From contig NZ_VLLE01000003.1 of NCBI RefSeq assembly GCF_007830055.1, positions 558,001 to 622,000 on the forward strand: a stretch of 64,000 nucleotides of DNA, read 5' to 3'. This document shows, piece after piece, positions 1 through 64,000 of the stretch (within the stretch, counting starts at the first letter, position 1; each line of letters starts with the position of its first letter). This DNA comes from Lacibacter cauensis (lineage in GTDB: Bacteria > Bacteroidota > Bacteroidia > Chitinophagales > Chitinophagaceae). Both the position numbers and the translations under genes were made by a program. Under the pieces are notes generated by a model, which saw only the letters and a program-made list of their open reading frames with translations, searched no databases and was not told the DNA's origin.

Positions 1-621
1 CCTACAGCAATGCTGCAGCCCACATTCTCTGCATTTGGGTGTGCGGGCTAAACAGGTATAGCGGCCATGTAATATGAGCCAGTGATGTGCTTTATAAATC
101 AGTTCAGTTGGAAAGTTTTTGATGAGCTCTTTTTCAACTGCCAATGGAGTGGTGGCCGATTGTTTTACCAGACCTATACGCTTGCTTACACGAAACACAT
201 GCGTATCTACCGCCATGTTGGGTTGCTCATCCACAACCGATGTAATAACATTGGCTGTTTTACGGCCAACACCCGGCAGGGTAATTAACTCGTCTACCGT
301 TAACGGCACTTCGCTGTTAAACTCGTCTACGAGTTTTTGAGCCATACCTATTAAATGCTTGGTTTTGTTATTGGGGTACGATATGCTTTTGATCAAAGGA
401 AACAGTTCATCAAAAGTGGCCTTGCTGAGTGCTTCGGCATCGGGGTATTTTTTGAAAATGGCAGGGGTAGTTAAATTCACCCGTTTATCGGTGCATTGGG
501 CACTGAGGATTACAGCCACGAGCAACTGGTACGGGTTGTCGTACAAGAGTTCAGTTTCTGCATCGGGTGCATGTACCGTAAAATAATCGATAACTGATTG
601 ATAACGCTCTTTTGTGGTCAT
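1..621 (-). CDS. nth: Endonuclease III, 3' end cut by window edge
   Basis: This is a base-excision repair DNA glycosylase/AP lyase that removes oxidised pyrimidines. 207 codons are open from the ATG at 619-621 to the window edge with no stop. The helix-hairpin-helix motif LPGVGRKT is at residues 115-122 with the catalytic Lys121, and the catalytic Asp139 lies in AVDTHVFRV. The four cysteines of the [4Fe-4S] loop are present as C190-x6-C197-x2-C200-x5-C206. The family is about 210-220 residues long, so only a few C-terminal residues should be missing. It appears to be a single gene. Identification is firm; nothing unusual was seen. Confidence 0.95.
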   Translation of the reverse strand, partial: MTTKERYQSVIDYFTVHAPDAETELLYDNPYQLLVAVILSAQCTDKRVNLTTPAIFKKYPDAEALSKATFDELFPLIKSISYPNNKTKHLIGMAQKLVDEFNSEVPLTVDELITLPGVGRKTANVITSVVDEQPNMAVDTHVFRVSKRIGLVKQSATTPLAVEKELIKNFPTELIYKAHHWLILHGRYTCLARTPKCRECGLQHCCR

Positions 622-660
622 TCAGCAAATAAATTGAATGACGGCGAAATTAGGGAAAGA

Positions 661-906
661 TCAGTTGGTAGAAATATCTGTTGTAGCCAGCGTTTTGTTG
701 GCATATTTAAGAACCGACAATACTGCTTCTGTTCTAGGAGAAATGTTTAGTTGTGAAAGTTGTTTGGCAGCTCTTTTAACCACTTCAAACTTTTCTCTCA
801 GCGTCCAGTCTTCGGCTAAGGCCTTTTCTATGGCTTCAGTTTCTGCTGGGGTCGTTTCCTTATAGAGATATTGTAACAAGTCTTCCGGCGTAAATTTTTG
901 TGTCAT
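661..906 (-). CDS. Small conserved-type protein, unknown function
   Basis: This is an 81-residue acidic, helical protein beginning MTQKFTPEDLLQYLY. The ATG at 904-906 is preferred over one 33 bases upstream because a purine-rich AAAAAGGA lies just before it. The sequence has no signal peptide and no cysteines. It resembles the N-terminal helical part of Bacteroidota anti-sigma-like proteins (a YLY-E-TTPAE-EA-E pattern), which is an impression only. It sits between nth and a divisome gene on the same strand. Function is not recognised. Confidence 0.6.
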   Translation of the reverse strand: MTQKFTPEDLLQYLYKETTPAETEAIEKALAEDWTLREKFEVVKRAAKQLSQLNISPRTEAVLSVLKYANKTLATTDISTN

Positions 907-997
907 AAGCAATCCTTTTTTGTGTAGGTGGCTTTCCATAAGGATGCTTTTCTATTAAACGCTGTTGGTAAACTTGTATTGTGCGGGCGGACTTTTT

Positions 998-1291
998 TTA
1001 TTCGTCGAAGAGGAAAATGTCCTCGTTGTCCTTTTTCATGTAGTATTTCTCACGGGCGAGGCGCTCGTAGGCTGCCGGATCGTTTTTGCGGCTTTCCAGC
1101 TCAGCTTTGGCGGCTTCGATCTTCTGGTTGTAATAGGTATTACTGTTCCTCAGATCGCTCAGCTTACGGTAACGGCCAATCTGGGTAAGAAAGTCGTTTC
1201 TGTCAACAAATAACATCCATACGGCAAAACCAATAATGGTTAAAACGTATTTGTTTTTCAATACCGGTGGAATATTACTCAGAACTTTCAT
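998..1291 (-). CDS. FtsB/DivIC-like septum formation initiator
   Basis: This 97-residue single-pass membrane protein belongs by layout to the FtsB/DivIC divisome family, which bridges FtsL and FtsQ. A short cytoplasmic N-terminus is followed by a transmembrane helix at about residues 14-30. A charged coiled coil then runs over about residues 38-75 (RKLSDLRNSNTYYNQKIEAA), with the family-typical 'ER-AREKYYMKKDNED' segment near the end. It lies directly downstream of eno on the same strand, a common arrangement. The intervening 70 bp hold a 12-bp inverted repeat. Confidence 0.85.
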   Translation of the reverse strand: MKVLSNIPPVLKNKYVLTIIGFAVWMLFVDRNDFLTQIGRYRKLSDLRNSNTYYNQKIEAAKAELESRKNDPAAYERLAREKYYMKKDNEDIFLFDE

Positions 1292-1311
1292 ATACGATCA
1301 AAATAAAAATA

Positions 1312-1348
1312 GCTCATAGTTCACGGTTAATGTCCATGAACTATGAGC
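1312..1348. repeat. 12-bp perfect inverted repeat between eno and ftsB-like gene
   Basis: GCTCATAGTTCA (1312-1323) and TGAACTATGAGC (1337-1348) form a perfect stem with a 13-base loop. There is no T-tract on either side, so it does not look like a standard terminator. It resembles the short dispersed palindromes found elsewhere in the window. Confidence 0.6.
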
Positions 1349-1361
1349 CATGAACAACGTG

Positions 1362-2792
<1,431 letters not shown>

Positions 2793-2881
2793 GTTTGCGC
2801 TGCAAAGAAAAGACATTCAACGGGAGGAACAATGATTAAAAGCAGTGAAATTGATTATTTTTAACTACAACAAACGATTGT

Positions 2882-3448
2882 ATGGACGTGCAGTTGATTA
2901 CAGCCATTGCTATGGGAATTGCATTGAGTGCCTGCTGCGGTTTCCGGGTGTTTGTGCCGATGTTGGGCGCAAGTTTTGCAGCCTGGCAGCAATGGTATGC
3001 ATTGCCGGCAGATATGCAGTGGATGGGTTCGTTACCTGCATTACTTTGTTTTGCTACTGCTGCTGTTTTGGAAATTGCTGCGTACTATATTCCGTTTGTA
3101 GATAATCTGCTCGATACAATTGCCACACCTTTGGCAGTTGCTGCAGGAACTATTCTTGCAGCTTCATTTTTACCCATCGCCGATTTTAACCCGTTGTTGA
3201 AATGGATACTTGCCATTATTGCCGGAGGTGGCGCTGCAGGTACAGTACAGGCAGGTACCGGATTGCTGCGTTTGTTCTCTACCAAAACAACAGCCGGTGC
3301 AGGAAATGTAGTTGTTTCAACAAGTGAAAATGCAGCAGCCATCAGCGGTACTGCATTAAGTTTTATTGCACCCATTGTTATTGCAGTGCTGATGTTGTTG
3401 TTGATTGGATGGATATTGGTGAAGGGAGTAGGGAGGTTGATGAAGTGA
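2882..3448 (+). CDS. DUF4126-type membrane protein
   Basis: This 188-residue very hydrophobic protein is rich in Ala and Gly, with roughly five membrane segments (about 5-30, 45-75, 82-100, 107-130, 160-185). The N-terminal 'ALSACCGFRVFVPML' and central 'PFVDNLLDTIATPLAVAAGT' stretches match my memory of the DUF4126 family. The biochemical role of that family is unknown. The ATG at 2882 starts 5 bases after CGATT. It stands alone, divergent from eno and convergent with the next gene. The name is a family label only. Confidence 0.75.
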   Translation: MDVQLITAIAMGIALSACCGFRVFVPMLGASFAAWQQWYALPADMQWMGSLPALLCFATAAVLEIAAYYIPFVDNLLDTIATPLAVAAGTILAASFLPIADFNPLLKWILAIIAGGGAAGTVQAGTGLLRLFSTKTTAGAGNVVVSTSENAAAISGTALSFIAPIVIAVLMLLLIGWILVKGVGRLMK

Positions 3449-3453
3449 TGATT

Positions 3454-3882
3454 TTAAGAAAAAAACACATTGTATAAAACCCCAAAGTTTATCCCCGCCA
3501 TTACTACCAGAATGAAAATAATTATAAAAGCTTTGAATAATAAAGTGGTTTTAGGAGAATCGATCACTTCATACGGATTATTGTTATTGTAACAAATACT
3601 AACAGCGCTTCCTAAAATTGGTTTGTTAAACGAAAAGTTATCCGATAGATACTTGTACTCAATGCCGTTGATAACGTAACGAATTAATGGAGCATATTGA
3701 GTACGATCATCTAAATCGGGTTGTTCAATAATATCAATAACTTCTCCTGTAGCTGTGTCTCCGTTTGTAATGAGTTTGTTAAGCCTGAAAAAATCTGCTA
3801 TGGACTTTTTTAACATAATACGGTAGCTAATGAGGTCAGCAATTATCAGGATAATAATGTACAAGTAACCTTGGGTAGTCAT
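3454..3882 (-). CDS. DUF3592-like membrane protein
   Basis: This is a 142-residue protein. A transmembrane helix at about residues 5-23 and another at about 116-138 flank an extracytoplasmic beta-rich domain. That domain carries 'GDTATGEVIDIIEQ' and 'YAPLIRYVINGIEYKY', the pattern of DUF3592 proteins (a short oligonucleotide-binding-like beta module between two helices). The role is unknown. It converges on the DUF4126 gene, with only 5 bases between the two stop codons. Confidence 0.7.
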   Translation of the reverse strand: MTTQGYLYIIILIIADLISYRIMLKKSIADFFRLNKLITNGDTATGEVIDIIEQPDLDDRTQYAPLIRYVINGIEYKYLSDNFSFNKPILGSAVSICYNNNNPYEVIDSPKTTLLFKAFIIIFILVVMAGINFGVLYNVFFS

Positions 3883-3937
3883 TTGTTTTTCATTTGCTTA
3901 ATTTGGAAGGTGCTTATTTTATCAATAGCAGACAACG

Positions 3938-4831
3938 CTACGCTGTTAAACTTCTAAATACATCTTCAAGATTATTAGTATCACTCGTAAGTGAAAGAAT
4001 ATTCAGGTTCTTTTCAACGCAAATCTGTAATAACTGTTTTTTTAACTGCTCCGGGTTATCTGTTTTAAAGTTCCATGTAGTTCTGTTGACTCTTGAGATA
4101 TTTTGAATTTGATTAAACAACGATTCATCTATTTCTTCTTTAATTTCAAGCGTAACAGAACCGGAGTGTATATTTTTTACTAAGTGTGAGAGCTGATCAT
4201 CTGCCACAATGTTTCCTTTGTTAATGATGATGACCCGTTCGCAAAGTGCCTGTACTTCCTGCATAATATGCGAAGAGAACAACACCGTTTTATTTTTGCC
4301 AAGCTCTTTAATTACATTCCGTATTTCAACAATCTGGTTGGGATCTAATCCGCTTGTCGGTTCATCCAGTATCAACACTTCAGGATCATGAATTAATGCA
4401 GCTGCCAAACCAACACGTTGCTTATAACCTTTAGAAAGCTGTGCAATTTTTTTATGTGCTTCCGGTGTTAACCCAACCTGCTCAATAACATGTTCGATTT
4501 TTGATTTTTGATTTTCGATTTGATGAACTTCGGCAATAAACGCAAGATATTCCCGAACATACATATCGTAATACAAGGCATTGCTTTCGGGTAAGTAACC
4601 GATCTTTTGTTTTGTTTCAGTCGATTGGTCGTTTACTTTAATGTTGCATACCAACGCTTCGCCTCCGCTGGGTTGCAGGTAACCCGTGATCATTTTCATT
4701 GTTGTACTTTTGCCTGCACCGTTGGGCCCGAGAAAACCAACGATCTCCCCTTTGTTCACTTTAAACGAAATACCGTTCACCGCTTTCTGCTCACCATAAT
4801 TTTTTACCAGGTTATTTACTTCAATCGACAT
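3938..4831 (-). CDS. gldA: Gliding-motility ABC transporter ATPase GldA
   Basis: This is a 297-residue ABC transporter ATP-binding subunit. The Walker A motif GPNGAGKST lies near residues 33-41, the ABC signature is LSKGYKQRVGLA, Walker B is VLILDEPTSGLDP, and the H-loop is SSHIMQEV. The sequence is like GldA, which with GldF/GldG forms an ABC transporter needed for Bacteroidota gliding in some species. No gldF or gldG is adjacent in the window. The ATG at 4829-4831 is chosen because a -7 box occupies 4847-4854, overlapping the alternative upstream TTG. It could also be a general ABC-2 export ATPase. Confidence 0.85.
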   Translation of the reverse strand: MSIEVNNLVKNYGEQKAVNGISFKVNKGEIVGFLGPNGAGKSTTMKMITGYLQPSGGEALVCNIKVNDQSTETKQKIGYLPESNALYYDMYVREYLAFIAEVHQIENQKSKIEHVIEQVGLTPEAHKKIAQLSKGYKQRVGLAAALIHDPEVLILDEPTSGLDPNQIVEIRNVIKELGKNKTVLFSSHIMQEVQALCERVIIINKGNIVADDQLSHLVKNIHSGSVTLEIKEEIDESLFNQIQNISRVNRTTWNFKTDNPEQLKKQLLQICVEKNLNILSLTSDTNNLEDVFRSLTA

Positions 4832-4846
4832 ACGCTGTGTTTGGTT

Positions 4847-4854
4847 CAAAAGTA
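4847..4854 (-). promoter_or_regulatory. Putative -7 box of gldA
   Basis: TACTTTTG (minus strand) matches the Bacteroidota consensus TAnnTTTG, 15 bases before the gldA ATG. No clear -33 TTTG was seen. Confidence 0.5.
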
Positions 4855-4878
4855 AAATAAAATCATTTCAGTCTACAG

Positions 4879-6789
4879 CTAAGGTATCAGCAATACCGTT
4901 CCCTTCTGTTTATACAGCTTATCGTTGCGTTTGTATACAAGCGTCCATACATATTGGCCGGGCGGTGCTTTCTGATTATTCATGGTGCCGTTCCAGCCAA
5001 TGTTTAATGATGGAGAAACAAAAATCTGTTGTCCCCAGCGGTTATAGATCCGCAACTCAAACGAATCGATACGGAAGTAAGCTTTTGCCTTTAAAACATC
5101 ATTCAACCCATCACCATTTGGTGTAAATACGTTCGGCATAAAGATCATATCGGCACAATCTTTAAAATCAATCATGATTGCATCAGTTACAGTACCGCAG
5201 AAATTACCTACAGCAACAGTGTACAAGCCGGGTGTGGTTACAGTAATACTTGTGTCGGTAGAGTTGTTGCTCCATAAATACGTTTCGGCCAATGGATGTT
5301 TGGCATGTAAGACAACCTGCTCGCTGAAACAAAGTAATGTATCGTTACCTAATGCAACAGTTGGTGTAAAGTTGCGACCGATATCAAACGTATCCCGCCT
5401 GCTGCAAACATTGTTGGTAGTATATAAAGTGTAGGTGCCGGTGTTGGATAAAGTCCGCTGAGCTGATGTATTGCCATCATTCCATAAATAAGTTGCAGGA
5501 GTTGATTGCTGTACATCAACAGGTAACACCTGTGCATCGCATAACACCGTATCGTTGGGAGTTAATTGCTGAAAAAGATTGGGCTGAACTGCAACAGTAA
5601 TGGAACCGTTGCTTACACACCCGCCGTTGGTGATTAACTGAAGATTATAGGTGCCGCCATCGCTTACAGCTGCAGGAAAAAAGATCAACGAATCGTTTGG
5701 ATTGTTGATGGGCACAGCACCCTTGGACCAATTGTATTGCAATGCTGTTACCGGTGTTGAAATATGCAGCGGTAATTGTTCGCACACAGGTGCATTGCTG
5801 CGTAATTGCGGAGGCTGTGGCCGGTAAATGTTAACATTCATTACAGGCGAAATAGCCCTGCAGTTGGTAGAGTTGATGTTTACAGCTTCGGCAACAAGTA
5901 AACGGTACGAACCACTGTCGCTCGTTTGTGCATTGGTAATATTGAGACTGGTAGTTGTTGCAAAAGGAATGTTCGCCCAACCGTTACCGTTATTAAACTG
6001 CCATTGGTACGCAGGGGTAGCATAAAATCCATTTGCCACATTTACATTTAATTGCAGATTACTGCCAATACATGCATCGCTGCTGTTTTGATAACCGCCG
6101 CTTATAGTGGTTGTCATGTCCGGTCCGCATAATGTAAATTCAATATCATCCAATGCAAGATCGTTCCCTAAACCACCAACCTGGTTATTGAAAATGCGGA
6201 GAATAACCGAAGTTTCGCCTGCAGGTAAGGAAAACGGAAACCCATACTTATCCCATGTAAAATTGCTGAAGCGGGGAATGGTTGGTGTAAGAAAACTTGC
6301 CAGCACATTACCCGAAGTGGCGCTGCTTATTTCGAAACGGATGATGGGATCTAAAGGATTGCTGGAACCAAGTGGCATAAGATTGGCAATCCAAGCAGAA
6401 AAGTACAGCTGAGAACCGGAGCATAAATTATTCACTCTTGTTTCGTAAAATTTACCTGCTGTATAATCGGCATTTACAATCATCATATTGCCGCCCGATG
6501 AGCGATCGTTACCAATATGCCAGGTATTAAACTGTCTGCCTCCCGTTACAATATCGGCTGTTGTTTTACGGATGCCGTATTCACCATCGTTGATTACACC
6601 GAGTGAATCAAATGCATAGCTTGTAACACCGGGTGCAAGTGGCGAGCCTGTTAACGGTGAGCTGATGCCTCCGCCAAAATTTTCATAAAACAATACGTTG
6701 CCTGTACATTGTGCTGTAGCTGTTTTGTAGCAGAGGAGAAGCAGAAATGAGAAAATTGTTTTAACAAGAAGTCGAATAATTGTAGCCAT
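4879..6789 (-). CDS. Secreted adhesin-like protein with gliding/T9SS type-B C-terminal domain
   Basis: A 636-residue protein with signal peptide MATIIRLLVKTIFSFLLLL...ATAQ. The N-terminal part (about residues 25-230) resembles a carbohydrate-binding or lectin-like beta-sandwich ('ALDDIEFTLCG'). Ig-like or PKD-like repeats follow, with recurrent 'YQWQFNNG', 'YNWSKGAVPI', 'YLWNDGNTS' and 'YLWSNNSTD' strands. The last 85 residues are the CHU_C / gliding-motility-associated C-terminal domain (FMPNVFTPNGDGLNDVLK, then FELRIYNRWGQQIF and GWNGT), which directs export by the type IX secretion system and surface attachment. The ATG at 6787-6789 fits the signal peptide and the -7 box at 6805-6812. The ligand is unknown. 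Confidence 0.88.
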   Translation of the reverse strand: MATIIRLLVKTIFSFLLLLCYKTATAQCTGNVLFYENFGGGISSPLTGSPLAPGVTSYAFDSLGVINDGEYGIRKTTADIVTGGRQFNTWHIGNDRSSGGNMMIVNADYTAGKFYETRVNNLCSGSQLYFSAWIANLMPLGSSNPLDPIIRFEISSATSGNVLASFLTPTIPRFSNFTWDKYGFPFSLPAGETSVILRIFNNQVGGLGNDLALDDIEFTLCGPDMTTTISGGYQNSSDACIGSNLQLNVNVANGFYATPAYQWQFNNGNGWANIPFATTTSLNITNAQTSDSGSYRLLVAEAVNINSTNCRAISPVMNVNIYRPQPPQLRSNAPVCEQLPLHISTPVTALQYNWSKGAVPINNPNDSLIFFPAAVSDGGTYNLQLITNGGCVSNGSITVAVQPNLFQQLTPNDTVLCDAQVLPVDVQQSTPATYLWNDGNTSAQRTLSNTGTYTLYTTNNVCSRRDTFDIGRNFTPTVALGNDTLLCFSEQVVLHAKHPLAETYLWSNNSTDTSITVTTPGLYTVAVGNFCGTVTDAIMIDFKDCADMIFMPNVFTPNGDGLNDVLKAKAYFRIDSFELRIYNRWGQQIFVSPSLNIGWNGTMNNQKAPPGQYVWTLVYKRNDKLYKQKGTVLLIP

Positions 6790-6804
6790 ACGTTCAAGCA
6801 AGCT

Positions 6805-6812
6805 CAAATGTA
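6805..6812 (-). promoter_or_regulatory. Putative -7 box of the surface adhesin gene
   Basis: TACATTTG on the minus strand, 15 bases before the ATG at 6789, matches TAnnTTTG. Confidence 0.5.
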
Positions 6813-6842
6813 ACCATTATTCAGTTGTATTTTCTGTGAAAG

Positions 6843-6870
6843 AAAAGCCCCCTGATGAAGATCAGGGGGC
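6843..6870 (-). terminator. Intrinsic terminator after the MFS / small membrane protein unit
   Basis: GCCCCCTGAT (6847-6856) pairs perfectly with ATCAGGGGGC (6861-6870) across the loop GAAG. Read on the minus strand, the stem is followed by TTTTCTTT. Confidence 0.85.
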
Positions 6871-6984
6871 TTAAAAAAACCAACCATATGAACAGACATC
6901 GAACAGAATCAATAGGGGATCGTTCGTTCTTTCAAAAACTTAGACCACAAACCCTACCAGTTCGCTGCACTGTTACAGTAATTT

Positions 6985-7230
6985 TTAATCGGTTACCTCG
7001 TCGGAATTTTCCGGCAGGTGATCGTATTCGCCTTTCAACGCATACCATCCGAAAATGATCATACCAATAGCAATGGGAATAAACACAATGACAAATACGG
7101 CCCATTGAATTTTTGTATCAATAACGGGTTTACTTTTTATTTCGGCAATGGCTGTGCTGATGAGGAAGTAACAGGTTAACGGCCCGAGTACTATCCACAG
7201 AATACCGGCATATCGTTTTAATTTATTCAT
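6985..7230 (-). CDS. Small two-helix membrane protein next to an MFS carrier
   Basis: An 81-residue protein with helices at about residues 8-29 and 41-64 and an acidic C-terminal tail (EYDHLPENSDEVTD). It follows the MFS gene on the same strand with a 44-bp gap and shares its terminator, so the two are probably co-transcribed. It may belong to a family found beside such carriers in Bacteroidota (I recall DUF6814, not verified). A role as accessory subunit of the carrier is inference. Confidence 0.65.
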   Translation of the reverse strand: MNKLKRYAGILWIVLGPLTCYFLISTAIAEIKSKPVIDTKIQWAVFVIVFIPIAIGMIIFGWYALKGEYDHLPENSDEVTD

Positions 7231-7274
7231 AACATCTACTGTTAAGCGTAAGTAAATAATTTGTTGTTGTAGGG

Positions 7275-8804
7275 TTAGTCGTTTACGTTCGGATCAATTT
7301 TATTATTGATGTACAATGCGCCAATGATCATACAAACTGCTGCAACAATAATCGGATACCATAAACCAACCAATGCATCATTGGTATAAATAGTAGTCAG
7401 CAAGGTTGCAATAAACGGCGTTAAACCTCCGAACACTCCATTGCCGATATGGTAAGGCAAGCTCATGGATGTGTAACGGATCTTCGTTGGAAATAATTCA
7501 ACCAGGAATGCAGCTATTGGCCCGTACACCATTGTAACAAATAGAATGAGCAGGAAAACCAATGCTGCAAATTTGATGTACGTTGATGTATTTAATGTAA
7601 CAGCTGTGTACACAGGTTTTGTATCTGCAATACGAATATTGTTTGTGTGCAGTGTATCGGTTTTTATTTCGGTAAACTGCATGTTGGCCTGATTTTGAAA
7701 AACTGTTTTTGTAACAGCTAATGTCTTATCTGTGAGAACTGTTGTACTGCTGTCTTGCTTTACCACCGTAAGATCCTGCTGCAACCATTCTTTTACATTC
7801 GTATCCTGTTTAAAGATGTTGAAGATGGGGCGATACAACAACACTCCTGCCAGCATACCAATAATCATAATCCACTTTCTGCCAATCTTATCACTCAGGC
7901 TGCCGAACACCACAAAGAATGGTGTGGCAAAAACAATGGCCCATATTAAAATAGTCCGGCTCTGATCAAAATCGAGTTTACATACATTTTCTAAAAACGA
8001 TTGTGCATAAAACTGGCCGGTGTACCAGATAACACCTTGTCCCATGGTTGCACCAAATAATGCCAGCAACACCATCTTCAGATTTCCTTTATGCGCAAAG
8101 CTTTCCTTTAATGGGTTCACCGATGTTTTGCCTTCTGATTTTAACTTGGCATATAACGGTGATTCGCTCATTTTTAAACGGATGTAGATGGATACACCAA
8201 CTAACAAAATCGAAACAAGAAACGGAATACGCCAACCCCAATCGTTAAACTTGGCAATGGATTTTGCAGGATCGCTGTCAAGGCCATGTCTGGTTAAAAG
8301 AATAACACCCAGCGACACAAATAAACCCAATGTTGCGGTTGTTTGTATCCACGAAGTAAAATAACCTCTCTTATCTGCAGGTGCATGCTCTGCAACATAT
8401 GTTGCAGCACCACCGTATTCGCCACCTAATGCAAGACCTTGTAATAAGCGCAGCAGCAACACAATGATGGGTGCAGCAAAACCAATTTTTTCGTAACCAG
8501 GTACAAGGCCAATACCAAACGTAGCACCACCCATTAATACCAATGTTAAAAGGAACGTGTACTTACGGCCAATCATATCGCCAAGTCGGCCAAATACCAA
8601 CGCACCAAACGGACGAACAATAAAACCTGCAGCAAATGTGGCAAGTGTAGAAAGTAACGCAGCAGTTGGATTTGTTTTAGGGAAAAACTGGTTGGCAATT
8701 ACAGTGGCAAGACTTCCGAAAATATAAAAGTCGTACCACTCAATGAGTGTACCCAGCGATGATGCGCCGATAATCTTCCAGATACCTTTGTTCTGAGGCT
8801 TCAT
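7275..8804 (-). CDS. MFS transporter, metabolite:proton symporter (ProP/ShiA-like)
   Basis: A 509-residue, 12-helix major facilitator of the metabolite:H+ symporter type. Evidence includes the N-terminal GTLIEWYDFYIFGSLA, loop 2-3 'VFGRLGDMIGRKYTF', 'LALGGEYGGAATYVAEHAP' and the second-half 'FGSLSDKIGRKW'. Such carriers move osmolytes or organic acids such as proline, betaine, citrate or shikimate; the substrate here is not determined. It is longer than the roughly 430-residue norm. An insert of about 80 polar Thr/Asp-rich residues (near 325-405) lies between helices of the second half and probably faces the periplasm. It is divergent from acs. Confidence 0.88.
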   Translation of the reverse strand: MKPQNKGIWKIIGASSLGTLIEWYDFYIFGSLATVIANQFFPKTNPTAALLSTLATFAAGFIVRPFGALVFGRLGDMIGRKYTFLLTLVLMGGATFGIGLVPGYEKIGFAAPIIVLLLRLLQGLALGGEYGGAATYVAEHAPADKRGYFTSWIQTTATLGLFVSLGVILLTRHGLDSDPAKSIAKFNDWGWRIPFLVSILLVGVSIYIRLKMSESPLYAKLKSEGKTSVNPLKESFAHKGNLKMVLLALFGATMGQGVIWYTGQFYAQSFLENVCKLDFDQSRTILIWAIVFATPFFVVFGSLSDKIGRKWIMIIGMLAGVLLYRPIFNIFKQDTNVKEWLQQDLTVVKQDSSTTVLTDKTLAVTKTVFQNQANMQFTEIKTDTLHTNNIRIADTKPVYTAVTLNTSTYIKFAALVFLLILFVTMVYGPIAAFLVELFPTKIRYTSMSLPYHIGNGVFGGLTPFIATLLTTIYTNDALVGLWYPIIVAAVCMIIGALYINNKIDPNVND

Positions 8805-8989
8805 GCAATTCGTGTAGTTGAGTTAGTGATTGTAAACAATACATACCGATCATTGCATGCAGCAGATAAACTTAGTTCAGCTCCGGCAAGATCAATCGTA
8901 TCGAGTTTGAAATATAAGTCATCTCTTTGATGACAGGTGTTCGTTTTTTGAATTTTACTATGCAAACGTTCCCAAACAACCTGTACGGC

Positions 8990-8997
8990 TATTTTTG
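8990..8997 (+). promoter_or_regulatory. Putative -7 box of acs
   Basis: TATTTTTG matches TAnnTTTG, 37 bases before the acs ATG, in the 230-bp divergent gap between acs and the MFS gene. No clear -33 element. Confidence 0.4.
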
Positions 8998-9034
8998 CTA
9001 ACTTGTGACCCTTAAATTTTACAGATCGTTTGCT

Positions 9035-10975
9035 ATGAGTTATCCTTACCAAATTACATCTCTCGAACAGTACAAAGCAGATTATAAGCGAAGTGTTGAT
9101 GACCCTGATGGTTTCTGGGGCGATATAGCTGAAAATTTTCAGTGGCGCAAAAAGTGGGACAAAGTGCTCAACTGGAATTTTAAAGAACCAAAAGTTGAGT
9201 GGTTTGCCGGCGCAAAGCTCAACATCACGGAAAACTGTATCGACCGTCATCTTGCAACGATGGGCGATAAGCCTGCCATTATATGGGAACCCAACAATCC
9301 CGAAGATCGTGTACGCATTGTAACTTATAACCGTTTGCATAAACGTGTTTGTCAGTTTGCACAGGTGTTAAAAAACAACGGGGTAAAAAAAGGAGATCGT
9401 GTTTGTATTTACATGGGCATGGTACCCGAACTGGCATATGCCGTATTAGGTTGTGCACGTATTGGTGCAATACACAGTGTGATCTTTGGTGGCTTCAGTG
9501 CACAAAGTATTGCCGATCGTTTATATGATGCGCAGGCCGAGTTCATTGTTACCTGCGATGGTGCTTACCGTGGCAATAAAGATATTCCACTCAAGAGTGT
9601 AATTGATGATGCGTTAATCGGTAACCGTACAGTGAAGAAAGTAATTGTTTATACACGTACACGTACGCCTGTATCAATGTTAAAAGGAAGAGATGTTTGG
9701 TGGGAAGATGAAATGGAACATGCAGAACACCAGGTAGAACAAAACGGTGTGGTATCATTTCCTGCAGAAGAAATGGATGCAGAAGATCCGCTGTTTATTT
9801 TATATACCAGCGGTTCAACCGGTAAACCTAAAGGTGTGGTGCACAGCAGTGCAGGTTATATGTTGTGGACCAACTACACATTTGTAAATGTATTTCAATA
9901 CAAACCCGGCGATGTACATTTTTGTACAGCCGATATTGGCTGGATCACCGGTCATAGTTATATCCTTTACGGTCCATTGAGTGCAGGTGGTACTTCGTTA
10001 ATGTTCGAAGGTATTCCTACATGGCCCGATGCAGGACGTTTCTGGGATATTGTTGAGAAACATAAAGTAAATATTCTTTATACTGCACCAACAGCCATCC
10101 GCAGCTTAATGGGTTTTGGTTTGGAACCATTGAAAGGAAAAGATCTCTCCTCCTTAAAAATACTCGGCACTGTTGGAGAACCAATCAATGAAGAAGCTTG
10201 GCATTGGTACGATGAGCATGTGGGTAAAGGCAAATGCCCCATTGTTGATACCTGGTGGCAAACAGAAACAGGCGGTTGCTTAATTTCAAACATGGCAGGT
10301 GTTACACCAGCAAAACCAAGTTGGGCTACATTGCCCATGCCGGGTGTGCAACCGATCTTAGTTGATGAAAAAGGCGAGGAAGTAACAAAGGCCGATGAAG
10401 ATGGTATTATTAAAGGCAATCTGTGTATAAAAGCTCCATGGCCTGCAATACTGCGTACAACCTATGGCGATCATGAACGTTGCAGACAAAACTATTTTGC
10501 AACATATGAGAATTTATATTTTACCGGCGATGGTGCGTTGAAAGATGCAGATGGCAATTTCCGTATTACCGGTCGTGTAGATGATGTGTTGAATGTAAGC
10601 GGTCATCGTATTGGTACGGCTGAAGTGGAAAACGCCATTAACATGCACGCAGGTGTTGTAGAGAGTGCAGTAGTAGGTTATCCGCACGATGTAAAAGGGC
10701 AAGGTATTTATGCGTATGTGATTTATGGCCACATGCACAACAACGATGAAGAGCTTACACGAAAAGATATTCTGCAAACAGTAACACGTGTAATTGGCCC
10801 TATTGCAAAGCCCGACAAAATTCAGTTTGTAAGCGGCTTACCGAAAACACGCAGTGGAAAAATTATGCGCCGCATCTTACGCAAAATTGCAGAAGGAGAA
10901 ACCGGTAGCCTGGGCGATACAAGTACACTGCTCGATCCCGGTGTTGTAGATGAAATTGTAAAAGGTAAATTATAA
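9035..10975 (+). CDS. acs: Acetyl-CoA synthetase
   Basis: This enzyme activates acetate to acetyl-CoA with ATP through acetyl-adenylate. The product has 646 residues starting MSYPYQITSLEQYKADYK, close to the E. coli enzyme length. The ATP/AMP-binding loop YTSGSTGKPKGVVHSS, the 'DTWWQTETGG' motif and the C-terminal catalytic/acetylation lysine in KTRSGKIMRRILRK are all present. The ATG at 9035 is chosen over an upstream in-frame codon at 9005 because it gives the conserved N-terminus. The gene ends at a strong terminator. Confidence 0.97.
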   Translation: MSYPYQITSLEQYKADYKRSVDDPDGFWGDIAENFQWRKKWDKVLNWNFKEPKVEWFAGAKLNITENCIDRHLATMGDKPAIIWEPNNPEDRVRIVTYNRLHKRVCQFAQVLKNNGVKKGDRVCIYMGMVPELAYAVLGCARIGAIHSVIFGGFSAQSIADRLYDAQAEFIVTCDGAYRGNKDIPLKSVIDDALIGNRTVKKVIVYTRTRTPVSMLKGRDVWWEDEMEHAEHQVEQNGVVSFPAEEMDAEDPLFILYTSGSTGKPKGVVHSSAGYMLWTNYTFVNVFQYKPGDVHFCTADIGWITGHSYILYGPLSAGGTSLMFEGIPTWPDAGRFWDIVEKHKVNILYTAPTAIRSLMGFGLEPLKGKDLSSLKILGTVGEPINEEAWHWYDEHVGKGKCPIVDTWWQTETGGCLISNMAGVTPAKPSWATLPMPGVQPILVDEKGEEVTKADEDGIIKGNLCIKAPWPAILRTTYGDHERCRQNYFATYENLYFTGDGALKDADGNFRITGRVDDVLNVSGHRIGTAEVENAINMHAGVVESAVVGYPHDVKGQGIYAYVIYGHMHNNDEELTRKDILQTVTRVIGPIAKPDKIQFVSGLPKTRSGKIMRRILRKIAEGETGSLGDTSTLLDPGVVDEIVKGKL

Positions 10976-10982
10976 AAAAGTA

Positions 10983-11009
10983 AACCCCGCCGAAGCGGGG
11001 TTCTTTTTT
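10983..11009 (+). terminator. Intrinsic terminator after acs
   Basis: AACCCCGC (10983-10990) pairs with GCGGGGTT (10995-11002) across CGAA and is followed by CTTTTTT. An A-run on the other side means it may also stop the convergent gene. Confidence 0.88.
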
Positions 11010-11047
11010 ACAACACGGGATTTTGGGTAAACTCCTGTTGCAAATTT

Positions 11048-12691
11048 TTATTCTAAAGGCATTTTAGCAAACCACAGTGTTTTACCGCTTTTGTTTTCGC
11101 CAAGAAAAACAAGTTGTCCTTTACCAATTGGCAGGAAGGGGTATTTGTTATTTACATAATAATCGCTTTTACCTTGCCCAAATTGTGCAAACTCTCCAAT
11201 AGCCGCATTGTTAATATCAATTACACTTACACTGGGATAAACTAAGAATTTGTATTTGCTTTCGCCCAGTTCACGTTCGGTTTTAACACCGGCCATTTCC
11301 ATAATCATCCAATAGAGTTTGTTGCCATCGTTGCTGAACACAAGTGTCTGGCTGTTGGGAGACATACTTGCTTCTTTATCATTTTCTTCTCTGCGTACGC
11401 CATAGGCTGCTTTTAACGAACCGGTGCTGCCAAAATGCATCATAATAATATCTTCATACTTAATGGATGCACCGCCGCTGCCACCTAACAGTTTTGGGCC
11501 GTTTGTTTTTTTATACTTCTGACCGGTAAGAAAAATATCGCCATTGGGTGAAACTTTTAAATCGGCAATTCGGAATTTTTTACCGGTGTATTCCGGTTTT
11601 TTCTTTTGTGATGCAGGCGATTTTGCTTTGGCTTCAAAATCATCCAATGTATTGTTGGTAACAAAGTCTACTTTACCATTACTGATTTTCACTACCTGGA
11701 AACCTTTTGCTTTAAACTCATCGTTTTGTCCTTCCCTTGCATCTGAAGCAGGTTGTGGCGTGGTGAATTTTTCATTGTAATAATCATCATCGCTGCCTGT
11801 TGCTCCAAGAATTAATACGCCATCGTTTGTTTGTACAAACATGTTGCCGTTAAAAATGCCTGTCTTTGATTTAACAGCAATGCGTTCTTTTATTTTACCA
11901 TCGTAACCCAAACGCACAAATGTGTAATTGGTAGGGTCGGGGTCAGCAATGTTCTTCATACCCTTGCCACCCATAGGTGCAAAGAGGATGAGGATATCAT
12001 CTTCTGCATTGGCATCTTCATCATTATCGGCACTGCTGATGCCGGCTATTGATTGTGGTGTATCGAAGTTGATGGTTTGATCGCCGATGCGGTTCATCTC
12101 TGTATCAAACCGCATTACATGTATTTCTTTGTACTGGCGCATGGGATCCTTTGTCATTGGACCTTTAGCTCCGGCAATAACCAAAATGCTTTCCAGTTCA
12201 TCCTGTTCGGTATGAGCAAAGTAAAACAGTTTTTCTCCGTCATCTGTTTTAGGCTTCAGTTTATCGGCCAAAGAAATTTTTGAATCGTAGCCACCCCAGA
12301 ACCAGTTCCATTTGCGTTTAATAATTTTACGGCGAAGCACCAATGTGCCCATGAAGTTTGTTTCAACAGTGAGCGAGTTGAGGGTATATTCCTCCCCTTT
12401 ATCAACTTTGTATCCTTTCACTTTTTCCATCGGCTGTTCGCTCTCTTCCATTCCTTTAAAGTTGAAATCGAGATCGAAGCGATAGGTTTCAAACTTTGCC
12501 TTTTTGTTCGTGGCTTTGGTAACGTAAGTCATCGTAAGCTCGTTCTTGCCTTCGTCAATAACGGGCTCATACAAATAACCTTTGTTTGCTTTTTTGGAAA
12601 TTTCGTGTGTGCCTTCTTTCGAAAGTTTTTGGGCAGTTAAACTGACGCTGCTGCAGATAAATACCAGCATCAGGCTGAGTTTCGGTTTCAT
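11048..12691 (-). CDS. Exported protein of unknown function
   Basis: A 547-residue protein with signal peptide MKPKLSLMLVFICSSVSLTAQ. The mature part is rich in beta-strand patterns, such as 'LFYFAHTEQDELESILVIAG', 'MNRIGDQTINFD', 'DGVLILGATGSDDDYYNEK' and 'SPNGDIFLTGQKY', which suggest a beta-propeller-like periplasmic or outer-membrane-associated protein. No catalytic motif or sorting domain was recognised. It stands alone, converging on acs. Confidence 0.7.
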   Translation of the reverse strand: MKPKLSLMLVFICSSVSLTAQKLSKEGTHEISKKANKGYLYEPVIDEGKNELTMTYVTKATNKKAKFETYRFDLDFNFKGMEESEQPMEKVKGYKVDKGEEYTLNSLTVETNFMGTLVLRRKIIKRKWNWFWGGYDSKISLADKLKPKTDDGEKLFYFAHTEQDELESILVIAGAKGPMTKDPMRQYKEIHVMRFDTEMNRIGDQTINFDTPQSIAGISSADNDEDANAEDDILILFAPMGGKGMKNIADPDPTNYTFVRLGYDGKIKERIAVKSKTGIFNGNMFVQTNDGVLILGATGSDDDYYNEKFTTPQPASDAREGQNDEFKAKGFQVVKISNGKVDFVTNNTLDDFEAKAKSPASQKKKPEYTGKKFRIADLKVSPNGDIFLTGQKYKKTNGPKLLGGSGGASIKYEDIIMMHFGSTGSLKAAYGVRREENDKEASMSPNSQTLVFSNDGNKLYWMIMEMAGVKTERELGESKYKFLVYPSVSVIDINNAAIGEFAQFGQGKSDYYVNNKYPFLPIGKGQLVFLGENKSGKTLWFAKMPLE

Positions 12692-12757
12692 GTTGTGGAG
12701 TTTGAAACCAAAGAAACTTTTTTCTGCTTCGCCTTACTATACCGTGCAGCGGGTATT

Positions 12758-13318
12758 TTAATGAAGGATAGTTACTTCTGTTCCAACAGGTAACAGGTCG
12801 TACAGTTCTTTTGCATATTCCCGTTTGGTTGAAATGCAGCCGAGTGTCCAGTTATAATAATAATCAACAAACCTGTCTTCGTTACGGCGTGTGGCGTGGA
12901 TGCCGATACCGCCACCTGGTTTTGCATTGGAAGGTATGATGCCTTGCGATTTACGGGCATTGAATTTTTCTAAATCGGTTTGTGTGGGATAGTCGAGCAA
13001 AAGAAAATGTCCCCACTCGGGGTGCAACTTCTTTGCAATGATTTTATACTGGCCTTCGGGTGTGCGGCGGTCTCCTTCCATCATCTTATCGGTCATTTCG
13101 CTGGTGCCGAAAACAACCGGGTAAGTTGACACCCATCCTTCTTCATCGTATAATTTTAATTCGTAATGACTTTTATCAATTACAATCCGGTAGGTAGAAG
13201 TAGTACGCACAGGCTTTTTGTATACCTGCGCTGTTTTATTTCGATGAAAAAAGCTGAAACCCGACAGGGCCAGCATTACTGCACTGCAAATAACCAGCAA
13301 GGTTGATTGGCTTTTCAT
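12758..13318 (-). CDS. L,D-transpeptidase (YkuD fold)
   Basis: A 186-residue exported protein with one N-terminal hydrophobic segment (about residues 6-24). The YkuD catalytic motif is present: GIHATRRN with His141, followed by TLGCIST with the nucleophile Cys161. Such enzymes make 3-3 peptidoglycan cross-links or attach lipoproteins to the cell wall in the periplasm. The motif TPEGQYKI is also typical of the family. The exact substrate cannot be told from sequence. Confidence 0.9.
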   Translation of the reverse strand: MKSQSTLLVICSAVMLALSGFSFFHRNKTAQVYKKPVRTTSTYRIVIDKSHYELKLYDEEGWVSTYPVVFGTSEMTDKMMEGDRRTPEGQYKIIAKKLHPEWGHFLLLDYPTQTDLEKFNARKSQGIIPSNAKPGGGIGIHATRRNEDRFVDYYYNWTLGCISTKREYAKELYDLLPVGTEVTILH

Positions 13319-13440
13319 TTTACACGTTGTTTTCGATGGTACGTATATAACGACGAAAAATTATTCCATATTTTCTGTGGTAAATCTAATTAACAAACTA
13401 TTGATGCCAATGGGGATAATTCGTGTTTGAACAGGAATAA

Positions 13441-13470
13441 AAAAAGCCGCTCTTTATCAGGCGGCTTTTT
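13441..13470 (-). terminator. Intrinsic terminator after the DUF4332 gene
   Basis: AAAAAGCCGC (13441-13450) and GCGGCTTTTT (13461-13470) form a perfect 10-bp stem. On the minus strand it ends in a T-run just after the stop of the upstream gene. It also lies upstream of the L,D-transpeptidase gene and so isolates it. Confidence 0.85.
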
Positions 13471-13490
13471 ATTATTGATCGAAAAAATGC

Positions 13491-13898
13491 TTAGTGAAAA
13501 ACTTTTTGCTCCAGTGTTTTTGCCTGTGCAATCATCTCTGCTAACGATTCGGCAGAAGGCACTTTGCCGGTTAAGCCAAACTGTTCATTTGTTTCAACAA
13601 GCTTTGCGTGCAGGTTTTCGGCATTGCGGTGCGCCAGTTCTTTTACGGTATCTACACCGGCAGCTTCCAGCAGTTCTGCTGTTTGTCCGGCAACACCGGT
13701 AATACGATGCAGATCGGCATGGTTGACCCAGGTAAGAATCAGGTTTTCGGGTATACCGGTCACTTCACTTATGCCAACTCTACCTTTTTTTGTACTTCCT
13801 TGCGCCAGCAAATCATCGGTAGTAAAAATGGCCATGGTTTCAAGCCTTGCTGCATAGTTAGGGCCAATACCTTCAATATCGATTACTTTATAACTCAT
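13491..13898 (-). CDS. DUF4332 helix-hairpin-helix protein
   Basis: A 135-residue cytoplasmic protein starting MSYKVIDIEGIGPNYAARLE. Two helix-hairpin-helix-like repeats are visible: 'IEGIGPNYAARLE...TTDDLLAQGS' and 'ITGVAGQTAELLEAAGVDTVKELAHR'. These are typical of DUF4332 and recall RecA/RNA-polymerase-alpha type non-specific DNA-binding hairpins. The ATG at 13896-13898 is preferred because the upstream in-frame extension runs through a dispersed repeat and a terminator. Function is unknown; nucleic-acid binding is inference. Confidence 0.8.
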   Translation of the reverse strand: MSYKVIDIEGIGPNYAARLETMAIFTTDDLLAQGSTKKGRVGISEVTGIPENLILTWVNHADLHRITGVAGQTAELLEAAGVDTVKELAHRNAENLHAKLVETNEQFGLTGKVPSAESLAEMIAQAKTLEQKVFH

Positions 13899-13932
13899 CT
13901 GTTTTTTTTGAGTGAGCAAATTAAGGAAAATA

Positions 13933-13959
13933 CCCTCCCCAACCCCTCCCGGGAGGGGA
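13933..13959. repeat. CCCTCCCC palindromic repeat, copy 1
   Basis: CCCTCCCCAACCCCTCCC is followed directly by GGGAGGGG. The core CCCCTCCC/GGGAGGGG is a perfect 16-bp palindrome. A related copy (CCCCTCCCAAGAGGGG) is at 59618-59633. Confidence 0.6.
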
Positions 13960-13960
13960 T

Positions 13961-13989
13961 AAAAAAAGCCGCTCCCTTTCGAGAGCGGC
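13961..13989 (-). terminator. Intrinsic terminator of the ECF sigma operon
   Basis: On the minus strand GCCGCTC, an 8-base loop and GAGCGGC are followed by seven T. It lies 27 bases past the stop of the outer-membrane-barrel gene. Confidence 0.85.
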
Positions 13990-14016
13990 CAGCCAGAGAA
14001 TACAGCGTTAGCTGTA

Positions 14017-14871
14017 TTACCAGCTGCTAAGCCGGATACCAATGTTGTAAGGTGTTTGTTGTAATCCGTTTTTATGTAAATCGTTCAACGCATAGCTTCC
14101 GTAGAGACGTACTGCACCAAGGTTCAATTCGCCGATTGCAGAAAGCTTCCATGGTTCCAGGTTAAAGTCGCTTCTTACTTTTTCTTTACCGTTCTGTTCG
14201 CTTTTCATTTTCTGGCGGGCTGCATACAGGTAACCTGCGCTTACACCTGCACTAAAGCCATAACCTCTTTTGCGTTTGGGTGCAAAGTTGAAATCGAGCA
14301 TAACCGGCACCGTTAAATAATCGGCAGCCAGTTTGTTTTTGCGGTACTTGATGTTGTCGATGGTAATGTTGGTTGTTGGCTCGGTATTGTAACGCACACT
14401 TTTTTCGAAACTGTAGTTGTTCATTTCAACACCTAAACCATATTTCAGGTTTACCACGTGTTGAATGATGTTTACACGCTGCATAAAGAACCAAACGTTT
14501 ACGTTAATGGAACGGCCGTTGCGTAAATCCAGTTGTTCTTTGGTGCCGCCGGGGAAGAAGGCCTGTGTTGCAGGTGCTGCATAATTGGTTTGATCATTTA
14601 CATTGGAAAAACCAAGATCAACAATCAACCAGTTGGTACTCACGTTCGACTTTTTGTACTCTTTACGCTTTTTAATTTCTACGGTTGTACCGCCATCTTC
14701 GTTGTTATCATCTTTCTTCTCTTCTTTTTTTTCTTTGCCATCATTCTTTTTAATGATGACCATGTTGCCGATCTTAATGGTGTCGGCGCTTTGTGGTTTG
14801 GTGGTGTCGGTTTGTGCATTAACGCCAAGGCATACGATGAGACCAAGCAATGCGAATAAAGACTGCTTCAT
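14017..14871 (-). CDS. Outer-membrane beta-barrel protein of the ECF operon
   Basis: A 284-residue protein with signal peptide MKQSLFALLGLIVCLGVNAQ. A charged low-complexity linker (about residues 45-75, rich in Lys, Glu and Asp) follows. The C-terminal part has alternating-pattern strands ending in 'PYNIGIRLSSW', a terminal aromatic residue as expected for an outer-membrane barrel. It is the last gene of a sigma / anti-sigma / barrel unit, 24 bp after the anti-sigma-like gene. It may be a target or a sensor of that system (inference). Confidence 0.75.
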   Translation of the reverse strand: MKQSLFALLGLIVCLGVNAQTDTTKPQSADTIKIGNMVIIKKNDGKEKKEEKKDDNNEDGGTTVEIKKRKEYKKSNVSTNWLIVDLGFSNVNDQTNYAAPATQAFFPGGTKEQLDLRNGRSINVNVWFFMQRVNIIQHVVNLKYGLGVEMNNYSFEKSVRYNTEPTTNITIDNIKYRKNKLAADYLTVPVMLDFNFAPKRKRGYGFSAGVSAGYLYAARQKMKSEQNGKEKVRSDFNLEPWKLSAIGELNLGAVRLYGSYALNDLHKNGLQQTPYNIGIRLSSW

Positions 14872-14895
14872 AAAATTTCCGTTTAAAGTTTTTTG

Positions 14896-15975
14896 TTATT
14901 GGGTGTTTACTGCAAACACAGCAAAGCGTACTTCGGAGCTGCCTGACTGAATACCGGTTTTACGTTCAAACGTCCGTTTTGCTTTTTTAAGTAACCCTGC
15001 TATACCACTTCTGCGTTGTCTTTCTTCGGTAAGAAGCTCATTGTCTTCTTCGTTGTCAACTGCAGCTACATCGTTGTTGTAAAGTGTATAAGCGGCGTTG
15101 GTTGCTGTGCTTGTTTCTATAGGTTGTACGGTTGGTGTTGCAGAATTGTTACTGGGAACATCAAAATTATTTTTTGCAACATCTGGTTGTGTTGTAGTAA
15201 CAGGTTCTACCTCTACATTTGGTTTTGTTGTGGTTGTTGTGTTACCTGTATTGTTATTTACCACAGTTGTTGATACAGTAACCGTATTTGTTTGCGTGTT
15301 GTTTTGTGCATTAATTGTTTCATTTACGGCAACAGAACCGTTTTCTGCATCTTGTTTCTTTTTTTCCTCTTCTAAAATTTCTATAACTGTTTTTGGCGAT
15401 TGCGTTGCTTTTTGTTGTCCATTTGTACGTTCAGCTACTGCAACTTTTGTTGCATCAGGAGTATACTCTTTATCCATCATTAACCACATTGCACTGCCGA
15501 GCAATACAACCACAGCTGCAGCTGCACTCCAGCGCCTTGCCGATGCACTTAATGAAAACACACGGGCAGGTTCGGCTTGTTTGTACAGTAATTGTTTATC
15601 AGGAAATACAATCGACGTATCTGGTTTAACCTGGCTGCGGCGTAACCAAAGCAACTCTTTTTGCAGGCTGGTATTTGTAAGCAGTTCTTTTTCTACGTTC
15701 GCTTTTTCAGCAGCAGGTAATTCTTCATCAACATACAATAAAAGTTGCTCTTCGTTTACACTGCTTTCTTCAACCGGTTTCAACAGCGACTGCATAAATG
15801 CATCATCCAGTTTGGCATCAGCTGTAAACGTAGATTGATTGATGAGAGCGAACTCTTCCTGCAGGTCGGGATTGGCCGCCACAAAAGCTTCCACAATTTC
15901 CCGTTGCCCGGCTGTCAACTCATTGTCGACATACAGGAGGAAAAATTCTTCGTAATTATGGCGGTTAATATTCAT
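14896..15975 (-). CDS. Anti-sigma-factor-like membrane protein
   Basis: A 359-residue protein. Two N-terminal repeats of the same helical motif are visible: 'LLYVDNELTAGQREIVEAFV' at about 13-32 and 'LLYVDEELPAAEKANVEKEL' at about 78-97. A transmembrane helix follows at about residues 148-167. The periplasmic part is long and rich in Thr, Asn, Val and Gln (about 190-300). No zinc-binding HxxxCxxC was found. Its position 97 bp after an ECF sigma gene and its topology suggest it binds that sigma factor in the cytoplasm and spans the inner membrane. The interval between the two genes contains a dispersed repeat. Confidence 0.72.
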   Translation of the reverse strand: MNINRHNYEEFFLLYVDNELTAGQREIVEAFVAANPDLQEEFALINQSTFTADAKLDDAFMQSLLKPVEESSVNEEQLLLYVDEELPAAEKANVEKELLTNTSLQKELLWLRRSQVKPDTSIVFPDKQLLYKQAEPARVFSLSASARRWSAAAAVVVLLGSAMWLMMDKEYTPDATKVAVAERTNGQQKATQSPKTVIEILEEEKKKQDAENGSVAVNETINAQNNTQTNTVTVSTTVVNNNTGNTTTTTKPNVEVEPVTTTQPDVAKNNFDVPSNNSATPTVQPIETSTATNAAYTLYNNDVAAVDNEEDNELLTEERQRRSGIAGLLKKAKRTFERKTGIQSGSSEVRFAVFAVNTQ

Positions 15976-15987
15976 TTTTTATTTTTT

Positions 15988-16060
15988 GTCCGAAAGTCGG
16001 TAAGACCGAAGTCCGGAAGATTATTCATCTGTCAGCATTGTTCTTTCTGACTTTCCGACT
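15988..16060. repeat. Dispersed inverted repeat (GTCCGAAAGTCGG family) inside the sigma operon
   Basis: The left arm is GTCCGAAAGTCGG ... GTCCGGAAGA and the right arm CTTTCTGACTTTCCGACT, so the ends pair. It fills the gap between the sigma and anti-sigma-like genes. Confidence 0.6.
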
Positions 16061-16072
16061 AATAACTTCTAA

Positions 16073-16558
16073 CTACATCACATTTTCAATACTCACTAGG
16101 TAATTCTTCAATTGCAATCTCGCCCTGTGCAAGTACACTTTTACCTGGCTCTCGTTCAATCCCGTTATTTCGCCTATCTCTTCGTAACTGTATCCTTCGT
16201 AATCTTTCAGCAATACCAGGCTGCGGGCTGTTTCACTTAACCGGGCCAGGGCTTCTTCCAGTACTTTCTTCATATTGTGCTGTGGACGGTCCTGTATACG
16301 CACTTCTTCTGCAAACTCGTCTCTCAATGTCATCCGTTTGTGTTTGCGTATATGGTCAATCATTTGATTGTACGCAATCGTAAACAGGTACGATTTGCTC
16401 CTTTCGGTGTCCACATTGTCCTTATTCACCCACAATTTTTCGAAAGCACTCTGCACAACATCCCGTGCATCTTCCTCGTGCCCCAAATTTTTGAGGATAA
16501 AACGGTATACGTTATCGGCATACCGGGTCACACAATCATTATATTCTCTGGCGGTCAT
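16073..16558 (-). CDS. ECF-type RNA polymerase sigma factor
   Basis: A 161-residue sigma-70 family protein of the extracytoplasmic type. Region 2 is at about residues 10-80 ('DNVYRFILKNLGHEEDARDVVQSAFEKLW' divided by 'SYLFTIAYNQMIDHIRKHKR'). Region 4 is at about 105-158 with the helix-turn-helix 'YEGYSYEEIGEITGLNESQV'. It heads the operon with the anti-sigma-like and barrel genes. The target promoters are unknown. Confidence 0.92.
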   Translation of the reverse strand: MTAREYNDCVTRYADNVYRFILKNLGHEEDARDVVQSAFEKLWVNKDNVDTERSKSYLFTIAYNQMIDHIRKHKRMTLRDEFAEEVRIQDRPQHNMKKVLEEALARLSETARSLVLLKDYEGYSYEEIGEITGLNESQVKVYLHRARLQLKNYLVSIENVM

Positions 16559-16645
16559 AAATCAGTTAGTGATCCGTGATGATAAGTTTAACTACATGTG
16601 TTACGTACACAGGAATTAAAAGTTACAGCGAAATGAAATTATTTT

Positions 16646-16846
16646 TTAAAGAGATCCTGAAAACGAATCTAAAATAAAGAACCCGGTTTGGGGAGCGTTG
16701 GTATTGGCAGGTTTTTCCTGGCAGGCTTCTTTGCATGCCGGAGATGCAGGTGCCATTTTCTTGTATGCAGATGTACCCGAAAGCAAAGCCCAAGAAGATA
16801 CCGTTATAAGAATAACAGCGGCCAAAAGTATTAATTGCTTCTTCAT
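16646..16846 (-). CDS. Small exported protein, unknown
   Basis: A 66-residue protein: MKKQLILLAAVILITVSSWALL forms a signal peptide or anchor. A short mature part follows, with two cysteines in PACKEACQEKP and a Phe/Ile-rich end (GFFILDSFSGSL). The ATG at 16844-16846 is preferred over one eight codons upstream because it begins the hydrophobic leader. It lies alone upstream of the sigma gene on the same strand. The function is not recognised. Confidence 0.5.
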   Translation of the reverse strand: MKKQLILLAAVILITVSSWALLSGTSAYKKMAPASPACKEACQEKPANTNAPQTGFFILDSFSGSL

Positions 16847-17015
16847 CTGATTGTTCGTTGCTTTTTTCATTTACAAGTACTGCGGCCCTGCGGCATAACA
16901 GCTGTTTAATGAAGTTGGACGAAGTTAGAGCTAAAATGTTACAATTAGCCCACATATTTATGTGAAAATCCCCAAGGTGCAATCGGTTACACATAAAAGG
17001 AGTGGCGAATCGCCC

Positions 17016-17023
17016 TAAATTTG
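17016..17023 (+). promoter_or_regulatory. Putative -7 box of kbl
   Basis: TAAATTTG, matching TAnnTTTG, 19 bases before the kbl ATG. Confidence 0.5.
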
Positions 17024-17042
17024 TCGCCTAAACTATTGACGT

Positions 17043-18242
17043 ATGAATGCGAAACTTGTGCAACGAATTGCAAATGAACTGGATGAGATAAAAGCCAACG
17101 GGCTGTTTAAGACCGAACGCATCATTGAAAGTGCGCAAGGCCCGGAGATCATGGTAAACGGAAAAATTGTGCTCAATTTCTGCGCCAATAACTACCTCGG
17201 CCTGTCATCGCACCCCAAAGTAATTGAGGCGGCAAAAAAATACATCGACCTGCGGGGCTTTGGTATGAGCAGTGTACGCTTCATCTGCGGTACGCAGGAT
17301 ATTCATAAAGAACTGGAAGCAAAAATTTCTAAATTCCTCGGTACAGAAGATACTATTTTATATGCAGCCGCTTTCGATGCCAACGGTGGTGTGTTCGAGC
17401 CTTTGTTTGGCGAACAGGATGCCATCATCAGCGATGCGTTGAACCATGCCAGTATTATCGACGGGGTTCGTTTGTGCAAAGCCCAGCGCTTCCGTTACGA
17501 ACATAACAACATGGCCGACCTGGAAGCCAAACTGCAGGAAGCAGCCGGTGCCCGTAACCGAATTATTGTAACCGATGGCAGCTTTAGCATGGATGGCACC
17601 ATTGCCCAGCTGGATAAAATAGTGGAGCTGGCAGAAAAATATGATGCAGCCATAATGGTAGATGAATGCCACAGCAGCGGCTTCTTAGGTAAAACAGGTC
17701 GTGGTACACACGAATACCGAGGGGTGATGGGTAAGATTGATATTATTACCGGCACATTGGGTAAAGCGCTTGGCGGTGCCAGCGGTGGTTTTACCAGCGG
17801 CAGTAAAGAAGTAATTGAAATGCTGCGCCAGCGTTCACGCCCATACCTTTTCAGCAATACCTTGGCGCCAAGTATTGTGGGTGCATCCATTGCTGTAATG
17901 GACTTGTTGAGCGAAACAACTGAGCTGCGTGATAAACTGGAAGCCAACACCAAATACTTCCGTACAAAAATGACAGCAGCAGGTTTTGATATTAAACCCG
18001 GCGATCACCCGATTGTACCGATTATGTTGTACGATGCGGTAGTGGCACAAAACTTTGCAGCGAAATTGCTGAGCGAAGGCATTTACGTCATCGGCTTCTT
18101 CTTCCCGGTTGTACCAAAAGGCCAGGCACGCATCCGTGTACAGTTAAGTGCGGCACACGATCAGCAACATTTAGATAAAGCCATCGCTGCCTTTACAAAA
18201 GTGGGCAAAGAATTAGGCGTATTAAAAGAAGTAACTGCATAA
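17043..18242 (+). CDS. kbl: Glycine C-acetyltransferase (2-amino-3-ketobutyrate CoA ligase)
   Basis: This PLP-dependent alpha-oxoamine synthase works in threonine degradation and converts 2-amino-3-oxobutyrate plus CoA to glycine and acetyl-CoA. The product has 399 residues, the usual length. It shows 'NFCANNYLGLSSHPKV', the PLP-stacking region 'DALNHASIIDGVRLC', 'MVDECHSSGFLG' and the PLP-lysine motif TGTLGKALGGASGG. Related enzymes of the same fold (such as serine palmitoyltransferase) are less likely given 'SFSMDGTIAQLDKIVELAEK'. Its stop codon overlaps the next start (TAATG). Confidence 0.93.
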   Translation: MNAKLVQRIANELDEIKANGLFKTERIIESAQGPEIMVNGKIVLNFCANNYLGLSSHPKVIEAAKKYIDLRGFGMSSVRFICGTQDIHKELEAKISKFLGTEDTILYAAAFDANGGVFEPLFGEQDAIISDALNHASIIDGVRLCKAQRFRYEHNNMADLEAKLQEAAGARNRIIVTDGSFSMDGTIAQLDKIVELAEKYDAAIMVDECHSSGFLGKTGRGTHEYRGVMGKIDIITGTLGKALGGASGGFTSGSKEVIEMLRQRSRPYLFSNTLAPSIVGASIAVMDLLSETTELRDKLEANTKYFRTKMTAAGFDIKPGDHPIVPIMLYDAVVAQNFAAKLLSEGIYVIGFFFPVVPKGQARIRVQLSAAHDQQHLDKAIAAFTKVGKELGVLKEVTA

Positions 18243-18763
18243 TGCGTATTCTGTTTACAGTATATTTTTTGTTGATGGTTGTGTGTTCATTTGCACAACC
18301 ATCTTCTTTTCCTGCATCTTTTGTTGGTAACTGGAAAGGAACGCTCACCTGGATCAGGCCGGGCAAACAACCGCAGGAGTTTACAATGCGGTTAAACATT
18401 CAGCCCGTAGACAGTGGCAGGTACACCTGGCAAATTGTTTATGGCGATAACCAGCAAGACAACCGTCCATATTTGTTACAGCCTGTTGATACAGCAAAAG
18501 GTCACTGGCAAGTAGATGAGCGAAATACAATTGTGCTCGACAGTTATGTTATTGGCAATGTATTCTCTTCTGTTTTTTCTGTATCGGGCAGCACCATTGT
18601 AAGTAAATACGAATTAACGGATAAAGGACTGCTCGTTAGTTTTACCACGTTTGCAACGAAGCCTGTTACAATAACAGGAGGGACTTCAGCCGAAATGCCA
18701 CCTGTCGATAGTTACAAGGTTCTTGGCTTGCAACAAGGGGTTCTTAAAAGAGTAGCCAATTAA
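18242..18763 (+). CDS. Exported protein, unknown, translationally coupled to kbl
   Basis: A 173-residue protein with signal peptide MRILFTVYFLLMVVCSFAQ. The mature part begins 'FVGNWKGTLTWIRPGKQPQE', followed by strand-rich segments ('MRLNIQPVDSGRYTWQIVYG'), reminiscent of lipocalin-like or small beta-barrel periplasmic proteins. It overlaps kbl by one base (TAATG). No catalytic motif is seen and its role is unknown. Confidence 0.65.
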   Translation: MRILFTVYFLLMVVCSFAQPSSFPASFVGNWKGTLTWIRPGKQPQEFTMRLNIQPVDSGRYTWQIVYGDNQQDNRPYLLQPVDTAKGHWQVDERNTIVLDSYVIGNVFSSVFSVSGSTIVSKYELTDKGLLVSFTTFATKPVTITGGTSAEMPPVDSYKVLGLQQGVLKRVAN

Positions 18764-18788
18764 AAGGCCTGCATTCACATTCTAACTT

Positions 18789-18796
18789 TACTTTTG
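18789..18796 (+). promoter_or_regulatory. Putative -7 box of the class D beta-lactamase gene
   Basis: TACTTTTG, matching TAnnTTTG, 17 bases before the ATG at 18814. It overlaps the GTG at 18796, which argues against that upstream start. Confidence 0.45.
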
Positions 18797-18813
18797 TGCC
18801 AAATTTCAACGGT

Positions 18814-19620
18814 ATGCGTCTTGTTTCAATTTTGGTGGCAGTTGTGCTCTTCTTCAATTCCTGTTCTATCAATAATTTCAGTATTGATAACGATCTGCAG
18901 CAATACTTCGATCAGTACAAAGCCAAGGGATCGTTTGCCATGTTCGATAATGCACAGGCGCATTTTACCATTTACGACTCAGCTAATTTTCGCAAGCGTT
19001 ATACACCGGCTTCCACGTTTAAAATTGTTAACTCATTAATTGGCCTGGAAACAGGCAAAATCTTCGATGAGAAAATGATCATTAAATGGGATGGTGTTGT
19101 AAGGGAACGTGAAGAACTGAACAAAGATTTAACAATGGAAGAAGCGTTCAAAGTTTCTTCTGTTCCTTATTACCAGGAAGTAGCCCGCCGTATTGGAAAA
19201 GATACCATGCAATATTGGCTCGATTCGATCAAGTATGGTAACATGCAAATCGGTACTGCTGTCGATTCGTTCTGGCTCAACAATCAATTAAAAATTTCGC
19301 CCGATGAGCAATTGGGTTTGGTGAAGCGTTTATACTTCGAACAATTACCTTTTCAAAAACGTACGCAGCAGATCGTTCGTAAAGTAATGCTGCAGGAAGA
19401 TAATTCACTCTACAAGCTGTCGTACAAAACAGGCTGGGGTTTCGATGAAAAAGGCGATAATGTGGGTTGGATCGTAGGTTGGATCGAAGAGAACCGTCAC
19501 CCTTATTTCTTTGTACTGCTGGTACAATCGCCCGATCGTAATTACGATATGCGTACTAATCGCCTGGCTTTGTTGAAAGCTATTCTCAAGCATTACGATT
19601 TTATGCAGGGGAAGAAGTAA
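18814..19620 (+). CDS. Class D beta-lactamase family lipoprotein
   Basis: A 268-residue protein with a lipoprotein signal (VVLFFNSC, lipid Cys17). All class D (OXA) motifs are in place: STFK with nucleophile Ser67 and carbamylated-type Lys70; SSV (115-117) followed by PYYQEVARRIG; YGN (141-143); KTGWG (205-209), with 'VGWIVGWIE' downstream. The family hydrolyses beta-lactams by an acyl-serine; the related BlaR sensor domains share the motifs but carry a long transmembrane part absent here. It is predicted to be membrane-tethered in the periplasm. Activity is not proven by sequence. Confidence 0.9.
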   Translation: MRLVSILVAVVLFFNSCSINNFSIDNDLQQYFDQYKAKGSFAMFDNAQAHFTIYDSANFRKRYTPASTFKIVNSLIGLETGKIFDEKMIIKWDGVVREREELNKDLTMEEAFKVSSVPYYQEVARRIGKDTMQYWLDSIKYGNMQIGTAVDSFWLNNQLKISPDEQLGLVKRLYFEQLPFQKRTQQIVRKVMLQEDNSLYKLSYKTGWGFDEKGDNVGWIVGWIEENRHPYFFVLLVQSPDRNYDMRTNRLALLKAILKHYDFMQGKK

Positions 19621-19627
19621 AGCAGTT

Positions 19628-19707
19628 TCTTGTTTATAGTTTAAGGTTTCTGGTTTGAGGTTCAGCTAAAGGCTATTTACTAATAACCATCGGCTATCGG
19701 CTAGAAT
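19628..19707. repeat. Low-complexity dispersed-type sequence between beta-lactamase and batB-like genes
   Basis: It contains near-repeats TTTAAGGTTTCTGGTTTGAGGTTC and 'CATCGGCTATCGGCTAG'. It has no coding appearance and no clear hairpin. Confidence 0.35.
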
Positions 19708-19780
19708 AAACATTGGCGCAACTTTTGCAACCTGTTTGCCGTTATTGCTCTATTCCGGTATCTTGTACCCGTAACCGAAC

Positions 19781-20803
19781 ATGTTGTTTTCTTTCGCTCA
19801 TATTGAATATTTGCTGTTGCTGCTGTTGGTAATACCGGCGCTGTTGTTGTTTGTATTGAATAAACGCTGGAAAACGATAACAAGGAAGAAAATAGGCGAT
19901 GAGCAACTGGTGAATTTGTTAACGGTAAATCATTCTGCTAAAAAGTTTTCCATAAAGTTTTACCTCATTTTAGGTGCTTTGGCCTTAACAGCCATTGGTG
20001 CTGCCAACTTACGCACTGCCGGTAAAGCAGAGGCAGTCAACCGGAAAGGTCGTGATGTCATTGTTGCCATGGATGTAAGCAAAAGCATGCTGGCCGATGA
20101 TGTAAAGCCCTCCCGGTTAGATAAAGCCAAGCTGTTTGTTACAAAACTACTCGATCAGTTGCCTGATGATCGTATTGGCTTGATCTGGTTTGCAGGTAAG
20201 GCTTATTTACCAATGCCCTTAACCGCCGATCAGGGTGCAGCCAAACTCTTTATTCAATCTGCTGCTCCGGATGCTGTTCCTACGCAAGGCACTGTTATTG
20301 GTGAGGCGTTGCGGTTGGCAGCAGAAAGTTTTCCGCAGAACAGTAAACGCTATAAAATTATTGTCCTTATCACCGATGGTGAAGATCACGATGAAGCAGC
20401 AGAACGGATGGCCAAAGAATTGAAAGATGGTGGTATTTTGTTGCTTACAATCGGCCTTGGTACAGCAGAAGGATCGGCTATACCCGATCCGGAAACAAAA
20501 GATTATAAGAAAGATAAGTTTGGACAAACTGTTGTTACCAAGTTGAACGAGCCCTTGCTAAAGCAGTTGGCTGCGGTCAATGGTGGTTTGTATGGCAATC
20601 TGCAGAATACCGATGAGATGTTGAACGATGTTACAAATGTCATCAACCAGTTGGAAAAGAAAGCAGTGGAAGGAGAAGTAAGCCAGGCAAATTACAACTA
20701 CCATTTTATGTGGTTCCTGTTGGCAGCATTCTTGTTGTTAACGATGGAAGTATTTATTACGGAGCGGAAAAAGGTAACGACGGCAATCAATAAAAAAATA
20801 TGA
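19781..20803 (+). CDS. BatB-like von Willebrand factor A membrane protein
   Basis: A 340-residue protein. N-terminal transmembrane helices lie at about residues 8-28 and 59-78, a vWA domain at about 88-300 and a C-terminal helix at about 308-328. The metal-ion site motif DVSKS (VIVAMDVSKSML) and 'VLITDGEDHDEAAERM' are present. It matches the BatA/BatB proteins of Bacteroidota aerotolerance clusters, whose molecular task is still uncertain. The next gene resembles BatC. BatA, BatD and the usual MoxR ATPase are not seen in the window. Confidence 0.85.
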   Translation: MLFSFAHIEYLLLLLLVIPALLLFVLNKRWKTITRKKIGDEQLVNLLTVNHSAKKFSIKFYLILGALALTAIGAANLRTAGKAEAVNRKGRDVIVAMDVSKSMLADDVKPSRLDKAKLFVTKLLDQLPDDRIGLIWFAGKAYLPMPLTADQGAAKLFIQSAAPDAVPTQGTVIGEALRLAAESFPQNSKRYKIIVLITDGEDHDEAAERMAKELKDGGILLLTIGLGTAEGSAIPDPETKDYKKDKFGQTVVTKLNEPLLKQLAAVNGGLYGNLQNTDEMLNDVTNVINQLEKKAVEGEVSQANYNYHFMWFLLAAFLLLTMEVFITERKKVTTAINKKI

Positions 20804-20814
20804 AATGAGCCATG

Positions 20815-20872
20815 ATAAAATGTTCATGTTATTACCAAACGAAATGAACATTTTATTGTGACGAATAACATG
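20815..20872. repeat. Two overlapping inverted repeats upstream of batC-like gene
   Basis: ATAAAATGTTCAT (20815-20827) pairs perfectly with ATGAACATTTTAT (20844-20856). CATGTTATT (20825-20833) pairs with AATAACATG (20864-20872). The two pairings share bases 20825-20827, so both cannot form fully at once. There is no T-tract. Confidence 0.55.
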
Positions 20873-20900
20873 TGGCAAAAAATCAAATAAAAATTAACAC

Positions 20901-21539
20901 GTGAAGCTGATCATCACCATTTTAATTTCTTTTTTGTGTGTATATGCATACGCACAGGATGGTGATGTGGTTAAAGGAAACCGTTATTACAAAGAAGGGA
21001 ATTACGAAAAAGCAGAAGAGTCTTACCGCAAGGCATTGGAAAAAAAGCCTACGCCTGTTGCCGGATATAACCTTGGTAACACATTGTACAAGCGTGAAGA
21101 AATTGACAAGGCCATTAAAGCTTTTGATGAGGCTATTGCAGCAGCCGACGATCCGGCTTTAAAAATAAAAGCCTTGTACAACAAGGCGGTGCTGTTGCAT
21201 AAAAACAACCGTCTGCCCGAAGCAATTGCAGCGTATAAACAGGCGCTGCGTTTATCGCCGGATGATGACGAGGTAAGAAAAAACCTGCAGATAGCTTTGC
21301 GTGCACAAAAGCAACAGCAGCCCGAGGAAAAGAAGAAGAACCAAAAGCAACAGCAGCAACCAAAAGAAGAAAAGAAAAAGGAACAACCGAAGCCTCAACA
21401 ACCCAAACCGCAAAAAAGCAAGCTTACCAAAAAGCAGGCTGAGCAATACCTGAAAGCGCTGGAGCAAAAAGAAAAAGAACTGCAGGAAAAGGTGCAGAAG
21501 AAGACCGGTGCACCCAACCAACCCGAAAAAGACTGGTAG
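20901..21539 (+). CDS. BatC-like TPR protein, GTG start
   Basis: A 212-residue exported protein. The start is the GTG at 20901, since it gives the signal peptide MKLIITILISFLCVYAYAQ and no ATG is suitable. Three tetratricopeptide repeats follow ('GNRYYKEGNYEKAEESYRKA', 'GNTLYKREEIDKAIKAFDEA', 'KAVLLHKNNRLPEAIAAYKQ'). After these come a Gln/Lys/Pro-rich linker (about 135-180) and a Lys/Glu coiled-coil tail. It sits 97 bp after the vWA gene, as batC does after batB. Confidence 0.8.
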   Translation: MKLIITILISFLCVYAYAQDGDVVKGNRYYKEGNYEKAEESYRKALEKKPTPVAGYNLGNTLYKREEIDKAIKAFDEAIAAADDPALKIKALYNKAVLLHKNNRLPEAIAAYKQALRLSPDDDEVRKNLQIALRAQKQQQPEEKKKNQKQQQQPKEEKKKEQPKPQQPKPQKSKLTKKQAEQYLKALEQKEKELQEKVQKKTGAPNQPEKDW

Positions 21540-21610
21540 CCAACCACTTTCTGATAAATTTGAAATTGAATCGGGCCGTGTTTTACTCAACCTTGCAGCC
21601 CTTTCTTTGT

Positions 21611-21618
21611 TACATTTG
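21611..21618 (+). promoter_or_regulatory. Putative -7 box of ispG
   Basis: TACATTTG, matching TAnnTTTG, 64 bases before the ispG ATG. A TTGC lies about 17 bases upstream as a weak -33. AT-rich direct near-repeats (ATTTTCAAATT) fill the rest of the leader. Confidence 0.4.
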
Positions 21619-21682
21619 TACGAATTTCCAAAGCAGTCTGCCGGAAATTTTCAAATTAATCAATTTTCAAATTTTCAGATTG

Positions 21683-23722
21683 ATGTTTCTCTATACTCCT
21701 TCCTTAACGGATTATCAACGACTGGCGACAAAAGAGGTGAAAATAGGCGATCTGCTGCTGGGCAATTTCAATCCTATCCGTGTACAAACGATGACCACTA
21801 CCGATACCATGGACACAATGGGTACGGTAGAACAGAGTATCCGCTGTATTGAAGCCGGTGCAGAATTGGTACGGATAACTGCGCCTTCCAGAAAAGAAGC
21901 AGAGAATTTACAGAATATTAAAAACGAGTTACGCAAGCGTGGCTATAACACACCGTTGGTGGCCGATATTCATTTTACGCCCAACGCTGCAGAAATTGCA
22001 GCACGTATTGTAGAGAAAGTGCGTGTAAACCCCGGCAACTATGTGGATAAGAAAAAGTTTGAGCAGATTGAATATACCGATGCTGAATACCTCGAAGAAA
22101 TCGATCGTATTCGTGAACGTTTTACGCCGCTGGTAAAAATTTGTAAGGAGTACGGTACAGCAATGCGTATCGGCACCAATCATGGTTCGTTGAGCGATCG
22201 CATTATGAGCCGCTATGGCGATACTGCTATTGGAATGGTGGAGAGTGCAATGGAGTTTTTGCGTATCGCACGGGCAGAAAGTTTTCACAACATTGTGTTG
22301 AGCATGAAGAGCAGTAACCCGCAGGTGATGGTACAGGCGTATCGTTTGCTTATTCAACACATGTATGGAGAGTTCAACGAATGTTATCCGTTGCATCTTG
22401 GTGTTACCGAAGCCGGCGATGGTGAAGATGGCCGTGTTAAAAGTGCAGCAGGTATTGGTACGTTGTTAGAAGATGGTATAGGCGATACAGTTCGTGTAAG
22501 CTTAACCGAAGATCCGGAATTTGAAATTCCTGTTTGTCGTGATCTGGTGAAGCGTTATTCAGTCGACAGTCGACAGACAACAGCCCATAGTAGCGTACCT
22601 GCTATTCATACCGGCAGCTTACCTTATTCTCCATTTGAGTATAAACGCAGAGAAACATTTGAAGTAAGCAATATCGGTGGCAAACAAGTACCTGTTGTAA
22701 TTGCCGATTTAAGTAAGCTGAAAAAGATTACTCCGAAAGACCTGGAGCAGGTTGGTTATAAATATGATGAGGTAACCGATAAGTGGAGCATTGGCGATAT
22801 GGCAGCCGATTATATTTTTACTGCAAACCAAAAACTCAACTTTGAATTACCCGGTACATTAAAAGTGATTGTTTATCCTGAAACATGGAAAGAAACAACG
22901 GCAGCAAGTGCAGGCGAACAAAAGTACTATCCCATTTTTATGGATAGCGGTTATGTTGAAGCAGAGAAGAAACATGCACAGTTGAATTTTGTAATGATCG
23001 ACTGTTATAACGATGAAGAAACTATCAACGATTATACCTATCTCGATCAATTAGCCAATAACCCGACAGTAGTATTCTGCTTAAGCAGTACCAATAAAAA
23101 TGCTATGCAGAGTGTGCGTCGAATGTTTATTGAGCTGATGAACCGTAAAATTCAAAATCCGGTTGTATTAATAACAGATAGCAACTGGAGTACAGCCGAT
23201 GAGCATCTTATTCATTATTCAACTGAGTGTGGTGCATTGTTGCTGGATGGTATGGGCGACGGTGTTTGCCTTGGCATGAGTACAAACAGTTACGAACTGC
23301 AAACAGCAAGCTACTCGCAAAACACAAGTGGCCGTAATTATCTTTCCAATCAATCGCCTGAACAGTTCATCAACAATACTGCATTCAGCTTATTGCAGGC
23401 AACACGTACACGTATTTCCAAAACCGAGTACATCAGTTGCCCCAGTTGCGGAAGAACATTGTTCGATTTGCAGGAAACCACTGCAAAAATCCGTTCGGTA
23501 ACCAATCATCTCAAAGGTGTTAAAATTGCCATCATGGGTTGTATTGTAAACGGTCCCGGCGAAATGGCCGACGCTGACTTTGGTTATGTGGGCAGTGGTC
23601 CGGGAAAAATTACCTTGTACAAAGGAAAAGAAGTCGTGAAACGTAATGTAGACAGTGAGGTTGCGGTTGATGAACTCATTAATCTCTTAAAAGAAAACGA
23701 AGCCTGGGTAGAGCCGGCATAA
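21683..23722 (+). CDS. ispG: 4-hydroxy-3-methylbut-2-enyl diphosphate synthase, long form
   Basis: IspG (GcpE) makes HMBPP in the non-mevalonate isoprenoid pathway. The product has 679 residues from ATG 21683, longer than the roughly 370 of E. coli. The extra central domain (about residues 255-560) is the form known from Bacteroidota, Chlamydiae and plants. The N-terminal TIM-barrel part has 'IRVQTMTTTDTMDTMGTVEQ' and 'VADIHFTPNAA'. The C-terminal [4Fe-4S] part has CPSCGRTLFDLQ, then MGCIVNGPGEMADADFGYVG. The ATG at 21683 gives the conserved N-terminus; the upstream in-frame extension runs through the leader and the -7 box. Confidence 0.96.
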   Translation: MFLYTPSLTDYQRLATKEVKIGDLLLGNFNPIRVQTMTTTDTMDTMGTVEQSIRCIEAGAELVRITAPSRKEAENLQNIKNELRKRGYNTPLVADIHFTPNAAEIAARIVEKVRVNPGNYVDKKKFEQIEYTDAEYLEEIDRIRERFTPLVKICKEYGTAMRIGTNHGSLSDRIMSRYGDTAIGMVESAMEFLRIARAESFHNIVLSMKSSNPQVMVQAYRLLIQHMYGEFNECYPLHLGVTEAGDGEDGRVKSAAGIGTLLEDGIGDTVRVSLTEDPEFEIPVCRDLVKRYSVDSRQTTAHSSVPAIHTGSLPYSPFEYKRRETFEVSNIGGKQVPVVIADLSKLKKITPKDLEQVGYKYDEVTDKWSIGDMAADYIFTANQKLNFELPGTLKVIVYPETWKETTAASAGEQKYYPIFMDSGYVEAEKKHAQLNFVMIDCYNDEETINDYTYLDQLANNPTVVFCLSSTNKNAMQSVRRMFIELMNRKIQNPVVLITDSNWSTADEHLIHYSTECGALLLDGMGDGVCLGMSTNSYELQTASYSQNTSGRNYLSNQSPEQFINNTAFSLLQATRTRISKTEYISCPSCGRTLFDLQETTAKIRSVTNHLKGVKIAIMGCIVNGPGEMADADFGYVGSGPGKITLYKGKEVVKRNVDSEVAVDELINLLKENEAWVEPA

Positions 23723-23754
23723 TAACAGTTCAATCATTTAATTAAACACAAATC

Positions 23755-24528
23755 ATGTACAAATACTTATCAGTTGTTGTTGCTGCCTTATTGTTGTTAA
23801 CATCATGCAGTATGCACGAAGAAATTGATCTTGCAAAAGAAGGGAATGGCTTTTATAAAATAGATGTTGACATGAGCCAGATGATGGCAATGATAAAAAG
23901 TATGAGTGGCGATAAAATTCCCGACAGTGTTTCAAACAGGGTAATGGATTCTGTTTATTCATTGAAAGGAATGATTGATTCTTCGGGTGGTGAGTTTACA
24001 AAAGAAGAGAAAGCTTATTTCTACAATGGTACGGCACATGTTAAAATGGATATGCCGGGAAATAAGATGAATGTGGTAATGCAGTTTCCGGTAAAGAATG
24101 CAGCCGACTTAAAAAAGTTTTTTGCAGTGTATGATAAAGTAGATTCTTTAAATAAGTTGAAGAAGCAGCAGCAAAAGGAAGCAGAAGCAATTGCCGGACC
24201 AAATGATCAAATGGATCCTTCTCAAGGATTAATGAATGGAGGATTGCCGTTTAACAGAACGCCCTATATTATTACCGATACAAGCATTGAACGTGTTGCA
24301 TTATCAAAAGAAAAAATGCAGGAGCAAATGGGAAAGGAAATGCAGGGAGCTGAAATGTTTATGTCGCAAATGAACATGATGGTAACCATTAAATTACCTC
24401 GTCCTGCAAAAAGACTGGAAGGTAAAAATGCAAAGCTGTCCGATGATAAGCGTTCGGTGTTTCTGTCTACGTCGTTATCAGAAATGATGGACAACGCAGA
24501 GTCTAATACCTTCAAAGTAATTTTCTAA
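23755..24528 (+). CDS. Lipoprotein of unknown function
   Basis: A 257-residue protein with lipobox LLTSC (Cys about residue 18). The mature part is Met-, Lys- and Asp-rich and contains 'GEFTKEEKAYFYNGTAHVKM', 'MNVVMQFPVKNAADLKKFF' and a C-terminal 'AKRLEGKNAKLSDDKRSVFL'. This is compatible with a small beta-sandwich or cystatin-like periplasmic domain. It lies 32 bp after ispG on the same strand and may be co-transcribed. I do not recognise a function. Confidence 0.65.
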   Translation: MYKYLSVVVAALLLLTSCSMHEEIDLAKEGNGFYKIDVDMSQMMAMIKSMSGDKIPDSVSNRVMDSVYSLKGMIDSSGGEFTKEEKAYFYNGTAHVKMDMPGNKMNVVMQFPVKNAADLKKFFAVYDKVDSLNKLKKQQQKEAEAIAGPNDQMDPSQGLMNGGLPFNRTPYIITDTSIERVALSKEKMQEQMGKEMQGAEMFMSQMNMMVTIKLPRPAKRLEGKNAKLSDDKRSVFLSTSLSEMMDNAESNTFKVIF

Positions 24529-24947
24529 CAACCGATTGTATGGTGGTGGCATAGGCACAAAAAAATTCTGCACATGCCCCCATCATTGCATAAAAGCTGA
24601 TAAGCCAGAGCTCGTGCAGAACAGTTTTTTTATGGATATCTTATCTCTTTTTTCTTTACAAATTCAATACCAAAAATCTTGCTTGTACAAGAATAATAAA
24701 CATGTCGTTTTTATACGCTCAGCACAAAGCTGTTTCGCTAAAACAAACGTTTACATTGATAATTTACAAGAGGGATCAGGTGTTTTTCTATAAAGGGGAT
24801 CTGTAAAACAGGTCAGCTTCATATTATATTTCAAAGATATGCATCAAACTTTTTTTTGACAAGCTTTTTTTGAAAAAATATTGGCAATGTATGCATGCAA
24901 CGCACAAACATTTATGTTTCACTAACTTTAGCTTATAGATAAAAATT
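24529..24947. other. Non-coding gap of about 420 bp upstream of nadB
   Basis: No convincing reading frame, RNA gene or promoter box was found. A TTCTGCAC/GTGCAGAA pair about 50 bases apart is followed by seven T near 24630. It might end transcription from the lipoprotein gene, but the loop is long. The last 100 bases are AT-rich. Confidence 0.4.
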
Positions 24948-26549
24948 ATGCAAACAGATTTTTTGGTGATTGGGTCGGGCATTGCAGGTTTAACGTATGC
25001 AATTAAGGTGGCAGAAGCTTGTCCGGATAAGCAGGTATTGATTGTGACAAAATCAATGGCAGATGAAACCAATACAAAATATGCACAGGGTGGTATTGCA
25101 GTGGTAAACGATCTGGAGAACGATAGTTTTGAAAAACACATTGATGATACGTTGATTGCCGGTGATGGTCTTTGTAATAAAGATATTGTGGAAGTTGTAG
25201 TGAAAGAAGGTGCATTACGGGTAAACGAAATTATTGAGTGGGGCGCACGTTTTGATAAAGAAAAAGATGGCGATTATGCATTGGGAAAAGAAGGCGGGCA
25301 CAGTGAGCACCGTATTCTGCATCATAAAGATGTTACAGGTGCCGAAATGGAAAGGGCATTACTGGAAACAGTAAGTCGTCTTAAGAATGTTCAATTCGTG
25401 AATCATTATTTTGTTGTTGATCTCATTACACAACATCACCTTGGTTACCTGGTAACAAAATCAACACCCGATATACAATGTTATGGTGTGTATGCACTTA
25501 ACCTGCAAACTAACCGTATTGAAATTATACAGTCGAAAATTACCATGCTGGCAGCAGGTGGTAACGGGCAGGTGTATCGTACTACAACAAATCCTTCTAT
25601 TGCAAGTGGCGATGGTGTGGCAATGGTGTATCGTGCAAAAGGCCGTATTGAAAATATGGAGTTCATCCAGTTTCATCCAACGGCTTTGTACGAGGCAGGT
25701 CAGAAGGGACAGGCATTCCTGATAACAGAAGCTGTACGTGGCGATGGGGGTATTTTACGTAACCATAAGGGCGAAGCGTTTATGGAACGTTACGACGAAC
25801 GTAAAGATCTTGCGCCACGTGATATTGTTGCAAGAGCCATCGACAGCGAAATGAAAATTAACGGTACCGAACATGTGTGGCTCGATTGCAGGCATATGGA
25901 TCTTGAAAAGTTTATTCATCACTTCCCCAATATTTACGAAAAGTGTAAAAGCTTGGGTATTGACGTTGCACAACAAATGATACCGGTTGCCCCGGCAGCG
26001 CATTACAGTTGTGGTGGTATTAAAACTGATGAATGGGGACGCACTTCTATTAAGCATTTGTATGCTGCGGGCGAATGTGCAAGTACAGGTTTGCATGGTG
26101 CCAACCGCCTTGCGAGTAACTCATTGTTAGAAGCAATGGTATTTGCGCACCGCAGTTACCTGGATGCAGTTGAACAAATGAAAATGTTTACAGTTGCACA
26201 AACGGAATTACCGGAGTGGAATGCGAAAGGAACCAGCGTGCCCAAGGAAATGATTTTAATTACACAAAGCCTTAAAGAATTGCAACAGGTGATGAGTGAT
26301 TATGTAGGCATTGTGCGCAACGATATTCGTTTGCAAAGGGCTATGCGCAGGCTGGATCTGTTGTGGGAAGAAACGGAAGAGCTTTATCGTAATACAACCA
26401 TCTCTCCGCAAATAATGGAGTTGCGTAACATGATTACGGTTGGTTATCTTATTACAAAAGCAGCGGCATTCCGTAAAGAAAGCAGGGGCCTTCATTTTAA
26501 CACCGATTATCCAAACAAAAATCCGCTGTTGCAGAATATTGTCCTGTAA
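24948..26549 (+). CDS. nadB: L-aspartate oxidase
   Basis: NadB is the FAD-dependent first enzyme of de novo NAD synthesis and converts aspartate to iminoaspartate. The product has 533 residues, the usual length. It shows the Rossmann FAD motif VIGSGIAGLTYAIKVAE, 'TKYAQGGIAVV', 'EHRILHHKDVTGAEMERAL', 'FIQFHPTALY', 'APRDIVARAID' and the C-terminal 'YAAGECASTGLHGANRLASNSLLE'. The succinate dehydrogenase flavoprotein is excluded by the NadB-type C-terminus. nadA and nadC are not in the window. Confidence 0.96.
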   Translation: MQTDFLVIGSGIAGLTYAIKVAEACPDKQVLIVTKSMADETNTKYAQGGIAVVNDLENDSFEKHIDDTLIAGDGLCNKDIVEVVVKEGALRVNEIIEWGARFDKEKDGDYALGKEGGHSEHRILHHKDVTGAEMERALLETVSRLKNVQFVNHYFVVDLITQHHLGYLVTKSTPDIQCYGVYALNLQTNRIEIIQSKITMLAAGGNGQVYRTTTNPSIASGDGVAMVYRAKGRIENMEFIQFHPTALYEAGQKGQAFLITEAVRGDGGILRNHKGEAFMERYDERKDLAPRDIVARAIDSEMKINGTEHVWLDCRHMDLEKFIHHFPNIYEKCKSLGIDVAQQMIPVAPAAHYSCGGIKTDEWGRTSIKHLYAAGECASTGLHGANRLASNSLLEAMVFAHRSYLDAVEQMKMFTVAQTELPEWNAKGTSVPKEMILITQSLKELQQVMSDYVGIVRNDIRLQRAMRRLDLLWEETEELYRNTTISPQIMELRNMITVGYLITKAAAFRKESRGLHFNTDYPNKNPLLQNIVL

Positions 26550-26584
26550 GCAGATAACGTTTGCCGAATTTATATCTTCATACT

Positions 26585-27469
26585 ATGTATTATATCCTGT
26601 ACGGATTTTTAAAACTGCTTTCGTTTATTCCTTTACGCCTGCTTTACATACTGAGCGATTTTGTATACGTTTTGCTTTTTTATGTTTTTGGCTACAGGAA
26701 GAAGGTGGTGCTGTACAACTTATCCATTGCTTTTCCGGAAAAGACAGACAAGGAACGAAAAGAAATTATGAAAGCATTCTATCATAATTTCTGCGATAAT
26801 TTTATCGAGATGATCAAGCTGATGAGCTGGAGTGAGAAGGAGATCAACAAACGCTTTAAGGGAAATGCAGAAATACTGAATCAATGGAAAGATAAAGGAC
26901 AAAGTGTGCAGGTGGTATCCGGGCATTTTTTTAATTGGGAAATTGCAAATCTTGGAGTGGCTTCTGTAAGTGAAATTCCATTTGTGGTAGTGTATATGCC
27001 CATTAAGAATAAAGCAGCAGATAAACTCGTTTATGATATCCGCAAAAAAACAGGTAGTATACTTATTGCTGCAACAGATTTCAGAGCTCAGTTCAAAGAA
27101 ATCAGTAAACAACAATACGCTTTAATTCTTGTTGGCGATCAAAACCCCGGCGATCCTTCTAAAGCATACTGGTTAAACTTTTTTTCAAAACCTGCTCCGT
27201 TTGTTGTTGGTCCTGAAAAAGGGGCACGCAGAAATAATACTGTTGTTATCTACGCCGATTTTTATAAAGTGAAAAGAGGCTATTATGAATATAAGCTTGA
27301 ATTACTTACTGCAGATCCTAATAGTTATCAAGAAGGAGAACTCACACGCAGTATTGTAAATAAAGTAGAACAATCAATTCGTCAACGGCCTGCAAATTAC
27401 TTGTGGAGCCACAGACGATGGAAGCATGCATGGAACGAAGCATACAGAGACAAATGGATTGCTTCTTAA
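26585..27469 (+). CDS. LpxL/HtrB-type lipid acyltransferase
   Basis: A 294-residue inner-membrane-associated protein of the Kdo2-lipid-A lauroyl/myristoyl acyltransferase family. A hydrophobic N-terminus (about 1-40) is followed by 'VVLYNLSIAFPEKTDKERKEIM' and the catalytic HX4D/E motif in SGHFFNWEIAN. Then come 'LILVGDQNPGDPSKAYWLNFF' and a C-terminal 'PANYLWSHRRWKHAWNE'. The ATG at 26585 is chosen over a TTG 24 bases upstream. It follows nadB by 35 bp. It probably adds a secondary acyl chain to lipid A, or to another lipid. Confidence 0.88.
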   Translation: MYYILYGFLKLLSFIPLRLLYILSDFVYVLLFYVFGYRKKVVLYNLSIAFPEKTDKERKEIMKAFYHNFCDNFIEMIKLMSWSEKEINKRFKGNAEILNQWKDKGQSVQVVSGHFFNWEIANLGVASVSEIPFVVVYMPIKNKAADKLVYDIRKKTGSILIAATDFRAQFKEISKQQYALILVGDQNPGDPSKAYWLNFFSKPAPFVVGPEKGARRNNTVVIYADFYKVKRGYYEYKLELLTADPNSYQEGELTRSIVNKVEQSIRQRPANYLWSHRRWKHAWNEAYRDKWIAS

Positions 27470-27768
27470 GAGTTCTGTAAACATATCAACAAACATCAAT
27501 AGTATATAAGATCATGTATTGCCTGTTTGTACCTACTTTTCTCCTGACAAGTAGCCTTTGATACTTTCTGATTTTTGAATAAACTTTTTCTATTTCATTC
27601 GAACAGCTGTTGCATAAAGTCGTATTAACTTACTCTTGCATAGTAAGTTTTATTCCGCTGTTATATATTTATTAAACAAGAGGGTGAAAACACCCATCCA
27701 AATAAGAAGCACTTTATTTTTATTTGGCTGGTTATTGAATGTGTTATTATAAAACTTAAATTGAAATC
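27470..27768. other. Non-coding gap of about 300 bp
   Basis: AT-rich, with no reading frame of note. AACTTACT/AGTAAGTT (27627-27634 and 27642-27649) form an 8-bp stem with a 7-base loop, but no T-run follows. It probably contains the promoter of the next operon. Confidence 0.4.
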
Positions 27769-28236
27769 ATGTCCAGAATCTCCACAGGTAAAGCCAGAGG
27801 GCTTGCAAAAAATTATCGGGATCATAAGCTCGACAAAAAATTGAAACCAAACGACACCCGGGGTATTTGGTTTAGTAAAGAAGTATTTTATGAAGCATTA
27901 GGTTTAGTTAGAGATCCCGAAACGGGAATGCTTAAAGAAACCAAACTTCCGTACATGGAAGCAGAAGTTTTTCCTGATGGCTTACGTATTTATTTAGCTG
28001 CTTATTCTGAAAATCATATTGATGAAAATAAAAAAGGAAAATTAACTGTTGTGCTTGTTCCTACAGGAGAGGGCAAGCCAGGTGGTCCGCTTCATTTTGA
28101 TATTTTGTCGAACCCCGATCAACCACCGAGTGGTTTGGATGAAGCAGGTGGTGAAGATCAAAAAGATACACAGTTTAATGATGGTCAACTTTGCCCACCT
28201 CCGGTTTGTGACCCTGAAGGACTTTTAAATTTTTGA
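27769..28236 (+). CDS. Unknown protein heading a two-component operon
   Basis: A 155-residue soluble protein with no signal peptide. The N-terminus is strongly basic (MSRISTGKARGLAKNYRDHK). The centre is strand-rich ('MEAEVFPDGLRIYLAAYSEN', 'KLTVVLVPTGEGKPGG'). The acidic C-terminus ends with a paired-cysteine, proline-rich motif, LCPPPVCDPEG. The stop overlaps the next start by four bases, and the following genes encode a seven-helix membrane protein, a histidine kinase and a response regulator. No family is recognised. Confidence 0.65.
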   Translation: MSRISTGKARGLAKNYRDHKLDKKLKPNDTRGIWFSKEVFYEALGLVRDPETGMLKETKLPYMEAEVFPDGLRIYLAAYSENHIDENKKGKLTVVLVPTGEGKPGGPLHFDILSNPDQPPSGLDEAGGEDQKDTQFNDGQLCPPPVCDPEGLLNF

Positions 28237-28886
28237 GCTTGATCGACTTTATCTACATCAGCTTTATTGCCGCTTCTGTAATTACGGGCTTGCTTTTAGT
28301 AAAGAAAGCAAGCCCTGTTTGGAACAAGGCATTGGTGTTTTTTCTTATAGTAACTTTATTCAACGAGGTGCTTTGCTATTTCCTGAAGAAAAGAGCAGTT
28401 AATACAATCGCTTTTTATAACTGCTATTCGTATTTTAGGTTTCCGATGCTTGCGTGGATATATTTTGATGTGTTGAAGAAGAGAAGAATACAGCGTTTAG
28501 TTTTTTTATCGTTTATCGGGTTAACTGTACTGCTCTTTGTATTCAACTTGTTTTTCTATAGAAGTTTTTTTGTGTTGCATTCTAGTTACTTTCTTGCAGG
28601 CGGTATTTATGTAATTATTTTATCATTGATTTATACGTATTCTTTAATGGATAAGGACAGCCTTCAGAATCCGTTAAGGGAGCCGTTCTTTTGGATCAGC
28701 AGTGGCTTTTTGCTTTACTTTTTGGGAGCGCTTCCGTTTATCGGGGCAATTAAATTACTTACCAAGTATAATACTGTTCTTGCATCCCAACAATTGATCA
28801 TTACAAAATCAATGAGCATTGTATTATATTCATTAATTACAATTGGTTTCGTTCTGCAATGGAAGAAAAAGAATTATTCATATTAA
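28233..28886 (+). CDS. Seven-helix membrane protein, TTG start
   Basis: A 217-residue integral membrane protein with about seven hydrophobic helices (near 6-24, 31-50, 62-78, 84-105, 112-134, 148-170, 190-210). The most likely start is the TTG at 28233, overlapping the preceding stop by four bases; a TTG at 28239 is the alternative. The 3' end overlaps the kinase gene by 28 bases. The layout suggests a membrane sensor or partner for the kinase, whose own input region is only one helix (inference). No family motif is recognised. Confidence 0.68.
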   Translation: MSLIDFIYISFIAASVITGLLLVKKASPVWNKALVFFLIVTLFNEVLCYFLKKRAVNTIAFYNCYSYFRFPMLAWIYFDVLKKRRIQRLVFLSFIGLTVLLFVFNLFFYRSFFVLHSSYFLAGGIYVIILSLIYTYSLMDKDSLQNPLREPFFWISSGFLLYFLGALPFIGAIKLLTKYNTVLASQQLIITKSMSIVLYSLITIGFVLQWKKKNYSY

Positions 28887-29665
28887 TCATTTCAGTAACC
28901 ATCATTCTTTTATTGCTGGGGTTATTTATTTTGATACTGTTTGTATTTTATCAAAAGCGGCTGCTCATTAATAAAACAAAGCTCGAAAAGCTCCAAAGCG
29001 AAACCCTTAAATCTCAACTGGAAATACAGGAGCACACACTTAAAAATATTTCGCAGGAAATACATGATAATGTAGGTCAGGTACTCACCTTGGCCAAATT
29101 AAACCTAGCAACAACTGTTATTGAAGAAAGTGCTTCGGCTGAAAAAATAAAAACGAGTCAACAGCTTATCGGCAAAGCCATACAGGATCTTCGGGATCTC
29201 AGCCGTAGCCTCAATACAGACTATGTAAAAGAAATGGGGCTTATTCGGGCAATAGAATACGAACTGGCTCTTCTTAAAAAAACAGGTACCATAGAAACCG
29301 GATTTGCTATTGATGGATCTACTGTAAGACTTGGTAAACAAAAAGAGCTGATTCTTTTTCGCATAGTGCAGGAAGCTATTCACAATGTTATCCGCCATGC
29401 TAACGCAAGTGTACTGAACACTGCCATCCTGTTTAGTAAAGACAAAATGGAAATAGTTATCTACGATAACGGCAAGGGGTTTGATCTAGGGCCATTAACT
29501 GATCCGGATAATTCCAGCTTTGGTCTTGGGTTACGTAATATGCAGGCAAGAGCAGCCTTGATTGGTGCACATTTTTTTTTGTATAGCAGCCCGGGTGCAG
29601 GAACTAAACTGCAGCTTCAATTACCGTTAAATAATACAACCGATGAAACAACAGCAAAAAATTAA
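28859..29665 (+). CDS. Sensor histidine kinase, NarX/LiaS type
   Basis: A 268-residue kinase. It has one transmembrane helix at about residues 6-30 with almost no extracytoplasmic part, and a dimerisation/phosphoacceptor helix of the HisKA_3 type with ISQEIHDNVGQVL (phospho-His69). A HATPase domain follows with the N-box 'QEAIHNVIRHANAS', G1 'YDNGKGFD' and G2 'FGLGLRNMQARAAL'. The next gene, overlapping by 23 bases, encodes the cognate LuxR-type regulator. The lack of a sensor domain implies that the input comes from a partner protein. Confidence 0.92.
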   Translation: MEEKELFILIISVTIILLLLGLFILILFVFYQKRLLINKTKLEKLQSETLKSQLEIQEHTLKNISQEIHDNVGQVLTLAKLNLATTVIEESASAEKIKTSQQLIGKAIQDLRDLSRSLNTDYVKEMGLIRAIEYELALLKKTGTIETGFAIDGSTVRLGKQKELILFRIVQEAIHNVIRHANASVLNTAILFSKDKMEIVIYDNGKGFDLGPLTDPDNSSFGLGLRNMQARAALIGAHFFLYSSPGAGTKLQLQLPLNNTTDETTAKN

Positions 29666-30308
29666 AGTAGCATTGGCAGATGACCATGTGCTGCTCCGTA
29701 ACGGACTTGCATCTGTAGTAGATGGATTTGGTGAATACGTCGTATTGTTTCAGGCAGATAACGGAAAACATTTTCAGCAACAGATCAGAGCATATGGCGA
29801 ACCAGATATTGTGTTGATGGATATTAATATGCCGGAGATGGATGGTTACCAAACAGCACAATGGCTAAAGGAACACTATCCGCTGGTGATGGTAATTGCA
29901 CTTTCGATGTACGATAGTGAGAATGCAATTATTAAAATGTTTAAAGCAGGAGCTAAAGGATATATTTTAAAAGACAGTGAACCAGCAGAGTTAAAACGTT
30001 CGCTTGATTCTGTAAGACAAAAGGGTTTTTATTACTCGGAATTGGTGACCGGTCGCTTAATTCATACAATTAATAAGTTGGGAGAAGCCAATGCACCAAA
30101 AAAAGAATTGAATAGTTTAAACGATCGTGAAATTGAGTTTCTGCGCTACGCCTGTACAGAAATGACGTACAAGGAAATTGCAGATAAGATGTTTCTGAGC
30201 CCACGTACAATTGATGGTTACCGTGATGCGCTGTTTGAAAAACTCGAGCTGAAAACAAGGGTAGGACTTGTGATGTATGCCATAAAAAATGGCATTGTTA
30301 CTGTATAA
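29643..30308 (+). CDS. NarL/FixJ-family response regulator
   Basis: A 221-residue regulator. The receiver domain (1-125) has the acidic pair DD (13-14), the phosphoacceptor Asp60 in VLMDINMPEMDG, and Lys110 in YILKDSEPAEL. The LuxR helix-turn-helix (about 150-210) is LNDREIEFLRYACTEMTYKE followed by IADKMFLSPRTIDGYRDALF. It is the last gene of a four-gene overlapping operon and is followed by a strong terminator. Target genes are unknown. Confidence 0.94.
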   Translation: MKQQQKIKVALADDHVLLRNGLASVVDGFGEYVVLFQADNGKHFQQQIRAYGEPDIVLMDINMPEMDGYQTAQWLKEHYPLVMVIALSMYDSENAIIKMFKAGAKGYILKDSEPAELKRSLDSVRQKGFYYSELVTGRLIHTINKLGEANAPKKELNSLNDREIEFLRYACTEMTYKEIADKMFLSPRTIDGYRDALFEKLELKTRVGLVMYAIKNGIVTV

Positions 30309-30341
30309 CAAGAAAGCCGGCAGTTCGCCGGCTTTCTTGTT
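30307..30341. terminator. Bidirectional terminator with 15-bp perfect stem
   Basis: AACAAGAAAGCCGGC (30307-30321) and GCCGGCTTTCTTGTT (30327-30341) pair perfectly across AGTTC. It lies between the convergent stops of the response regulator and the rhodanese-containing gene. Confidence 0.85.
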
Positions 30342-30342
30342 A

Positions 30343-31749
30343 TTAATTTAGTACACTGTTTTCTTTTACAATATCAATTTTCTGTTCTTTAATTTTTTCA
30401 AAACCACCAACTACATTACGCAGGTTATGAAAGCCCTGCTTTTTTAAAATAGACGATGCAATTACACTACGGTAACCGCCGGCGCAATGAACATAGAGGT
30501 TATCACGATCTTCAATATTGGCAATTAATCCGGGATCGTTCATTTCAGCTAAAGGAAGGTTTACGGCATCTTTTACATGTCCTTCGGCAAACTCTGTTTC
30601 TTTACGTACATCAACCACAACTAAATTGTCGTCGTGTGGTAAGTCCATTGCAAGTTCGTCTGCTTCCACATCAATAATCATATCAATCTCTTCTCCTGCC
30701 TGCTGCCACGCTTCAAAACCGCCGGATAAGTAACCAGTTATTTTTTCAAAACCAACACGTGCAAGTCGTGTAATGGTTTCTTCTTCTTTTCCCTGTTCAC
30801 ATACAAGCACAATGTTTTCATCAAACGATAACAAAGCGCCAGCCCATTCTGCAAATCGGCCTTCCAGTCCAATGCTGATGGAACCGGGTATAAAACCGAT
30901 TGTAAAAGTTGCGGCAGCTCGTGTATCGAGTAATACTGTTTTTGGTTGTTTGAGGAGTTGCTTAAATGCGTCGATTGATAATGCTGTCATACCTTTTTGT
31001 AAAACTGTTTGTAATAAATCGTAGCCTTCTTTGTTAATGCGAACATTAACGGGAAAATATTTTGGAGGAGCTTCCAATCCTTGCGTTACGGCTTTAGTGA
31101 ATTGTTCTTTTGTTTGTTGCTGTAAAGCATAATTCGTTGTTTTCTGTTCACCAATGGTGCTGAACGTTTCAGGGCCAAGGTTTTTACCACAGGAGCTGCC
31201 GGGCCCATGCGCCGGATAAACAAGCACATCATCGGCAAGCGGTATAATTTTTTCCTGCAAAGAGTCGTAGAGTTTTCCTGCAAGTTCTTCTTGTGTAACT
31301 TCTCCGCCTTGTGCAAGGTCGGGGCGGCCAACATCACCAACAAACAACGTATCGCCTGTAAAAATGCAATGATTTTTTCCCTGCGTATCTTTCAGCAAAA
31401 AGCAGGAGCTTTCCATTGTGTGTCCCGGTGTGTGCAATACTTCAAGTACCAGTTTGCCGATTTTAAACTGTTCACGATCTTTTGCAACATAAATTGGAAA
31501 AGAAGTGGAAGCATTTGGCCCATAAACAATAGGTGCATTTGTTGCTTTTGCAAGATCGAGATGACCACTTACAAAATCGGCGTGAATATGCGTTTCAAAA
31601 ATATATTTGATCGTTGCATTGCGTTCCCTTGCGAGGTTGATGTAGGCATCAACATCTCTCATAGGGTCAATAACTACACACTCTCCCTCGCTTTCAACAT
31701 AATAGGCTGCTTCGCTAAGACAGTTTGTGTAGAGTTGTTGAATGAACAT
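30343..31749 (-). CDS. Persulfide-dioxygenase-like metallo-hydrolase fused to two rhodanese domains
   Basis: A 468-residue protein. The N-terminal metallo-beta-lactamase fold (about 1-240) has the metal motif THIHADFVSGH and further histidines in HTPGHTMESS and 'FTGDTLFVGDVGRPDL', as in ETHE1-type persulfide dioxygenases. Two rhodanese domains follow. The first (about 255-345) has 'LLDTRAAATF' and a C-E-Q-G-K-E-E active-site loop; the second (about 365-455) has 'VVDVRKETEF' and the loop C-A-G-G-Y-R-S. The expected role is oxidation and transfer of sulfane sulfur in sulfide detoxification. It lies 83 bp after an ArsR gene and has its own promoter boxes. Confidence 0.9.
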   Translation of the reverse strand: MFIQQLYTNCLSEAAYYVESEGECVVIDPMRDVDAYINLARERNATIKYIFETHIHADFVSGHLDLAKATNAPIVYGPNASTSFPIYVAKDREQFKIGKLVLEVLHTPGHTMESSCFLLKDTQGKNHCIFTGDTLFVGDVGRPDLAQGGEVTQEELAGKLYDSLQEKIIPLADDVLVYPAHGPGSSCGKNLGPETFSTIGEQKTTNYALQQQTKEQFTKAVTQGLEAPPKYFPVNVRINKEGYDLLQTVLQKGMTALSIDAFKQLLKQPKTVLLDTRAAATFTIGFIPGSISIGLEGRFAEWAGALLSFDENIVLVCEQGKEEETITRLARVGFEKITGYLSGGFEAWQQAGEEIDMIIDVEADELAMDLPHDDNLVVVDVRKETEFAEGHVKDAVNLPLAEMNDPGLIANIEDRDNLYVHCAGGYRSVIASSILKKQGFHNLRNVVGGFEKIKEQKIDIVKENSVLN

Positions 31750-31766
31750 GATGTATACAGTTTCTG

Positions 31767-31798
31767 CAAATGTACGTAAGCAGAAGATCTGTAGACAA
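31767..31798 (-). promoter_or_regulatory. Promoter of the persulfide dioxygenase-rhodanese gene
   Basis: On the minus strand TTG (31798-31796) lies 21 bases before TACATTTG (31774-31767), and the ATG follows 17 bases later. This is the best -33/-7 Bacteroidota pair in the window. Confidence 0.6.
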
Positions 31799-31832
31799 GC
31801 GCCAATAAGAGTTCGGTAACAGAAAGGTAGAA

Positions 31833-32156
31833 TTACCCCAACAGACTTTTTATAAACTGTTCAATTTCGTTAAGTCTGTCGTGGTTAACAGTATACCAGA
31901 TAAACTTGCCTTCACGTGTGGTTTTAACAATATTGCTTCTGCGTAAAATAGCCAGGTGTTGTGATGCCACTGATTGTTCCAGGCGAAGCTTCACATATAT
32001 TTCAGTTACGGTTAATTGCCCGCTTTCGTTGATGAGTTGTAAAATCTGCTGGCGCAATTTGTGATTGATTGCCCGTAAAATGAGCGCTGATTTTTTTACA
32101 GCATGATAATCTAATGTGATAGGGGGATTGCTTTCCTTTTTTTTGGTAACAGCCAT
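31833..32156 (-). CDS. ArsR-family transcriptional regulator without cysteines
   Basis: A 107-residue winged-helix repressor. The helix-turn-helix spans about residues 46-70 ('TVTEIYVKLRLEQSVASQHL') and is followed by the wing 'VKTTREGKFIWYTVN'. Its neighbour and orientation suggest it controls the persulfide dioxygenase gene, as BigR and SqrR do in other bacteria. Those sense sulfur species by a pair of cysteines, but this protein has none, and the ArsR-type ELCVCDL metal motif is also absent. It therefore needs another ligand or site (inference). Confidence 0.85.
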   Translation of the reverse strand: MAVTKKKESNPPITLDYHAVKKSALILRAINHKLRQQILQLINESGQLTVTEIYVKLRLEQSVASQHLAILRRSNIVKTTREGKFIWYTVNHDRLNEIEQFIKSLLG

Positions 32157-32204
32157 TGTAGGGTATGTTTTGTGGGTTGGGTTCGTAATTTTTCTTATAT
32201 ATCG

Positions 32205-32232
32205 AACCGTAAAACTAACCGTAAATTTACGG
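32205..32232. promoter_or_regulatory. Candidate ArsR operator palindrome
   Basis: CCGTAAATTTACGG (32219-32232) is a perfect 14-bp palindrome, preceded by a CCGTAAAA half-site at 32207. It lies 63 bases upstream of the ArsR start in an otherwise AT-rich region, where an autoregulatory operator would be expected. Confidence 0.5.
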
Positions 32233-32257
32233 AAATCATAGTCGTAAAAGACATAGT

Positions 32258-32932
32258 TTACTGATTTCCAAAGTGAAATCCTTTGCCGTATTCCGGCGCA
32301 GAATATGCGAGTGAAAGGAATTGTTTTTGGCTGTAATATCGCTCACTAATTGCTATCATATGCTTTGAATTCCAATTAGTTGAAATAAAACGAGCATTGG
32401 TGCTGGTGCAGATATTCTGCCATTTAGCGGCTCCATCACCAAAAAAGTAAACGGGTGTTTTCGCCAGTTCCTGTTCGTATGAACCTGCATCCAGTACTTT
32501 TGGGGTTATGGGAGACAATAGTTCCAGTTGGGGGGAATAAATGGCAGTGAAGACCTCCATTCTGCGGGCATCAATCATCGGACAAAGTACAAATCCCGCT
32601 TCTTCTGTAAGCTGTTCACGGGCAGCAGCACTCATAACAAGTGTTGTTGGTATGCCAATTAATGGGATGTTTAAAGCAAAGCTGAGTCCTTTCGCTGTTG
32701 CCATTGCAACCCTCAATCCAGTATAAGAACCAGGACCTGTAGTAACCGCAATAGCATCTAATTGTTTTAACTCCTGACCCAGTTCAAGCAGCAGATTTTG
32801 AATGGCGGGCTGTAAAAAGGAGGCATGCTCTTTTTGCGATGCACTTGTTTTGATGCCAAGCAGAACTGCATCTTTTGCAACAGCAACGGATGCATGGGTT
32901 GTGGACGAATCGATGCAAAGCAACAAAGCCAT
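32258..32932 (-). CDS. tsaB: tRNA threonylcarbamoyladenosine synthesis protein TsaB
   Basis: TsaB is the inactive ASKHA partner that stabilises TsaD in making the t6A modification at position 37 of ANN-decoding tRNAs. The product is 224 residues starting MALLLCIDSSTTHASVAVAK, with 'LDAIAVTTGPGSYTGLRVAM' and 'PLIGIPTTLVMSAAA' typical of the family. The ATG at 32930-32932 gives this N-terminus; the upstream frame lies inside the neighbouring gene. It is 2 bases from the stop of the preceding gene, so the two are probably one operon. Confidence 0.93.
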   Translation of the reverse strand: MALLLCIDSSTTHASVAVAKDAVLLGIKTSASQKEHASFLQPAIQNLLLELGQELKQLDAIAVTTGPGSYTGLRVAMATAKGLSFALNIPLIGIPTTLVMSAAAREQLTEEAGFVLCPMIDARRMEVFTAIYSPQLELLSPITPKVLDAGSYEQELAKTPVYFFGDGAAKWQNICTSTNARFISTNWNSKHMIAISERYYSQKQFLSLAYSAPEYGKGFHFGNQ

Positions 32933-32934
32933 TC

Positions 32935-33564
32935 TTATAATTGGTTTAAAAGAGATGATGCAGGTTGATATCGTTGATCGGTAGCTGAAAGTTTTTGCAG
33001 CAAAGAAGCAATTCGCTTTACGCCTGTTTGTTTGCTCCATTCAAATGGCCCCATCGGATATCCGGTTCCTAACTGCATGGCGGTATCAATTTCTGTTTCG
33101 GCAGATACCTTTTCTTCTTTTGCAAGAAAGGCTTCATTAATGATCATACTTACTGTACGGGCACTTACAAAACCAGGTGTATCTGCAGTACTATAAAACG
33201 ATACGGATAACTGTTGAAAGATGTCTTCGAATAACGACCGATGGCTGGGATGAACAGCAAATTCCACAACCGGTCTGTTAATAAAAACTGGCCAGTGATT
33301 AAAACGTGCAATGGGTTGTTGTGGCTGAACTGCCAGGTCTTTCAGTGTATGAACCACTGAACCTATGAGCACGGGTTTGTTAAGGGGCTGATAGAGGTTG
33401 ATTCGCTGCGGGTTCTCTTCAAAATCCAAATCAATAATAAAGTCTGCAAATGCAATGTCATCAGCTTTTACCTCCTGCTTTGTGTGGCATTGAAAACCAT
33501 CGAACGGAAATGATTTTCCAAAAAGTGTATTGCAGATGCCTGAACTGATGAGCAAAATATTCAT
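32935..33564 (-). CDS. Degenerate 3-hydroxyacyl-CoA dehydrogenase-like protein
   Basis: A 209-residue protein starting MNILLISSG. The C-terminal half clearly matches the 3-hydroxyacyl-CoA dehydrogenase C-terminal helical domain ('DTPGFVSARTVSMIINEAFL', then 'EIDTAMQLGTGYPMGPFEW'). The N-terminal Rossmann part is shortened to about 95 residues, has no GxGxxG NAD loop and no intact HFFNP catalytic segment. It is thus unlikely to be an active dehydrogenase. It lies 2 bases before tsaB and is divergent from ridA, with a -7 box 5 bases from its ATG. Confidence 0.75.
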   Translation of the reverse strand: MNILLISSGICNTLFGKSFPFDGFQCHTKQEVKADDIAFADFIIDLDFEENPQRINLYQPLNKPVLIGSVVHTLKDLAVQPQQPIARFNHWPVFINRPVVEFAVHPSHRSLFEDIFQQLSVSFYSTADTPGFVSARTVSMIINEAFLAKEEKVSAETEIDTAMQLGTGYPMGPFEWSKQTGVKRIASLLQKLSATDQRYQPASSLLNQL

Positions 33565-33569
33565 TGCCA

Positions 33570-33577
33570 CAAATTTA
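33570..33577 (-). promoter_or_regulatory. Putative -7 box, near-leaderless, of the HAD-like gene
   Basis: TAAATTTG on the minus strand ends 5 bases before the ATG at 33564. Transcription would then start at or near the start codon. Confidence 0.5.
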
Positions 33578-33617
33578 AGCGAAGCTTGGCAACTTGCTTT
33601 TTTTCTTGCCAAAGGAG

Positions 33618-33625
33618 TATGTTTG
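33618..33625 (+). promoter_or_regulatory. Putative -7 box, near-leaderless, of ridA
   Basis: TATGTTTG ends 4 bases before the ATG at 33630, and TTG at 33594 lies a suitable 21 bases upstream. The AAAGGAG at 33611-33617 would then be upstream of the transcript and not serve as a ribosome site. Confidence 0.5.
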
Positions 33626-33629
33626 TGGT

Positions 33630-34013
33630 ATGATGGAAAAGAAAATTATTCAAACAGAAACGGCACCGGCACCGATCGGTCCATATAACCAGGCAGTAGC
33701 AGCCGGTGGTTTTTTATTTATCTCCGGGCAGGTTTGTATTAAACCCGGGACAAGCGAGTTGAACAACGCCGATATACAGGCCGAAACACACCAGGTGATG
33801 CATAATCTGAAAGCTATTTTGCAGGAAGCAGGTATTACTTTTAATAATGTAGTCAAAACAACCATCTTCCTTACAGATATGAATCTGTTTGCAGAAGTAA
33901 ATGAAATTTACGGTAAGTACTTTGAAGGGGCTTTTCCGGCACGTGAAACTGTTGCAGTAAAAGGGCTACCCAAAAACGTGAATGTAGAAATAAGTATGAT
34001 AGCCGCATTATAA
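33630..34013 (+). CDS. RidA family enamine/imine deaminase
   Basis: A 127- or 128-residue protein of the RidA (YjgF/L-PSP) family, which hydrolyses reactive 2-aminoacrylate and related imines. It shows 'APAPIGPYNQAVAAGGFLFISGQ' in part, then 'NLKAILQEAGITFNNVVKTT', and the C-terminal signature 'FPARETVAVKGLPKNVNVEI' with the conserved Arg. The start is the ATG at 33630 or the adjacent one at 33633. A bidirectional terminator follows. Confidence 0.94.
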   Translation: MMEKKIIQTETAPAPIGPYNQAVAAGGFLFISGQVCIKPGTSELNNADIQAETHQVMHNLKAILQEAGITFNNVVKTTIFLTDMNLFAEVNEIYGKYFEGAFPARETVAVKGLPKNVNVEISMIAAL

Positions 34014-34020
34014 CGCAATA

Positions 34021-34050
34021 AAAAAGGTTGATCAAGAGATCAACCTTTTT
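34021..34050. terminator. Bidirectional terminator between ridA and rng
   Basis: GGTTGATC/GATCAACC with flanking A5 and T5 form a 13-bp stem across AAGA, between convergent stops. Confidence 0.88.
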
Positions 34051-34053
34051 TAT

Positions 34054-35601
34054 TTAGAGTTTAATTTCTTCTTCGTGGTTATCAAAAAAATGATATTCAG
34101 TAAGGTGATAAGATGTATTTGCTTTTATCTTGATCTTTTGTTTGTATTTCCAGCTCCATCTCATTCGCTTCGATGGGAAACCTTTGCGTAAGTAAGCTTC
34201 CATAATCGGGTGTACAGCAATCAGCAGTTCTTTATGCTTTTGCATAACGAGGTAGCTGATGTTCTTTTCAATTTCATCTTCCAGTATTAATGTTGATGAA
34301 ACCTTTCCTGTACCGTTACAGCTTGGACAAACCTCTTGGGTGTTGATGTTCACTTCAGGCTTCATACGCTGCCTTGTAATCTGCATCAAACCAAACTTGG
34401 AGATGGGCAGAATTGCATGCTTGGCTCTGTCTGCACGCATGAACTCTTCCATTGATTCAGCAAGTTTGCGTTTATTGTCGGGCAACTTCATATCAATAAA
34501 GTCTACGACAATAATGCCACCTATATCACGCAAACGCAATTGCCTGGCAATTTCTTCTGCAGCTTCAAGGTTTGTTTGTAATGCATTTTCTTCCTGGTTG
34601 GCGCTTACACTTTTGTAGCCGCTGTTAACATCAATAACATGCAATGCTTCCGTATGCTCAATAATGAGGTACGCACCACTGGCAAGATTCACTGTTTTGC
34701 CAAACGAAGCTTTCACCTGCTTGGTAATACCGTAGTTGTCGAAAATGGGCGAACCATTCTGATAAAACGTAACAATATCAGCTTTATCCGGAGCTACTTT
34801 CTGAATGTAGCTGAGCGCATCGTTATAAATATTTTTATCATTTACAACAATGCGATTAAAATCGGCATTGAGTAAATCACGAAGGATGCTGGTAGTTTTA
34901 TCCGTTTCGCCCAAAATTTTTGCAGGAGCAACAGCATTTTTAAGATTGCGCTGAATCTGCTGCCACATGGTAATGAGGTTGTTGAGATCTTCGTGGAGTT
35001 CGGCAGTATTCTTTCCCTCTGCAGCAGTGCGTACAATAACACCAAAGTTTTTGGTGCGGATGGATTCTACAATCTTTTGTAAACGCTTGCGCTCTTCGCT
35101 TGAATGTATTTTACGGGATACAGCTACGATGTCGTTAAACGGTGTAAGCACTACAAAGCGGCCGGGTAATGAAATTTCGCAACTGAGGCGTGGGCCTTTT
35201 GCTGCAATCGGCTCTTTCAGAATTTGTACAAGAATGTTTGGCTTTCCGTTGAGGACTTCGCCAATTTTTCCTGTTTTAATAATTTCAGCTTCGGTTTGAA
35301 ACTTGCTGAAATCACTGATGCTTTCGCTTTTGTCTGTAATGGAAAGTGCTGTAAACTTCAGCAGGGAGCGGACATAGGGGCTCAGGTCGGTGTAATGAAG
35401 AAAGCCATCTTTCTCAAAACCAACATCCACAAATGCAGCATTCATACCAGGTACAAGCTTTTTTACTTTTCCCAAGTACAAATCGCCAACAGTAAAACTG
35501 GTATCAAGACTTTCCTGATGCAGTTCTACCAGCTTCTTATCTTCTAACAATGCAATTTCAACCCCGGTTGGGGCTGAATTGATGATCAGTTCCTTATTCA
35601 C
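34054..35601 (-). CDS. rng: Ribonuclease G/E
   Basis: A 515-residue endoribonuclease of the RNase E/G family, acting in rRNA maturation and mRNA turnover. An S1 domain occupies about residues 35-130. The 5'-sensor/RNase H-like and DNase I-like regions include 'LRDIGGIIVVDFIDMKLPDN' (catalytic Asp pair). The zinc-link cysteines are CPSCNGTG. The start is the GTG at 35599-35601, giving MNKELIINSAPTGVEIALLE as in relatives. The small downstream arginine- and proline-rich scaffold of RNase E is absent, hence G-type. Confidence 0.94.
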   Translation of the reverse strand: MNKELIINSAPTGVEIALLEDKKLVELHQESLDTSFTVGDLYLGKVKKLVPGMNAAFVDVGFEKDGFLHYTDLSPYVRSLLKFTALSITDKSESISDFSKFQTEAEIIKTGKIGEVLNGKPNILVQILKEPIAAKGPRLSCEISLPGRFVVLTPFNDIVAVSRKIHSSEERKRLQKIVESIRTKNFGVIVRTAAEGKNTAELHEDLNNLITMWQQIQRNLKNAVAPAKILGETDKTTSILRDLLNADFNRIVVNDKNIYNDALSYIQKVAPDKADIVTFYQNGSPIFDNYGITKQVKASFGKTVNLASGAYLIIEHTEALHVIDVNSGYKSVSANQEENALQTNLEAAEEIARQLRLRDIGGIIVVDFIDMKLPDNKRKLAESMEEFMRADRAKHAILPISKFGLMQITRQRMKPEVNINTQEVCPSCNGTGKVSSTLILEDEIEKNISYLVMQKHKELLIAVHPIMEAYLRKGFPSKRMRWSWKYKQKIKIKANTSYHLTEYHFFDNHEEEIKL

Positions 35602-35716
35602 TAAAACGTCTTTTAAAATTGAACTATACTACTTCACCTGATCAGAAGGAAGGGACCACTGTAAACAAATGTATACAAGCAAGCAGACAGATTTCTGCAA
35701 TGGCCATAGCGAAGCA

Positions 35717-35741
35717 GAGTCCCGACTAAAAGGCGGGACTC
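35717..35741. repeat. GAGTCCCG hairpin
   Basis: GAGTCCCG (35717-35724) pairs with CGGGACTC (35734-35741) across ACTAAAAGG. There is no T-run; it lies in the 160-bp gap upstream of rng and downstream of the 31-residue gene. Confidence 0.5.
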
Positions 35742-35760
35742 CGTTCAATTTCAGAAGATC

Positions 35761-35856
35761 TTATTTGTTCTTCTTCTTATGACGGTTCTTTCTAAGACGT
35801 TTTTTACGCTTGTGCGTCGCAATTTTATGACGCTTTCTCTTTTTTCCGCAAGGCAT
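35761..35856 (-). CDS. 31-residue basic AURKAIP1/COX24-like (ribosomal-type) protein
   Basis: A tiny gene: ATG at 35854-35856, stop at 35761-35763. It encodes MPCGKKRKRHKIATHKRKKR, then LRKNRHKKKNK. Over half of the residues are Lys or Arg. It matches small Bacteroidota proteins annotated with the AURKAIP1/COX24 domain, the domain of mitochondrial ribosomal protein mS38 and of actinobacterial bS22 (recalled, not searched). It lies 34 bp after the TPR gene and 160 bp before rng. A role on the ribosomal small subunit is inferred. Confidence 0.82.
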   Translation of the reverse strand: MPCGKKRKRHKIATHKRKKRLRKNRHKKKNK

Positions 35857-35890
35857 GTTTAATACTATTTACGTTCGTTAAAAAATAGGG

Positions 35891-36793
35891 TTATAATAAT
35901 TTAATGTGGTCTTCAATTTGTTTCAGCATTTCAGGATTGCTCTTGAATTTGCCTTGTGTTTCGAGTGATTTTACTGTTTGTAAAAACAACTCGTACTTCT
36001 TTTTTGCATTAGCCTTGTCTCCGCTTTTTTCATACGTGTCGGCTAATCGTAAAATCAGCTCCAGGTTTTGAGGTTCTAAGGCTAAAACCTTTTCAAATCG
36101 TTCAATAGCTTTTGGCCATTGTCCGCTGATGGTTGAACCAATACCTAACATGTATTGCGAAAAGCTGTCATCCGGATTCTTTTCTGCTACTTCCCTTATC
36201 AATGCAATTCCTCTCATAGGTGGTTCATTACCTGCACCACCAAAAAAGTAGGTACTGCCCAAGCCAACTTTCGTTGAATCGTTCGCCGGATTAACTTCTA
36301 ATGCCTTTTCAAATAACTCTTTTGCTTCCTTGGCCAGCCATATTTGTAACGGTTGTTCCGATACAGACTGTGCCTCCCTTAAAAACAAATGGGCTGCAAA
36401 GGTGAGGTTTTTCTCCGAATTTTCCAACTTAGCTGCTTCACCGAGATATTTGGCATACGGCACAAAGGCGCCGATGGTATCCATCCAGAACGCAGACATG
36501 GTTCTGTAAACCTTTATTTGCTGATTTTTTACGTCGCCACGAACCACTGAATTTTCCCATTCGGTTACTTTCTGAAGTTGCGCTGCCGTTAAGCGTTTTT
36601 TGGCCAAGCCTAACATCGTAGGAAAATCGAGTGCCACATTTCCTGTGTTGGCAGAAGGAGGGGCTGCTGTTTTGCTGTGATCATGGCCTGCATGATCATC
36701 AACGTGGGTTTTAGGAACCGTTCTTCCAAAAAAGAACAAAAGAAAAACTGCTGTTATAGCAGCAGTTACATATAAAAGTTGTTGCCTGCTCAC
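35891..36793 (-). CDS. Membrane-anchored TPR protein, GTG start
   Basis: A 300-residue protein. The N-terminal anchor is at residues about 6-23, followed by a His/Asp-rich stretch (DDHAGHDHSK) and then TPR-like helices in the C-terminal half ('AKELFEKALEVNPANDSTKV', 'FSQYMLGIGSTISGQWPKAI', 'PQNLELILRLADTYEKSGDK'). The start is the GTG at 36791-36793; no ATG precedes the anchor. This gene between HU and the small ribosomal-type gene is a recurrent Bacteroidota arrangement (from memory). Its partners are unknown. Confidence 0.78.
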   Translation of the reverse strand: MSRQQLLYVTAAITAVFLLFFFGRTVPKTHVDDHAGHDHSKTAAPPSANTGNVALDFPTMLGLAKKRLTAAQLQKVTEWENSVVRGDVKNQQIKVYRTMSAFWMDTIGAFVPYAKYLGEAAKLENSEKNLTFAAHLFLREAQSVSEQPLQIWLAKEAKELFEKALEVNPANDSTKVGLGSTYFFGGAGNEPPMRGIALIREVAEKNPDDSFSQYMLGIGSTISGQWPKAIERFEKVLALEPQNLELILRLADTYEKSGDKANAKKKYELFLQTVKSLETQGKFKSNPEMLKQIEDHIKLL

Positions 36794-36811
36794 ACGAATA
36801 ATTTAGAGCTG

Positions 36812-36819
36812 CAAAGCTA
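36812..36819 (-). promoter_or_regulatory. Putative -7 box of the TPR gene
   Basis: TAGCTTTG on the minus strand, 18 bases before the GTG start. Confidence 0.45.
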
Positions 36820-36855
36820 AGGCAAGATGGGAGCATTTGTTAGCTCTCTGCAGAA

Positions 36856-37182
36856 TTAGTCTTCAGAATCATCGGGTTCGTTCTCCGAGCTGCCTCCACC
36901 TGTGTAGCGGCTTTTTACTTCCTGCACAAACTCCTTTGCCGGTTTAAAAGCAGGAATATAATGTTCCGGAATATGTACGGCTGTGTTACGCTTGATGTTG
37001 CGGCCAATTTTTGCTGCTCTTTTCTTGGTAATAAAGCTGCCAAACCCCCTGATATAGATGTTCTGACCTGCAGAAAGGGAATCTTTCACCTCTTTAAACA
37101 TGGTTTCAAGGGTAACTAGAACATCCACTTTAGGAATGCCTGTTTTTTCTGAGATTTGATTCACGAGATCTGCTTTTCTCAT
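36856..37182 (-). CDS. HU/IHF-family DNA-binding protein
   Basis: A 108-residue histone-like DNA-bending protein. The pattern is MRKADLVNQISEKTGIPKVD ... 'GQNIYIRGFGSFITKKRAAK' with the beta-arm 'RNIKRNTAVHIPEHYIPAFKPAKEF', in which Pro intercalates at the arm tip in relatives. A Gly/Ser/acidic tail (GGGSSENEPDDSED) extends past the usual 90 residues. It is divergent from mutY. Confidence 0.93.
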   Translation of the reverse strand: MRKADLVNQISEKTGIPKVDVLVTLETMFKEVKDSLSAGQNIYIRGFGSFITKKRAAKIGRNIKRNTAVHIPEHYIPAFKPAKEFVQEVKSRYTGGGSSENEPDDSED

Positions 37183-37362
37183 GGGTAAAAGTTTATGGGT
37201 TGTGATAATTAAGACTAATATCCTGAATAAAATTCAAAAAATGAAACATATTGGATAAAAAATCTTTCAGAACTGGTTGATTATGAACAATAAGTGGTTT
37301 TACGTGTTCTGTCACTTTATGCTATTTTGCATATTGTTTGTTTAATACAGTTCTAAAGCAGC

Positions 37363-38478
37363 ATGGAGCAATCAACCAAATTCAGGCAAAAGTTAGTAAA
37401 GTGGCATACCTCCGAAAATAAGCGGGAGCTTCCGTGGAAGGAGGAAAAAAATGTTTATCGTATTTGGTTAAGTGAAATTATTCTGCAGCAAACAAGGGCC
37501 GAGCAGGGCTGGAAATACTATGAGCGATTCACTGCTGCTTACCCAACAATAACCGACTTGGCCAATGCTCCGCTTGAAGAAGTTTATAAATACTGGGAAG
37601 GGCTGGGGTACTACAACCGTTGCCGCAACCTGCACCATACAGCCCAATACATTGCCTTTGAGTTAAACGGAAAATTCCCCGACAGTTTCGACGCAATTCT
37701 TCAGTTGAAGGGCGTTGGCCCTTATACAGCAGCTGCCATTGCATCATTTGGTTTTGGATTACCGCATGCTGTGGTTGATGGCAATGTGTTCCGGGTATTA
37801 AGCCGTGTTTTTGGCATTGAAACTGCAGTAGACAGCACCGCAGGAAAAAAACAGTTTCAACAGCTGGCAAACGATTGCCTGGATGTAAAAAATCCGGCAG
37901 CTTACAACCAGGCCATTATGGATTTTGGTGCAACTGTGTGTAAACCCGATTTGCCCGATTGCAAAAACTGCAGCATGCAATCGTTCTGTATTGCATATAA
38001 CCAGCAAAGAGTAAACGAACTGCCTGTAAAAGAAAAGAAAATAAAAATCAGGAAGAGGTGGTTTACGTTTTACATCATTATGCAGCATAATAAAATTGCT
38101 GTGCAGAAACGCACCGCAAAAGATGTGTGGAGTAATTTGTACGAGTTTCCCAACCAGGAGTTTTCATCTGAAAAAGAATGGAAGGAAGCAAAAGGTACTG
38201 TAACTGAACTGTGGTTAAATGAACAAAAAATAAATCAAACGTACAACGTTATTGCAACCACTAAAGCAATCAAGCAACAGTTGAGTCATCAGCTTATTTG
38301 GGGAAATGCACAGCTGGTACATGTAAACAGCAAACACACACCTGCAAATAGCTGGGAATGGAAAACAGCCGACGAAGTGAAGCAGTTACCTTTTCCGAAA
38401 TTGTTAAATGATTTTTTTAAAGCCGGTATTCTCGAATTATTTGCAGGCAGGCATACAACAGTAAAGCAAAAAACGTAA
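37363..38478 (+). CDS. mutY: A/G-specific adenine glycosylase
   Basis: MutY removes adenine mispaired with 8-oxoguanine. The product has 371 residues, the usual length. The N-terminal glycosylase domain has 'SEIILQQTRAEQGWKYYERF' with the catalytic Glu, the helix-hairpin-helix LKGVGPYTAAAIASF and the catalytic Asp in VVDGNVFRVLSR. The [4Fe-4S] loop is C-x6-C-x2-C-x5-C (CKPDLPDCKNCSMQSFC). A NUDIX-like 8-oxoG recognition domain follows. The ATG at 37363 is in the expected place. Confidence 0.96.
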   Translation: MEQSTKFRQKLVKWHTSENKRELPWKEEKNVYRIWLSEIILQQTRAEQGWKYYERFTAAYPTITDLANAPLEEVYKYWEGLGYYNRCRNLHHTAQYIAFELNGKFPDSFDAILQLKGVGPYTAAAIASFGFGLPHAVVDGNVFRVLSRVFGIETAVDSTAGKKQFQQLANDCLDVKNPAAYNQAIMDFGATVCKPDLPDCKNCSMQSFCIAYNQQRVNELPVKEKKIKIRKRWFTFYIIMQHNKIAVQKRTAKDVWSNLYEFPNQEFSSEKEWKEAKGTVTELWLNEQKINQTYNVIATTKAIKQQLSHQLIWGNAQLVHVNSKHTPANSWEWKTADEVKQLPFPKLLNDFFKAGILELFAGRHTTVKQKT

Positions 38479-38544
38479 TTTAGAAGGAACGATAAAAGCG
38501 TTTAGAACCTGATTTACACATTCTGCACTTAAATATTTTATTGT

Positions 38545-38976
38545 ATGAGAGGAGTTAACCGTGTAATGCTGATAGGCAATTTAGGAAAGGAACCTGATGT
38601 ACAGGTGTTGGAAGGCAATATCGCCGTAGCAAAGTTTCCTTTGGCAACAACCGAAACATTTAAAGACAGAACAGGAAAGCTGGTAAGCCAAACAGAATGG
38701 CATACCGTTGTGCTTTGGCGTGGACTGGCAGAACTTGCGCAAAAATATCTGCACAAAGGAAGTCTTGTTTACATTGAAGGGCGTTTGAAAACACGCAGCT
38801 GGGAAGACAAAGAAGGTGTAAAAAAATATGCAACCGAAGTGGTAGGCGATAACCTGATTATGTTGGATAAACGTACTGATGGTACCGGCAAGGTAGAAGG
38901 TCCTGATCCTTTATCCGGCTATCATGGCGATGATATTCCACCAATTGGTGAACCCAGCGTAGATCTTCCTTTTTAG
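38545..38976 (+). CDS. ssb: Single-stranded DNA-binding protein
   Basis: A 143-residue SSB with an OB fold at residues 1-105 (RGVNRVMLIGNLGKEPDVQV; 'QTEWHTVVLWRGLAELAQKY'; 'YIEGRLKTRSWEDKEGVKKY'). A short acidic tail ends PPIGEPSVDLPF; the terminal DLPF resembles the DIPF/DLPF partner-binding tip. It is the second gene of the mutY-ssb-gldE-gldD series found in this phylum. Confidence 0.95.
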   Translation: MRGVNRVMLIGNLGKEPDVQVLEGNIAVAKFPLATTETFKDRTGKLVSQTEWHTVVLWRGLAELAQKYLHKGSLVYIEGRLKTRSWEDKEGVKKYATEVVGDNLIMLDKRTDGTGKVEGPDPLSGYHGDDIPPIGEPSVDLPF

Positions 38977-38995
38977 GAAATATCAATGGGTTGTT

Positions 38996-39003
38996 TATTT
39001 TTG
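38996..39003 (+). promoter_or_regulatory. Putative -7 box of gldE
   Basis: TATTTTTG, matching TAnnTTTG, 37 bases before the TTG start of gldE. Confidence 0.35.
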
Positions 39004-39040
39004 CCCCAAAGCGGCATATTGTTCACCTAATTTTGATGTT

Positions 39041-40381
39041 TTGGACTATCACCACGCAGTCAATTTATTATTTCTCAAACCGGTTTTACTTGCAATAAAC
39101 AGCCAGTTACTTACAGTATTGATACTGGTTTTTCTGTTATTACTTTTTTTATCGTTTGTAGTAAGCGGGGCTGAAGTTGCGTTTTTTTCGCTGCGCTATA
39201 AAGATTTGAATGTCATTAAAACAAAATCCGATGCACCATCGAGACGTATTGTAAACCTTTTGGAAGAGCCAAAAGTGTTGATGGCCAGTTTACTTTCAGC
39301 CAATGTTATCTTCAATCTTGGTATCGTTTTTCTCACCAACTACCTGGTAGACGAAGGTTTTGGTTTGCAGCATAAAATATTCTGGGCAGAAATGATTGTG
39401 AAAGCATTGGTTATAGCAGCTTTCATTTTGTTGTTCTGCGAAATACTGCCAAAAGTGTGGGCATCGCAAAACAATACCTTCTTTGCATACTTTGCCAGCT
39501 GGTGGATTGATGCTTTGGTTTATCCGCTGTTTAAATCAACCGGTAGCTGGCTTGCCGGTTACTCCGATAGTATTGAAAAGCGAATTACACGTCATCAAAC
39601 TTCTTCTTATAAATCAGAAGAACTGGATTATGCCATTGATCTGATGAGTGAAGAAGAAGCAACTGTAGAGGAAAAGCAAATCTTAAAGGGTATTCAAAAC
39701 TTCAGCAACATTACCGTAAAACAAGTCATGCGTTCGAGGCTGGATGTAAGCGGTATCGATTATAACTCTTCCTTTACAGATGTAATTAAACGTCTTCAGG
39801 AACTTCATTACAGCCGGGTACCGGTGTATAAAAACAACCTGGATGAAATTGTAGGGATACTGCAAACAAAAGATTTATTGCCGCATGTAAATGATGCCGA
39901 TGGGTTTCACTGGCAGCAACTCATGCGTACACCATTTTTTGTTCCTGAGCATAAGTTGATTGACGATCTGCTGAAAGAGTTTCAGCAGAAGCGTATTCAC
40001 TTTGCAGTAGTGGTAGATGAGTTTGGCGGCACAAGCGGCATTGTAACCATGGAAGATGTAGTGGAAGAAATTATCGGCGATATTAAAGATGAGTTTGATG
40101 AAGATGAAAGCATCAACAAAAAAATCGATGAAAGCAATTATCTCTTCGAAGGACGAACGATGGTACACGATGTGTGCCGTATAATGAATCTTCCTGCAGA
40201 TACGTTCGATGCTGTAAAAGGCGAAAGTGAATCGCTTGCCGGGTTAATACTGGAACTCGCAGAGCGACTGCCCCGTGTAAATGATGTGCTTGAAACAGGC
40301 GATTTTCAATTTGCCGTTTTGGAAGTAAGCCGCAACCGTATTGAAAAAGTGAAAGTGACGATTAAACCAATGATTGATTAA
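39041..40381 (+). CDS. gldE: Gliding-motility-associated protein GldE, TTG start
   Basis: A 446-residue HlyC/CorC-family membrane protein. A DUF21 region with four helices (about 20-175) has 'SGAEVAFFSLRYKDLNVIK'. Two CBS domains (about 210-330) contain 'VKQVMRSRLDVSGIDY' and 'FAVVVDEFGGTSGIVTMEDV'. A C-terminal CorC/HlyC domain has 'LAGLILELAERLPRVND'. GldE accompanies GldD in gliding and type IX secretion gene sets. The start is a TTG giving MDYHHAVNLLFLKP; the nearest ATG is out of frame. It is followed immediately by gldD. Confidence 0.9.
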   Translation: MDYHHAVNLLFLKPVLLAINSQLLTVLILVFLLLLFLSFVVSGAEVAFFSLRYKDLNVIKTKSDAPSRRIVNLLEEPKVLMASLLSANVIFNLGIVFLTNYLVDEGFGLQHKIFWAEMIVKALVIAAFILLFCEILPKVWASQNNTFFAYFASWWIDALVYPLFKSTGSWLAGYSDSIEKRITRHQTSSYKSEELDYAIDLMSEEEATVEEKQILKGIQNFSNITVKQVMRSRLDVSGIDYNSSFTDVIKRLQELHYSRVPVYKNNLDEIVGILQTKDLLPHVNDADGFHWQQLMRTPFFVPEHKLIDDLLKEFQQKRIHFAVVVDEFGGTSGIVTMEDVVEEIIGDIKDEFDEDESINKKIDESNYLFEGRTMVHDVCRIMNLPADTFDAVKGESESLAGLILELAERLPRVNDVLETGDFQFAVLEVSRNRIEKVKVTIKPMID

Positions 40382-40382
40382 G

Positions 40383-41003
40383 ATGAAACAACTGCATTTA
40401 CGGGCCTCGTACTTTGTACTACGTACTTTTAATATCATCAGTTTGCTTATAGTTTTTGTTGCGTGTAATTCCGATCCCAGACCACGCCCTAAAGGATATT
40501 TCAATATCGATTTTCCTGAAAAAAAATATGTGTTATTCGATGAGCCTGGTTACCCCTACACTTTTGAATATCCTGTTTACAGCAAAGTATTGAAGGATAG
40601 TACCTTCTTTGAAGCGAAAGCAGAAAATCCCTATTGGGTAAATCTGGATTTTCCGGATTTTGCCGGCCGTATGCACATCAGCTACAAAACAATTGGTGGC
40701 ACCAATAAATTTGATGTGCTGGTGCAGGATGCATTTAAGATGACCAGTAAACACAGTTTAAAAGCAACCTCCATCGATGAAATACCCGTGAAAGGCGGTG
40801 CCGGTGTTAACGGATTTATTTTTGATGTGGGTGGTAATGCAGCAACGGGTAAACAGTTTTTTGTAACCGATAGTGCAAGGCATTTCCTTCGTGGTGCACT
40901 CTACTTCGATGCAACGCCGAACTACGATTCCATTAAACCGGTGGAGCAATTTTTGTACAAGGATATGCAGCATTTGATTGAAACGCTGAAGTGGCGTAAC
41001 TAA
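40383..41003 (+). CDS. gldD: Gliding-motility lipoprotein GldD
   Basis: A 206-residue lipoprotein. A hydrophobic leader ends in the lipobox VFVAC (Cys about 28), followed by the family-typical 'SDPRPRPKGYFNIDFPEKKY' segment, then 'AKAENPYWVNLDFPDFAGRMHI' in part and 'DSARHFLRGALYFDATPNYD'. GldD is required for type IX secretion and gliding in Flavobacterium johnsoniae. The ATG at 40383, one base after the gldE stop, is preferred over an ATG inside gldE. Confidence 0.92.
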   Translation: MKQLHLRASYFVLRTFNIISLLIVFVACNSDPRPRPKGYFNIDFPEKKYVLFDEPGYPYTFEYPVYSKVLKDSTFFEAKAENPYWVNLDFPDFAGRMHISYKTIGGTNKFDVLVQDAFKMTSKHSLKATSIDEIPVKGGAGVNGFIFDVGGNAATGKQFFVTDSARHFLRGALYFDATPNYDSIKPVEQFLYKDMQHLIETLKWRN

Positions 41004-41042
41004 ACCTGCAATTCTCTCTCTTAAGTTTTTGTTCTGCGGCCG

Positions 41043-41050
41043 TATCTTTG
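41043..41050 (+). promoter_or_regulatory. Putative -7 box, near-leaderless, of the DUF3109 gene
   Basis: TATCTTTG ends exactly 4 bases (CGGC) before the ATG at 41055. Confidence 0.55.
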
Positions 41051-41054
41051 CGGC

Positions 41055-41651
41055 ATGATAGTAATTGATGAAATCTACATCAGTGATGAAGTGGTGGAGG
41101 AACAATTTGTGTGCGACCTCAACAAATGTAAAGGTGGTTGCTGTGTGGATGGCGATGCAGGGGCGCCTCTTACAAACGATGAGTTAAAGGAAGTGATCAA
41201 TGGGTACGAAAAGATCAAACACCTCATTACCGAAGAGGGCAGAAAAGTAGTTGAACAAAACGGCCTGTACCAGTACGACCAGGAATTTGGCTGGGTAACT
41301 CCAACCATCAGCAATGGTATGTGCGCCTATGGTTTGGTAGACGAAAAAGGAATTGTGAAGTGTGCTTTCGAACAACAATACTATGCCGGTGAACTGCAGT
41401 GGAAGAAACCCATCTCCTGTCATCTGTATCCCATCAAAATCAGCAAGAGCAAAAATACCGAACAGCAATATGTAAACTACGAACCGAGAGACCCGATGTG
41501 TAATCCCGGTTGTGTAAACGGACAGAAGTTGAAAGTGCCGGTATATGTGTTTTTGAAAGAAGCACTCATTCGCAAATACGGCGAAGATTTTTATGAAGTG
41601 CTTACGCAAATTGCCGACCAGTATTACGCATCAAAAGAAGCAAAGAAGTAA
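41055..41651 (+). CDS. DUF3109 cysteine-rich protein
   Basis: A 198-residue cytoplasmic protein of the DUF3109 family. Cysteines cluster in CDLNKCKGGCCVDG (about 16-29), then single ones in GMCAYG, KCAFEQ, SCHLYP and DPMCNPGCVNG. The arrangement suggests a bound metal or iron-sulfur cluster (inference). Function is unknown. It precedes the iron-sulfur protein LutB by 9 bp, so the two are likely co-transcribed. Confidence 0.85.
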   Translation: MIVIDEIYISDEVVEEQFVCDLNKCKGGCCVDGDAGAPLTNDELKEVINGYEKIKHLITEEGRKVVEQNGLYQYDQEFGWVTPTISNGMCAYGLVDEKGIVKCAFEQQYYAGELQWKKPISCHLYPIKISKSKNTEQQYVNYEPRDPMCNPGCVNGQKLKVPVYVFLKEALIRKYGEDFYEVLTQIADQYYASKEAKK

Positions 41652-41660
41652 CTTTAATCA

Positions 41661-43037
41661 ATGAGCCAGACTGCAGATAAATTTATTGCTAAGAGTACCA
41701 TTAAAGCTGCTGATCTCGATCACAGGCGTACCATCAATTTCAACATTGGTAAGTACAATGCAAAAGTGCCTGAGGGTAAGCAACAGTTTACGCAGCTGCT
41801 TACTGCACGTGAACGTGCAAAGAATGTGAAGTGGCGTGCATTGGAAACACTCGATCAGCAACTGGAAGAATTTGAACTGCAGTTTACACGCCGTGGCGGT
41901 AAAGTCATCTGGGCCGAAAATGCAAAGCAGGCCTGCGATGAAATTTTAAAGATTTGCGAAGCACGCAATTGCAAAACATTGGTGAAGAGCAAGAGCATGG
42001 TGACGGAGGAAATTCATCTCAACGAATTTTTAGGTAAGCACAATATTGAAAGTGTGGAAACAGATCTCGGTGAATACATTCAGCAGCTCGATGATGAACC
42101 GCCTTACCATATTGTTACACCGGCCATGCATAAAAGCAAGGAAGATGTAGCGAAGCTGTTTGCAGAAAAACTCGGCACTGATCCGAAAGCAACACCGGAG
42201 CAACTCACACTAACGGCACGCAAAATTCTCCGTGAAAAATATGTGCAGGCCGAAGTGGGTGTAACAGGTGCCAATTTTATTTTAGCTGATGTTGGCGGCG
42301 TTGCTGTTACCGAAAACGAAGGCAATGCAAGATTGAGTTGTGCTTTTCCAAAAACACATATTGTAATTGTGGGTATTGAAAAAGTATTACCCAGCATCAA
42401 CGATCTTGGTTTGTTCTGGCCTTTGTTGGCAACATTCGGAACAGGACAAAATGTAACCGTATACAACAGCATCATTCTCGGACCAAAACAACCTGGAGAA
42501 AAAGATGGTCCCGAAGAAATGATTGTGATTTTACTCGACAATGGCAGGACAAATGTGTTGAAGAATCCAAAGACGAGAGAGAGTTTATACTGCATCCGTT
42601 GCGGCGCCTGTTTAAATGCTTGTCCTGTTTATAAAAATATTGGTGGACATAGTTACGGTACAACGTACAGTGGCCCGATCGGGAAAGTCATTACACCACA
42701 CCTCAAAGATCTCGGCGAATACAAACATCTCAGCTACGCATCATCGTTATGCGGCAACTGTACAGAAGTTTGCCCGATGCGTATTAGCCTGCACGAACTG
42801 TTATTAGAAAATCGGTACGAAGCAGTAGAAGATGGCTTTGTTTCCTTTGGCGAACGCATGGCATGGAAGGTTTGGAAAAAAGTATCGATGAGCCGCAAAC
42901 TCATGAATACCGGCAGCAGTAAAATGCGTAGCTGGATGATCAATACATTCGTAAAAGACTGGACACGCCACCGTGGCCCCATGCAGTTTCCTGAAAAAAG
43001 TTTCAATCAACTTTGGCGTGAACGAAACGGGCAGTAA
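41661..43037 (+). CDS. lutB: LutB-type lactate utilisation iron-sulfur protein
   Basis: A 458-residue protein of the LutB/LldF/YkgF family. It acts with LutA and LutC in oxidation of L-lactate to pyruvate. The LUD domain (about 60-300) has 'VGVTGANFILADVGGVAVTE'. Two ferredoxin-like [4Fe-4S] motifs are CIRCGACLNACPVYK and CGNCTEVCPMRI. lutA and lutC are not adjacent in this window. A remote alternative is a quinone-linked oxidoreductase subunit with the same domains. Confidence 0.9.
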   Translation: MSQTADKFIAKSTIKAADLDHRRTINFNIGKYNAKVPEGKQQFTQLLTARERAKNVKWRALETLDQQLEEFELQFTRRGGKVIWAENAKQACDEILKICEARNCKTLVKSKSMVTEEIHLNEFLGKHNIESVETDLGEYIQQLDDEPPYHIVTPAMHKSKEDVAKLFAEKLGTDPKATPEQLTLTARKILREKYVQAEVGVTGANFILADVGGVAVTENEGNARLSCAFPKTHIVIVGIEKVLPSINDLGLFWPLLATFGTGQNVTVYNSIILGPKQPGEKDGPEEMIVILLDNGRTNVLKNPKTRESLYCIRCGACLNACPVYKNIGGHSYGTTYSGPIGKVITPHLKDLGEYKHLSYASSLCGNCTEVCPMRISLHELLLENRYEAVEDGFVSFGERMAWKVWKKVSMSRKLMNTGSSKMRSWMINTFVKDWTRHRGPMQFPEKSFNQLWRERNGQ

Positions 43038-43045
43038 ATTCAAAC

Positions 43046-44389
43046 ATGCTTGTTTATACACCGCATATCACGCCCCGCATCAGTTACATTATTCAATTGC
43101 TGCATGAATGTTGGCAGATTGAAGTAGCTGTAACAGATGATGCAGAAACATTCAAGCAAAGCACTGCTGTTAAACTGCAATACTGCGAAGAACGTATTTC
43201 AACAGATGGATTTTTTGTTCAATCAACCGGCCTGTTACAGCAACAGGTTATTCGCAAGCAATGCATCAGTTGTTTTGAATGGGAAGGAGTGAAAGCATTC
43301 TTTCAAACTGAAGACGATCTAGGATTTGATGTGTTTGCTGCTGCGTTTTATCTCATCACCCGTTACGAAGAATACCTGGAATATGAACCTGATGAATATG
43401 GCCGCTATGCACATTGGAATGCTTTAGCATGGAAAGAAGAATTCTTGCATCAGCCGCTCATAGATAGTTGGCTGATGAAATTTGAGGAGAAACTAAAAGC
43501 AAAGTTCTCTTCATTCACCATTCACCACTCACCATTCACCGTTCTCCCTACTTACGATATCGACATTGCCTGGAGTTACAAACACAAGGGATGGTTGAAA
43601 ACAATCGGCGGCTTATTAAAGCATCCGTCAACAATTGGTAAACGTCTGCGTGTAATCACCGGAAAAGAAAAAGATCCGTACGATGCATACGATTGGCTAA
43701 AACAATTGCATAAGCAATATAGATTGCAAGCGATTTATTTTTTCCTGCTTGCAGAACGCAACAGCGAGTACGATAAAAATATTTCACCAAAGAAAGCTGC
43801 ATTGCAGCAACTCATTTGTGCAACAGCTGAAAATACAACGGTTGCACTTCATCCATCCACACAAAGTGTAACAAACGAAACTTTGTTGAAGCAGGAAAAA
43901 GAACTACTGCAAGTGATCAGCAGAAAAAAGGTTACGGCAACACGTAATCATTATATCCAGTTTCATCTGCCGCATTCTTATCGTACACTTATTGCAAATG
44001 GATTTACAGATGAATACAGCATGGGCTATGGAACAGTGAATGGTTTCCGTGCATCCACTTCACATTCTTTTTTGTGGTACGATCTGGAGAAAGAAGAAAC
44101 AACGGCTTTGCGTGTACATCCGTTTGCATACATGGAAGCCAATTCATTTTACGAACTGCATCAATCCCCTGAGGAAGCATTAAAAGAGATGCAACAGCTT
44201 TGTGCAGAAGTGCGAAAGGTAAACGGTACGTTCATTACCACTTTTCATAATCACATGTTGGCAACAGAGCCGATGTTTAAGGGATGGAGAGAGATGTATG
44301 AAAAGTTCATCGCTGCTGTCATCCCGACGAAGGAGGGATCTCCCGAAAGCAGTGCAAATGGTGAGCAGATTCCTCGTGCCGCGGATTGA
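43046..44389 (+). CDS. Polysaccharide-deacetylase-like protein with repeat-derived C-terminus
   Basis: A 447-residue protein. The N-terminal region (about 1-160) resembles the domain found before Bacteroidota polysaccharide deacetylases. The central part has 'VLPTYDIDIAWSYKHKG' (metal Asp pair), 'KHPSTIGKRLRVITG' and late 'TFITTFHNHML' (catalytic-type His). Two oddities occur. An in-frame CATTCACCA-type tandem repeat (43511-43540) encodes SFTIHHSPFT. The last 24 residues, VIPTKEGSPESSANGEQIPR then AAD, are encoded by a dispersed inverted repeat that provides the stop. The core probably deacetylates or hydrolyses a surface glycan. Confidence 0.78.
   Translation: MLVYTPHITPRISYIIQLLHECWQIEVAVTDDAETFKQSTAVKLQYCEERISTDGFFVQSTGLLQQQVIRKQCISCFEWEGVKAFFQTEDDLGFDVFAAAFYLITRYEEYLEYEPDEYGRYAHWNALAWKEEFLHQPLIDSWLMKFEEKLKAKFSSFTIHHSPFTVLPTYDIDIAWSYKHKGWLKTIGGLLKHPSTIGKRLRVITGKEKDPYDAYDWLKQLHKQYRLQAIYFFLLAERNSEYDKNISPKKAALQQLICATAENTTVALHPSTQSVTNETLLKQEKELLQVISRKKVTATRNHYIQFHLPHSYRTLIANGFTDEYSMGYGTVNGFRASTSHSFLWYDLEKEETTALRVHPFAYMEANSFYELHQSPEEALKEMQQLCAEVRKVNGTFITTFHNHMLATEPMFKGWREMYEKFIAAVIPTKEGSPESSANGEQIPRAAD
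43511..43540 (+). repeat. Short in-frame tandem repeat (ATTCACC units)
   Basis: ATTCACCATTCACCACTCACCATTCACC consists of four near-identical 7-base units within a coding region. 28 bases of 7-mer repeat shift frame by one, so the flanking frame must have adapted. Confidence 0.55.
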
Positions 44390-44390
44390 C
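44318..44390. repeat. MITE-like dispersed inverted repeat at the 3' end of the deacetylase gene
   Basis: The left arm GTCATCCCGACGAAGGAGGG (44318-44337, continuing ATCT) is an imperfect inverse of the right arm AGATTCCTCGTGCCGCGGAT (44367-44386, continuing TGAC). The GTCAT...TTGAC ends are the terminal bases. The type 'GTCATCCCGACGAAGGAGGGATCTC' is common in Bacteroidota genomes in my experience. It supplies the stop of the upstream gene and lies 5 bases from the rluF stop. Confidence 0.75.
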
Positions 44391-44394
44391 AATA

Positions 44395-45129
44395 CTATTG
44401 CTCATTCCTCGAACCTTCCAGCATCTTCATCATCTCCTGCATTTCGGGTTCGCTCAAGTAGCGCCATTTACCAACAGCAAGGTTACCTAGCTTGATGTGC
44501 ATAATGCGGATGCGTTTTAAACTCACTACTTCGTAACCAAACACTTCACACATACGACGTATCTGTCGGTTCAATCCTTGTGTAAGAATAATCGAGAATG
44601 TTTTGCTGCTGATGGTACGCACTTTACACGGCAGTGTGGTAGTGCCGAGTATGTGCACACCTTTGCTCATCTTAGCAGCAAAATCGGGAGTAAGTTTTTT
44701 ATCAACCGTCACAATGTATTCTTTCTCGTGTTCGTTCCCTGCACGTAGAATCTTGTTAACGATATCGCCGTTGTTGGTTAGGAAAATCAATCCTTCAGAA
44801 TCTTTATCTAAACGACCAATCGGAAAGATTCGTTTTGGATGATTGATGTAGCGGATGATATTGCTGCGGTCTTTTTCATCCGTTGTGGAAGTAATGTTCA
44901 CCGGTTTATTAAAGGCCATGATAAACCAGTTGTTTTTTGAAGCCGGTTTCACTTTCAGCAGTTCGTCATCAATAAAAACTTTATCGCCGGGATTTACTCT
45001 TGCACCGGGTAACGCTACATTTTCGTTAATGGAAACACGACCTTGTTCAATCAGTTTATCGGCTTCCCGTCGTGAGCAATAACCTGTAGCACTGATGTAT
45101 TTATTGAGGCTTATCTTTTCTTCCGCCAT
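44395..45129 (-). CDS. rluF: 23S rRNA pseudouridine synthase, RluF type
   Basis: A 244-residue RsuA/RluF-family pseudouridine synthase. An S4 RNA-binding domain at about 6-55 contains 'YISATGYCSRREADKLIEQG'. The catalytic domain has IGRLDKDSEGLIFLTNNGD with the nucleophilic Asp, and 'ILTQGLNRQIRRMCEVFGYEV'. The family member (RluF for position 2604 in E. coli) is the best match; RluE/RsuA/RluB are alternatives. A -7 box lies 4 bases from the ATG. Confidence 0.85.
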   Translation of the reverse strand: MAEEKISLNKYISATGYCSRREADKLIEQGRVSINENVALPGARVNPGDKVFIDDELLKVKPASKNNWFIMAFNKPVNITSTTDEKDRSNIIRYINHPKRIFPIGRLDKDSEGLIFLTNNGDIVNKILRAGNEHEKEYIVTVDKKLTPDFAAKMSKGVHILGTTTLPCKVRTISSKTFSIILTQGLNRQIRRMCEVFGYEVVSLKRIRIMHIKLGNLAVGKWRYLSEPEMQEMMKMLEGSRNEQ

Positions 45130-45133
45130 GTAT

Positions 45134-45141
45134 CAAAAATA
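45134..45141 (-). promoter_or_regulatory. Putative -7 box, near-leaderless, of rluF
   Basis: TATTTTTG on the minus strand ends exactly 4 bases (ATAC) before the ATG at 45129. Confidence 0.55.
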
Positions 45142-45233
45142 AGTAAGCATTTTGTTATCAGCGAAAATGTATTAATTGGATTGAAAATTTGATTATTCTT
45201 TTTTATTAGATGATTTTTTTTGAATATTAGTGA

Positions 45234-46004
45234 ATGAAAATGCTTATTGCCATCCCACTTTTACTTTGTAGTCTTTCTCTGGTCGATCTTCCTGACTTAC
45301 GGGATCCTACAATGGTGAAAATTAATGATACTCTTTATGCTGGAATCAGCGAAGTCACTCTTTATCAATGGAAGCTATTCCTATTTGAATCTCAAAAAGG
45401 GACTTCAATGAGTAAGGCAGAGAGGAAATATTTTGAGAGAGATTCTCTTTATTGGAAATCAGTTTCTAGGCGATTTGGTGGTATTCCTTCAGATTACTTT
45501 TTAAATCCGGAATACAGTTGGTGCCCTGTTGTAGGTGTTTCTTATGAAGAAGCCGTAGCATTTTGTGATTGGGTTAATTTGAAAGTTCGTTCTAAATTCA
45601 AAAACGGTTATCAATACACTTACAGATTGCCTTCAGAAAGTGAATGGGAGTATATTGCTTCATGTGAGAATAAACTGGGTAATAATAAGAAGCCCTTGGA
45701 AATTTATAACACCGCTGATAAGGTTATAAGAGAGTCGGTTTTGTCAAGAAAATTTCAACAAAAAAGTTACTGTTGTAATGATGATTTTCGATTACTAAGT
45801 ATTTACGACTCTTACAAGAGTAGTTGTGGCCTTATTCACATAAAGGGTAACGTTTCTGAAATGGTTCAGGAAAAGAACATCGCAAAAGGAGGAAGCTTCA
45901 AACAGACGCTTCTTGAATGCGACTGGTCAAAAAGGCAATCTTATTTAAAGCCTGAATTGTGGGTTGGGTTCAGATATGTTGTGATCAAAAAGGAAAGTAA
46001 ATAA
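45234..46004 (+). CDS. Exported SUMF1/FGE-sulfatase-domain protein, AT-rich
   Basis: A 256-residue protein with signal peptide MKMLIAIPLLLCSLSLVDL. The rest is a formylglycine-generating-enzyme-like fold with 'CPVVGVSYEEAVAFCDWVNL', 'TYRLPSESEWEYIASCENK', 'GNVSEMVQEKNIAKGGSF' and 'WVGFRYVV'. Bacteroidota GldK/GldJ share this fold. The active-site cysteine pair of true FGE is not evident, so it may be structural. Base composition is lower in GC and codon use is unlike the neighbours (AGA, TTA and CTT are frequent), suggesting recent transfer. Confidence 0.8.
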   Translation: MKMLIAIPLLLCSLSLVDLPDLRDPTMVKINDTLYAGISEVTLYQWKLFLFESQKGTSMSKAERKYFERDSLYWKSVSRRFGGIPSDYFLNPEYSWCPVVGVSYEEAVAFCDWVNLKVRSKFKNGYQYTYRLPSESEWEYIASCENKLGNNKKPLEIYNTADKVIRESVLSRKFQQKSYCCNDDFRLLSIYDSYKSSCGLIHIKGNVSEMVQEKNIAKGGSFKQTLLECDWSKRQSYLKPELWVGFRYVVIKKESK

Positions 46005-46005
46005 A

Positions 46006-47013
46006 CTATGCATCCATCACATCTCGTTGCTCCTCTGCCGTTTTCTTGTACGCTTTGTTTACGAGATAAACACCCAGCAACGCAACCAATCCGCCGGTTG
46101 CCAATGGAACAGATATTTTTTCATCAAACAGCAATACACCAAACAACACCGCCACCACAGGATTCACATACGCATATATGCTGGCTTGTTCCGTTGGCAG
46201 ATTTTGCAATGCGTACAAGTAACACACAAAGGCAATCACTGATCCGAACAAAACGAGGTAACCGATAGCAGCCCAAGCCTGCCATGCAATTTGAGTAAAC
46301 GGCGTAAAGTTGGGATCGGTTGTAGATATGCCCAGCAAAGCAGCACCTGCAATCACCATCTGAAAACCTAAACCGAAATAAGGATTAAAATTCGCTGCTT
46401 GTTTTTTGGTGTAGAGCGAACCGAATGCCCATGTCCAGGTTGCAATCAGTGAGATCAAAATACCAAAGCGGAAGTTGGGATCAAAGAAATCCTGAAGGTG
46501 TTCATAGAAGATCACACATACACCAGCAAAACCGATCATTAAACCCAGCAATGCTTTTGCCGGAATTTTTTCTTTTGAACCAAAGAGATTAATGATAACG
46601 ATCCACAACGGAAAGATGGCGCCCATAATGGCGCCAAGTCCCGATGAAATATATTTCAATCCCCATGTGCTGAGCCCGTTGCTTAATACAAAGTTCAGTA
46701 ATGAAAGAATCAGCAATGGAACGAGTTCTTTACCTCTGGGGAATTGTGCGCCCTTTGCAATAAAGAAAATCATGTAGCAAAGTCCTCCAAGCAATTGCCG
46801 CATACCGGAAAGTTGCAATGCAGACGACATGTGCTGCACACCAACTTTTGAAGCGATCCATGTGGTACCCCACAACACACAAACAACTGCCAGTGCAAAC
46901 AATGCTTTTGCCCTTGTTCCTTTTTTATGAATGGTTAAAGGATTGAAGACAGAAAGACTCTTTACAGTGTCAGTTGCTGTTGTAATTGTTTTATTGAAAC
47001 TGGGTTTCTTCAA
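46006..47013 (-). CDS. EamA/DMT-family transporter
   Basis: A protein of 335 residues or fewer with ten predicted helices in two repeated EamA halves: 'LFALAVVCVLWGTTWIASKV' at about 39-58 and 'LVLFGSVIAFVCYLYALQNL' plus 'TEQASIYAYVNPVVAVLFG' in the second half. Such drug/metabolite exporters carry amino acids or other small molecules; the substrate is unknown. The start is uncertain. The frame opens with a TTG at 47013 and a hydrophilic stretch of about 38 residues precedes the first helix. Its stop lies 1 base from the convergent SUMF1 gene. Confidence 0.85.
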   Translation of the reverse strand: MKKPSFNKTITTATDTVKSLSVFNPLTIHKKGTRAKALFALAVVCVLWGTTWIASKVGVQHMSSALQLSGMRQLLGGLCYMIFFIAKGAQFPRGKELVPLLILSLLNFVLSNGLSTWGLKYISSGLGAIMGAIFPLWIVIINLFGSKEKIPAKALLGLMIGFAGVCVIFYEHLQDFFDPNFRFGILISLIATWTWAFGSLYTKKQAANFNPYFGLGFQMVIAGAALLGISTTDPNFTPFTQIAWQAWAAIGYLVLFGSVIAFVCYLYALQNLPTEQASIYAYVNPVVAVLFGVLLFDEKISVPLATGGLVALLGVYLVNKAYKKTAEEQRDVMDA

Positions 47014-47019
47014 AAGTTC

Positions 47020-47091
47020 AATTGATAATTTTATAATGGATAGCTGATAATGATTCCGTACTTATGAATTATCAATTATTCCGATATCCAT
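47020..47091. repeat. Interleaved inverted repeats between EamA gene and purH
   Basis: AATTGATAATT (47020-47030) pairs with AATTATCAATT (47067-47077), and ATGGATA (47036-47042) pairs with TATCCAT (47085-47091). The pairings interleave and reach the purH stop. Confidence 0.5.
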
Positions 47092-48593
47092 TAGTGTTTA
47101 AAGTGCCGCATACCTGTAATTACCATTGCCAGGTTATTTTGTTTACAGTATTCGATTGAATCATTGTCACGGATAGAACCACCCGGCTGAATGAATGCAA
47201 CAATACCTGCTGCATGACCTAACTGCACACAATCATTGAACGGGAAGAACGCATCACTCGCCATCACCGCACCATTCAGATCGAAATTGAATTGTTTTGC
47301 TTTTTCAACAGACTGACGAAGCGAATCGATACGGCTTGTTTGTCCGCAACCTTTACCCACCAGTTGTTTATTCTTCACCAATGCAATGGCATTCGATTTT
47401 AAATGTTTGCAGATGAGGTTGGCAAATGCCAGGTCTTCTTTTTCTGCAGCCGTTGTTTCTCTTCCACCGGCTTCTTTCCATTCGGTGTAATTGCCTTCAT
47501 CTACACCTTGTACCAACACACCGTTGAGAATAGATTTGTATTGCTCTATTACGTTTGGTTGTGCTTTCAGTTGTAACAAGATGCGGTTCTTCTTCGACTT
47601 CAATACTTCCAATGCATCCGCAGCAAACGAAGGAGCGATTAATACTTCAAAGAAAATTTCGTTGATGGCGTCAGCCGTTGCTTTATCAATTTCGCCATTG
47701 CAAACCAACACACCACCAAATGCACTTTCGTTATCGCCTGCAAGTGCGGTATCCCAGCTGTCTTTTACTGTTGCACGTTGCGCCACACCACATACATTGG
47801 TGTGTTTGATGATAGCGAACGTAGTTTCTGTAAATTCTTTGATGAGTTGCACCGCTGCATCCACATCAACCAGGTTATTGTATGAAAGTTCTTTACCGTT
47901 TAATTGGGTAAACAGTTCATCAAGGTTGCCGAAGAAACGTGCACTTTGATGAGGGTTCTCACCATAACGCATGATCTTTTCATCTTTGTTGAAAGGTGTT
48001 TCAACAGCGGATTGATGGAAGTAGTTGCTGATAGCAGTGTCGTATGCAGTACACACATCAAATGCTTTGATGGCAAACGCACGACGTTGTTCATAAGTTG
48101 TTGAACCGTTTTGCTCACGCAGAATATTTTCCAACACGGCATATTCTTTCTTCGCTGCCAATACCACTACGTCTTTATGATTTTTTGCACCGGCACGGAT
48201 CATCGATGGTCCGCCGATATCAATTTTTTCAATGATTGCTTTTTCATCGGTTGTTGAAGCAACCGTTTCTTCAAACGGATACAGATCAACAATCACCAGA
48301 TCCATTTCAGGGATATTGTATTGGTTCATTTCAGCTAAATGCTGTTCATCGTCACGCTTGCCGAGGATACCGCCGAATACAGAAGGGTGCAATGTTTTTA
48401 CTCGGCCACCCAAAATAGAAGGGTAGCTGGTTAAATTTTCAACAGGCACTACCGGAACGCCGAGTTTTTCAATAAACTGCTGGGTGCCGCCGGTTGAATA
48501 AATGGTTACATTTTGCTCGTGGAGGAGCTTTACCAATGAATCAAGACCGTCTTTGTAAAAAACTGAGATGAGTGCCGATTGAATTTTCTTCAT
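47091..48593 (-). CDS. purH: Bifunctional AICAR transformylase/IMP cyclohydrolase
   Basis: PurH catalyses the last two steps of IMP synthesis. The product has 500 residues starting MKKIQSALISVFYKDGLDSL. The N-terminal MGS-like cyclohydrolase domain (1-150) has 'TIYSTGGTQQFIEKLG' and 'GGRVKTLHPSVFGGILGKRD'. The AICAR transformylase part contains 'MRYGENPHQSARFF' and 'FAIIKHTNVCGVAQ', then 'AVMASDAFFPFNDCVQLGHA'. The ATG at 48591-48593 is chosen over an upstream in-frame codon. Confidence 0.97.
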   Translation of the reverse strand: MKKIQSALISVFYKDGLDSLVKLLHEQNVTIYSTGGTQQFIEKLGVPVVPVENLTSYPSILGGRVKTLHPSVFGGILGKRDDEQHLAEMNQYNIPEMDLVIVDLYPFEETVASTTDEKAIIEKIDIGGPSMIRAGAKNHKDVVVLAAKKEYAVLENILREQNGSTTYEQRRAFAIKAFDVCTAYDTAISNYFHQSAVETPFNKDEKIMRYGENPHQSARFFGNLDELFTQLNGKELSYNNLVDVDAAVQLIKEFTETTFAIIKHTNVCGVAQRATVKDSWDTALAGDNESAFGGVLVCNGEIDKATADAINEIFFEVLIAPSFAADALEVLKSKKNRILLQLKAQPNVIEQYKSILNGVLVQGVDEGNYTEWKEAGGRETTAAEKEDLAFANLICKHLKSNAIALVKNKQLVGKGCGQTSRIDSLRQSVEKAKQFNFDLNGAVMASDAFFPFNDCVQLGHAAGIVAFIQPGGSIRDNDSIEYCKQNNLAMVITGMRHFKH

Positions 48594-48610
48594 AAATGTG
48601 ATTGATTTTG

Positions 48611-48680
48611 GCCACAAAGGCACTTAAGTCACGAAGCGGCACGAAGAAAAGAATGTGCCGGAGCTTGAGTTCTTTGTGGC
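48611..48680. repeat. GCCACAAAG dispersed inverted repeat upstream of purH
   Basis: GCCACAAAG (48611-48619) and CTTTGTGGC (48672-48680) pair around a 52-base centre with CACGAAG-type near-repeats. It lies between purH and comEC. Confidence 0.5.
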
Positions 48681-48710
48681 AAGACTTTAAGAAGGCGCAA
48701 AGGTAAGCCT

Positions 48711-50774
48711 CTACAGGTTCATCACAAAAGCGCCCTGCTCACTTGTGCAGAAATAGTTAATGCCGAGCTTTTCGCAATCGGCTTTCCAGTATTTCAGCTT
48801 CCATTGCGGGTTGGAACTGTCGAACACCAGCAGCTTACAGTTGATTGTTTTCTGTAATTGGTTGAGGTAGAGTTTGGGATTTTGGGAGATGATCACCACA
48901 TCGGCAGTAATCTTTTTAGTAGAATCGTAGCGGTATGATTGGTTGATGTGAAGGATGGTTTTATGGTTGATGGTCCACACTTTGTTTGTGTTGAGGTTTG
49001 GCTGATGATAGGTGCGGTGTGCAATGCGGGAAGGTTTGAGGTGAAAGTTGCGCAGGAAACCATCCTGCAGCAAAACAGAATCGCCGGCGAAGTAATATTG
49101 ATCGCCCAGCATAAAATCGATCGCTGTGTGCTGCGATAAATTGTACACCACCAGTTTTTGTTGCTGTATTGTCTGGTAACGGTAGAACGATTGCACTGCA
49201 AAGAAGCAAACGATGCAGCCGAGCAGCCAACGCAATGCAGTTTTATTTTTTTCAATGAGCCAGATGCCTGCTGCTGTTATGATGGCGTACAGTAAAATGG
49301 TTTGAACAGGTGCATGTTGAATACCATCCACTACTGCAAACGTAAAATGATCGACCCAGAGAATAAACTGGTTCATGATCCAGAGCATTTTTGTAATGAG
49401 CCAACCAGTTGCATTCGCCAGTACAGTAATTGGTGAAACGAGCATTAAAAAGATCAAGACATACAAAACCAAACTCGATAACGGTACAGCAATTAAGTTG
49501 GTGATGAGAAACAATGTGGGAGCCTGGTGAAAATGATACATGCAAAGCGGTAGCGTTAATATTTGTGCAGATAGGGTTAATGCATTCAGCTTCCACAATC
49601 CATCGAGTAATTTATTTTGAATTGCAAACCAGTTGTAGATGGGTTTCATAAAGAGTACAATACTCAATACAGCTGCATAGGATAACTGAAAGCCAACATC
49701 CCACAACAAAAATGGATTAAAGAGTAAGAGTGCAACTGCAGATGCCGCCATGCTGTTGTAAATATTTCCTTTACGGTCGAGCAGTTCTGCACCAATAATT
49801 ACGGTGAACATGATTACTGCTCTTAATACCGATGCACTGGCGCCTGTTAATAAACTGAACAACCAAAGCAACACAATTACCAGAATGGCCCGGATGAGTT
49901 TCATGCGCCTGTTGCGGTTGAACCGTTTGAACAGGAACATGAGCAAACCATAGATCAATCCAAGATGCATACCACTTACTGCAATAATGTGTACCACGCC
50001 GGTGTTGCTGTATGCCTGTACCAAGTCTCTGTCAAGATCATCACGATAACCAATGAGCAACGCTTCGGCTATGCTTTGCTCCATATCGCCGGCTACATGT
50101 TTGCGGATGGTTTGCAGAATATAACTCCGTGCATTGTACATCGTTTTCCAGAAGAACGCTGTTTGCTGTTGCGGTAACTTGTTATACTCGTTTGATTTGA
50201 CAAAGAGCTGATGAGTGATGCCGTTGAACAACGCATAACGCTTATAATCGAACCCGCCGGGATTACCTGCATTTTTTATTTCCTGTAAGTTGCTGCGTAC
50301 AAGAATCACATCACCATATTGTAAAGAAGGCGCAATACTATCCTTGCGGAAATAGATCATCGCCCTGCCTTTTACCTTTCTTGCTTTTTGTTGATGATAG
50401 ACAACACTGATTTCACTAAGTGCTTTGTATGTTTTCTCACGCTCACTTAATGGTTCGAGTAAACGCAGTTGTACCACATTGCCTTCTTTGTAAAAATGCC
50501 CGGCCCAGTTTGGTTGATGGGGTAGTTGATTGAACCAGTTTAATGCGATACCGAATGCAATAAAAAGAATATTGAAAGTAATGCCATTGACCCAGCCATG
50601 ATAAAATTTGTTGCGCTGGCCACTAAACTGAAAAAAGAGATAAACAGGAAGAGCAATTACTGCAGCTATTAAAGCTATTTGCCAATGCAAAGAAAAATAC
50701 CAGCCACCTAAAATACCTGCACTGAGCGGAACGAAGATGCGGAGGAAAGGGATGTTTTTCCAGAAGGGGATCAT
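48711..50774 (-). CDS. ComEC/Rec2-family DNA uptake channel
   Basis: A 687-residue protein with about ten membrane helices. An N-terminal OB-like DUF4131 part has 'AMIYFRKDSIAPSLQYGDVI'. The central Competence domain has 'NTGVVHIIAVSGMHLGLIYG' and 'LTGASASVLRAVIMFTVII'. The C-terminal about 170 residues recall a metallo-beta-lactamase fold but lack its HxHxDH metal ligands. ComEC imports single-stranded DNA in transformation. The shortened C-terminus is also seen in other Bacteroidota (recalled). No other competence gene is adjacent. Confidence 0.9.
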   Translation of the reverse strand: MIPFWKNIPFLRIFVPLSAGILGGWYFSLHWQIALIAAVIALPVYLFFQFSGQRNKFYHGWVNGITFNILFIAFGIALNWFNQLPHQPNWAGHFYKEGNVVQLRLLEPLSEREKTYKALSEISVVYHQQKARKVKGRAMIYFRKDSIAPSLQYGDVILVRSNLQEIKNAGNPGGFDYKRYALFNGITHQLFVKSNEYNKLPQQQTAFFWKTMYNARSYILQTIRKHVAGDMEQSIAEALLIGYRDDLDRDLVQAYSNTGVVHIIAVSGMHLGLIYGLLMFLFKRFNRNRRMKLIRAILVIVLLWLFSLLTGASASVLRAVIMFTVIIGAELLDRKGNIYNSMAASAVALLLFNPFLLWDVGFQLSYAAVLSIVLFMKPIYNWFAIQNKLLDGLWKLNALTLSAQILTLPLCMYHFHQAPTLFLITNLIAVPLSSLVLYVLIFLMLVSPITVLANATGWLITKMLWIMNQFILWVDHFTFAVVDGIQHAPVQTILLYAIITAAGIWLIEKNKTALRWLLGCIVCFFAVQSFYRYQTIQQQKLVVYNLSQHTAIDFMLGDQYYFAGDSVLLQDGFLRNFHLKPSRIAHRTYHQPNLNTNKVWTINHKTILHINQSYRYDSTKKITADVVIISQNPKLYLNQLQKTINCKLLVFDSSNPQWKLKYWKADCEKLGINYFCTSEQGAFVMNL

Positions 50775-50833
50775 GGGTGTTAGCTGCTTTACAGTAAGAT
50801 AAAAACAGCAGGTTAGAAATGCAAGTGGTTGCT

Positions 50834-50888
50834 CACGGATTTCTCAGATAAGCACGGATTTTTTCTTTGTATCTCCGTGTAATCTCCG
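50834..50888. repeat. ATCCGTG/CACGGAT family repeat upstream of comEC
   Basis: Two CACGGATT units, then CTCCGTGTAATCTCCG, the reverse type, are spaced about 35 bases apart. It is the same family as 56445-56528 and 57621-57705. Confidence 0.45.
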
Positions 50889-50923
50889 CCTGCATGGCTT
50901 ACGGCGGACAGGAGTGAGAGATA

Positions 50924-51397
50924 TTATTCCCCTAATAAATTTTTCAAAAATGCTATTTGACCTAAATGATAAATATTATGCTGTATCAATCCATTGAGCA
51001 GGAAACGAAAATTGTATTCACGGTAATCAACCATTTCATTTAGGAAAGCATCGTCTTTTGTTTGCAGTTCGGCAACGAGTTGTTTGTGTAGCTGTTCAAA
51101 CTCATCCAATGCTTTTGCCCATGTATGTACTTTCGGATCAATGATGCGCCAATCCATTTCTTCTGCAGTTTTTAAATCGTAATCCTGTTTCTTTTGCACA
51201 CGGCTTAATGTAAACTCCGCCCAGGTGATCATGTGATACAATATTTCAATAGCTGCATGCGAGTTCTTGGGATTGATATACACAACTGCCGGATGAATTT
51301 TCCGCAGCATGGGCATCACTGCTTCGCCATACCAGGGCTGGCCGGTTAACACTCGTTCGAGGTTTGTGATGATCGATTGTACTTCTTTGTTGTTCAT
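50924..51397 (-). CDS. DinB-like four-helix protein
   Basis: A 157-residue soluble helical protein with the DinB/YfiT metal-binding histidines in 'ILYHMITWAEF' (about 53-63) and 'GLIQHNIYHLGQIAFLK' (about 136-152). DinB-superfamily proteins include thiol-dependent transferases and many of unknown role. It sits alone between comEC and the carB block, with the 13-bp repeat copy just upstream. Confidence 0.85.
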   Translation of the reverse strand: MNNKEVQSIITNLERVLTGQPWYGEAVMPMLRKIHPAVVYINPKNSHAAIEILYHMITWAEFTLSRVQKKQDYDLKTAEEMDWRIIDPKVHTWAKALDEFEQLHKQLVAELQTKDDAFLNEMVDYREYNFRFLLNGLIQHNIYHLGQIAFLKNLLGE

Positions 51398-51440
51398 TTT
51401 TCTAAGTTAAGAAGAATAGCTGCGTTTTGCAATGAAGTAT

Positions 51441-51453
51441 AAGAGTGCGACGC
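51441..51453. repeat. 13-bp repeat copy outside carB2 end
   Basis: AAGAGTGCGACGC; the exact reverse complement is at 59540-59552, on the far side of the carB block. Confidence 0.45.
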
Positions 51454-51502
51454 AACAGTTGATGCTATGAAATGCTGCAGCTGGTATCAAAAAAAATAGA
51501 GA

Positions 51503-51557
51503 GCCGGAAAGACGGGAAGGCAGTAAGTTTTTCTTTTCGTCTTTCCGCCTTCCCGGC
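51503..51557. repeat. GCCGGAAAGACGGGAAGGC inverted repeat
   Basis: The left arm GCCGGAAAGACGGGAAGGC and the right arm GTCTTTCCGCCTTCCCGGC pair well after a short offset. It is of the purine-rich family seen at 2681 and 15988 and lies just past the carB2 terminator. Confidence 0.5.
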
Positions 51558-51567
51558 AGCAATAAAA

Positions 51568-51590
51568 AACTCCGCAACAAGTGCGGAGTT
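51568..51590 (-). terminator. Intrinsic terminator after carB C-terminal half
   Basis: AACTCCGCA/TGCGGAGTT form a 9-bp stem across ACAAG. Read on the minus strand it is followed by TTTTTTATT. It lies only 7 bases past the stop. Confidence 0.88.
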
Positions 51591-51596
51591 GAAAAT

Positions 51597-52790
51597 TTAT
51601 TTACTGAGATACATGCTTCTGTCTTTATACAACTGACGGAAGTAAGGATCACGCAGATTTTTAATAAAACGGATGGCTTCACCCGTACTCTTCATTTCAG
51701 GTCCAAGCTCTTTGTTTACGTTCGGGAATTTGCTGAAGCTGAACACCGGTTCTTTAATGGCGTAACCTGTGAGCTTTTTCTCAAATGTAAAGTCGGTGAG
51801 TTTGTTTACACCCATCATTACTTTGGTAGCAATGTTGAGGTAAGGGATCTGGTAGGCCTTTGCAATGAACGGCGTAGTACGGCTGGCACGTGGGTTGGCT
51901 TCAATTACATACACTTTGCCATCTTTAATCGCAAACTGAATGTTGATGAGACCTTGTATTTTCAATGCTTTCGCAATTTTCTTTGCGTACTCTTCCATGG
52001 TTGCAACAACCAGCGGCGTAAGGTTGAACTCAGGTAACACAGCATGACTATCGCCACTGTGGATACCGGCCGGCTCAATATGTTCCATTACACCCATTAC
52101 GTGGAAATTTTCACCATCGTAAATGGCATCAATTTCGGCTTCCTGGCAACGATCGAGGAAATGATCGATGAGGATTTTATTGCCGGGCAAATGTTTGATG
52201 AGGCTTAATACCGCACTTTCCAGCTCGGTTTCGTTAATAACGATCCGCATACGCTGACCGCCCAATACATAACTGGGACGAACCAGTACAGGATAACCCA
52301 CTTCTTTCGCTACCTCAATGGCATCGTCGGTAGTGTAGGCTGTACCGTATTTTGGATAAGGAATCTCCAGTTCTTTCAACAGATCGCTGAAACGGCCACG
52401 ATCTTCGGCAATATCCATACTGTCGAAGGAAGAACCGATGATGCGGATTCCTTTTTCGTGCAGACGTTTTGCGAGCTTGAGCGCTGTTTGTCCGCCCAAC
52501 TGTACGATGACGCCGTAAGGTTGTTCCAGCTCAATAATTTCCCAGAGATGTTCCCAGTTCACCGGTTCGAAATACAGCTTGTCAGCCATATCGAAGTCGG
52601 TACTAACCGTTTCGGGGTTACAGTTCACCATGATTGCCTCGTAGCCACATTCTTTGATGGCGAGCAAACCATGTACACAGCAGTAGTCGAACTCGATACC
52701 CTGACCGATACGGTTGGGGCCACTGCCGAGAACAATAATTTTTTTACGTTGAGATGGAATGGATTCGTTGTGAAGGATCGTATTTGCCAT
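51597..52790 (-). CDS. carB: Carbamoyl-phosphate synthase large subunit, C-terminal half (split gene)
   Basis: A 397-residue protein equal to the second ATP-grasp (carbamoyl-phosphate) half of CarB. It starts MANTILHNESIPSQRKK and then IIVLGSGPNRIGQGIEFDYC, exactly where a full-length CarB crosses into its second half. It keeps 'MVNCNPETVSTDFDMADKLY', 'VIVQLGGQTALKLAKRL', 'RPSYVLGGQRMRIV' and 'NVQFAIKDGKVYVIEANPRA', and ends DRSMYLSK. The allosteric MGS-like domain of E. coli CarB is absent, as in other Bacteroidota CarB (recalled). A -7 box lies 7 bases upstream. The N-terminal half is 5 kb away at 57778-59424. Confidence 0.93.
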   Translation of the reverse strand: MANTILHNESIPSQRKKIIVLGSGPNRIGQGIEFDYCCVHGLLAIKECGYEAIMVNCNPETVSTDFDMADKLYFEPVNWEHLWEIIELEQPYGVIVQLGGQTALKLAKRLHEKGIRIIGSSFDSMDIAEDRGRFSDLLKELEIPYPKYGTAYTTDDAIEVAKEVGYPVLVRPSYVLGGQRMRIVINETELESAVLSLIKHLPGNKILIDHFLDRCQEAEIDAIYDGENFHVMGVMEHIEPAGIHSGDSHAVLPEFNLTPLVVATMEEYAKKIAKALKIQGLINIQFAIKDGKVYVIEANPRASRTTPFIAKAYQIPYLNIATKVMMGVNKLTDFTFEKKLTGYAIKEPVFSFSKFPNVNKELGPEMKSTGEAIRFIKNLRDPYFRQLYKDRSMYLSK

Positions 52791-52797
52791 TGCGGTG

Positions 52798-52805
52798 CAA
52801 ATGTA
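52798..52805 (-). promoter_or_regulatory. Putative -7 box of carB C-terminal half
   Basis: TACATTTG on the minus strand ends 7 bases before the ATG at 52790, indicating independent expression of this half. Confidence 0.55.
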
Positions 52806-52876
52806 CGGTTACAGGAAAAATTTTGAGGGATTTTTTCACCCAAATTTTGGCCGATTTTACTAACAGTTATGAGTTG

Positions 52877-53236
52877 TCAGAAGGGTTGCTCCAGGTCTTG
52901 CTTGTTGTACAGGTGATTACGGCTGTTGAACAGCGATTGTTGAGCACCGGCTTTTTTTACAAACTGGGTTTTACCCAGCAGCCGCATGAGGAGTGCAATG
53001 GGCGTAAGAATCACGAAAAAAATAATACTTAACAGGATGCGGCTATTGATATAACCCAGCACTTTGGCTAAAAGCATCCAGCCCAGGTGAATGTATTCGC
53101 CAACAGGCCCGACAATAAAACCAATGGTGCTGATGCCGACAGGAATGAGCATCCACTCTTTTTTAAACAAAAGAAAGAATACGCCAAAACCGAGTGCAAT
53201 AACAAGCAGTGAAGTATGTTTTGCCTTCCACTTCAT
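52877..53236 (-). CDS. SxtJ-like membrane protein
   Basis: A 119-residue protein with hydrophobic segments at about residues 8-24, 30-47 and 68-88. It starts MKWKAKHTSLLVIALGFGVF and includes 'EWMLIPVGISTIGFIVGPVG' and 'HLGWMLLAKVLGYINSRILL'. The pattern matches SxtJ, a protein of unknown function that follows the carbamoyltransferase SxtI in cyanobacterial saxitoxin clusters (recalled, not searched). The start overlaps the preceding DUF5989 stop (TAATG), so translation is coupled. It probably lies in the inner membrane and may tether the carbamoyltransferase (inference). Confidence 0.8.
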   Translation of the reverse strand: MKWKAKHTSLLVIALGFGVFFLLFKKEWMLIPVGISTIGFIVGPVGEYIHLGWMLLAKVLGYINSRILLSIIFFVILTPIALLMRLLGKTQFVKKAGAQQSLFNSRNHLYNKQDLEQPF

Positions 53237-53388
53237 TAAAATAAGGAGTAGATAAATGGTGCAACGGCAGAACTACCGCCGAAAATGAGCAATACGCCCA
53301 GCAAGAGCATAACAATAATAATCGGGGCCAACCACCATTTCTTGCGCACTTTTAAAAAGGCCCACATGTCTTTTAAGAATTCGAGCAT
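53236..53388 (-). CDS. 50-residue DUF5989 (SxtK-like) membrane protein
   Basis: ATG at 53386-53388, TAA at 53236-53238. It encodes MLEFLKDMWAFLKVRKKWWL, then a hydrophobic helix and SSAVAPFIYSLF. An amphipathic basic start, one membrane helix and the ending AVAPFIY-LF are the marks of DUF5989, the family of SxtK in saxitoxin clusters and a frequent neighbour of carbamoyltransferases (recalled). It starts 3 bases after the SGNH gene and its stop overlaps the SxtJ-like start. Its function is unknown. Confidence 0.85.
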   Translation of the reverse strand: MLEFLKDMWAFLKVRKKWWLAPIIIVMLLLGVLLIFGGSSAVAPFIYSLF

Positions 53389-53391
53389 AGT

Positions 53392-54543
53392 TTAGTTTAT
53401 TAGCAAACTGTCAATTTTCTGCAGAATACTGTCAGCAATTGCTGTGTTCATTTCTGGTGAATAATGAACCCGATCAATAAATGGGAAGCGAACACTCCCA
53501 TCCAGCATGTTTGCAAGGTATAAACTGTTGTTCATTTTTTTGAAATTCGTTTCTATAGCCGGGTTCAAAAACGCATATACAGGAAACGAGTCTTTATCAC
53601 AAAAAGGATCTTTTAATTGGTTGGAATAATTATAATAGGGTACTGGCTGCCATACAAACAACGTATTAAATGCGTATGCTTTTGCGGTTCGGCTTACTGT
53701 TTCGGTTGTTAAGCTGTAATTGTTTAATAAAATGTTTGCTTTTTCTTTTGCAGATCGGTTTTGATCTTTTATATAATATCTTTCAATGGAGTCAGTTACA
53801 TTTTTCCCTCTTGCAAATGGAAAATTACCTTTGAAGTACTCCCGCAAAAAACCGGAGTAAAAAGGTTCTCTATGTAAAGGTGCAGGATAAAAGACCACAT
53901 CGTTCAACCCATCCAAAAAAATAACCAGATCAGGCGTTTGCTCGTACAAAAGTCTGTCTTGCAAAAGTTTCATTTCCTGGAAACTATAATAAGATCGTAC
54001 GCCATAGTTAGAGACCTCTAAGCTTTTTTTGTATTTAGCAGCTTGACTGTATAACTGGGCGAATTTAGCTGGAATGGTTTCGTCATCCGTAACATTAAAT
54101 CCCCACATGGTGGAGCCTCCAAAAAACCAGACACGAAAAGTATCGATTCCTTTGGCTACGAACGACGGAATACTTTTTCTGATGAAGCCTGTTGTGTTAA
54201 CATGTTTTGAGGTAACATCTATATTACGGAACTGAAGCCACGGATCGAATTCAAATGCATTTGCCGCAGCCATTTCCTGTACGATCTCTTTACTTAGTTC
54301 ATCTGCTTTCCCATTACGAATCAGTTGTTGGTTTCGGAACTGTACTTCCGACTCCTGTCCATTGAGTTTGGAATTGACAACTCTGCTTTTTGCACTTATA
54401 AAGAAATCGACAATAGCTAACTTGTTATTGCCGTATTTATAGTGAAATGCTATGCTTAAAAAAGCTTCGACTAAAAACATGCAAAACAGGCACAACAGTA
54501 TGTAATACAATAGCCGTTTTAAACGTGAAGGTTTCTGTTCCAT
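53392..54543 (-). CDS. Membrane-anchored SGNH-fold protein 1
   Basis: A 383-residue protein. An N-terminal anchor (about residues 11-31) is followed by an extracytoplasmic SGNH/GDSL-like domain. Block I is FFGGSTMWGF (nucleophile Ser), block III is GLNDV and block V is DRVHYSP (Asp and His). The full Ser-Asn-Asp-His set is present, so it may be an active esterase or acyl/carbamoyl-type transferase. It sits between the carbamoyltransferase (12 bp upstream) and the DUF5989 gene (3 bp downstream) in one operon. Confidence 0.85.
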   Translation of the reverse strand: MEQKPSRLKRLLYYILLCLFCMFLVEAFLSIAFHYKYGNNKLAIVDFFISAKSRVVNSKLNGQESEVQFRNQQLIRNGKADELSKEIVQEMAAANAFEFDPWLQFRNIDVTSKHVNTTGFIRKSIPSFVAKGIDTFRVWFFGGSTMWGFNVTDDETIPAKFAQLYSQAAKYKKSLEVSNYGVRSYYSFQEMKLLQDRLLYEQTPDLVIFLDGLNDVVFYPAPLHREPFYSGFLREYFKGNFPFARGKNVTDSIERYYIKDQNRSAKEKANILLNNYSLTTETVSRTAKAYAFNTLFVWQPVPYYNYSNQLKDPFCDKDSFPVYAFLNPAIETNFKKMNNSLYLANMLDGSVRFPFIDRVHYSPEMNTAIADSILQKIDSLLIN

Positions 54544-54555
54544 GTAGCCGTGTGT

Positions 54556-56418
54556 TTAATCAGCTTTTAGTGTTTTTTTCCAATCCTCTTTTTCTTTCCA
54601 TGCCGGCTGATCGCTTTTACTGAAAAGATAGTTTTCGATAACAAGATAATCCATTTCGGTACGCATGAAACATTGATACGCTTCCTGCGGAGTACACACA
54701 ACCGGCTCGCCACGCACATTAAAGCTCGTGTTAATCAACACTGCACAACCTGTCTGTTGTTTAAATGCTGTGATGAGCGAATGAAAAGCAGGATTGGTTT
54801 CTTTGTGCACCGTTTGCACACGTGCCGAATAATCGATATGTGTTACGGCCGGTAAACTGCTGCGTTGAAAATATAATTTATCGGTTAAGTTGAGTTGATG
54901 ATAATTCGCCGGTACAGGATGCTGCAAATTTTTTTTCACCGGTTGAACCAGCAACATGTAGGGAGATGTAGTAGTTAATTCAAAATAATCCTGTACATCT
55001 TCTGACAATGCAGCCGGGGCAAACGGGCGAAACCCTTCCCGGTATTTTATTTTCAGATTAAGTTTTTTTTGCATCTCCGGGTTACGTGGATCAGCAATAA
55101 TACTTCTGTTGCCTAATGCACGTGGACCAAACTCCATCCGTCCCTGGAACCAGCCAATTACATTTCCATTGCTGATGTGTGTTGCAACTGTTTTATTTAA
55201 TTCATCTCTGTTGTTGAATGCAGTTGCAACCGCTTTGTATTGTTGAATGGTTGATTCAATTTCACCAGTAGAAAAAGAAGGACCGAGATAAGAACCTTTC
55301 ATGGCATCCATTGCTGAACTGACAATACGTTCTTTTTCAAAATAGATATGATGTGCCGCTAAGGCCGAACCAGCTGCACCGCCTGCATCGCCGCTTGCAG
55401 GTTGAATGAACATATTTTCGAAGAGATTAGCGTTTTGTAGTTTGCCGTTTGCCACACAATTCAGTGCCACACCGCCTGATAAACAGATATTTTTTGAACC
55501 TGTAATTGCTTTTGCATGTGCAGCAAGTTTCAATACAATTTCTTCCGTTACCTGTTGAATGGCGAGTGCAAGACTACAATGTTGCTGTGTGAGTTCTTCT
55601 TCCTCGCCTCTGCGTTTAAAGCCGAACAGTGTTTCAAACTTTTTATCTTTTACCATGCGTAAACCAACGGCATAATTGAAATACTGTTGATCCAGATAAA
55701 TGGAACCATCATCATAAATCGTTATAAGCTTTTCCTTAATGGTAGAAACGAACTGTTTTGTTTGTTCTGCGGATGGATCACCATACGGTGCTAAGCCCAT
55801 TAATTTATATTCACCACTGTTTACTTTAAAGCCTAAGTAATAAGTAAACGCAGAATACAATAAACCAACAGAGTGGGGGAAGTTGAGTTGTTTGAGTATT
55901 TCGATGTTTTTTCCGTTGCCTTTGCAAATGGTTGTTGTGGCCCATTCGCCTACACCGTCAATTGTTACTATTGCTGCTTCTTCAAATGGCGATGGGTAGA
56001 ATGCCGATGCTGCATGACTGAGATGGTGCTCGGGAAATAAAAGTTTCAGTTTCTTTTTATCGTAGGGTTGAAGTTTCTTCAACTCATCACGGATCATTTT
56101 TTTCAGAAACAGTTTTTCATTCAACCATACAGGCATTGCCATTAAAAAAGAAGTAAATCCTTTTGGTGCAAATGCATAATAGGTTTCAAGTAAGCGCTCA
56201 AACTTCAGTAGTGGTTTATCGTAAAATACAACAGCTTCCAGTTGATCGATTGTTACACCTGCTTCCTTTAAACAATACACAACCGCTTTTGAAGGAAACC
56301 CGGCATCGTGTTTTTTTCGGCTGAAACGTTCTTCCTGTGCAGCGGCAATGATCTCGCCATCTTTCAGGATAGCTGCAGCAGAATCATGATAAAAAGCCGA
56401 AATGCCGAGAATGTACAT
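54556..56418 (-). CDS. O-carbamoyltransferase, NodU/TobZ/SxtI family
   Basis: A 620-residue enzyme of the family that transfers the carbamoyl group of carbamoyl phosphate, via carbamoyl-AMP, to hydroxyl groups. The N-terminal ASKHA domain (about 1-360) has 'MYILGISAFYHDSAAAIL', 'AAQEERFSRKKHDAGFP', the metal His motif HHLSHAASAFYPS and 'IVTIDGVGEW', then 'LSGGVALNCVANGKL'. The C-terminal domain has 'GWFQGRMEFGPRALGNRS' and 'INTSFNVRGEPVVCTP'. TsaD/HypF share the fold but not these motifs. The acceptor is unknown. It lies between the carB halves, which make its donor. Confidence 0.95.
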   Translation of the reverse strand: MYILGISAFYHDSAAAILKDGEIIAAAQEERFSRKKHDAGFPSKAVVYCLKEAGVTIDQLEAVVFYDKPLLKFERLLETYYAFAPKGFTSFLMAMPVWLNEKLFLKKMIRDELKKLQPYDKKKLKLLFPEHHLSHAASAFYPSPFEEAAIVTIDGVGEWATTTICKGNGKNIEILKQLNFPHSVGLLYSAFTYYLGFKVNSGEYKLMGLAPYGDPSAEQTKQFVSTIKEKLITIYDDGSIYLDQQYFNYAVGLRMVKDKKFETLFGFKRRGEEEELTQQHCSLALAIQQVTEEIVLKLAAHAKAITGSKNICLSGGVALNCVANGKLQNANLFENMFIQPASGDAGGAAGSALAAHHIYFEKERIVSSAMDAMKGSYLGPSFSTGEIESTIQQYKAVATAFNNRDELNKTVATHISNGNVIGWFQGRMEFGPRALGNRSIIADPRNPEMQKKLNLKIKYREGFRPFAPAALSEDVQDYFELTTTSPYMLLVQPVKKNLQHPVPANYHQLNLTDKLYFQRSSLPAVTHIDYSARVQTVHKETNPAFHSLITAFKQQTGCAVLINTSFNVRGEPVVCTPQEAYQCFMRTEMDYLVIENYLFSKSDQPAWKEKEDWKKTLKAD

Positions 56419-56444
56419 GGGTGCAAAATAAGCTATTATGGAAA

Positions 56445-56528
56445 CACGGATGACGCAGATTTGTGCAGATGAAAACGGATTTCTGATCAGTATTGATCAG
56501 TATTGATCTGTGTTATCCGTGATTCTAT
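56445..56528. repeat. ATCCGTG-family repeat overlapping the 3' end of SGNH gene 2
   Basis: Contains CACGGATGACGCAGATT, two copies of TGATCAGTATT and the 24-base GATCTGTGTTATCCGTGATTCTAT (56505-56528). The last sequence recurs with one mismatch at 57682-57705 in the same orientation. It encodes the last 13-14 codons of the SGNH gene. Confidence 0.65.
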
Positions 56529-57590
56529 CTCTTTATTTAATATCTCTGCCACTTTAGCCGCTCCCTGTTTATTAAAATGTATAAAGTCGTAGTAATAAAG
56601 TGTATTCTTCGGCATCAGCTTCGCCAAATCAATAACAGTTACCTGCGTGCTGAATGCACGCACAACATTATTATACTCTTCCAACACCTGCTCCTGCAAC
56701 AAATTATTTTTTCCGGGGTTGCTTTCATGAAACTTCAGATCCATTTTGATACCGGTAGTACTATCGGTATAAGAGCCATACAAAGATGGTTGTGTAAGAA
56801 GTATGGGTTGAATTTGATTGGCTTTGCAAATACTGATGATCTCCTGTAATCTGGAATGATAACCGATGAGGTGATTCTTTTGCCTGGCAATAGCTTCCTG
56901 AATATATGCCGTAGTATAGGTTGTATCTCTCAATTGCTTAAAATCAACATCTTTATGGATCAATCCCTTTTTATAGGCAGAACGGATATTGTACAGTTGA
57001 AAAACAGTTGCACCGATCTCTGTTTTATTGAGCAATGATTTAATGAATGCTTTTACAGAACCATACTGCAATTTGTTTTCATTCATCAGATCAAATTGTT
57101 CGGGCTTCTCTGTTTCCACATCATTCACACCTGTTAGCAACAGCACATACTTCGGCTTTAGTTTGCTGATGTATTCCTTCATCAACAACAAATGCCCAAA
57201 GGTGGAATGCCCGTCAATACCTGCATTGTTCACCCATAAGTTGGGTATTGAATCTTTCAGCTTTTCCCCTAGGAGAAAGGGCCATGTCGTACTATCGCTC
57301 AAAAAACGGCACTCGGTTGTGCTGCCACCAACTGTAATAATGGAGTTGAGCTTTTGAATACTATCAGTCGGCATTGGCCCACGAAAACCTAATGCATTTC
57401 TGCTGTAACAGATCTTTGTATCCAGTTGTTTGATCCATTGATTATCGAATACTGTTTGCTGATTAGCAGGCAACACCAACTTTCCCTGCTTGGTAAAATT
57501 GGTGAATGGGTTATAAATACGCAACACAATTTCGCACAACACAAGTGCAACAAGTAATCCAAACAATAATGCTTTCAGGTTTTTGATCAT
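56487..57590 (-). CDS. Membrane-anchored SGNH-fold protein 2
   Basis: A 367-residue protein. An N-terminal anchor (about 5-25) is followed by an extracytoplasmic SGNH domain: block I is TVGGSTTECR (Ser), block III is GVNDV, and the C-terminal block V is DFIHFNKQGA. It differs from SGNH protein 1 in most of the sequence. The last residues ESRITQINTDQY are encoded by a dispersed repeat. Near-identical 24-bp direct repeats lie on both sides of the gene, suggesting that it could be gained or lost as a unit. It precedes the carbamoyltransferase by 68 bp. Confidence 0.85.
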   Translation of the reverse strand: MIKNLKALLFGLLVALVLCEIVLRIYNPFTNFTKQGKLVLPANQQTVFDNQWIKQLDTKICYSRNALGFRGPMPTDSIQKLNSIITVGGSTTECRFLSDSTTWPFLLGEKLKDSIPNLWVNNAGIDGHSTFGHLLLMKEYISKLKPKYVLLLTGVNDVETEKPEQFDLMNENKLQYGSVKAFIKSLLNKTEIGATVFQLYNIRSAYKKGLIHKDVDFKQLRDTTYTTAYIQEAIARQKNHLIGYHSRLQEIISICKANQIQPILLTQPSLYGSYTDSTTGIKMDLKFHESNPGKNNLLQEQVLEEYNNVVRAFSTQVTVIDLAKLMPKNTLYYYDFIHFNKQGAAKVAEILNKEIESRITQINTDQY

Positions 57591-57620
57591 GGTACTGTAA
57601 GATAAAAACTGTTTACGATA

Positions 57621-57705
57621 GAAACACTGGTGACACTGATTTGAACGGATGAACCCGGATTTAATCTGTGCCTATCTGCTTGATCCGTGTTATCCGTGAT
57701 TCTAT
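57621..57705. repeat. ATCCGTG-family repeat upstream of SGNH gene 2
   Basis: Includes CACTGATTTGAACGGATGAA, CCGGATTTAATCTGTGCC and the 24-base GATCCGTGTTATCCGTGATTCTAT (57682-57705), direct partner of 56505-56528. Confidence 0.65.
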
Positions 57706-57716
57706 TTTTTGTAAAT

Positions 57717-57743
57717 AAAAAAGCAGCGGAATAAACCGCTGCT
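57717..57743 (-). terminator. Intrinsic terminator after carB N-terminal half
   Basis: AGCAGCGG (57722-57729) and CCGCTGCT (57736-57743) pair across AATAAA; on the minus strand T6ATTT follows. It ends 35 bases past the carB1 stop and separates it from the inserted genes. Confidence 0.88.
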
Positions 57744-57777
57744 CTCTTTATTTCTTTTCACTTTTTCAATCTCTTAG

Positions 57778-59424
57778 TTACTCAAACGTACTATAGAAAT
57801 ACGGCGTCTTCGCCTCAAACTCGGCGCTGCAGGTATCTACCATTTTGTACACACGGGTAATGCCCCATGCCTTCCGTTTTTCGTAGAGTTCATCTTCGCT
57901 GGCATCCTCTTTCATAATGCGACAGATCTGCTCATCGCCAAAGCCCATACGTTTTGCTTCTTTCAGTAATTCTTTAGGCAGCGATTGCATATCGTGTTTC
58001 GCCAGTTCTTTTTCCATGTTTACAATATCCTGGATCTGGTAAATGAACCAACGGTCGATCTTGGTTGCCTCAACAATCGTCTTCACACTAACACCGGCCA
58101 TCAACGCATCTTTAATTCGGAAAATGCGATCCCATTTCGGCACCTTGATGTATTCAATCAGCTCTTCGGCATGTTTTACACTTTGTCCGTAGTAGCCCAA
58201 GCCAACTGCATTGTTCTCTAAACTTTGACAAGCTTTTTGCACCGCTTCCGTAAAGCTGCGGCCAATGCTCATCACTTCACCCACACTCTTCATCTGTAAA
58301 CCTAAACGGTCATCAGCACCTTTAAACTTGTCGAAGTTCCAACGTGGCATCTTCACAATTACATAGTCCAATGCAGGCTCAAAGTAGGCAGAAGTCGTTT
58401 GTGTGATCTGGTTTTTCAATTCATCCAACGTATAACCAATCGCCAGCTTTGCAGCAATCTTCGCAATCGGATAACCGGTTGCTTTACTTGCCAACGCAGA
58501 AGAACGGCTTACACGTGGATTGATCTCCACTGAAATAATTTCTTCGTTCTCCGGGTTTAAAGCGAACTGTACGTTACAACCACCGGCAAAGTTGCCGAGG
58601 CTGCGCATCATCTTAATCGCCATGTTACGCATGTTCTGGAAAGCTGTATCGCTCAGCGTCATCGCCGGAGCAACCGTAATACTGTCACCGGTATGCACAC
58701 CCATCGGGTCGAAGTTCTCTACTGTACAAATAATAACAACGTTGTCGTTCTTATCACGCAGCAGTTCAAGTTCATATTCTTTCCAGCCAATCAGCGCTTT
58801 CTCCACCAGCACTTCGTGTATCGGGCTGGCCTGCAAACCTCTTTCAAGTGCGGCATCCAGTTCTTCTTTGGTATTGACAAAACCGCCACCGGTTCCACCC
58901 AGCGTAAACGACGGACGAATCACCAATGGAATACCGATTTCCTGTGCAAATTCTTTTCCTTCCAGCAATGAGTTAGCCACTTTTGAAGGCGCAACACCCA
59001 CCCCAATTTCAATCATCAGCTGACGAAACTTTTCACGGTCTTCGGCAGTATCAATTGCTTTTACATCCACACCAATCATCCGCACATTGTTCTTTTCCCA
59101 AACACCCAGCTCATCAGCCTCTTTACAAAGGTTCAGGGCTGTTTGTCCGCCCATGGTTGGCAACACTGCATCAATCTGCGGGTTTTCCTCCAGTATCTGT
59201 TCAATACTTTCAACCGTAAGCGGCAACAGGTACACACGGTCAGCCATCATGGGGTCGGTCATAATGGTGGCGGGGTTACTGTTGATGAGGATCACTTCAA
59301 TTCCTTCTTCACGAAGGCTGCGGGCTGCTTGCGAACCCGAATAATCAAACTCACAGGCCTGGCCAATCACAATGGGGCCGCTGCCTACAATCAGCACACT
59401 TTTTATCGAATTATCTTTTGGCAT
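57778..59424 (-). CDS. carB: Carbamoyl-phosphate synthase large subunit, N-terminal half (split gene)
   Basis: A 548-residue protein equal to the carboxyphosphate domain plus oligomerisation domain of CarB. It has '[20 protein letters not shown]', '[20 protein letters not shown]', '[13 protein letters not shown]', '[14 protein letters not shown]' and '[20 protein letters not shown]'. It ends [20 protein letters not shown] and a stop, precisely at the end of the first half of a full CarB. Together with the other half (397 residues) it makes about 945, the usual Bacteroidota length. It makes carbamoyl phosphate for pyrimidines and arginine with CarA, which is not in the window. Confidence 0.94.
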
Positions 59425-59440
59425 GGGGAGAATTTGGCTG

Positions 59441-59448
59441 CAAAAGTA
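59441..59448 (-). promoter_or_regulatory. Putative -7 box of carB N-terminal half
   Basis: TACTTTTG on the minus strand, 16 bases before the ATG at 59424. Confidence 0.5.
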
Positions 59449-59539
59449 TTGGATTGAGCGTTAACCTGAGCGTGAAATTTCAACCGATTTTCAAGGTTTT
59501 TTTGGTAACGGTCGTTAGGAATTCTGTTGGGCTGCATGG

Positions 59540-59552
59540 GCGTCGCACTCTT
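59540..59552. repeat. 13-bp repeat copy outside carB1 start
   Basis: GCGTCGCACTCTT, exact reverse complement of 51441-51453. Confidence 0.45.
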
Positions 59553-59617
59553 GTGCAACAGTAAAGCCATCAACAGACCCACCCAAATCATCTGTCCTAT
59601 GTGTAACATTTTGCTAA

Positions 59618-59633
59618 CCCCTCCCAAGAGGGG
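59618..59633. repeat. CCCTCCC palindromic repeat, copy 2
   Basis: CCCCTCCCAAGAGGGG, related to the perfect palindrome at 13943-13958. Confidence 0.45.
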
Positions 59634-59799
59634 ATGGTCAGGTTGCACTCGTTGTTACTGTGCTTTTCGTTATCTGTTTACATGATGCAGTAAAATAAAC
59701 GGGATGTTGAAATTAAAGTAGTAGCCTGTTATCAACAATCTGCAACCCATTGTTAATACTGCATCGTCTGTAAGGGGCAAACACTTTCGCTCATCTTCC

Positions 59800-59807
59800 T
59801 ATTTTTG
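59800..59807 (+). promoter_or_regulatory. Putative -7 box, near-leaderless, of the M23 gene
   Basis: TATTTTTG ends exactly 4 bases (CCGC) before the ATG at 59812. Confidence 0.55.
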
Positions 59808-59811
59808 CCGC

Positions 59812-61518
59812 ATGCTCAAACATGTTTTTACTTCTTGTTTTTTATTGTTCATTATTCATACTGCAAAGGCACAGCTTTTTCCTGAGCACAACTATCCAAC
59901 CAATTACTTCCGGTATCCGTTGGATATACCACTGAAGCTGAATGCGAACTTTGGCGAAATGCGTCCGAACCATTTTCACATGGGGTTGGATCTGTTTACA
60001 CTCCGCAGAGAAAACCTGCCCGTTTATGCACCGGCCGATGGATGGATTTCGAAAGTTAAAGTTGATCCCAACGGTTTTGGTAATGCAATTTATGTAAGCC
60101 ACCCCAATGGGTACACCTCCTTGTATTGCCACATGAATACCTTCCCCACAAAAGTGTTGCAGGCAATGAAAGAAGGACAGTATGTGAAAGAAAGCTGGAA
60201 GGGCGATGTGGAGTTTGCAAAAAATCAGTTTCCGGTAAAGAAAGGAGAGTTTTTAGCATATAGCGGCAACACCGGCGCATCTGCAGGTCCGCATGTGCAT
60301 TATGAAATCCGCCGCACCGAGGATGATGCCTGTTTGAACGCATTGTTATTTCATCGTGTATATGATGTAACCCCGCCAGATATTACCAAGCTGGCCGTGT
60401 ATGATCGTACAAAAAGTACGTATGAGCAAACACCTAAAACACTGATGCTTTCAAGGGCGGCAGGAGGTTATAGCGTACCGGGAGGAACAATTACAGTGAA
60501 CAGCGAAGCAGTATCGTTTGCTATTGTTGCTACCGATCGTGTTACAGGTGTGCCCAATGCCAATGGTATTTTTGAAGCACTTGTGTACGTGGATGAAGAA
60601 GCCATCAGCGGTTTTCGGGTAGATGGGATTGATTATTTGCAAACACGTTATCTTAATGCACATATCGATTATCGCATTAAAGCAAATGGAGGTTCTTACT
60701 ATCAGCATATTTCTCCATTGCCTGGCGATCGGTTACCGATTTATTTTAAAAAGGATGATGGACTGATTCATTTGGATGATACCACAACACACCAGGTGAA
60801 GATTGTAGTAAAAGATGCAAATAATAATGCTTCAACAGTTCGTTTTCAATTGAAGCGTTCGGCATGGACAAGTGCTGCTACAAATGTGCAGAAGGACAGT
60901 CGGTATATGTTGCCTAACCAGATCAATATTTTTGAACAAGGCGATGTGCAGATGGTGAGCAGTGAAAAAAGTTTTTACGATGCATTCCGGTTGGTGTACA
61001 ACTATAAAACAAGTGCCACTGCCTTTTCTAACATTCATGTCATGCATTCGCCAACCGTTCCGGTGCACGACTCCATGATGTTTCGAATAAAGCCGAACAA
61101 AGAAATTCCGGCAAGTGCACGCAACCGTGTTATTATGATTCATAATACAAAAGGAAAAGTGGTGGTTGAACGTGCAACACTGGTAAAAGGCTGGTACGAA
61201 GCAAAGAGTCGTGACTTTGGTGAGTTTTGGTTAGAGGTTGATGAAGTGCCGCCAACAATTACCGTTGCAGGTGTTACCGATGGCGGAACAGTGGTTGCAG
61301 GGTCGCCCATTACGGTTACAGTTGCAGATAATAAAAAAGCCATTTACAGTTTTCGTGCAGAACTCGACGGACAGTGGTTAATGTTCGCCGGTTTAGGTCC
61401 GGTGTTTCGTTACAAAACAGATGAGTATTGTCCTATTGGTGATCATGAGTTAAAGTTGAGAGTGGAGGACGAAGCAGGCAATGTAACGGAACGCATCATC
61501 CGTTTTACGAGAAAATAA
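59812..61518 (+). CDS. M23-family metallopeptidase, exported
   Basis: A 568-residue exported protein with leader MLKHVFTSCFLLFIIHTAKA. A LytM/M23 domain spans about residues 45-185. Metal ligands are visible in NHFHMGLDLF (His and Asp) and GPHVHYEIRR (catalytic HxH), with 'SPNGYTSLYCHM'-like sequence between them (SHPNGYTSLYCHMN). The long C-terminal part (about 200-568) has Ig-like segments, such as 'PPTITVAGVTDGGTVVAGSP' and 'DHELKLRVEDEAGNVTERII'. It probably cuts peptidoglycan peptides or acts as an envelope scaffold. The start is adjacent to a -7 box. Confidence 0.9.
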   Translation: MLKHVFTSCFLLFIIHTAKAQLFPEHNYPTNYFRYPLDIPLKLNANFGEMRPNHFHMGLDLFTLRRENLPVYAPADGWISKVKVDPNGFGNAIYVSHPNGYTSLYCHMNTFPTKVLQAMKEGQYVKESWKGDVEFAKNQFPVKKGEFLAYSGNTGASAGPHVHYEIRRTEDDACLNALLFHRVYDVTPPDITKLAVYDRTKSTYEQTPKTLMLSRAAGGYSVPGGTITVNSEAVSFAIVATDRVTGVPNANGIFEALVYVDEEAISGFRVDGIDYLQTRYLNAHIDYRIKANGGSYYQHISPLPGDRLPIYFKKDDGLIHLDDTTTHQVKIVVKDANNNASTVRFQLKRSAWTSAATNVQKDSRYMLPNQINIFEQGDVQMVSSEKSFYDAFRLVYNYKTSATAFSNIHVMHSPTVPVHDSMMFRIKPNKEIPASARNRVIMIHNTKGKVVVERATLVKGWYEAKSRDFGEFWLEVDEVPPTITVAGVTDGGTVVAGSPITVTVADNKKAIYSFRAELDGQWLMFAGLGPVFRYKTDEYCPIGDHELKLRVEDEAGNVTERIIRFTRK

Positions 61519-61575
61519 ACCGGATTTGTTCAGTGAGTTTCAAATGAACAAATCATTCAAATCCGTGTTTCTATC
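61519..61575. repeat. GATTTGTTCA inverted repeat between M23 and bcp genes
   Basis: GATTTGTTCA (61523-61532) and TGAACAAATC (61545-61554) pair perfectly, with AAATCCGTG of the ATCCGTG family just beyond. Confidence 0.5.
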
Positions 61576-61592
61576 AAAACAGTTTACGAGCA

Positions 61593-62171
61593 ATGGCAAC
61601 GAAGAAGAAAGCCGCAGTTAAAAAAGCAGCAGCAAAATCAGTAAAGAAAGCAGCAACAAAGTCAGCAACAAAAAAGGCAATCAAAAAAGAACCATTTAAG
61701 AACTACGTTACCAAGTTAAAAGCGGGCGATAAAGCACCTGTTTTTAAAGGCATCGATCAGGATGGTAAACCCGTTTCATCTGCCAACTACAAAGGAAAAA
61801 AGATTATTCTGTATTTCTATCCGCAGGATCTTACACCTACCTGTACTGTACAGGCTTGTAACCTCCGTGATAATTTTTCACTACTTCAAAAAGAAGGCTA
61901 CGAAATTATTGGTGTAAGCGAAGACGATGTAAACAAGCATAAGAAATTTGAAGAGCGTAATACGTTACCGTTTCGTTTGATTGCTGATGTAGACCATGCC
62001 ATTATTAATGCATACGATGTTTGGGGCAAGAAACAGTTCATGGGCAAAATTTACGATGGTTTGGTGCGTACCACTTTCGTAATTAACGAAAAGGGCATCA
62101 TTGCAGCAGTTATTTCAAAAGTTGATTCAAAAAATCACGCCCAGCAAATATTGGATCTGGTAAAGCAATAA
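61593..62171 (+). CDS. bcp: Bcp-type peroxiredoxin with histone-H1-like tail
   Basis: A 192-residue protein. Residues about 1-33 are almost only Lys, Ala, Ser and Thr (MATKKKAAVKKAAAKSVKKA ...), resembling histone-H1 or HC1-type tails. A standard Bcp/PrxQ thiol peroxidase domain follows with 'GDKAPVFKGIDQDGKPVSS', 'ILYFYPQDLTPTCTVQAC' (peroxidatic Cys, then resolving Cys five later) and 'VRTTFVINEKGIIAAVI'. It reduces peroxides. No internal ATG could replace the start, so the tail is real. DNA or RNA binding by the tail is inference. Confidence 0.92.
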   Translation: MATKKKAAVKKAAAKSVKKAATKSATKKAIKKEPFKNYVTKLKAGDKAPVFKGIDQDGKPVSSANYKGKKIILYFYPQDLTPTCTVQACNLRDNFSLLQKEGYEIIGVSEDDVNKHKKFEERNTLPFRLIADVDHAIINAYDVWGKKQFMGKIYDGLVRTTFVINEKGIIAAVISKVDSKNHAQQILDLVKQ

Positions 62172-62291
62172 CTCCTCTTTTAAGCAGGTAAAAAACAATG
62201 CCTGTTTAAACACTGAAAATACCGGTTCAGATAGAAAGAGTGTCCCTGCGTCTGTTATTTACATAACTTTCATGAAATAATTTCCGGCGTA

Positions 62292-62669
62292 ATGAAACAA
62301 TTATCAGCTATTCTCATTCTGTGTTCAGCATTGTTTATTGTGGCTTGCAAAAAGAGTAGTTCAGGAACCGGCGGTTCAACAGGTGGAGGAGGATCAACTC
62401 CCTTTACACCTGATTGTAATGGCGCTGCTATTCAGTTTTCGGCTAATGTTGCACCTATTATCTCATCATCTTGTGCTATTTCGTCCTGTCATGCAGCAGG
62501 CTCGTCTAACGGCCCTGGTCCGTTAACAACCTATGCGCAAATCAGTGCAGCGAAAGTTCAAATACGTGCTGCCATTATCAGCGGCGCTATGCCCAAGTCG
62601 GGAACAATCACTACAGCACAAAAGAATTCAATTATTTGCTGGATTGATGCTGGTGCTCTAAATAATTAA
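62292..62669 (+). CDS. Lipoprotein with a CX4CH haem-like motif
   Basis: A 125-residue protein with lipobox FIVAC (Cys about 19) and a Gly/Ser/Thr linker (about 22-36). A small domain follows: 'FSANVAPIISSSCAISSCHA' with C-A-I-S-S-C-H, and later 'AIISGAMPKSGTITTAQKNS' and CWIDAGA. The segment order resembles small Bacteroidota and planctomycete cytochrome-like domains, where 'MP..G.l' provides the distal Met. The spacing CX4CH instead of CX2CH makes haem attachment uncertain. It is single, convergent with icd. Confidence 0.72.
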   Translation: MKQLSAILILCSALFIVACKKSSSGTGGSTGGGGSTPFTPDCNGAAIQFSANVAPIISSSCAISSCHAAGSSNGPGPLTTYAQISAAKVQIRAAIISGAMPKSGTITTAQKNSIICWIDAGALNN

Positions 62670-62766
62670 GCTATTATAAAAATGCCTATTGCTCAAGTGT
62701 GCCTGTGCGTGTTCGTTCTAAAGGCGCACTTTTACTACAAGTCTTTTTTTATATAAATGGGTAAAA

Positions 62767-62800
62767 ACGAAAAGCGCTTCAATGCTGAAGCGCTTTTCGT
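62767..62800. terminator. Bidirectional terminator between lipoprotein gene and icd
   Basis: ACGAAAAGCGCTTCA and TGAAGCGCTTTTCGT form a 15-bp stem across ATGC, between convergent stops. Confidence 0.85.
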
Positions 62801-62818
62801 TTATGAGTAGGTATTCGA

Positions 62819-64000
62819 TTATTGTCCCTGCGCTAAACTGTACGCTTTTTTATCGCCCCACATGTTCAGTAATTCAAACGAACAGATTTTGAAGTTACCG
62901 CTCATGCTCACATACAAACCAATTACATCCTGCTGGTTCAGCGGGTAATCTTCAATACTTTCGAAACGTACGTTGTACTGGTTTACCAGGTTGGTGTAAA
63001 CAGAACCTGTTGGCCACACCTGTGTACCACGGTTACTGATGTTCACCAGCTTAAACTTAACACCTGCGTGTCGCTGGCATTTTTCTGCAATGGCAGCGGG
63101 TTGTTCATCACTTTCAATAAACAGATCTACACCAACAATGGTTTCAGCTTCACCTTCGTGTGACACCATCATCGAGTTCGATTGCAGTTTCAAAGGTGTT
63201 GGGGTTCCTGGTTTGTTGGGTACAATTTCTTTACCACCGTTTTGCGGCTTCTTACCAAAATTGTTGATGATGGCGTTTGCAAACTCGGTTGTGTTCACAC
63301 TTGCTTTGCTCTTGTCGCCAAAGTCGCCGGTGTGTACTCCGCTTTCTAATGTATAGAGTAAAGCGTTTTCAATGATCGCTGCGTTTTCAGTTAACCCTAC
63401 ATGGCGAAGCATAGCCAAACCGCTTAATAACAAAGCTGTTGGGTTTGCAATATTCTTTCCCGCAATATCCGGTGCTGTACCATGCACTGCTTCAAAAATA
63501 GAAATATGATCGCCGATGTTTGCACTGGGTGCAAAACCTAAACCACCAACCAAACCTGCACAAAGATCACTCACAATATCACCCTGCAAATTGGTAAGCA
63601 CCACCACATCAAACAGATCGGGGCGTGTAACCAGCTTCATACACAAATCATCCACAATAATATCGTCCGCTTTCAGATCAGGATATTCTTTTGCCACTTC
63701 ATAAAAACATTCTAAAAACAACCCGTCGGTTATTTTCATAATGTTGGCTTTGTGTCCGCACGTAATACGCTTTGCATTTTTCTGGCGGGCCATTTCAAAC
63801 GCATATCGGATCACCTGCATACTGCCGGGGCGGGTAATAAAACGGCGGCTTAAAGCTACATCATGCGTAAGCATGTGCTCAATACCACCATAAGTATCTT
63901 CAATATTTTCACGCACAACAGTAATGTTAATAGGAATACCTGCTTTGCTGAAAACTGTATCTACACCATGCAAAGTTTGGAAATCACGCTTGTTGGCATA
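62819..64000 (-). CDS. icd: Isocitrate dehydrogenase, 5' part cut by window edge
   Basis: 394 codons are open from the right edge. The enzyme belongs to the decarboxylating isocitrate/isopropylmalate family and makes 2-oxoglutarate with NADP or NAD. It shows '[20 protein letters not shown]', '[20 protein letters not shown]', '[20 protein letters not shown]' and '[20 protein letters not shown]'. The NADP-type C-terminal extension (about 150 residues after the core, '[20 protein letters not shown]' ...) resembles the Thermus-type long form. The N-terminus and start are outside the window. Confidence 0.93.

Follow-up and report, generated by a model that had tools for sequence, protein, structure and literature searches.

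Recurrent fission of carB in the Chitinophagaceae and the probable later arrival of an O-carbamoylation module at the break

The window, the whole 64,000-nucleotide stretch of Lacibacter cauensis DNA analyzed here, encodes the large subunit of carbamoyl-phosphate synthase in two genes, and the ~5 kb gap between them holds a putative carbamoylation module. This arrangement raises the question of whether the module broke carB or came to a gene that was already divided. The original prediction described two carB genes of the same orientation, cut at a domain boundary, and both the coordinates and the alignments to E. coli CarB agree with that description.

57778..59424, minus strand: carBN, N-terminal half of the carbamoyl-phosphate synthase large subunit, 548 aa; TIGR01369 positions 1-543; Pfam CPSase_L_D1/D2/D3
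51597..52790, minus strand: carBC, C-terminal half of CarB, 397 aa; TIGR01369 positions 547-930

In protein alignments carBN spans residues 1-548 and carBC residues 557-924 of E. coli CarB, so the cut falls in the linker that joins the synthetase halves, both of which are present in the E. coli order as separate, co-directional genes. The N-terminus of carBC reads MANTILHNESIPSQRKK. Both ATP-grasp halves retain EDR, RPS, H[TS]GDS and NPR in the alignments to E. coli CarB, which we take to be the functional motifs of these halves. The C-terminal allosteric (MGS) domain is missing from carBC and also from nearly all listed intact CarBs of the family, whose matches stop at ~926-997 of 1052; G090 is one exception. 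A separate intact carB, which the original prediction had named as evidence against itself, was not found in the L. cauensis genome, where the search returned the two halves and two weak partial matches. The carA gene was present, and did not adjoin carB, in 13 of 13 genomes checked. An assembly artefact was rejected because congeners share the split arrangement.

The genes flanking the split locus indicate where in the genome it lies.

59812..62171, plus strand: M23 peptidase and AhpC/TSA-type peroxiredoxin genes, divergent upstream neighbors, also beside intact carB in relatives
47091..51397, minus strand: DinB, ComEC-type (competence) and PurH genes, downstream neighbors, also beyond intact carB in relatives

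The intact carB genes of G226, G085 and G065 lie, like the split locus of the window, between M23 peptidase and peroxiredoxin genes on the upstream side and DinB, ComEC or PurH on the downstream side. Because these flanks match, we place the split carB and its module at the native carB site.

Fission of carB is frequent and recurrent in the Chitinophagaceae. CarB passed the cut-off in 139 of 244 genomes of the family; of the 105 below it, 80 (among them the window's genome) were each searched separately, and those left out of this search are mostly less complete, with some nearly complete (for example G212, G216, G221 and G238). Among the other 79 genomes searched, 63 had no partner half within 8 kb, and the module was absent from the stretches read in 61 of these 63, the exceptions being G083 and G169. 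On a careful CarB tree of 42 rows, which is a gene tree and not a species tree, there are 11 switches between intact and split carB, 8 of them forced by well-supported branches. Relatives without the module often carry one continuous carB, a point that the original prediction had proposed to check. Split and module, whose constant association it had also proposed to check, do not always occur together: in most of the relatives examined that have a split carB, neither half has the module beside it. To that extent these relatives fit a coincidental pairing, which the original prediction had said a split carB with unrelated gap genes would indicate; even so, the pairing recurs above random placement, as described below.

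Signals around the two halves bear on how they are transcribed.

57722..57743, minus strand: intrinsic terminator-like hairpin directly 3' of carBN, followed by TTTTTATTT
51568..51590, minus strand: intrinsic terminator-like hairpin directly 3' of carBC (fold z -3.9)
52798..52805, minus strand: TACATTTG, a match to the Bacteroidetes -7 promoter element TAnnTTTG, 15 nt upstream of the carBC start

The 51 nt surrounding the carBN terminator fold at -20.7 kcal/mol (z -6.1). TAnnTTTG was found upstream of carBC at 66 of 83 split loci vs 8 of 408 background windows; G361 has none in the tested stretch and one 88 nt upstream of carBC. Terminator-like stems also occur in G160, G369 and G390. For the module in the window no promoter could be recognized. 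A scan for sigma-70-type promoters was uninformative, with 12 found where 17.3 were expected. The strong predicted carBN terminator and the carBC promoter motif would separate the halves from the module and leave the proposed co-regulation of carbamoyl phosphate supply and use without support. The same signals are present in G390, an early-branching congener in the window's genus (g1), in which the carB halves are adjacent, no NodU match was found, and CarB branches outside the module-bearing species. Because terminator and promoter motif also occur in this module-free congener, the sequences favor separate transcription of the halves in g1, and we infer that the split there preceded the module. 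This order is not proven, since G390 and G321 have small genomes, from which the module may have been lost.

Pfam matches in the gap bear out the gene content read earlier from the sequence: two SGNH-type genes, a NodU-type carbamoyltransferase, and DUF5989 and SxtJ-like genes.

56487..57590, minus strand: SGNH1, SGNH/GDSL hydrolase with an N-terminal hydrophobic helix (PF13472)
54556..56418, minus strand: NodU/TobZ-type O-carbamoyltransferase, 620 aa (PF02543 and PF16861)
53392..54543, minus strand: SGNH2, second SGNH-like protein (PF13472, under the Pfam cut-off)
53236..53388, minus strand: DUF5989 small protein, 50 aa (PF19451, E 3.8e-25)
52877..53236, minus strand: SxtJ-like protein, 119 aa (PF19588, E 6.1e-10)

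In SGNH1 the GGST, G.ND and D..H columns are invariant across 11 aligned rows; presumably these are the Ser, Gly, Asn and His blocks of SGNH hydrolases, and they place the protein in that family. Its structure model (pLDDT 73) matched TesA/GDSL esterases in Foldseek, a moderate-confidence result that confirms the fold only. No SGNH2 match was found in the gaps of G213, G160, G083 and G027; G346 has a partial ORF that resembles SGNH2 by eye. The NodU-type gene is the only match in the genome above the family cut-off. Its product has both the Carbam_trans_N and Carbam_trans_C domains, which it shares with the CmcH/NodU O-carbamoyltransferases TobZ, NovN, GdmN, NodU and SxtI and which assign it to that family; its relatives in the PDB are NovN, GdmN and TobZ. 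With 151.3 bits against the 1000-bit equivalog cut-off of NCBIfam NF041651, it is by sequence a relative of nodulation NodU and not nodulation NodU itself. The saxitoxin cluster also pairs a NodU-type enzyme, SxtI, with an SxtJ-type protein. NodU with SxtJ is widespread, however, and nothing in the genes examined here pointed to the saxitoxin pathway. The NodU-DUF5989-SxtJ set occurs in many phyla, and 67 of 80 listed related loci of named genomes have DUF5989 and SxtJ close to NodU, a sample of module context drawn from at least 80 loci and not a census. Only one of these 80 loci, L244 (by position the g94 genome G326), has the gene set just upstream of, and in the same orientation as, a carB half.

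We consider it probable that carB underwent recurrent fission at its native linker site and that an O-carbamoylation module then arrived repeatedly. The large subunit would have been split at the inter-synthetase linker, in its native genome place, into two genes that appear to be transcribed separately. Two-gene CarB is also found in Methanocaldococcus, and in Aquifex aeolicus the large subunit likewise consists of two chains, each corresponding to one synthetase half. The isolated A. aeolicus chains are reported to catalyze the partial reactions (PMC6022934). By analogy with Aquifex, CarA, encoded elsewhere, and the two CarB chains should form a working enzyme. In the Chitinophagaceae, unlike in Aquifex, carB has switched repeatedly between the intact and the split state inside a single family, and a module that uses carbamoyl phosphate can lie in the gap. 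Judging by its domains, the module in the gap between the halves would supply a NodU-type enzyme that converts carbamoyl phosphate and ATP to carbamoyl-adenylate, from which it carbamoylates a hydroxyl group, probably on a membrane-bound glycan or lipid precursor. DUF5989 and SxtJ may be small membrane partners of this enzyme, and the SGNH hydrolase would act outside the membrane. Metabolic coupling of CarB and the module is plausible. Such modules would have reached the carB break more than once in the family. The module lies at carB halves in three genera (g1, g28 and g94), with the same gene order and strand in all three, and a fourth genus, in G361, has the SGNH gene alone in the gap. The original prediction is supported in that the module sits at the native carB locus and recurs at the halves in three genera whose carB genes do not form a single clade: grouping the eight module rows as one CarB clade was rejected (dlnL 409, p-AU 5.9e-9).

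The gap left by a split could instead be a harmless landing site, with the module there for no functional reason, a reading that we regard as possible but hold to be less probable than not. An ORF6N gene occupies the gap in genus g83, the gaps of G160 and G292 contain glycosyltransferase-type and UDP-galactopyranose mutase genes on the opposite strand, and the linkage was lost again in G083, G169, G265 and G326, all as expected of neutral capture. Yet of the five lineages with genes in the gap (g1, g28, g94, g36 and g83), the SGNH1 type occurs in four and NodU in three, the order and strand agree in the three NodU lineages, and by eye no mobile-element genes were recognized in the gaps.

The original prediction held that a carbamoylation operon had inserted into a continuous carB and split it, the two being kept together for joint inheritance or regulation of carbamoyl phosphate supply and use; this we find doubtful. 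It fits the position of the SGNH gene in G027 (g28) and in three g94 genomes (G169, G298 and G265), where its start touches or overlaps the stop of carBN, the lack of any terminator found in G027, G298 and G265, and G361, in which a gene insertion seems to have split carB while congeners remain intact. NodU lies in the gap or beside a half in 16 of 19 NodU-bearing split-carB genomes, and the pairing occurs in 3 of 26 NodU-bearing genera; for random placement within 10 kb the p value is 1.2e-3 if either strand counts and 1.6e-4 if the strand must be the same, values worked out after the pattern was seen. The dispersed, module-free halves of most split genomes speak against insertion, as do the terminator and separate promoter motif in g1, where the module-free split relatives and the adjacent halves of G390 leave it unsupported. 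Moreover, NodU adjoins carB in none of the 37 NodU-bearing genomes with intact carB, although in 34 the two are on different contigs, whose ends could hide a neighborhood; in the 3 with both on one contig the nearest are 84 kb apart. Outside the family, among the listed matches, L214 and L223 have carB and NodU on opposite strands, 4-7 kb apart.

Entry of the module into carB once, followed by travel from genus to genus (recombination in the conserved carB flanks is one conceivable route) or by inheritance and loss through re-fusion, is possible but quite unlikely. The common gene order of g1, g28 and g94 would be explained, and carB-linked SGNH1 is nearly one clade, which also holds G059, G366 and the very long row L229; as an exclusive clade it was rejected (p 0.0099), in a set that includes very long rows. 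A first FastTree tree suggested two clearly separate NodU origins, and the best NodU trees place g94 apart with two forced changes. NodU genes of g1 and g28 cluster with that of G059, which is not linked to carB. Because one clade of all carB-linked NodU was not rejected (p 0.245, 0.259), two separate origins are less certain, and a traveling cassette more probable, than the first tree suggested. Just before the break, in one alignment window, G027 is 79-82% identical to g1 and G361 vs 71% to its carB sister G059, a hint of donor-like carB tracts that is absent from local linker trees, which are weak because their alignments are short. On the CarB tree and in these linker trees G361 stays with its intact congeners; g1+G027+G361 was rejected (p 0.039, 0.010), g1+G027 was borderline (p 0.050, 0.062) and G027+G059 was not rejected (p 0.25, 0.054). 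Together with the rejected single clade of module-bearing carB, these trees count against one entry.

It is very unlikely that fission was partly adaptive, freeing the carbamoyl-phosphate-forming C-terminal half to sit or assemble beside a membrane-bound NodU-type enzyme for local or channeled supply, a pairing reached more than once.

Among the top-ranked titles and abstract openings of open-licence PMC articles, we found no report of split carB in Bacteroidetes or of the module inside carB, and such papers may exist. The locus also carries a warning, as carB halves are easily mis-annotated. A textbook essential enzyme breaks and disperses repeatedly in one bacterial family, which offers many intact and split relatives in which to test what gene fission costs and what it is good for. 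Because a module that consumes carbamoyl phosphate recurs at the break, one can also test directly whether this neighborhood reflects the supply of a labile intermediate.

In the window, carB, encoding the carbamoyl-phosphate synthase large subunit, is divided into two genes, carBN and carBC, with a putative carbamoylation module between them. This same-strand arrangement, already described in the original prediction, was confirmed by gene calls and by alignment to Escherichia coli CarB.

59424-57778, minus strand: carBN, the N-half, aligning to E. coli CarB 1-548
Between carBN and carBC, minus strand, in order: SGNH1, NodU-type O-carbamoyltransferase, SGNH2, DUF5989 and SxtJ-like genes
52790-51597, minus strand: carBC, the C-half, aligning to E. 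coli CarB 557-924

A search of the genome found no separate intact carB, which would have counted against the original prediction, and returned two weak partial matches (E 2e-15 and 3e-5) spanning only CarB model positions 645-874 and 665-841. carA lies on a different contig from carB, and the NodU gene of the window is the sole genome-wide match above the family cut-off. The N-half alone passes the NCBI CarB model PRK05294 (850 versus 599 bits) and the C-half misses it (558.7); in split genomes the annotation may therefore list a whole CarB together with an unnamed ATP-grasp protein.

Fission of carB is not rare in the Chitinophagaceae. The CarB cut-off was passed by 139 of 244 family genomes and by 192 of 248 in the order; of the 105 family genomes below it, 80, the window's included, were searched individually, and the N-half and the C-half were each found in 78. 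Among the other 79 genomes the halves are linked in 8, and in 63 the partner is absent within 8 kb, with at least 8 kb of sequence present on one side. The split is not tied to the module, although the gap content does recur at carB halves in relatives. In the remaining 8, contig ends fall before linkage can be read, and among them G033, at the least, looks like an intact carB broken by a contig end. The cut lies in the same linker at every locus whose ends were inspected. One split genome, G070, has two N-halves on separate contigs (L069 and L070). Several nearly complete genomes from other families of the order, among them G400, G412, G427 and G434 (family f8) and G521 and G544 (f12), gave no match spanning the length of CarB, their best E values lying at about 1e-16 to 1e-23.

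The gene order in the window is M23 peptidase-peroxiredoxin (AhpC/TSA type), carBN-module-carBC, DinB-ComEC-PurH. The intact carB of G226 (genus g3) has divergent M23 and peroxiredoxin genes upstream and ComEC and PurH downstream; that of G085 neighbours M23, peroxiredoxin, DinB and ComEC, and that of G065 M23, peroxiredoxin and PurH (all by Pfam). Other intact loci have fewer or none of these genes, the totals over 35 loci, many covered just 1.5 kb past the gene, being M23 15, DinB 5, peroxiredoxin 5, ComEC 4 and PurH 2. Upstream of 76 N-half loci, linked ones included and about 1.5 kb covered, we found divergent peroxiredoxin in 20 and M23 in 17; downstream of 68 C-half loci, ComEC in 20 and PurH in 11. 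These data are consistent with descent of a good share of the split forms, if not all, from one ancestral locus.

On a 42-row CarB tree with rough bootstrap values, 11 changes between intact and split were counted, without separating gain from loss, and 8 of them are forced by well-supported branches. Genus g46 is mixed (G045 and G134 split, G198 intact), and G361 is split amid intact members of g36 (G127 and G382 on the tree; carB is intact in G282, G035 and G312 as well). Within g94, carB is whole in G094 and in separate halves in six other members, and the only piece found in G221 is part of a C-half at a contig end. G258, a congener of the window's organism with split carB and module, carries a second, intact and very divergent carB (L276, contig C3:175203-178193), possibly gained by transfer and followed by an ORF resembling accB by eye.

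Close NodU relatives (E up to 1e-190) occur in 61 of 394 family genomes and 26 of 101 genera; carB is intact in 37 of the 61, split in 19 and unreadable in 5. With intact carB, NodU always lies elsewhere, on the same contig in 3 genomes (nearest 84 kb) and on a different one in 34. In 16 of the 19 split genomes (eight from g1, the window's genus, seven from g94 and G027 from g28) NodU is in the gap or adjoins one half; it is away from the halves in G055, G164 and G361. The module stays with carBN in G083, where carBC is elsewhere. NodU directly precedes carBC in G169, G265 and G326, with carBN 75-107 kb off; DUF5989 and SxtJ accompany it where sequence was read (G169, G326), and SGNH1 is left behind carBN in G169 and G265. 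One contig of G346 carries NodU and carBC, and a search of that genome found neither N-half nor SGNH1. Across the four genera g1, g28, g94 and g36, a total of 14 genomes have SGNH1 directly after carBN, and in G361 (g36) it is the sole gene in the gap. For genes placed at random in a genome of 5 Mb, a calculation made after the pattern had been seen gives p 1.2e-3 for either strand and p 1.6e-4 for the same strand that 3 of 26 genera have a NodU gene no more than 10 kb from a half. At two loci outside the family, among the matches listed, carB and NodU are 4-7 kb apart and on opposite strands (L214, L223). The carB gap in g83 (L098, L099) holds an ORF6N-domain gene, a type common in mobile elements.

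The original prediction was that a carbamoylation operon had become inserted in carB. The halves are separated by 134 nt in G390 and by about 30 kb, on opposite strands, in G321; NodU gave no match at threshold in either. Both fall outside the five module-bearing g1 rows on the CarB tree (100/97), and G390 already has a putative terminator and promoter motif between its halves, which favours a split before the module in g1, unless these small genomes (2.4 Mb each versus 4.2-5.1 Mb in eight other g1 members) lost it. In G361 the split seems to have arrived together with the SGNH gene.

Co-regulation of carbamoyl phosphate supply and use, also suggested originally, is unsupported in g1. In the window, a hairpin and T run (fold z -6.1) starts 34 nt past the carBN stop, and TAnnTTTG, described in PMC6847099 as the -7 promoter element of this phylum, occurs upstream of carBC (by 15 nt) and of carBN (by 24 nt); judged from these positions, carBC has its own promoter motif and carBN its own putative terminator. 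The motif nearest SGNH1 is 200 nt before it, within the carBN end, and none occurs within 200 nt before NodU, SGNH2, DUF5989 or SxtJ. Across split loci, TAnnTTTG precedes the conserved NES codons of carBC by 10-75 nt in 66 of 83 (40 of 47 with one locus per genus, unlabelled loci counted singly); it occurs in windows further upstream in 0/83, 1/82, 1/82, 2/81 and 4/80, and at the equivalent place within intact carB in 5 of 45; at the carBN start it is present in 65 of 88 split versus 15 of 45 intact loci. In G361 the nearest motif is 88 nt before carBC. Terminator-like stems after carBN also satisfy the stem rule in G160, G369 and G390; similar hairpins seen by eye in G213 and G083 failed it, and the scan found none in G027, G298, G265, G361 or G321. 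In G027, G298 and G265 the carBN stop is directly adjacent to the start of the SGNH gene or overlaps with it.

Forcing the eight module rows into a single carB clade cost 409 log-likelihood units (p-AU 5.9e-9). In G059, sister of G027 on the CarB tree (98/94), carB is intact and a pair of SGNH1 and NodU genes lies at another place. The clade of the carB-linked SGNH1 genes also takes in G059, G366 and L229, a very long row, and a clade restricted to the linked genes is rejected (p 0.0099). The NodU tree groups g1, g28 and G059 (98/89). In linker-region trees G361 remains among the other g36 members; the tests reject g1+G027+G361 (p 0.039, 0.010), leave g1+G027 borderline (p 0.050, 0.062) and do not reject G027+G059 (p 0.25, 0.054). 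In one window directly before the break, G027 is closer to g1 and G361 than to G059. From the carB, SGNH1, NodU and linker trees we conclude that each lineage has its own native carB, and that the modules may have been recruited separately or may have spread as a single set. Recurrent carB fission with repeated arrival of an O-carbamoylation module is the explanation we favour, with moderate confidence. The alternative that the module entered carB once and then travelled between genera appears improbable; the best NodU trees place g94 apart, but trees that unite all carB-linked NodU in a single clade are not rejected (p 0.245, 0.259), which makes our preferred explanation less certain and this alternative more credible.

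According to PMC6022934, NodU-type enzymes transfer a carbamoyl group, with carbamoyl phosphate and ATP as substrates, to hydroxyls of sugars or of other moieties. For SGNH1, a helix at the N terminus and a fold of the esterase type are predicted. On the opposite strand in the carB gap of G160 (L037) lie genes for a family-2 glycosyltransferase, a Pfam-unmatched protein and UDP-galactopyranose mutase, with like genes in G292 (L311; Pfam assignments from G160 only), a hint of a link to surface glycans. DUF5989 and SxtJ lie near NodU at 67 of 80 related loci among the matches listed, across many phyla; NodU-DUF5989-SxtJ is therefore an old set, and its linkage to carB a local peculiarity.
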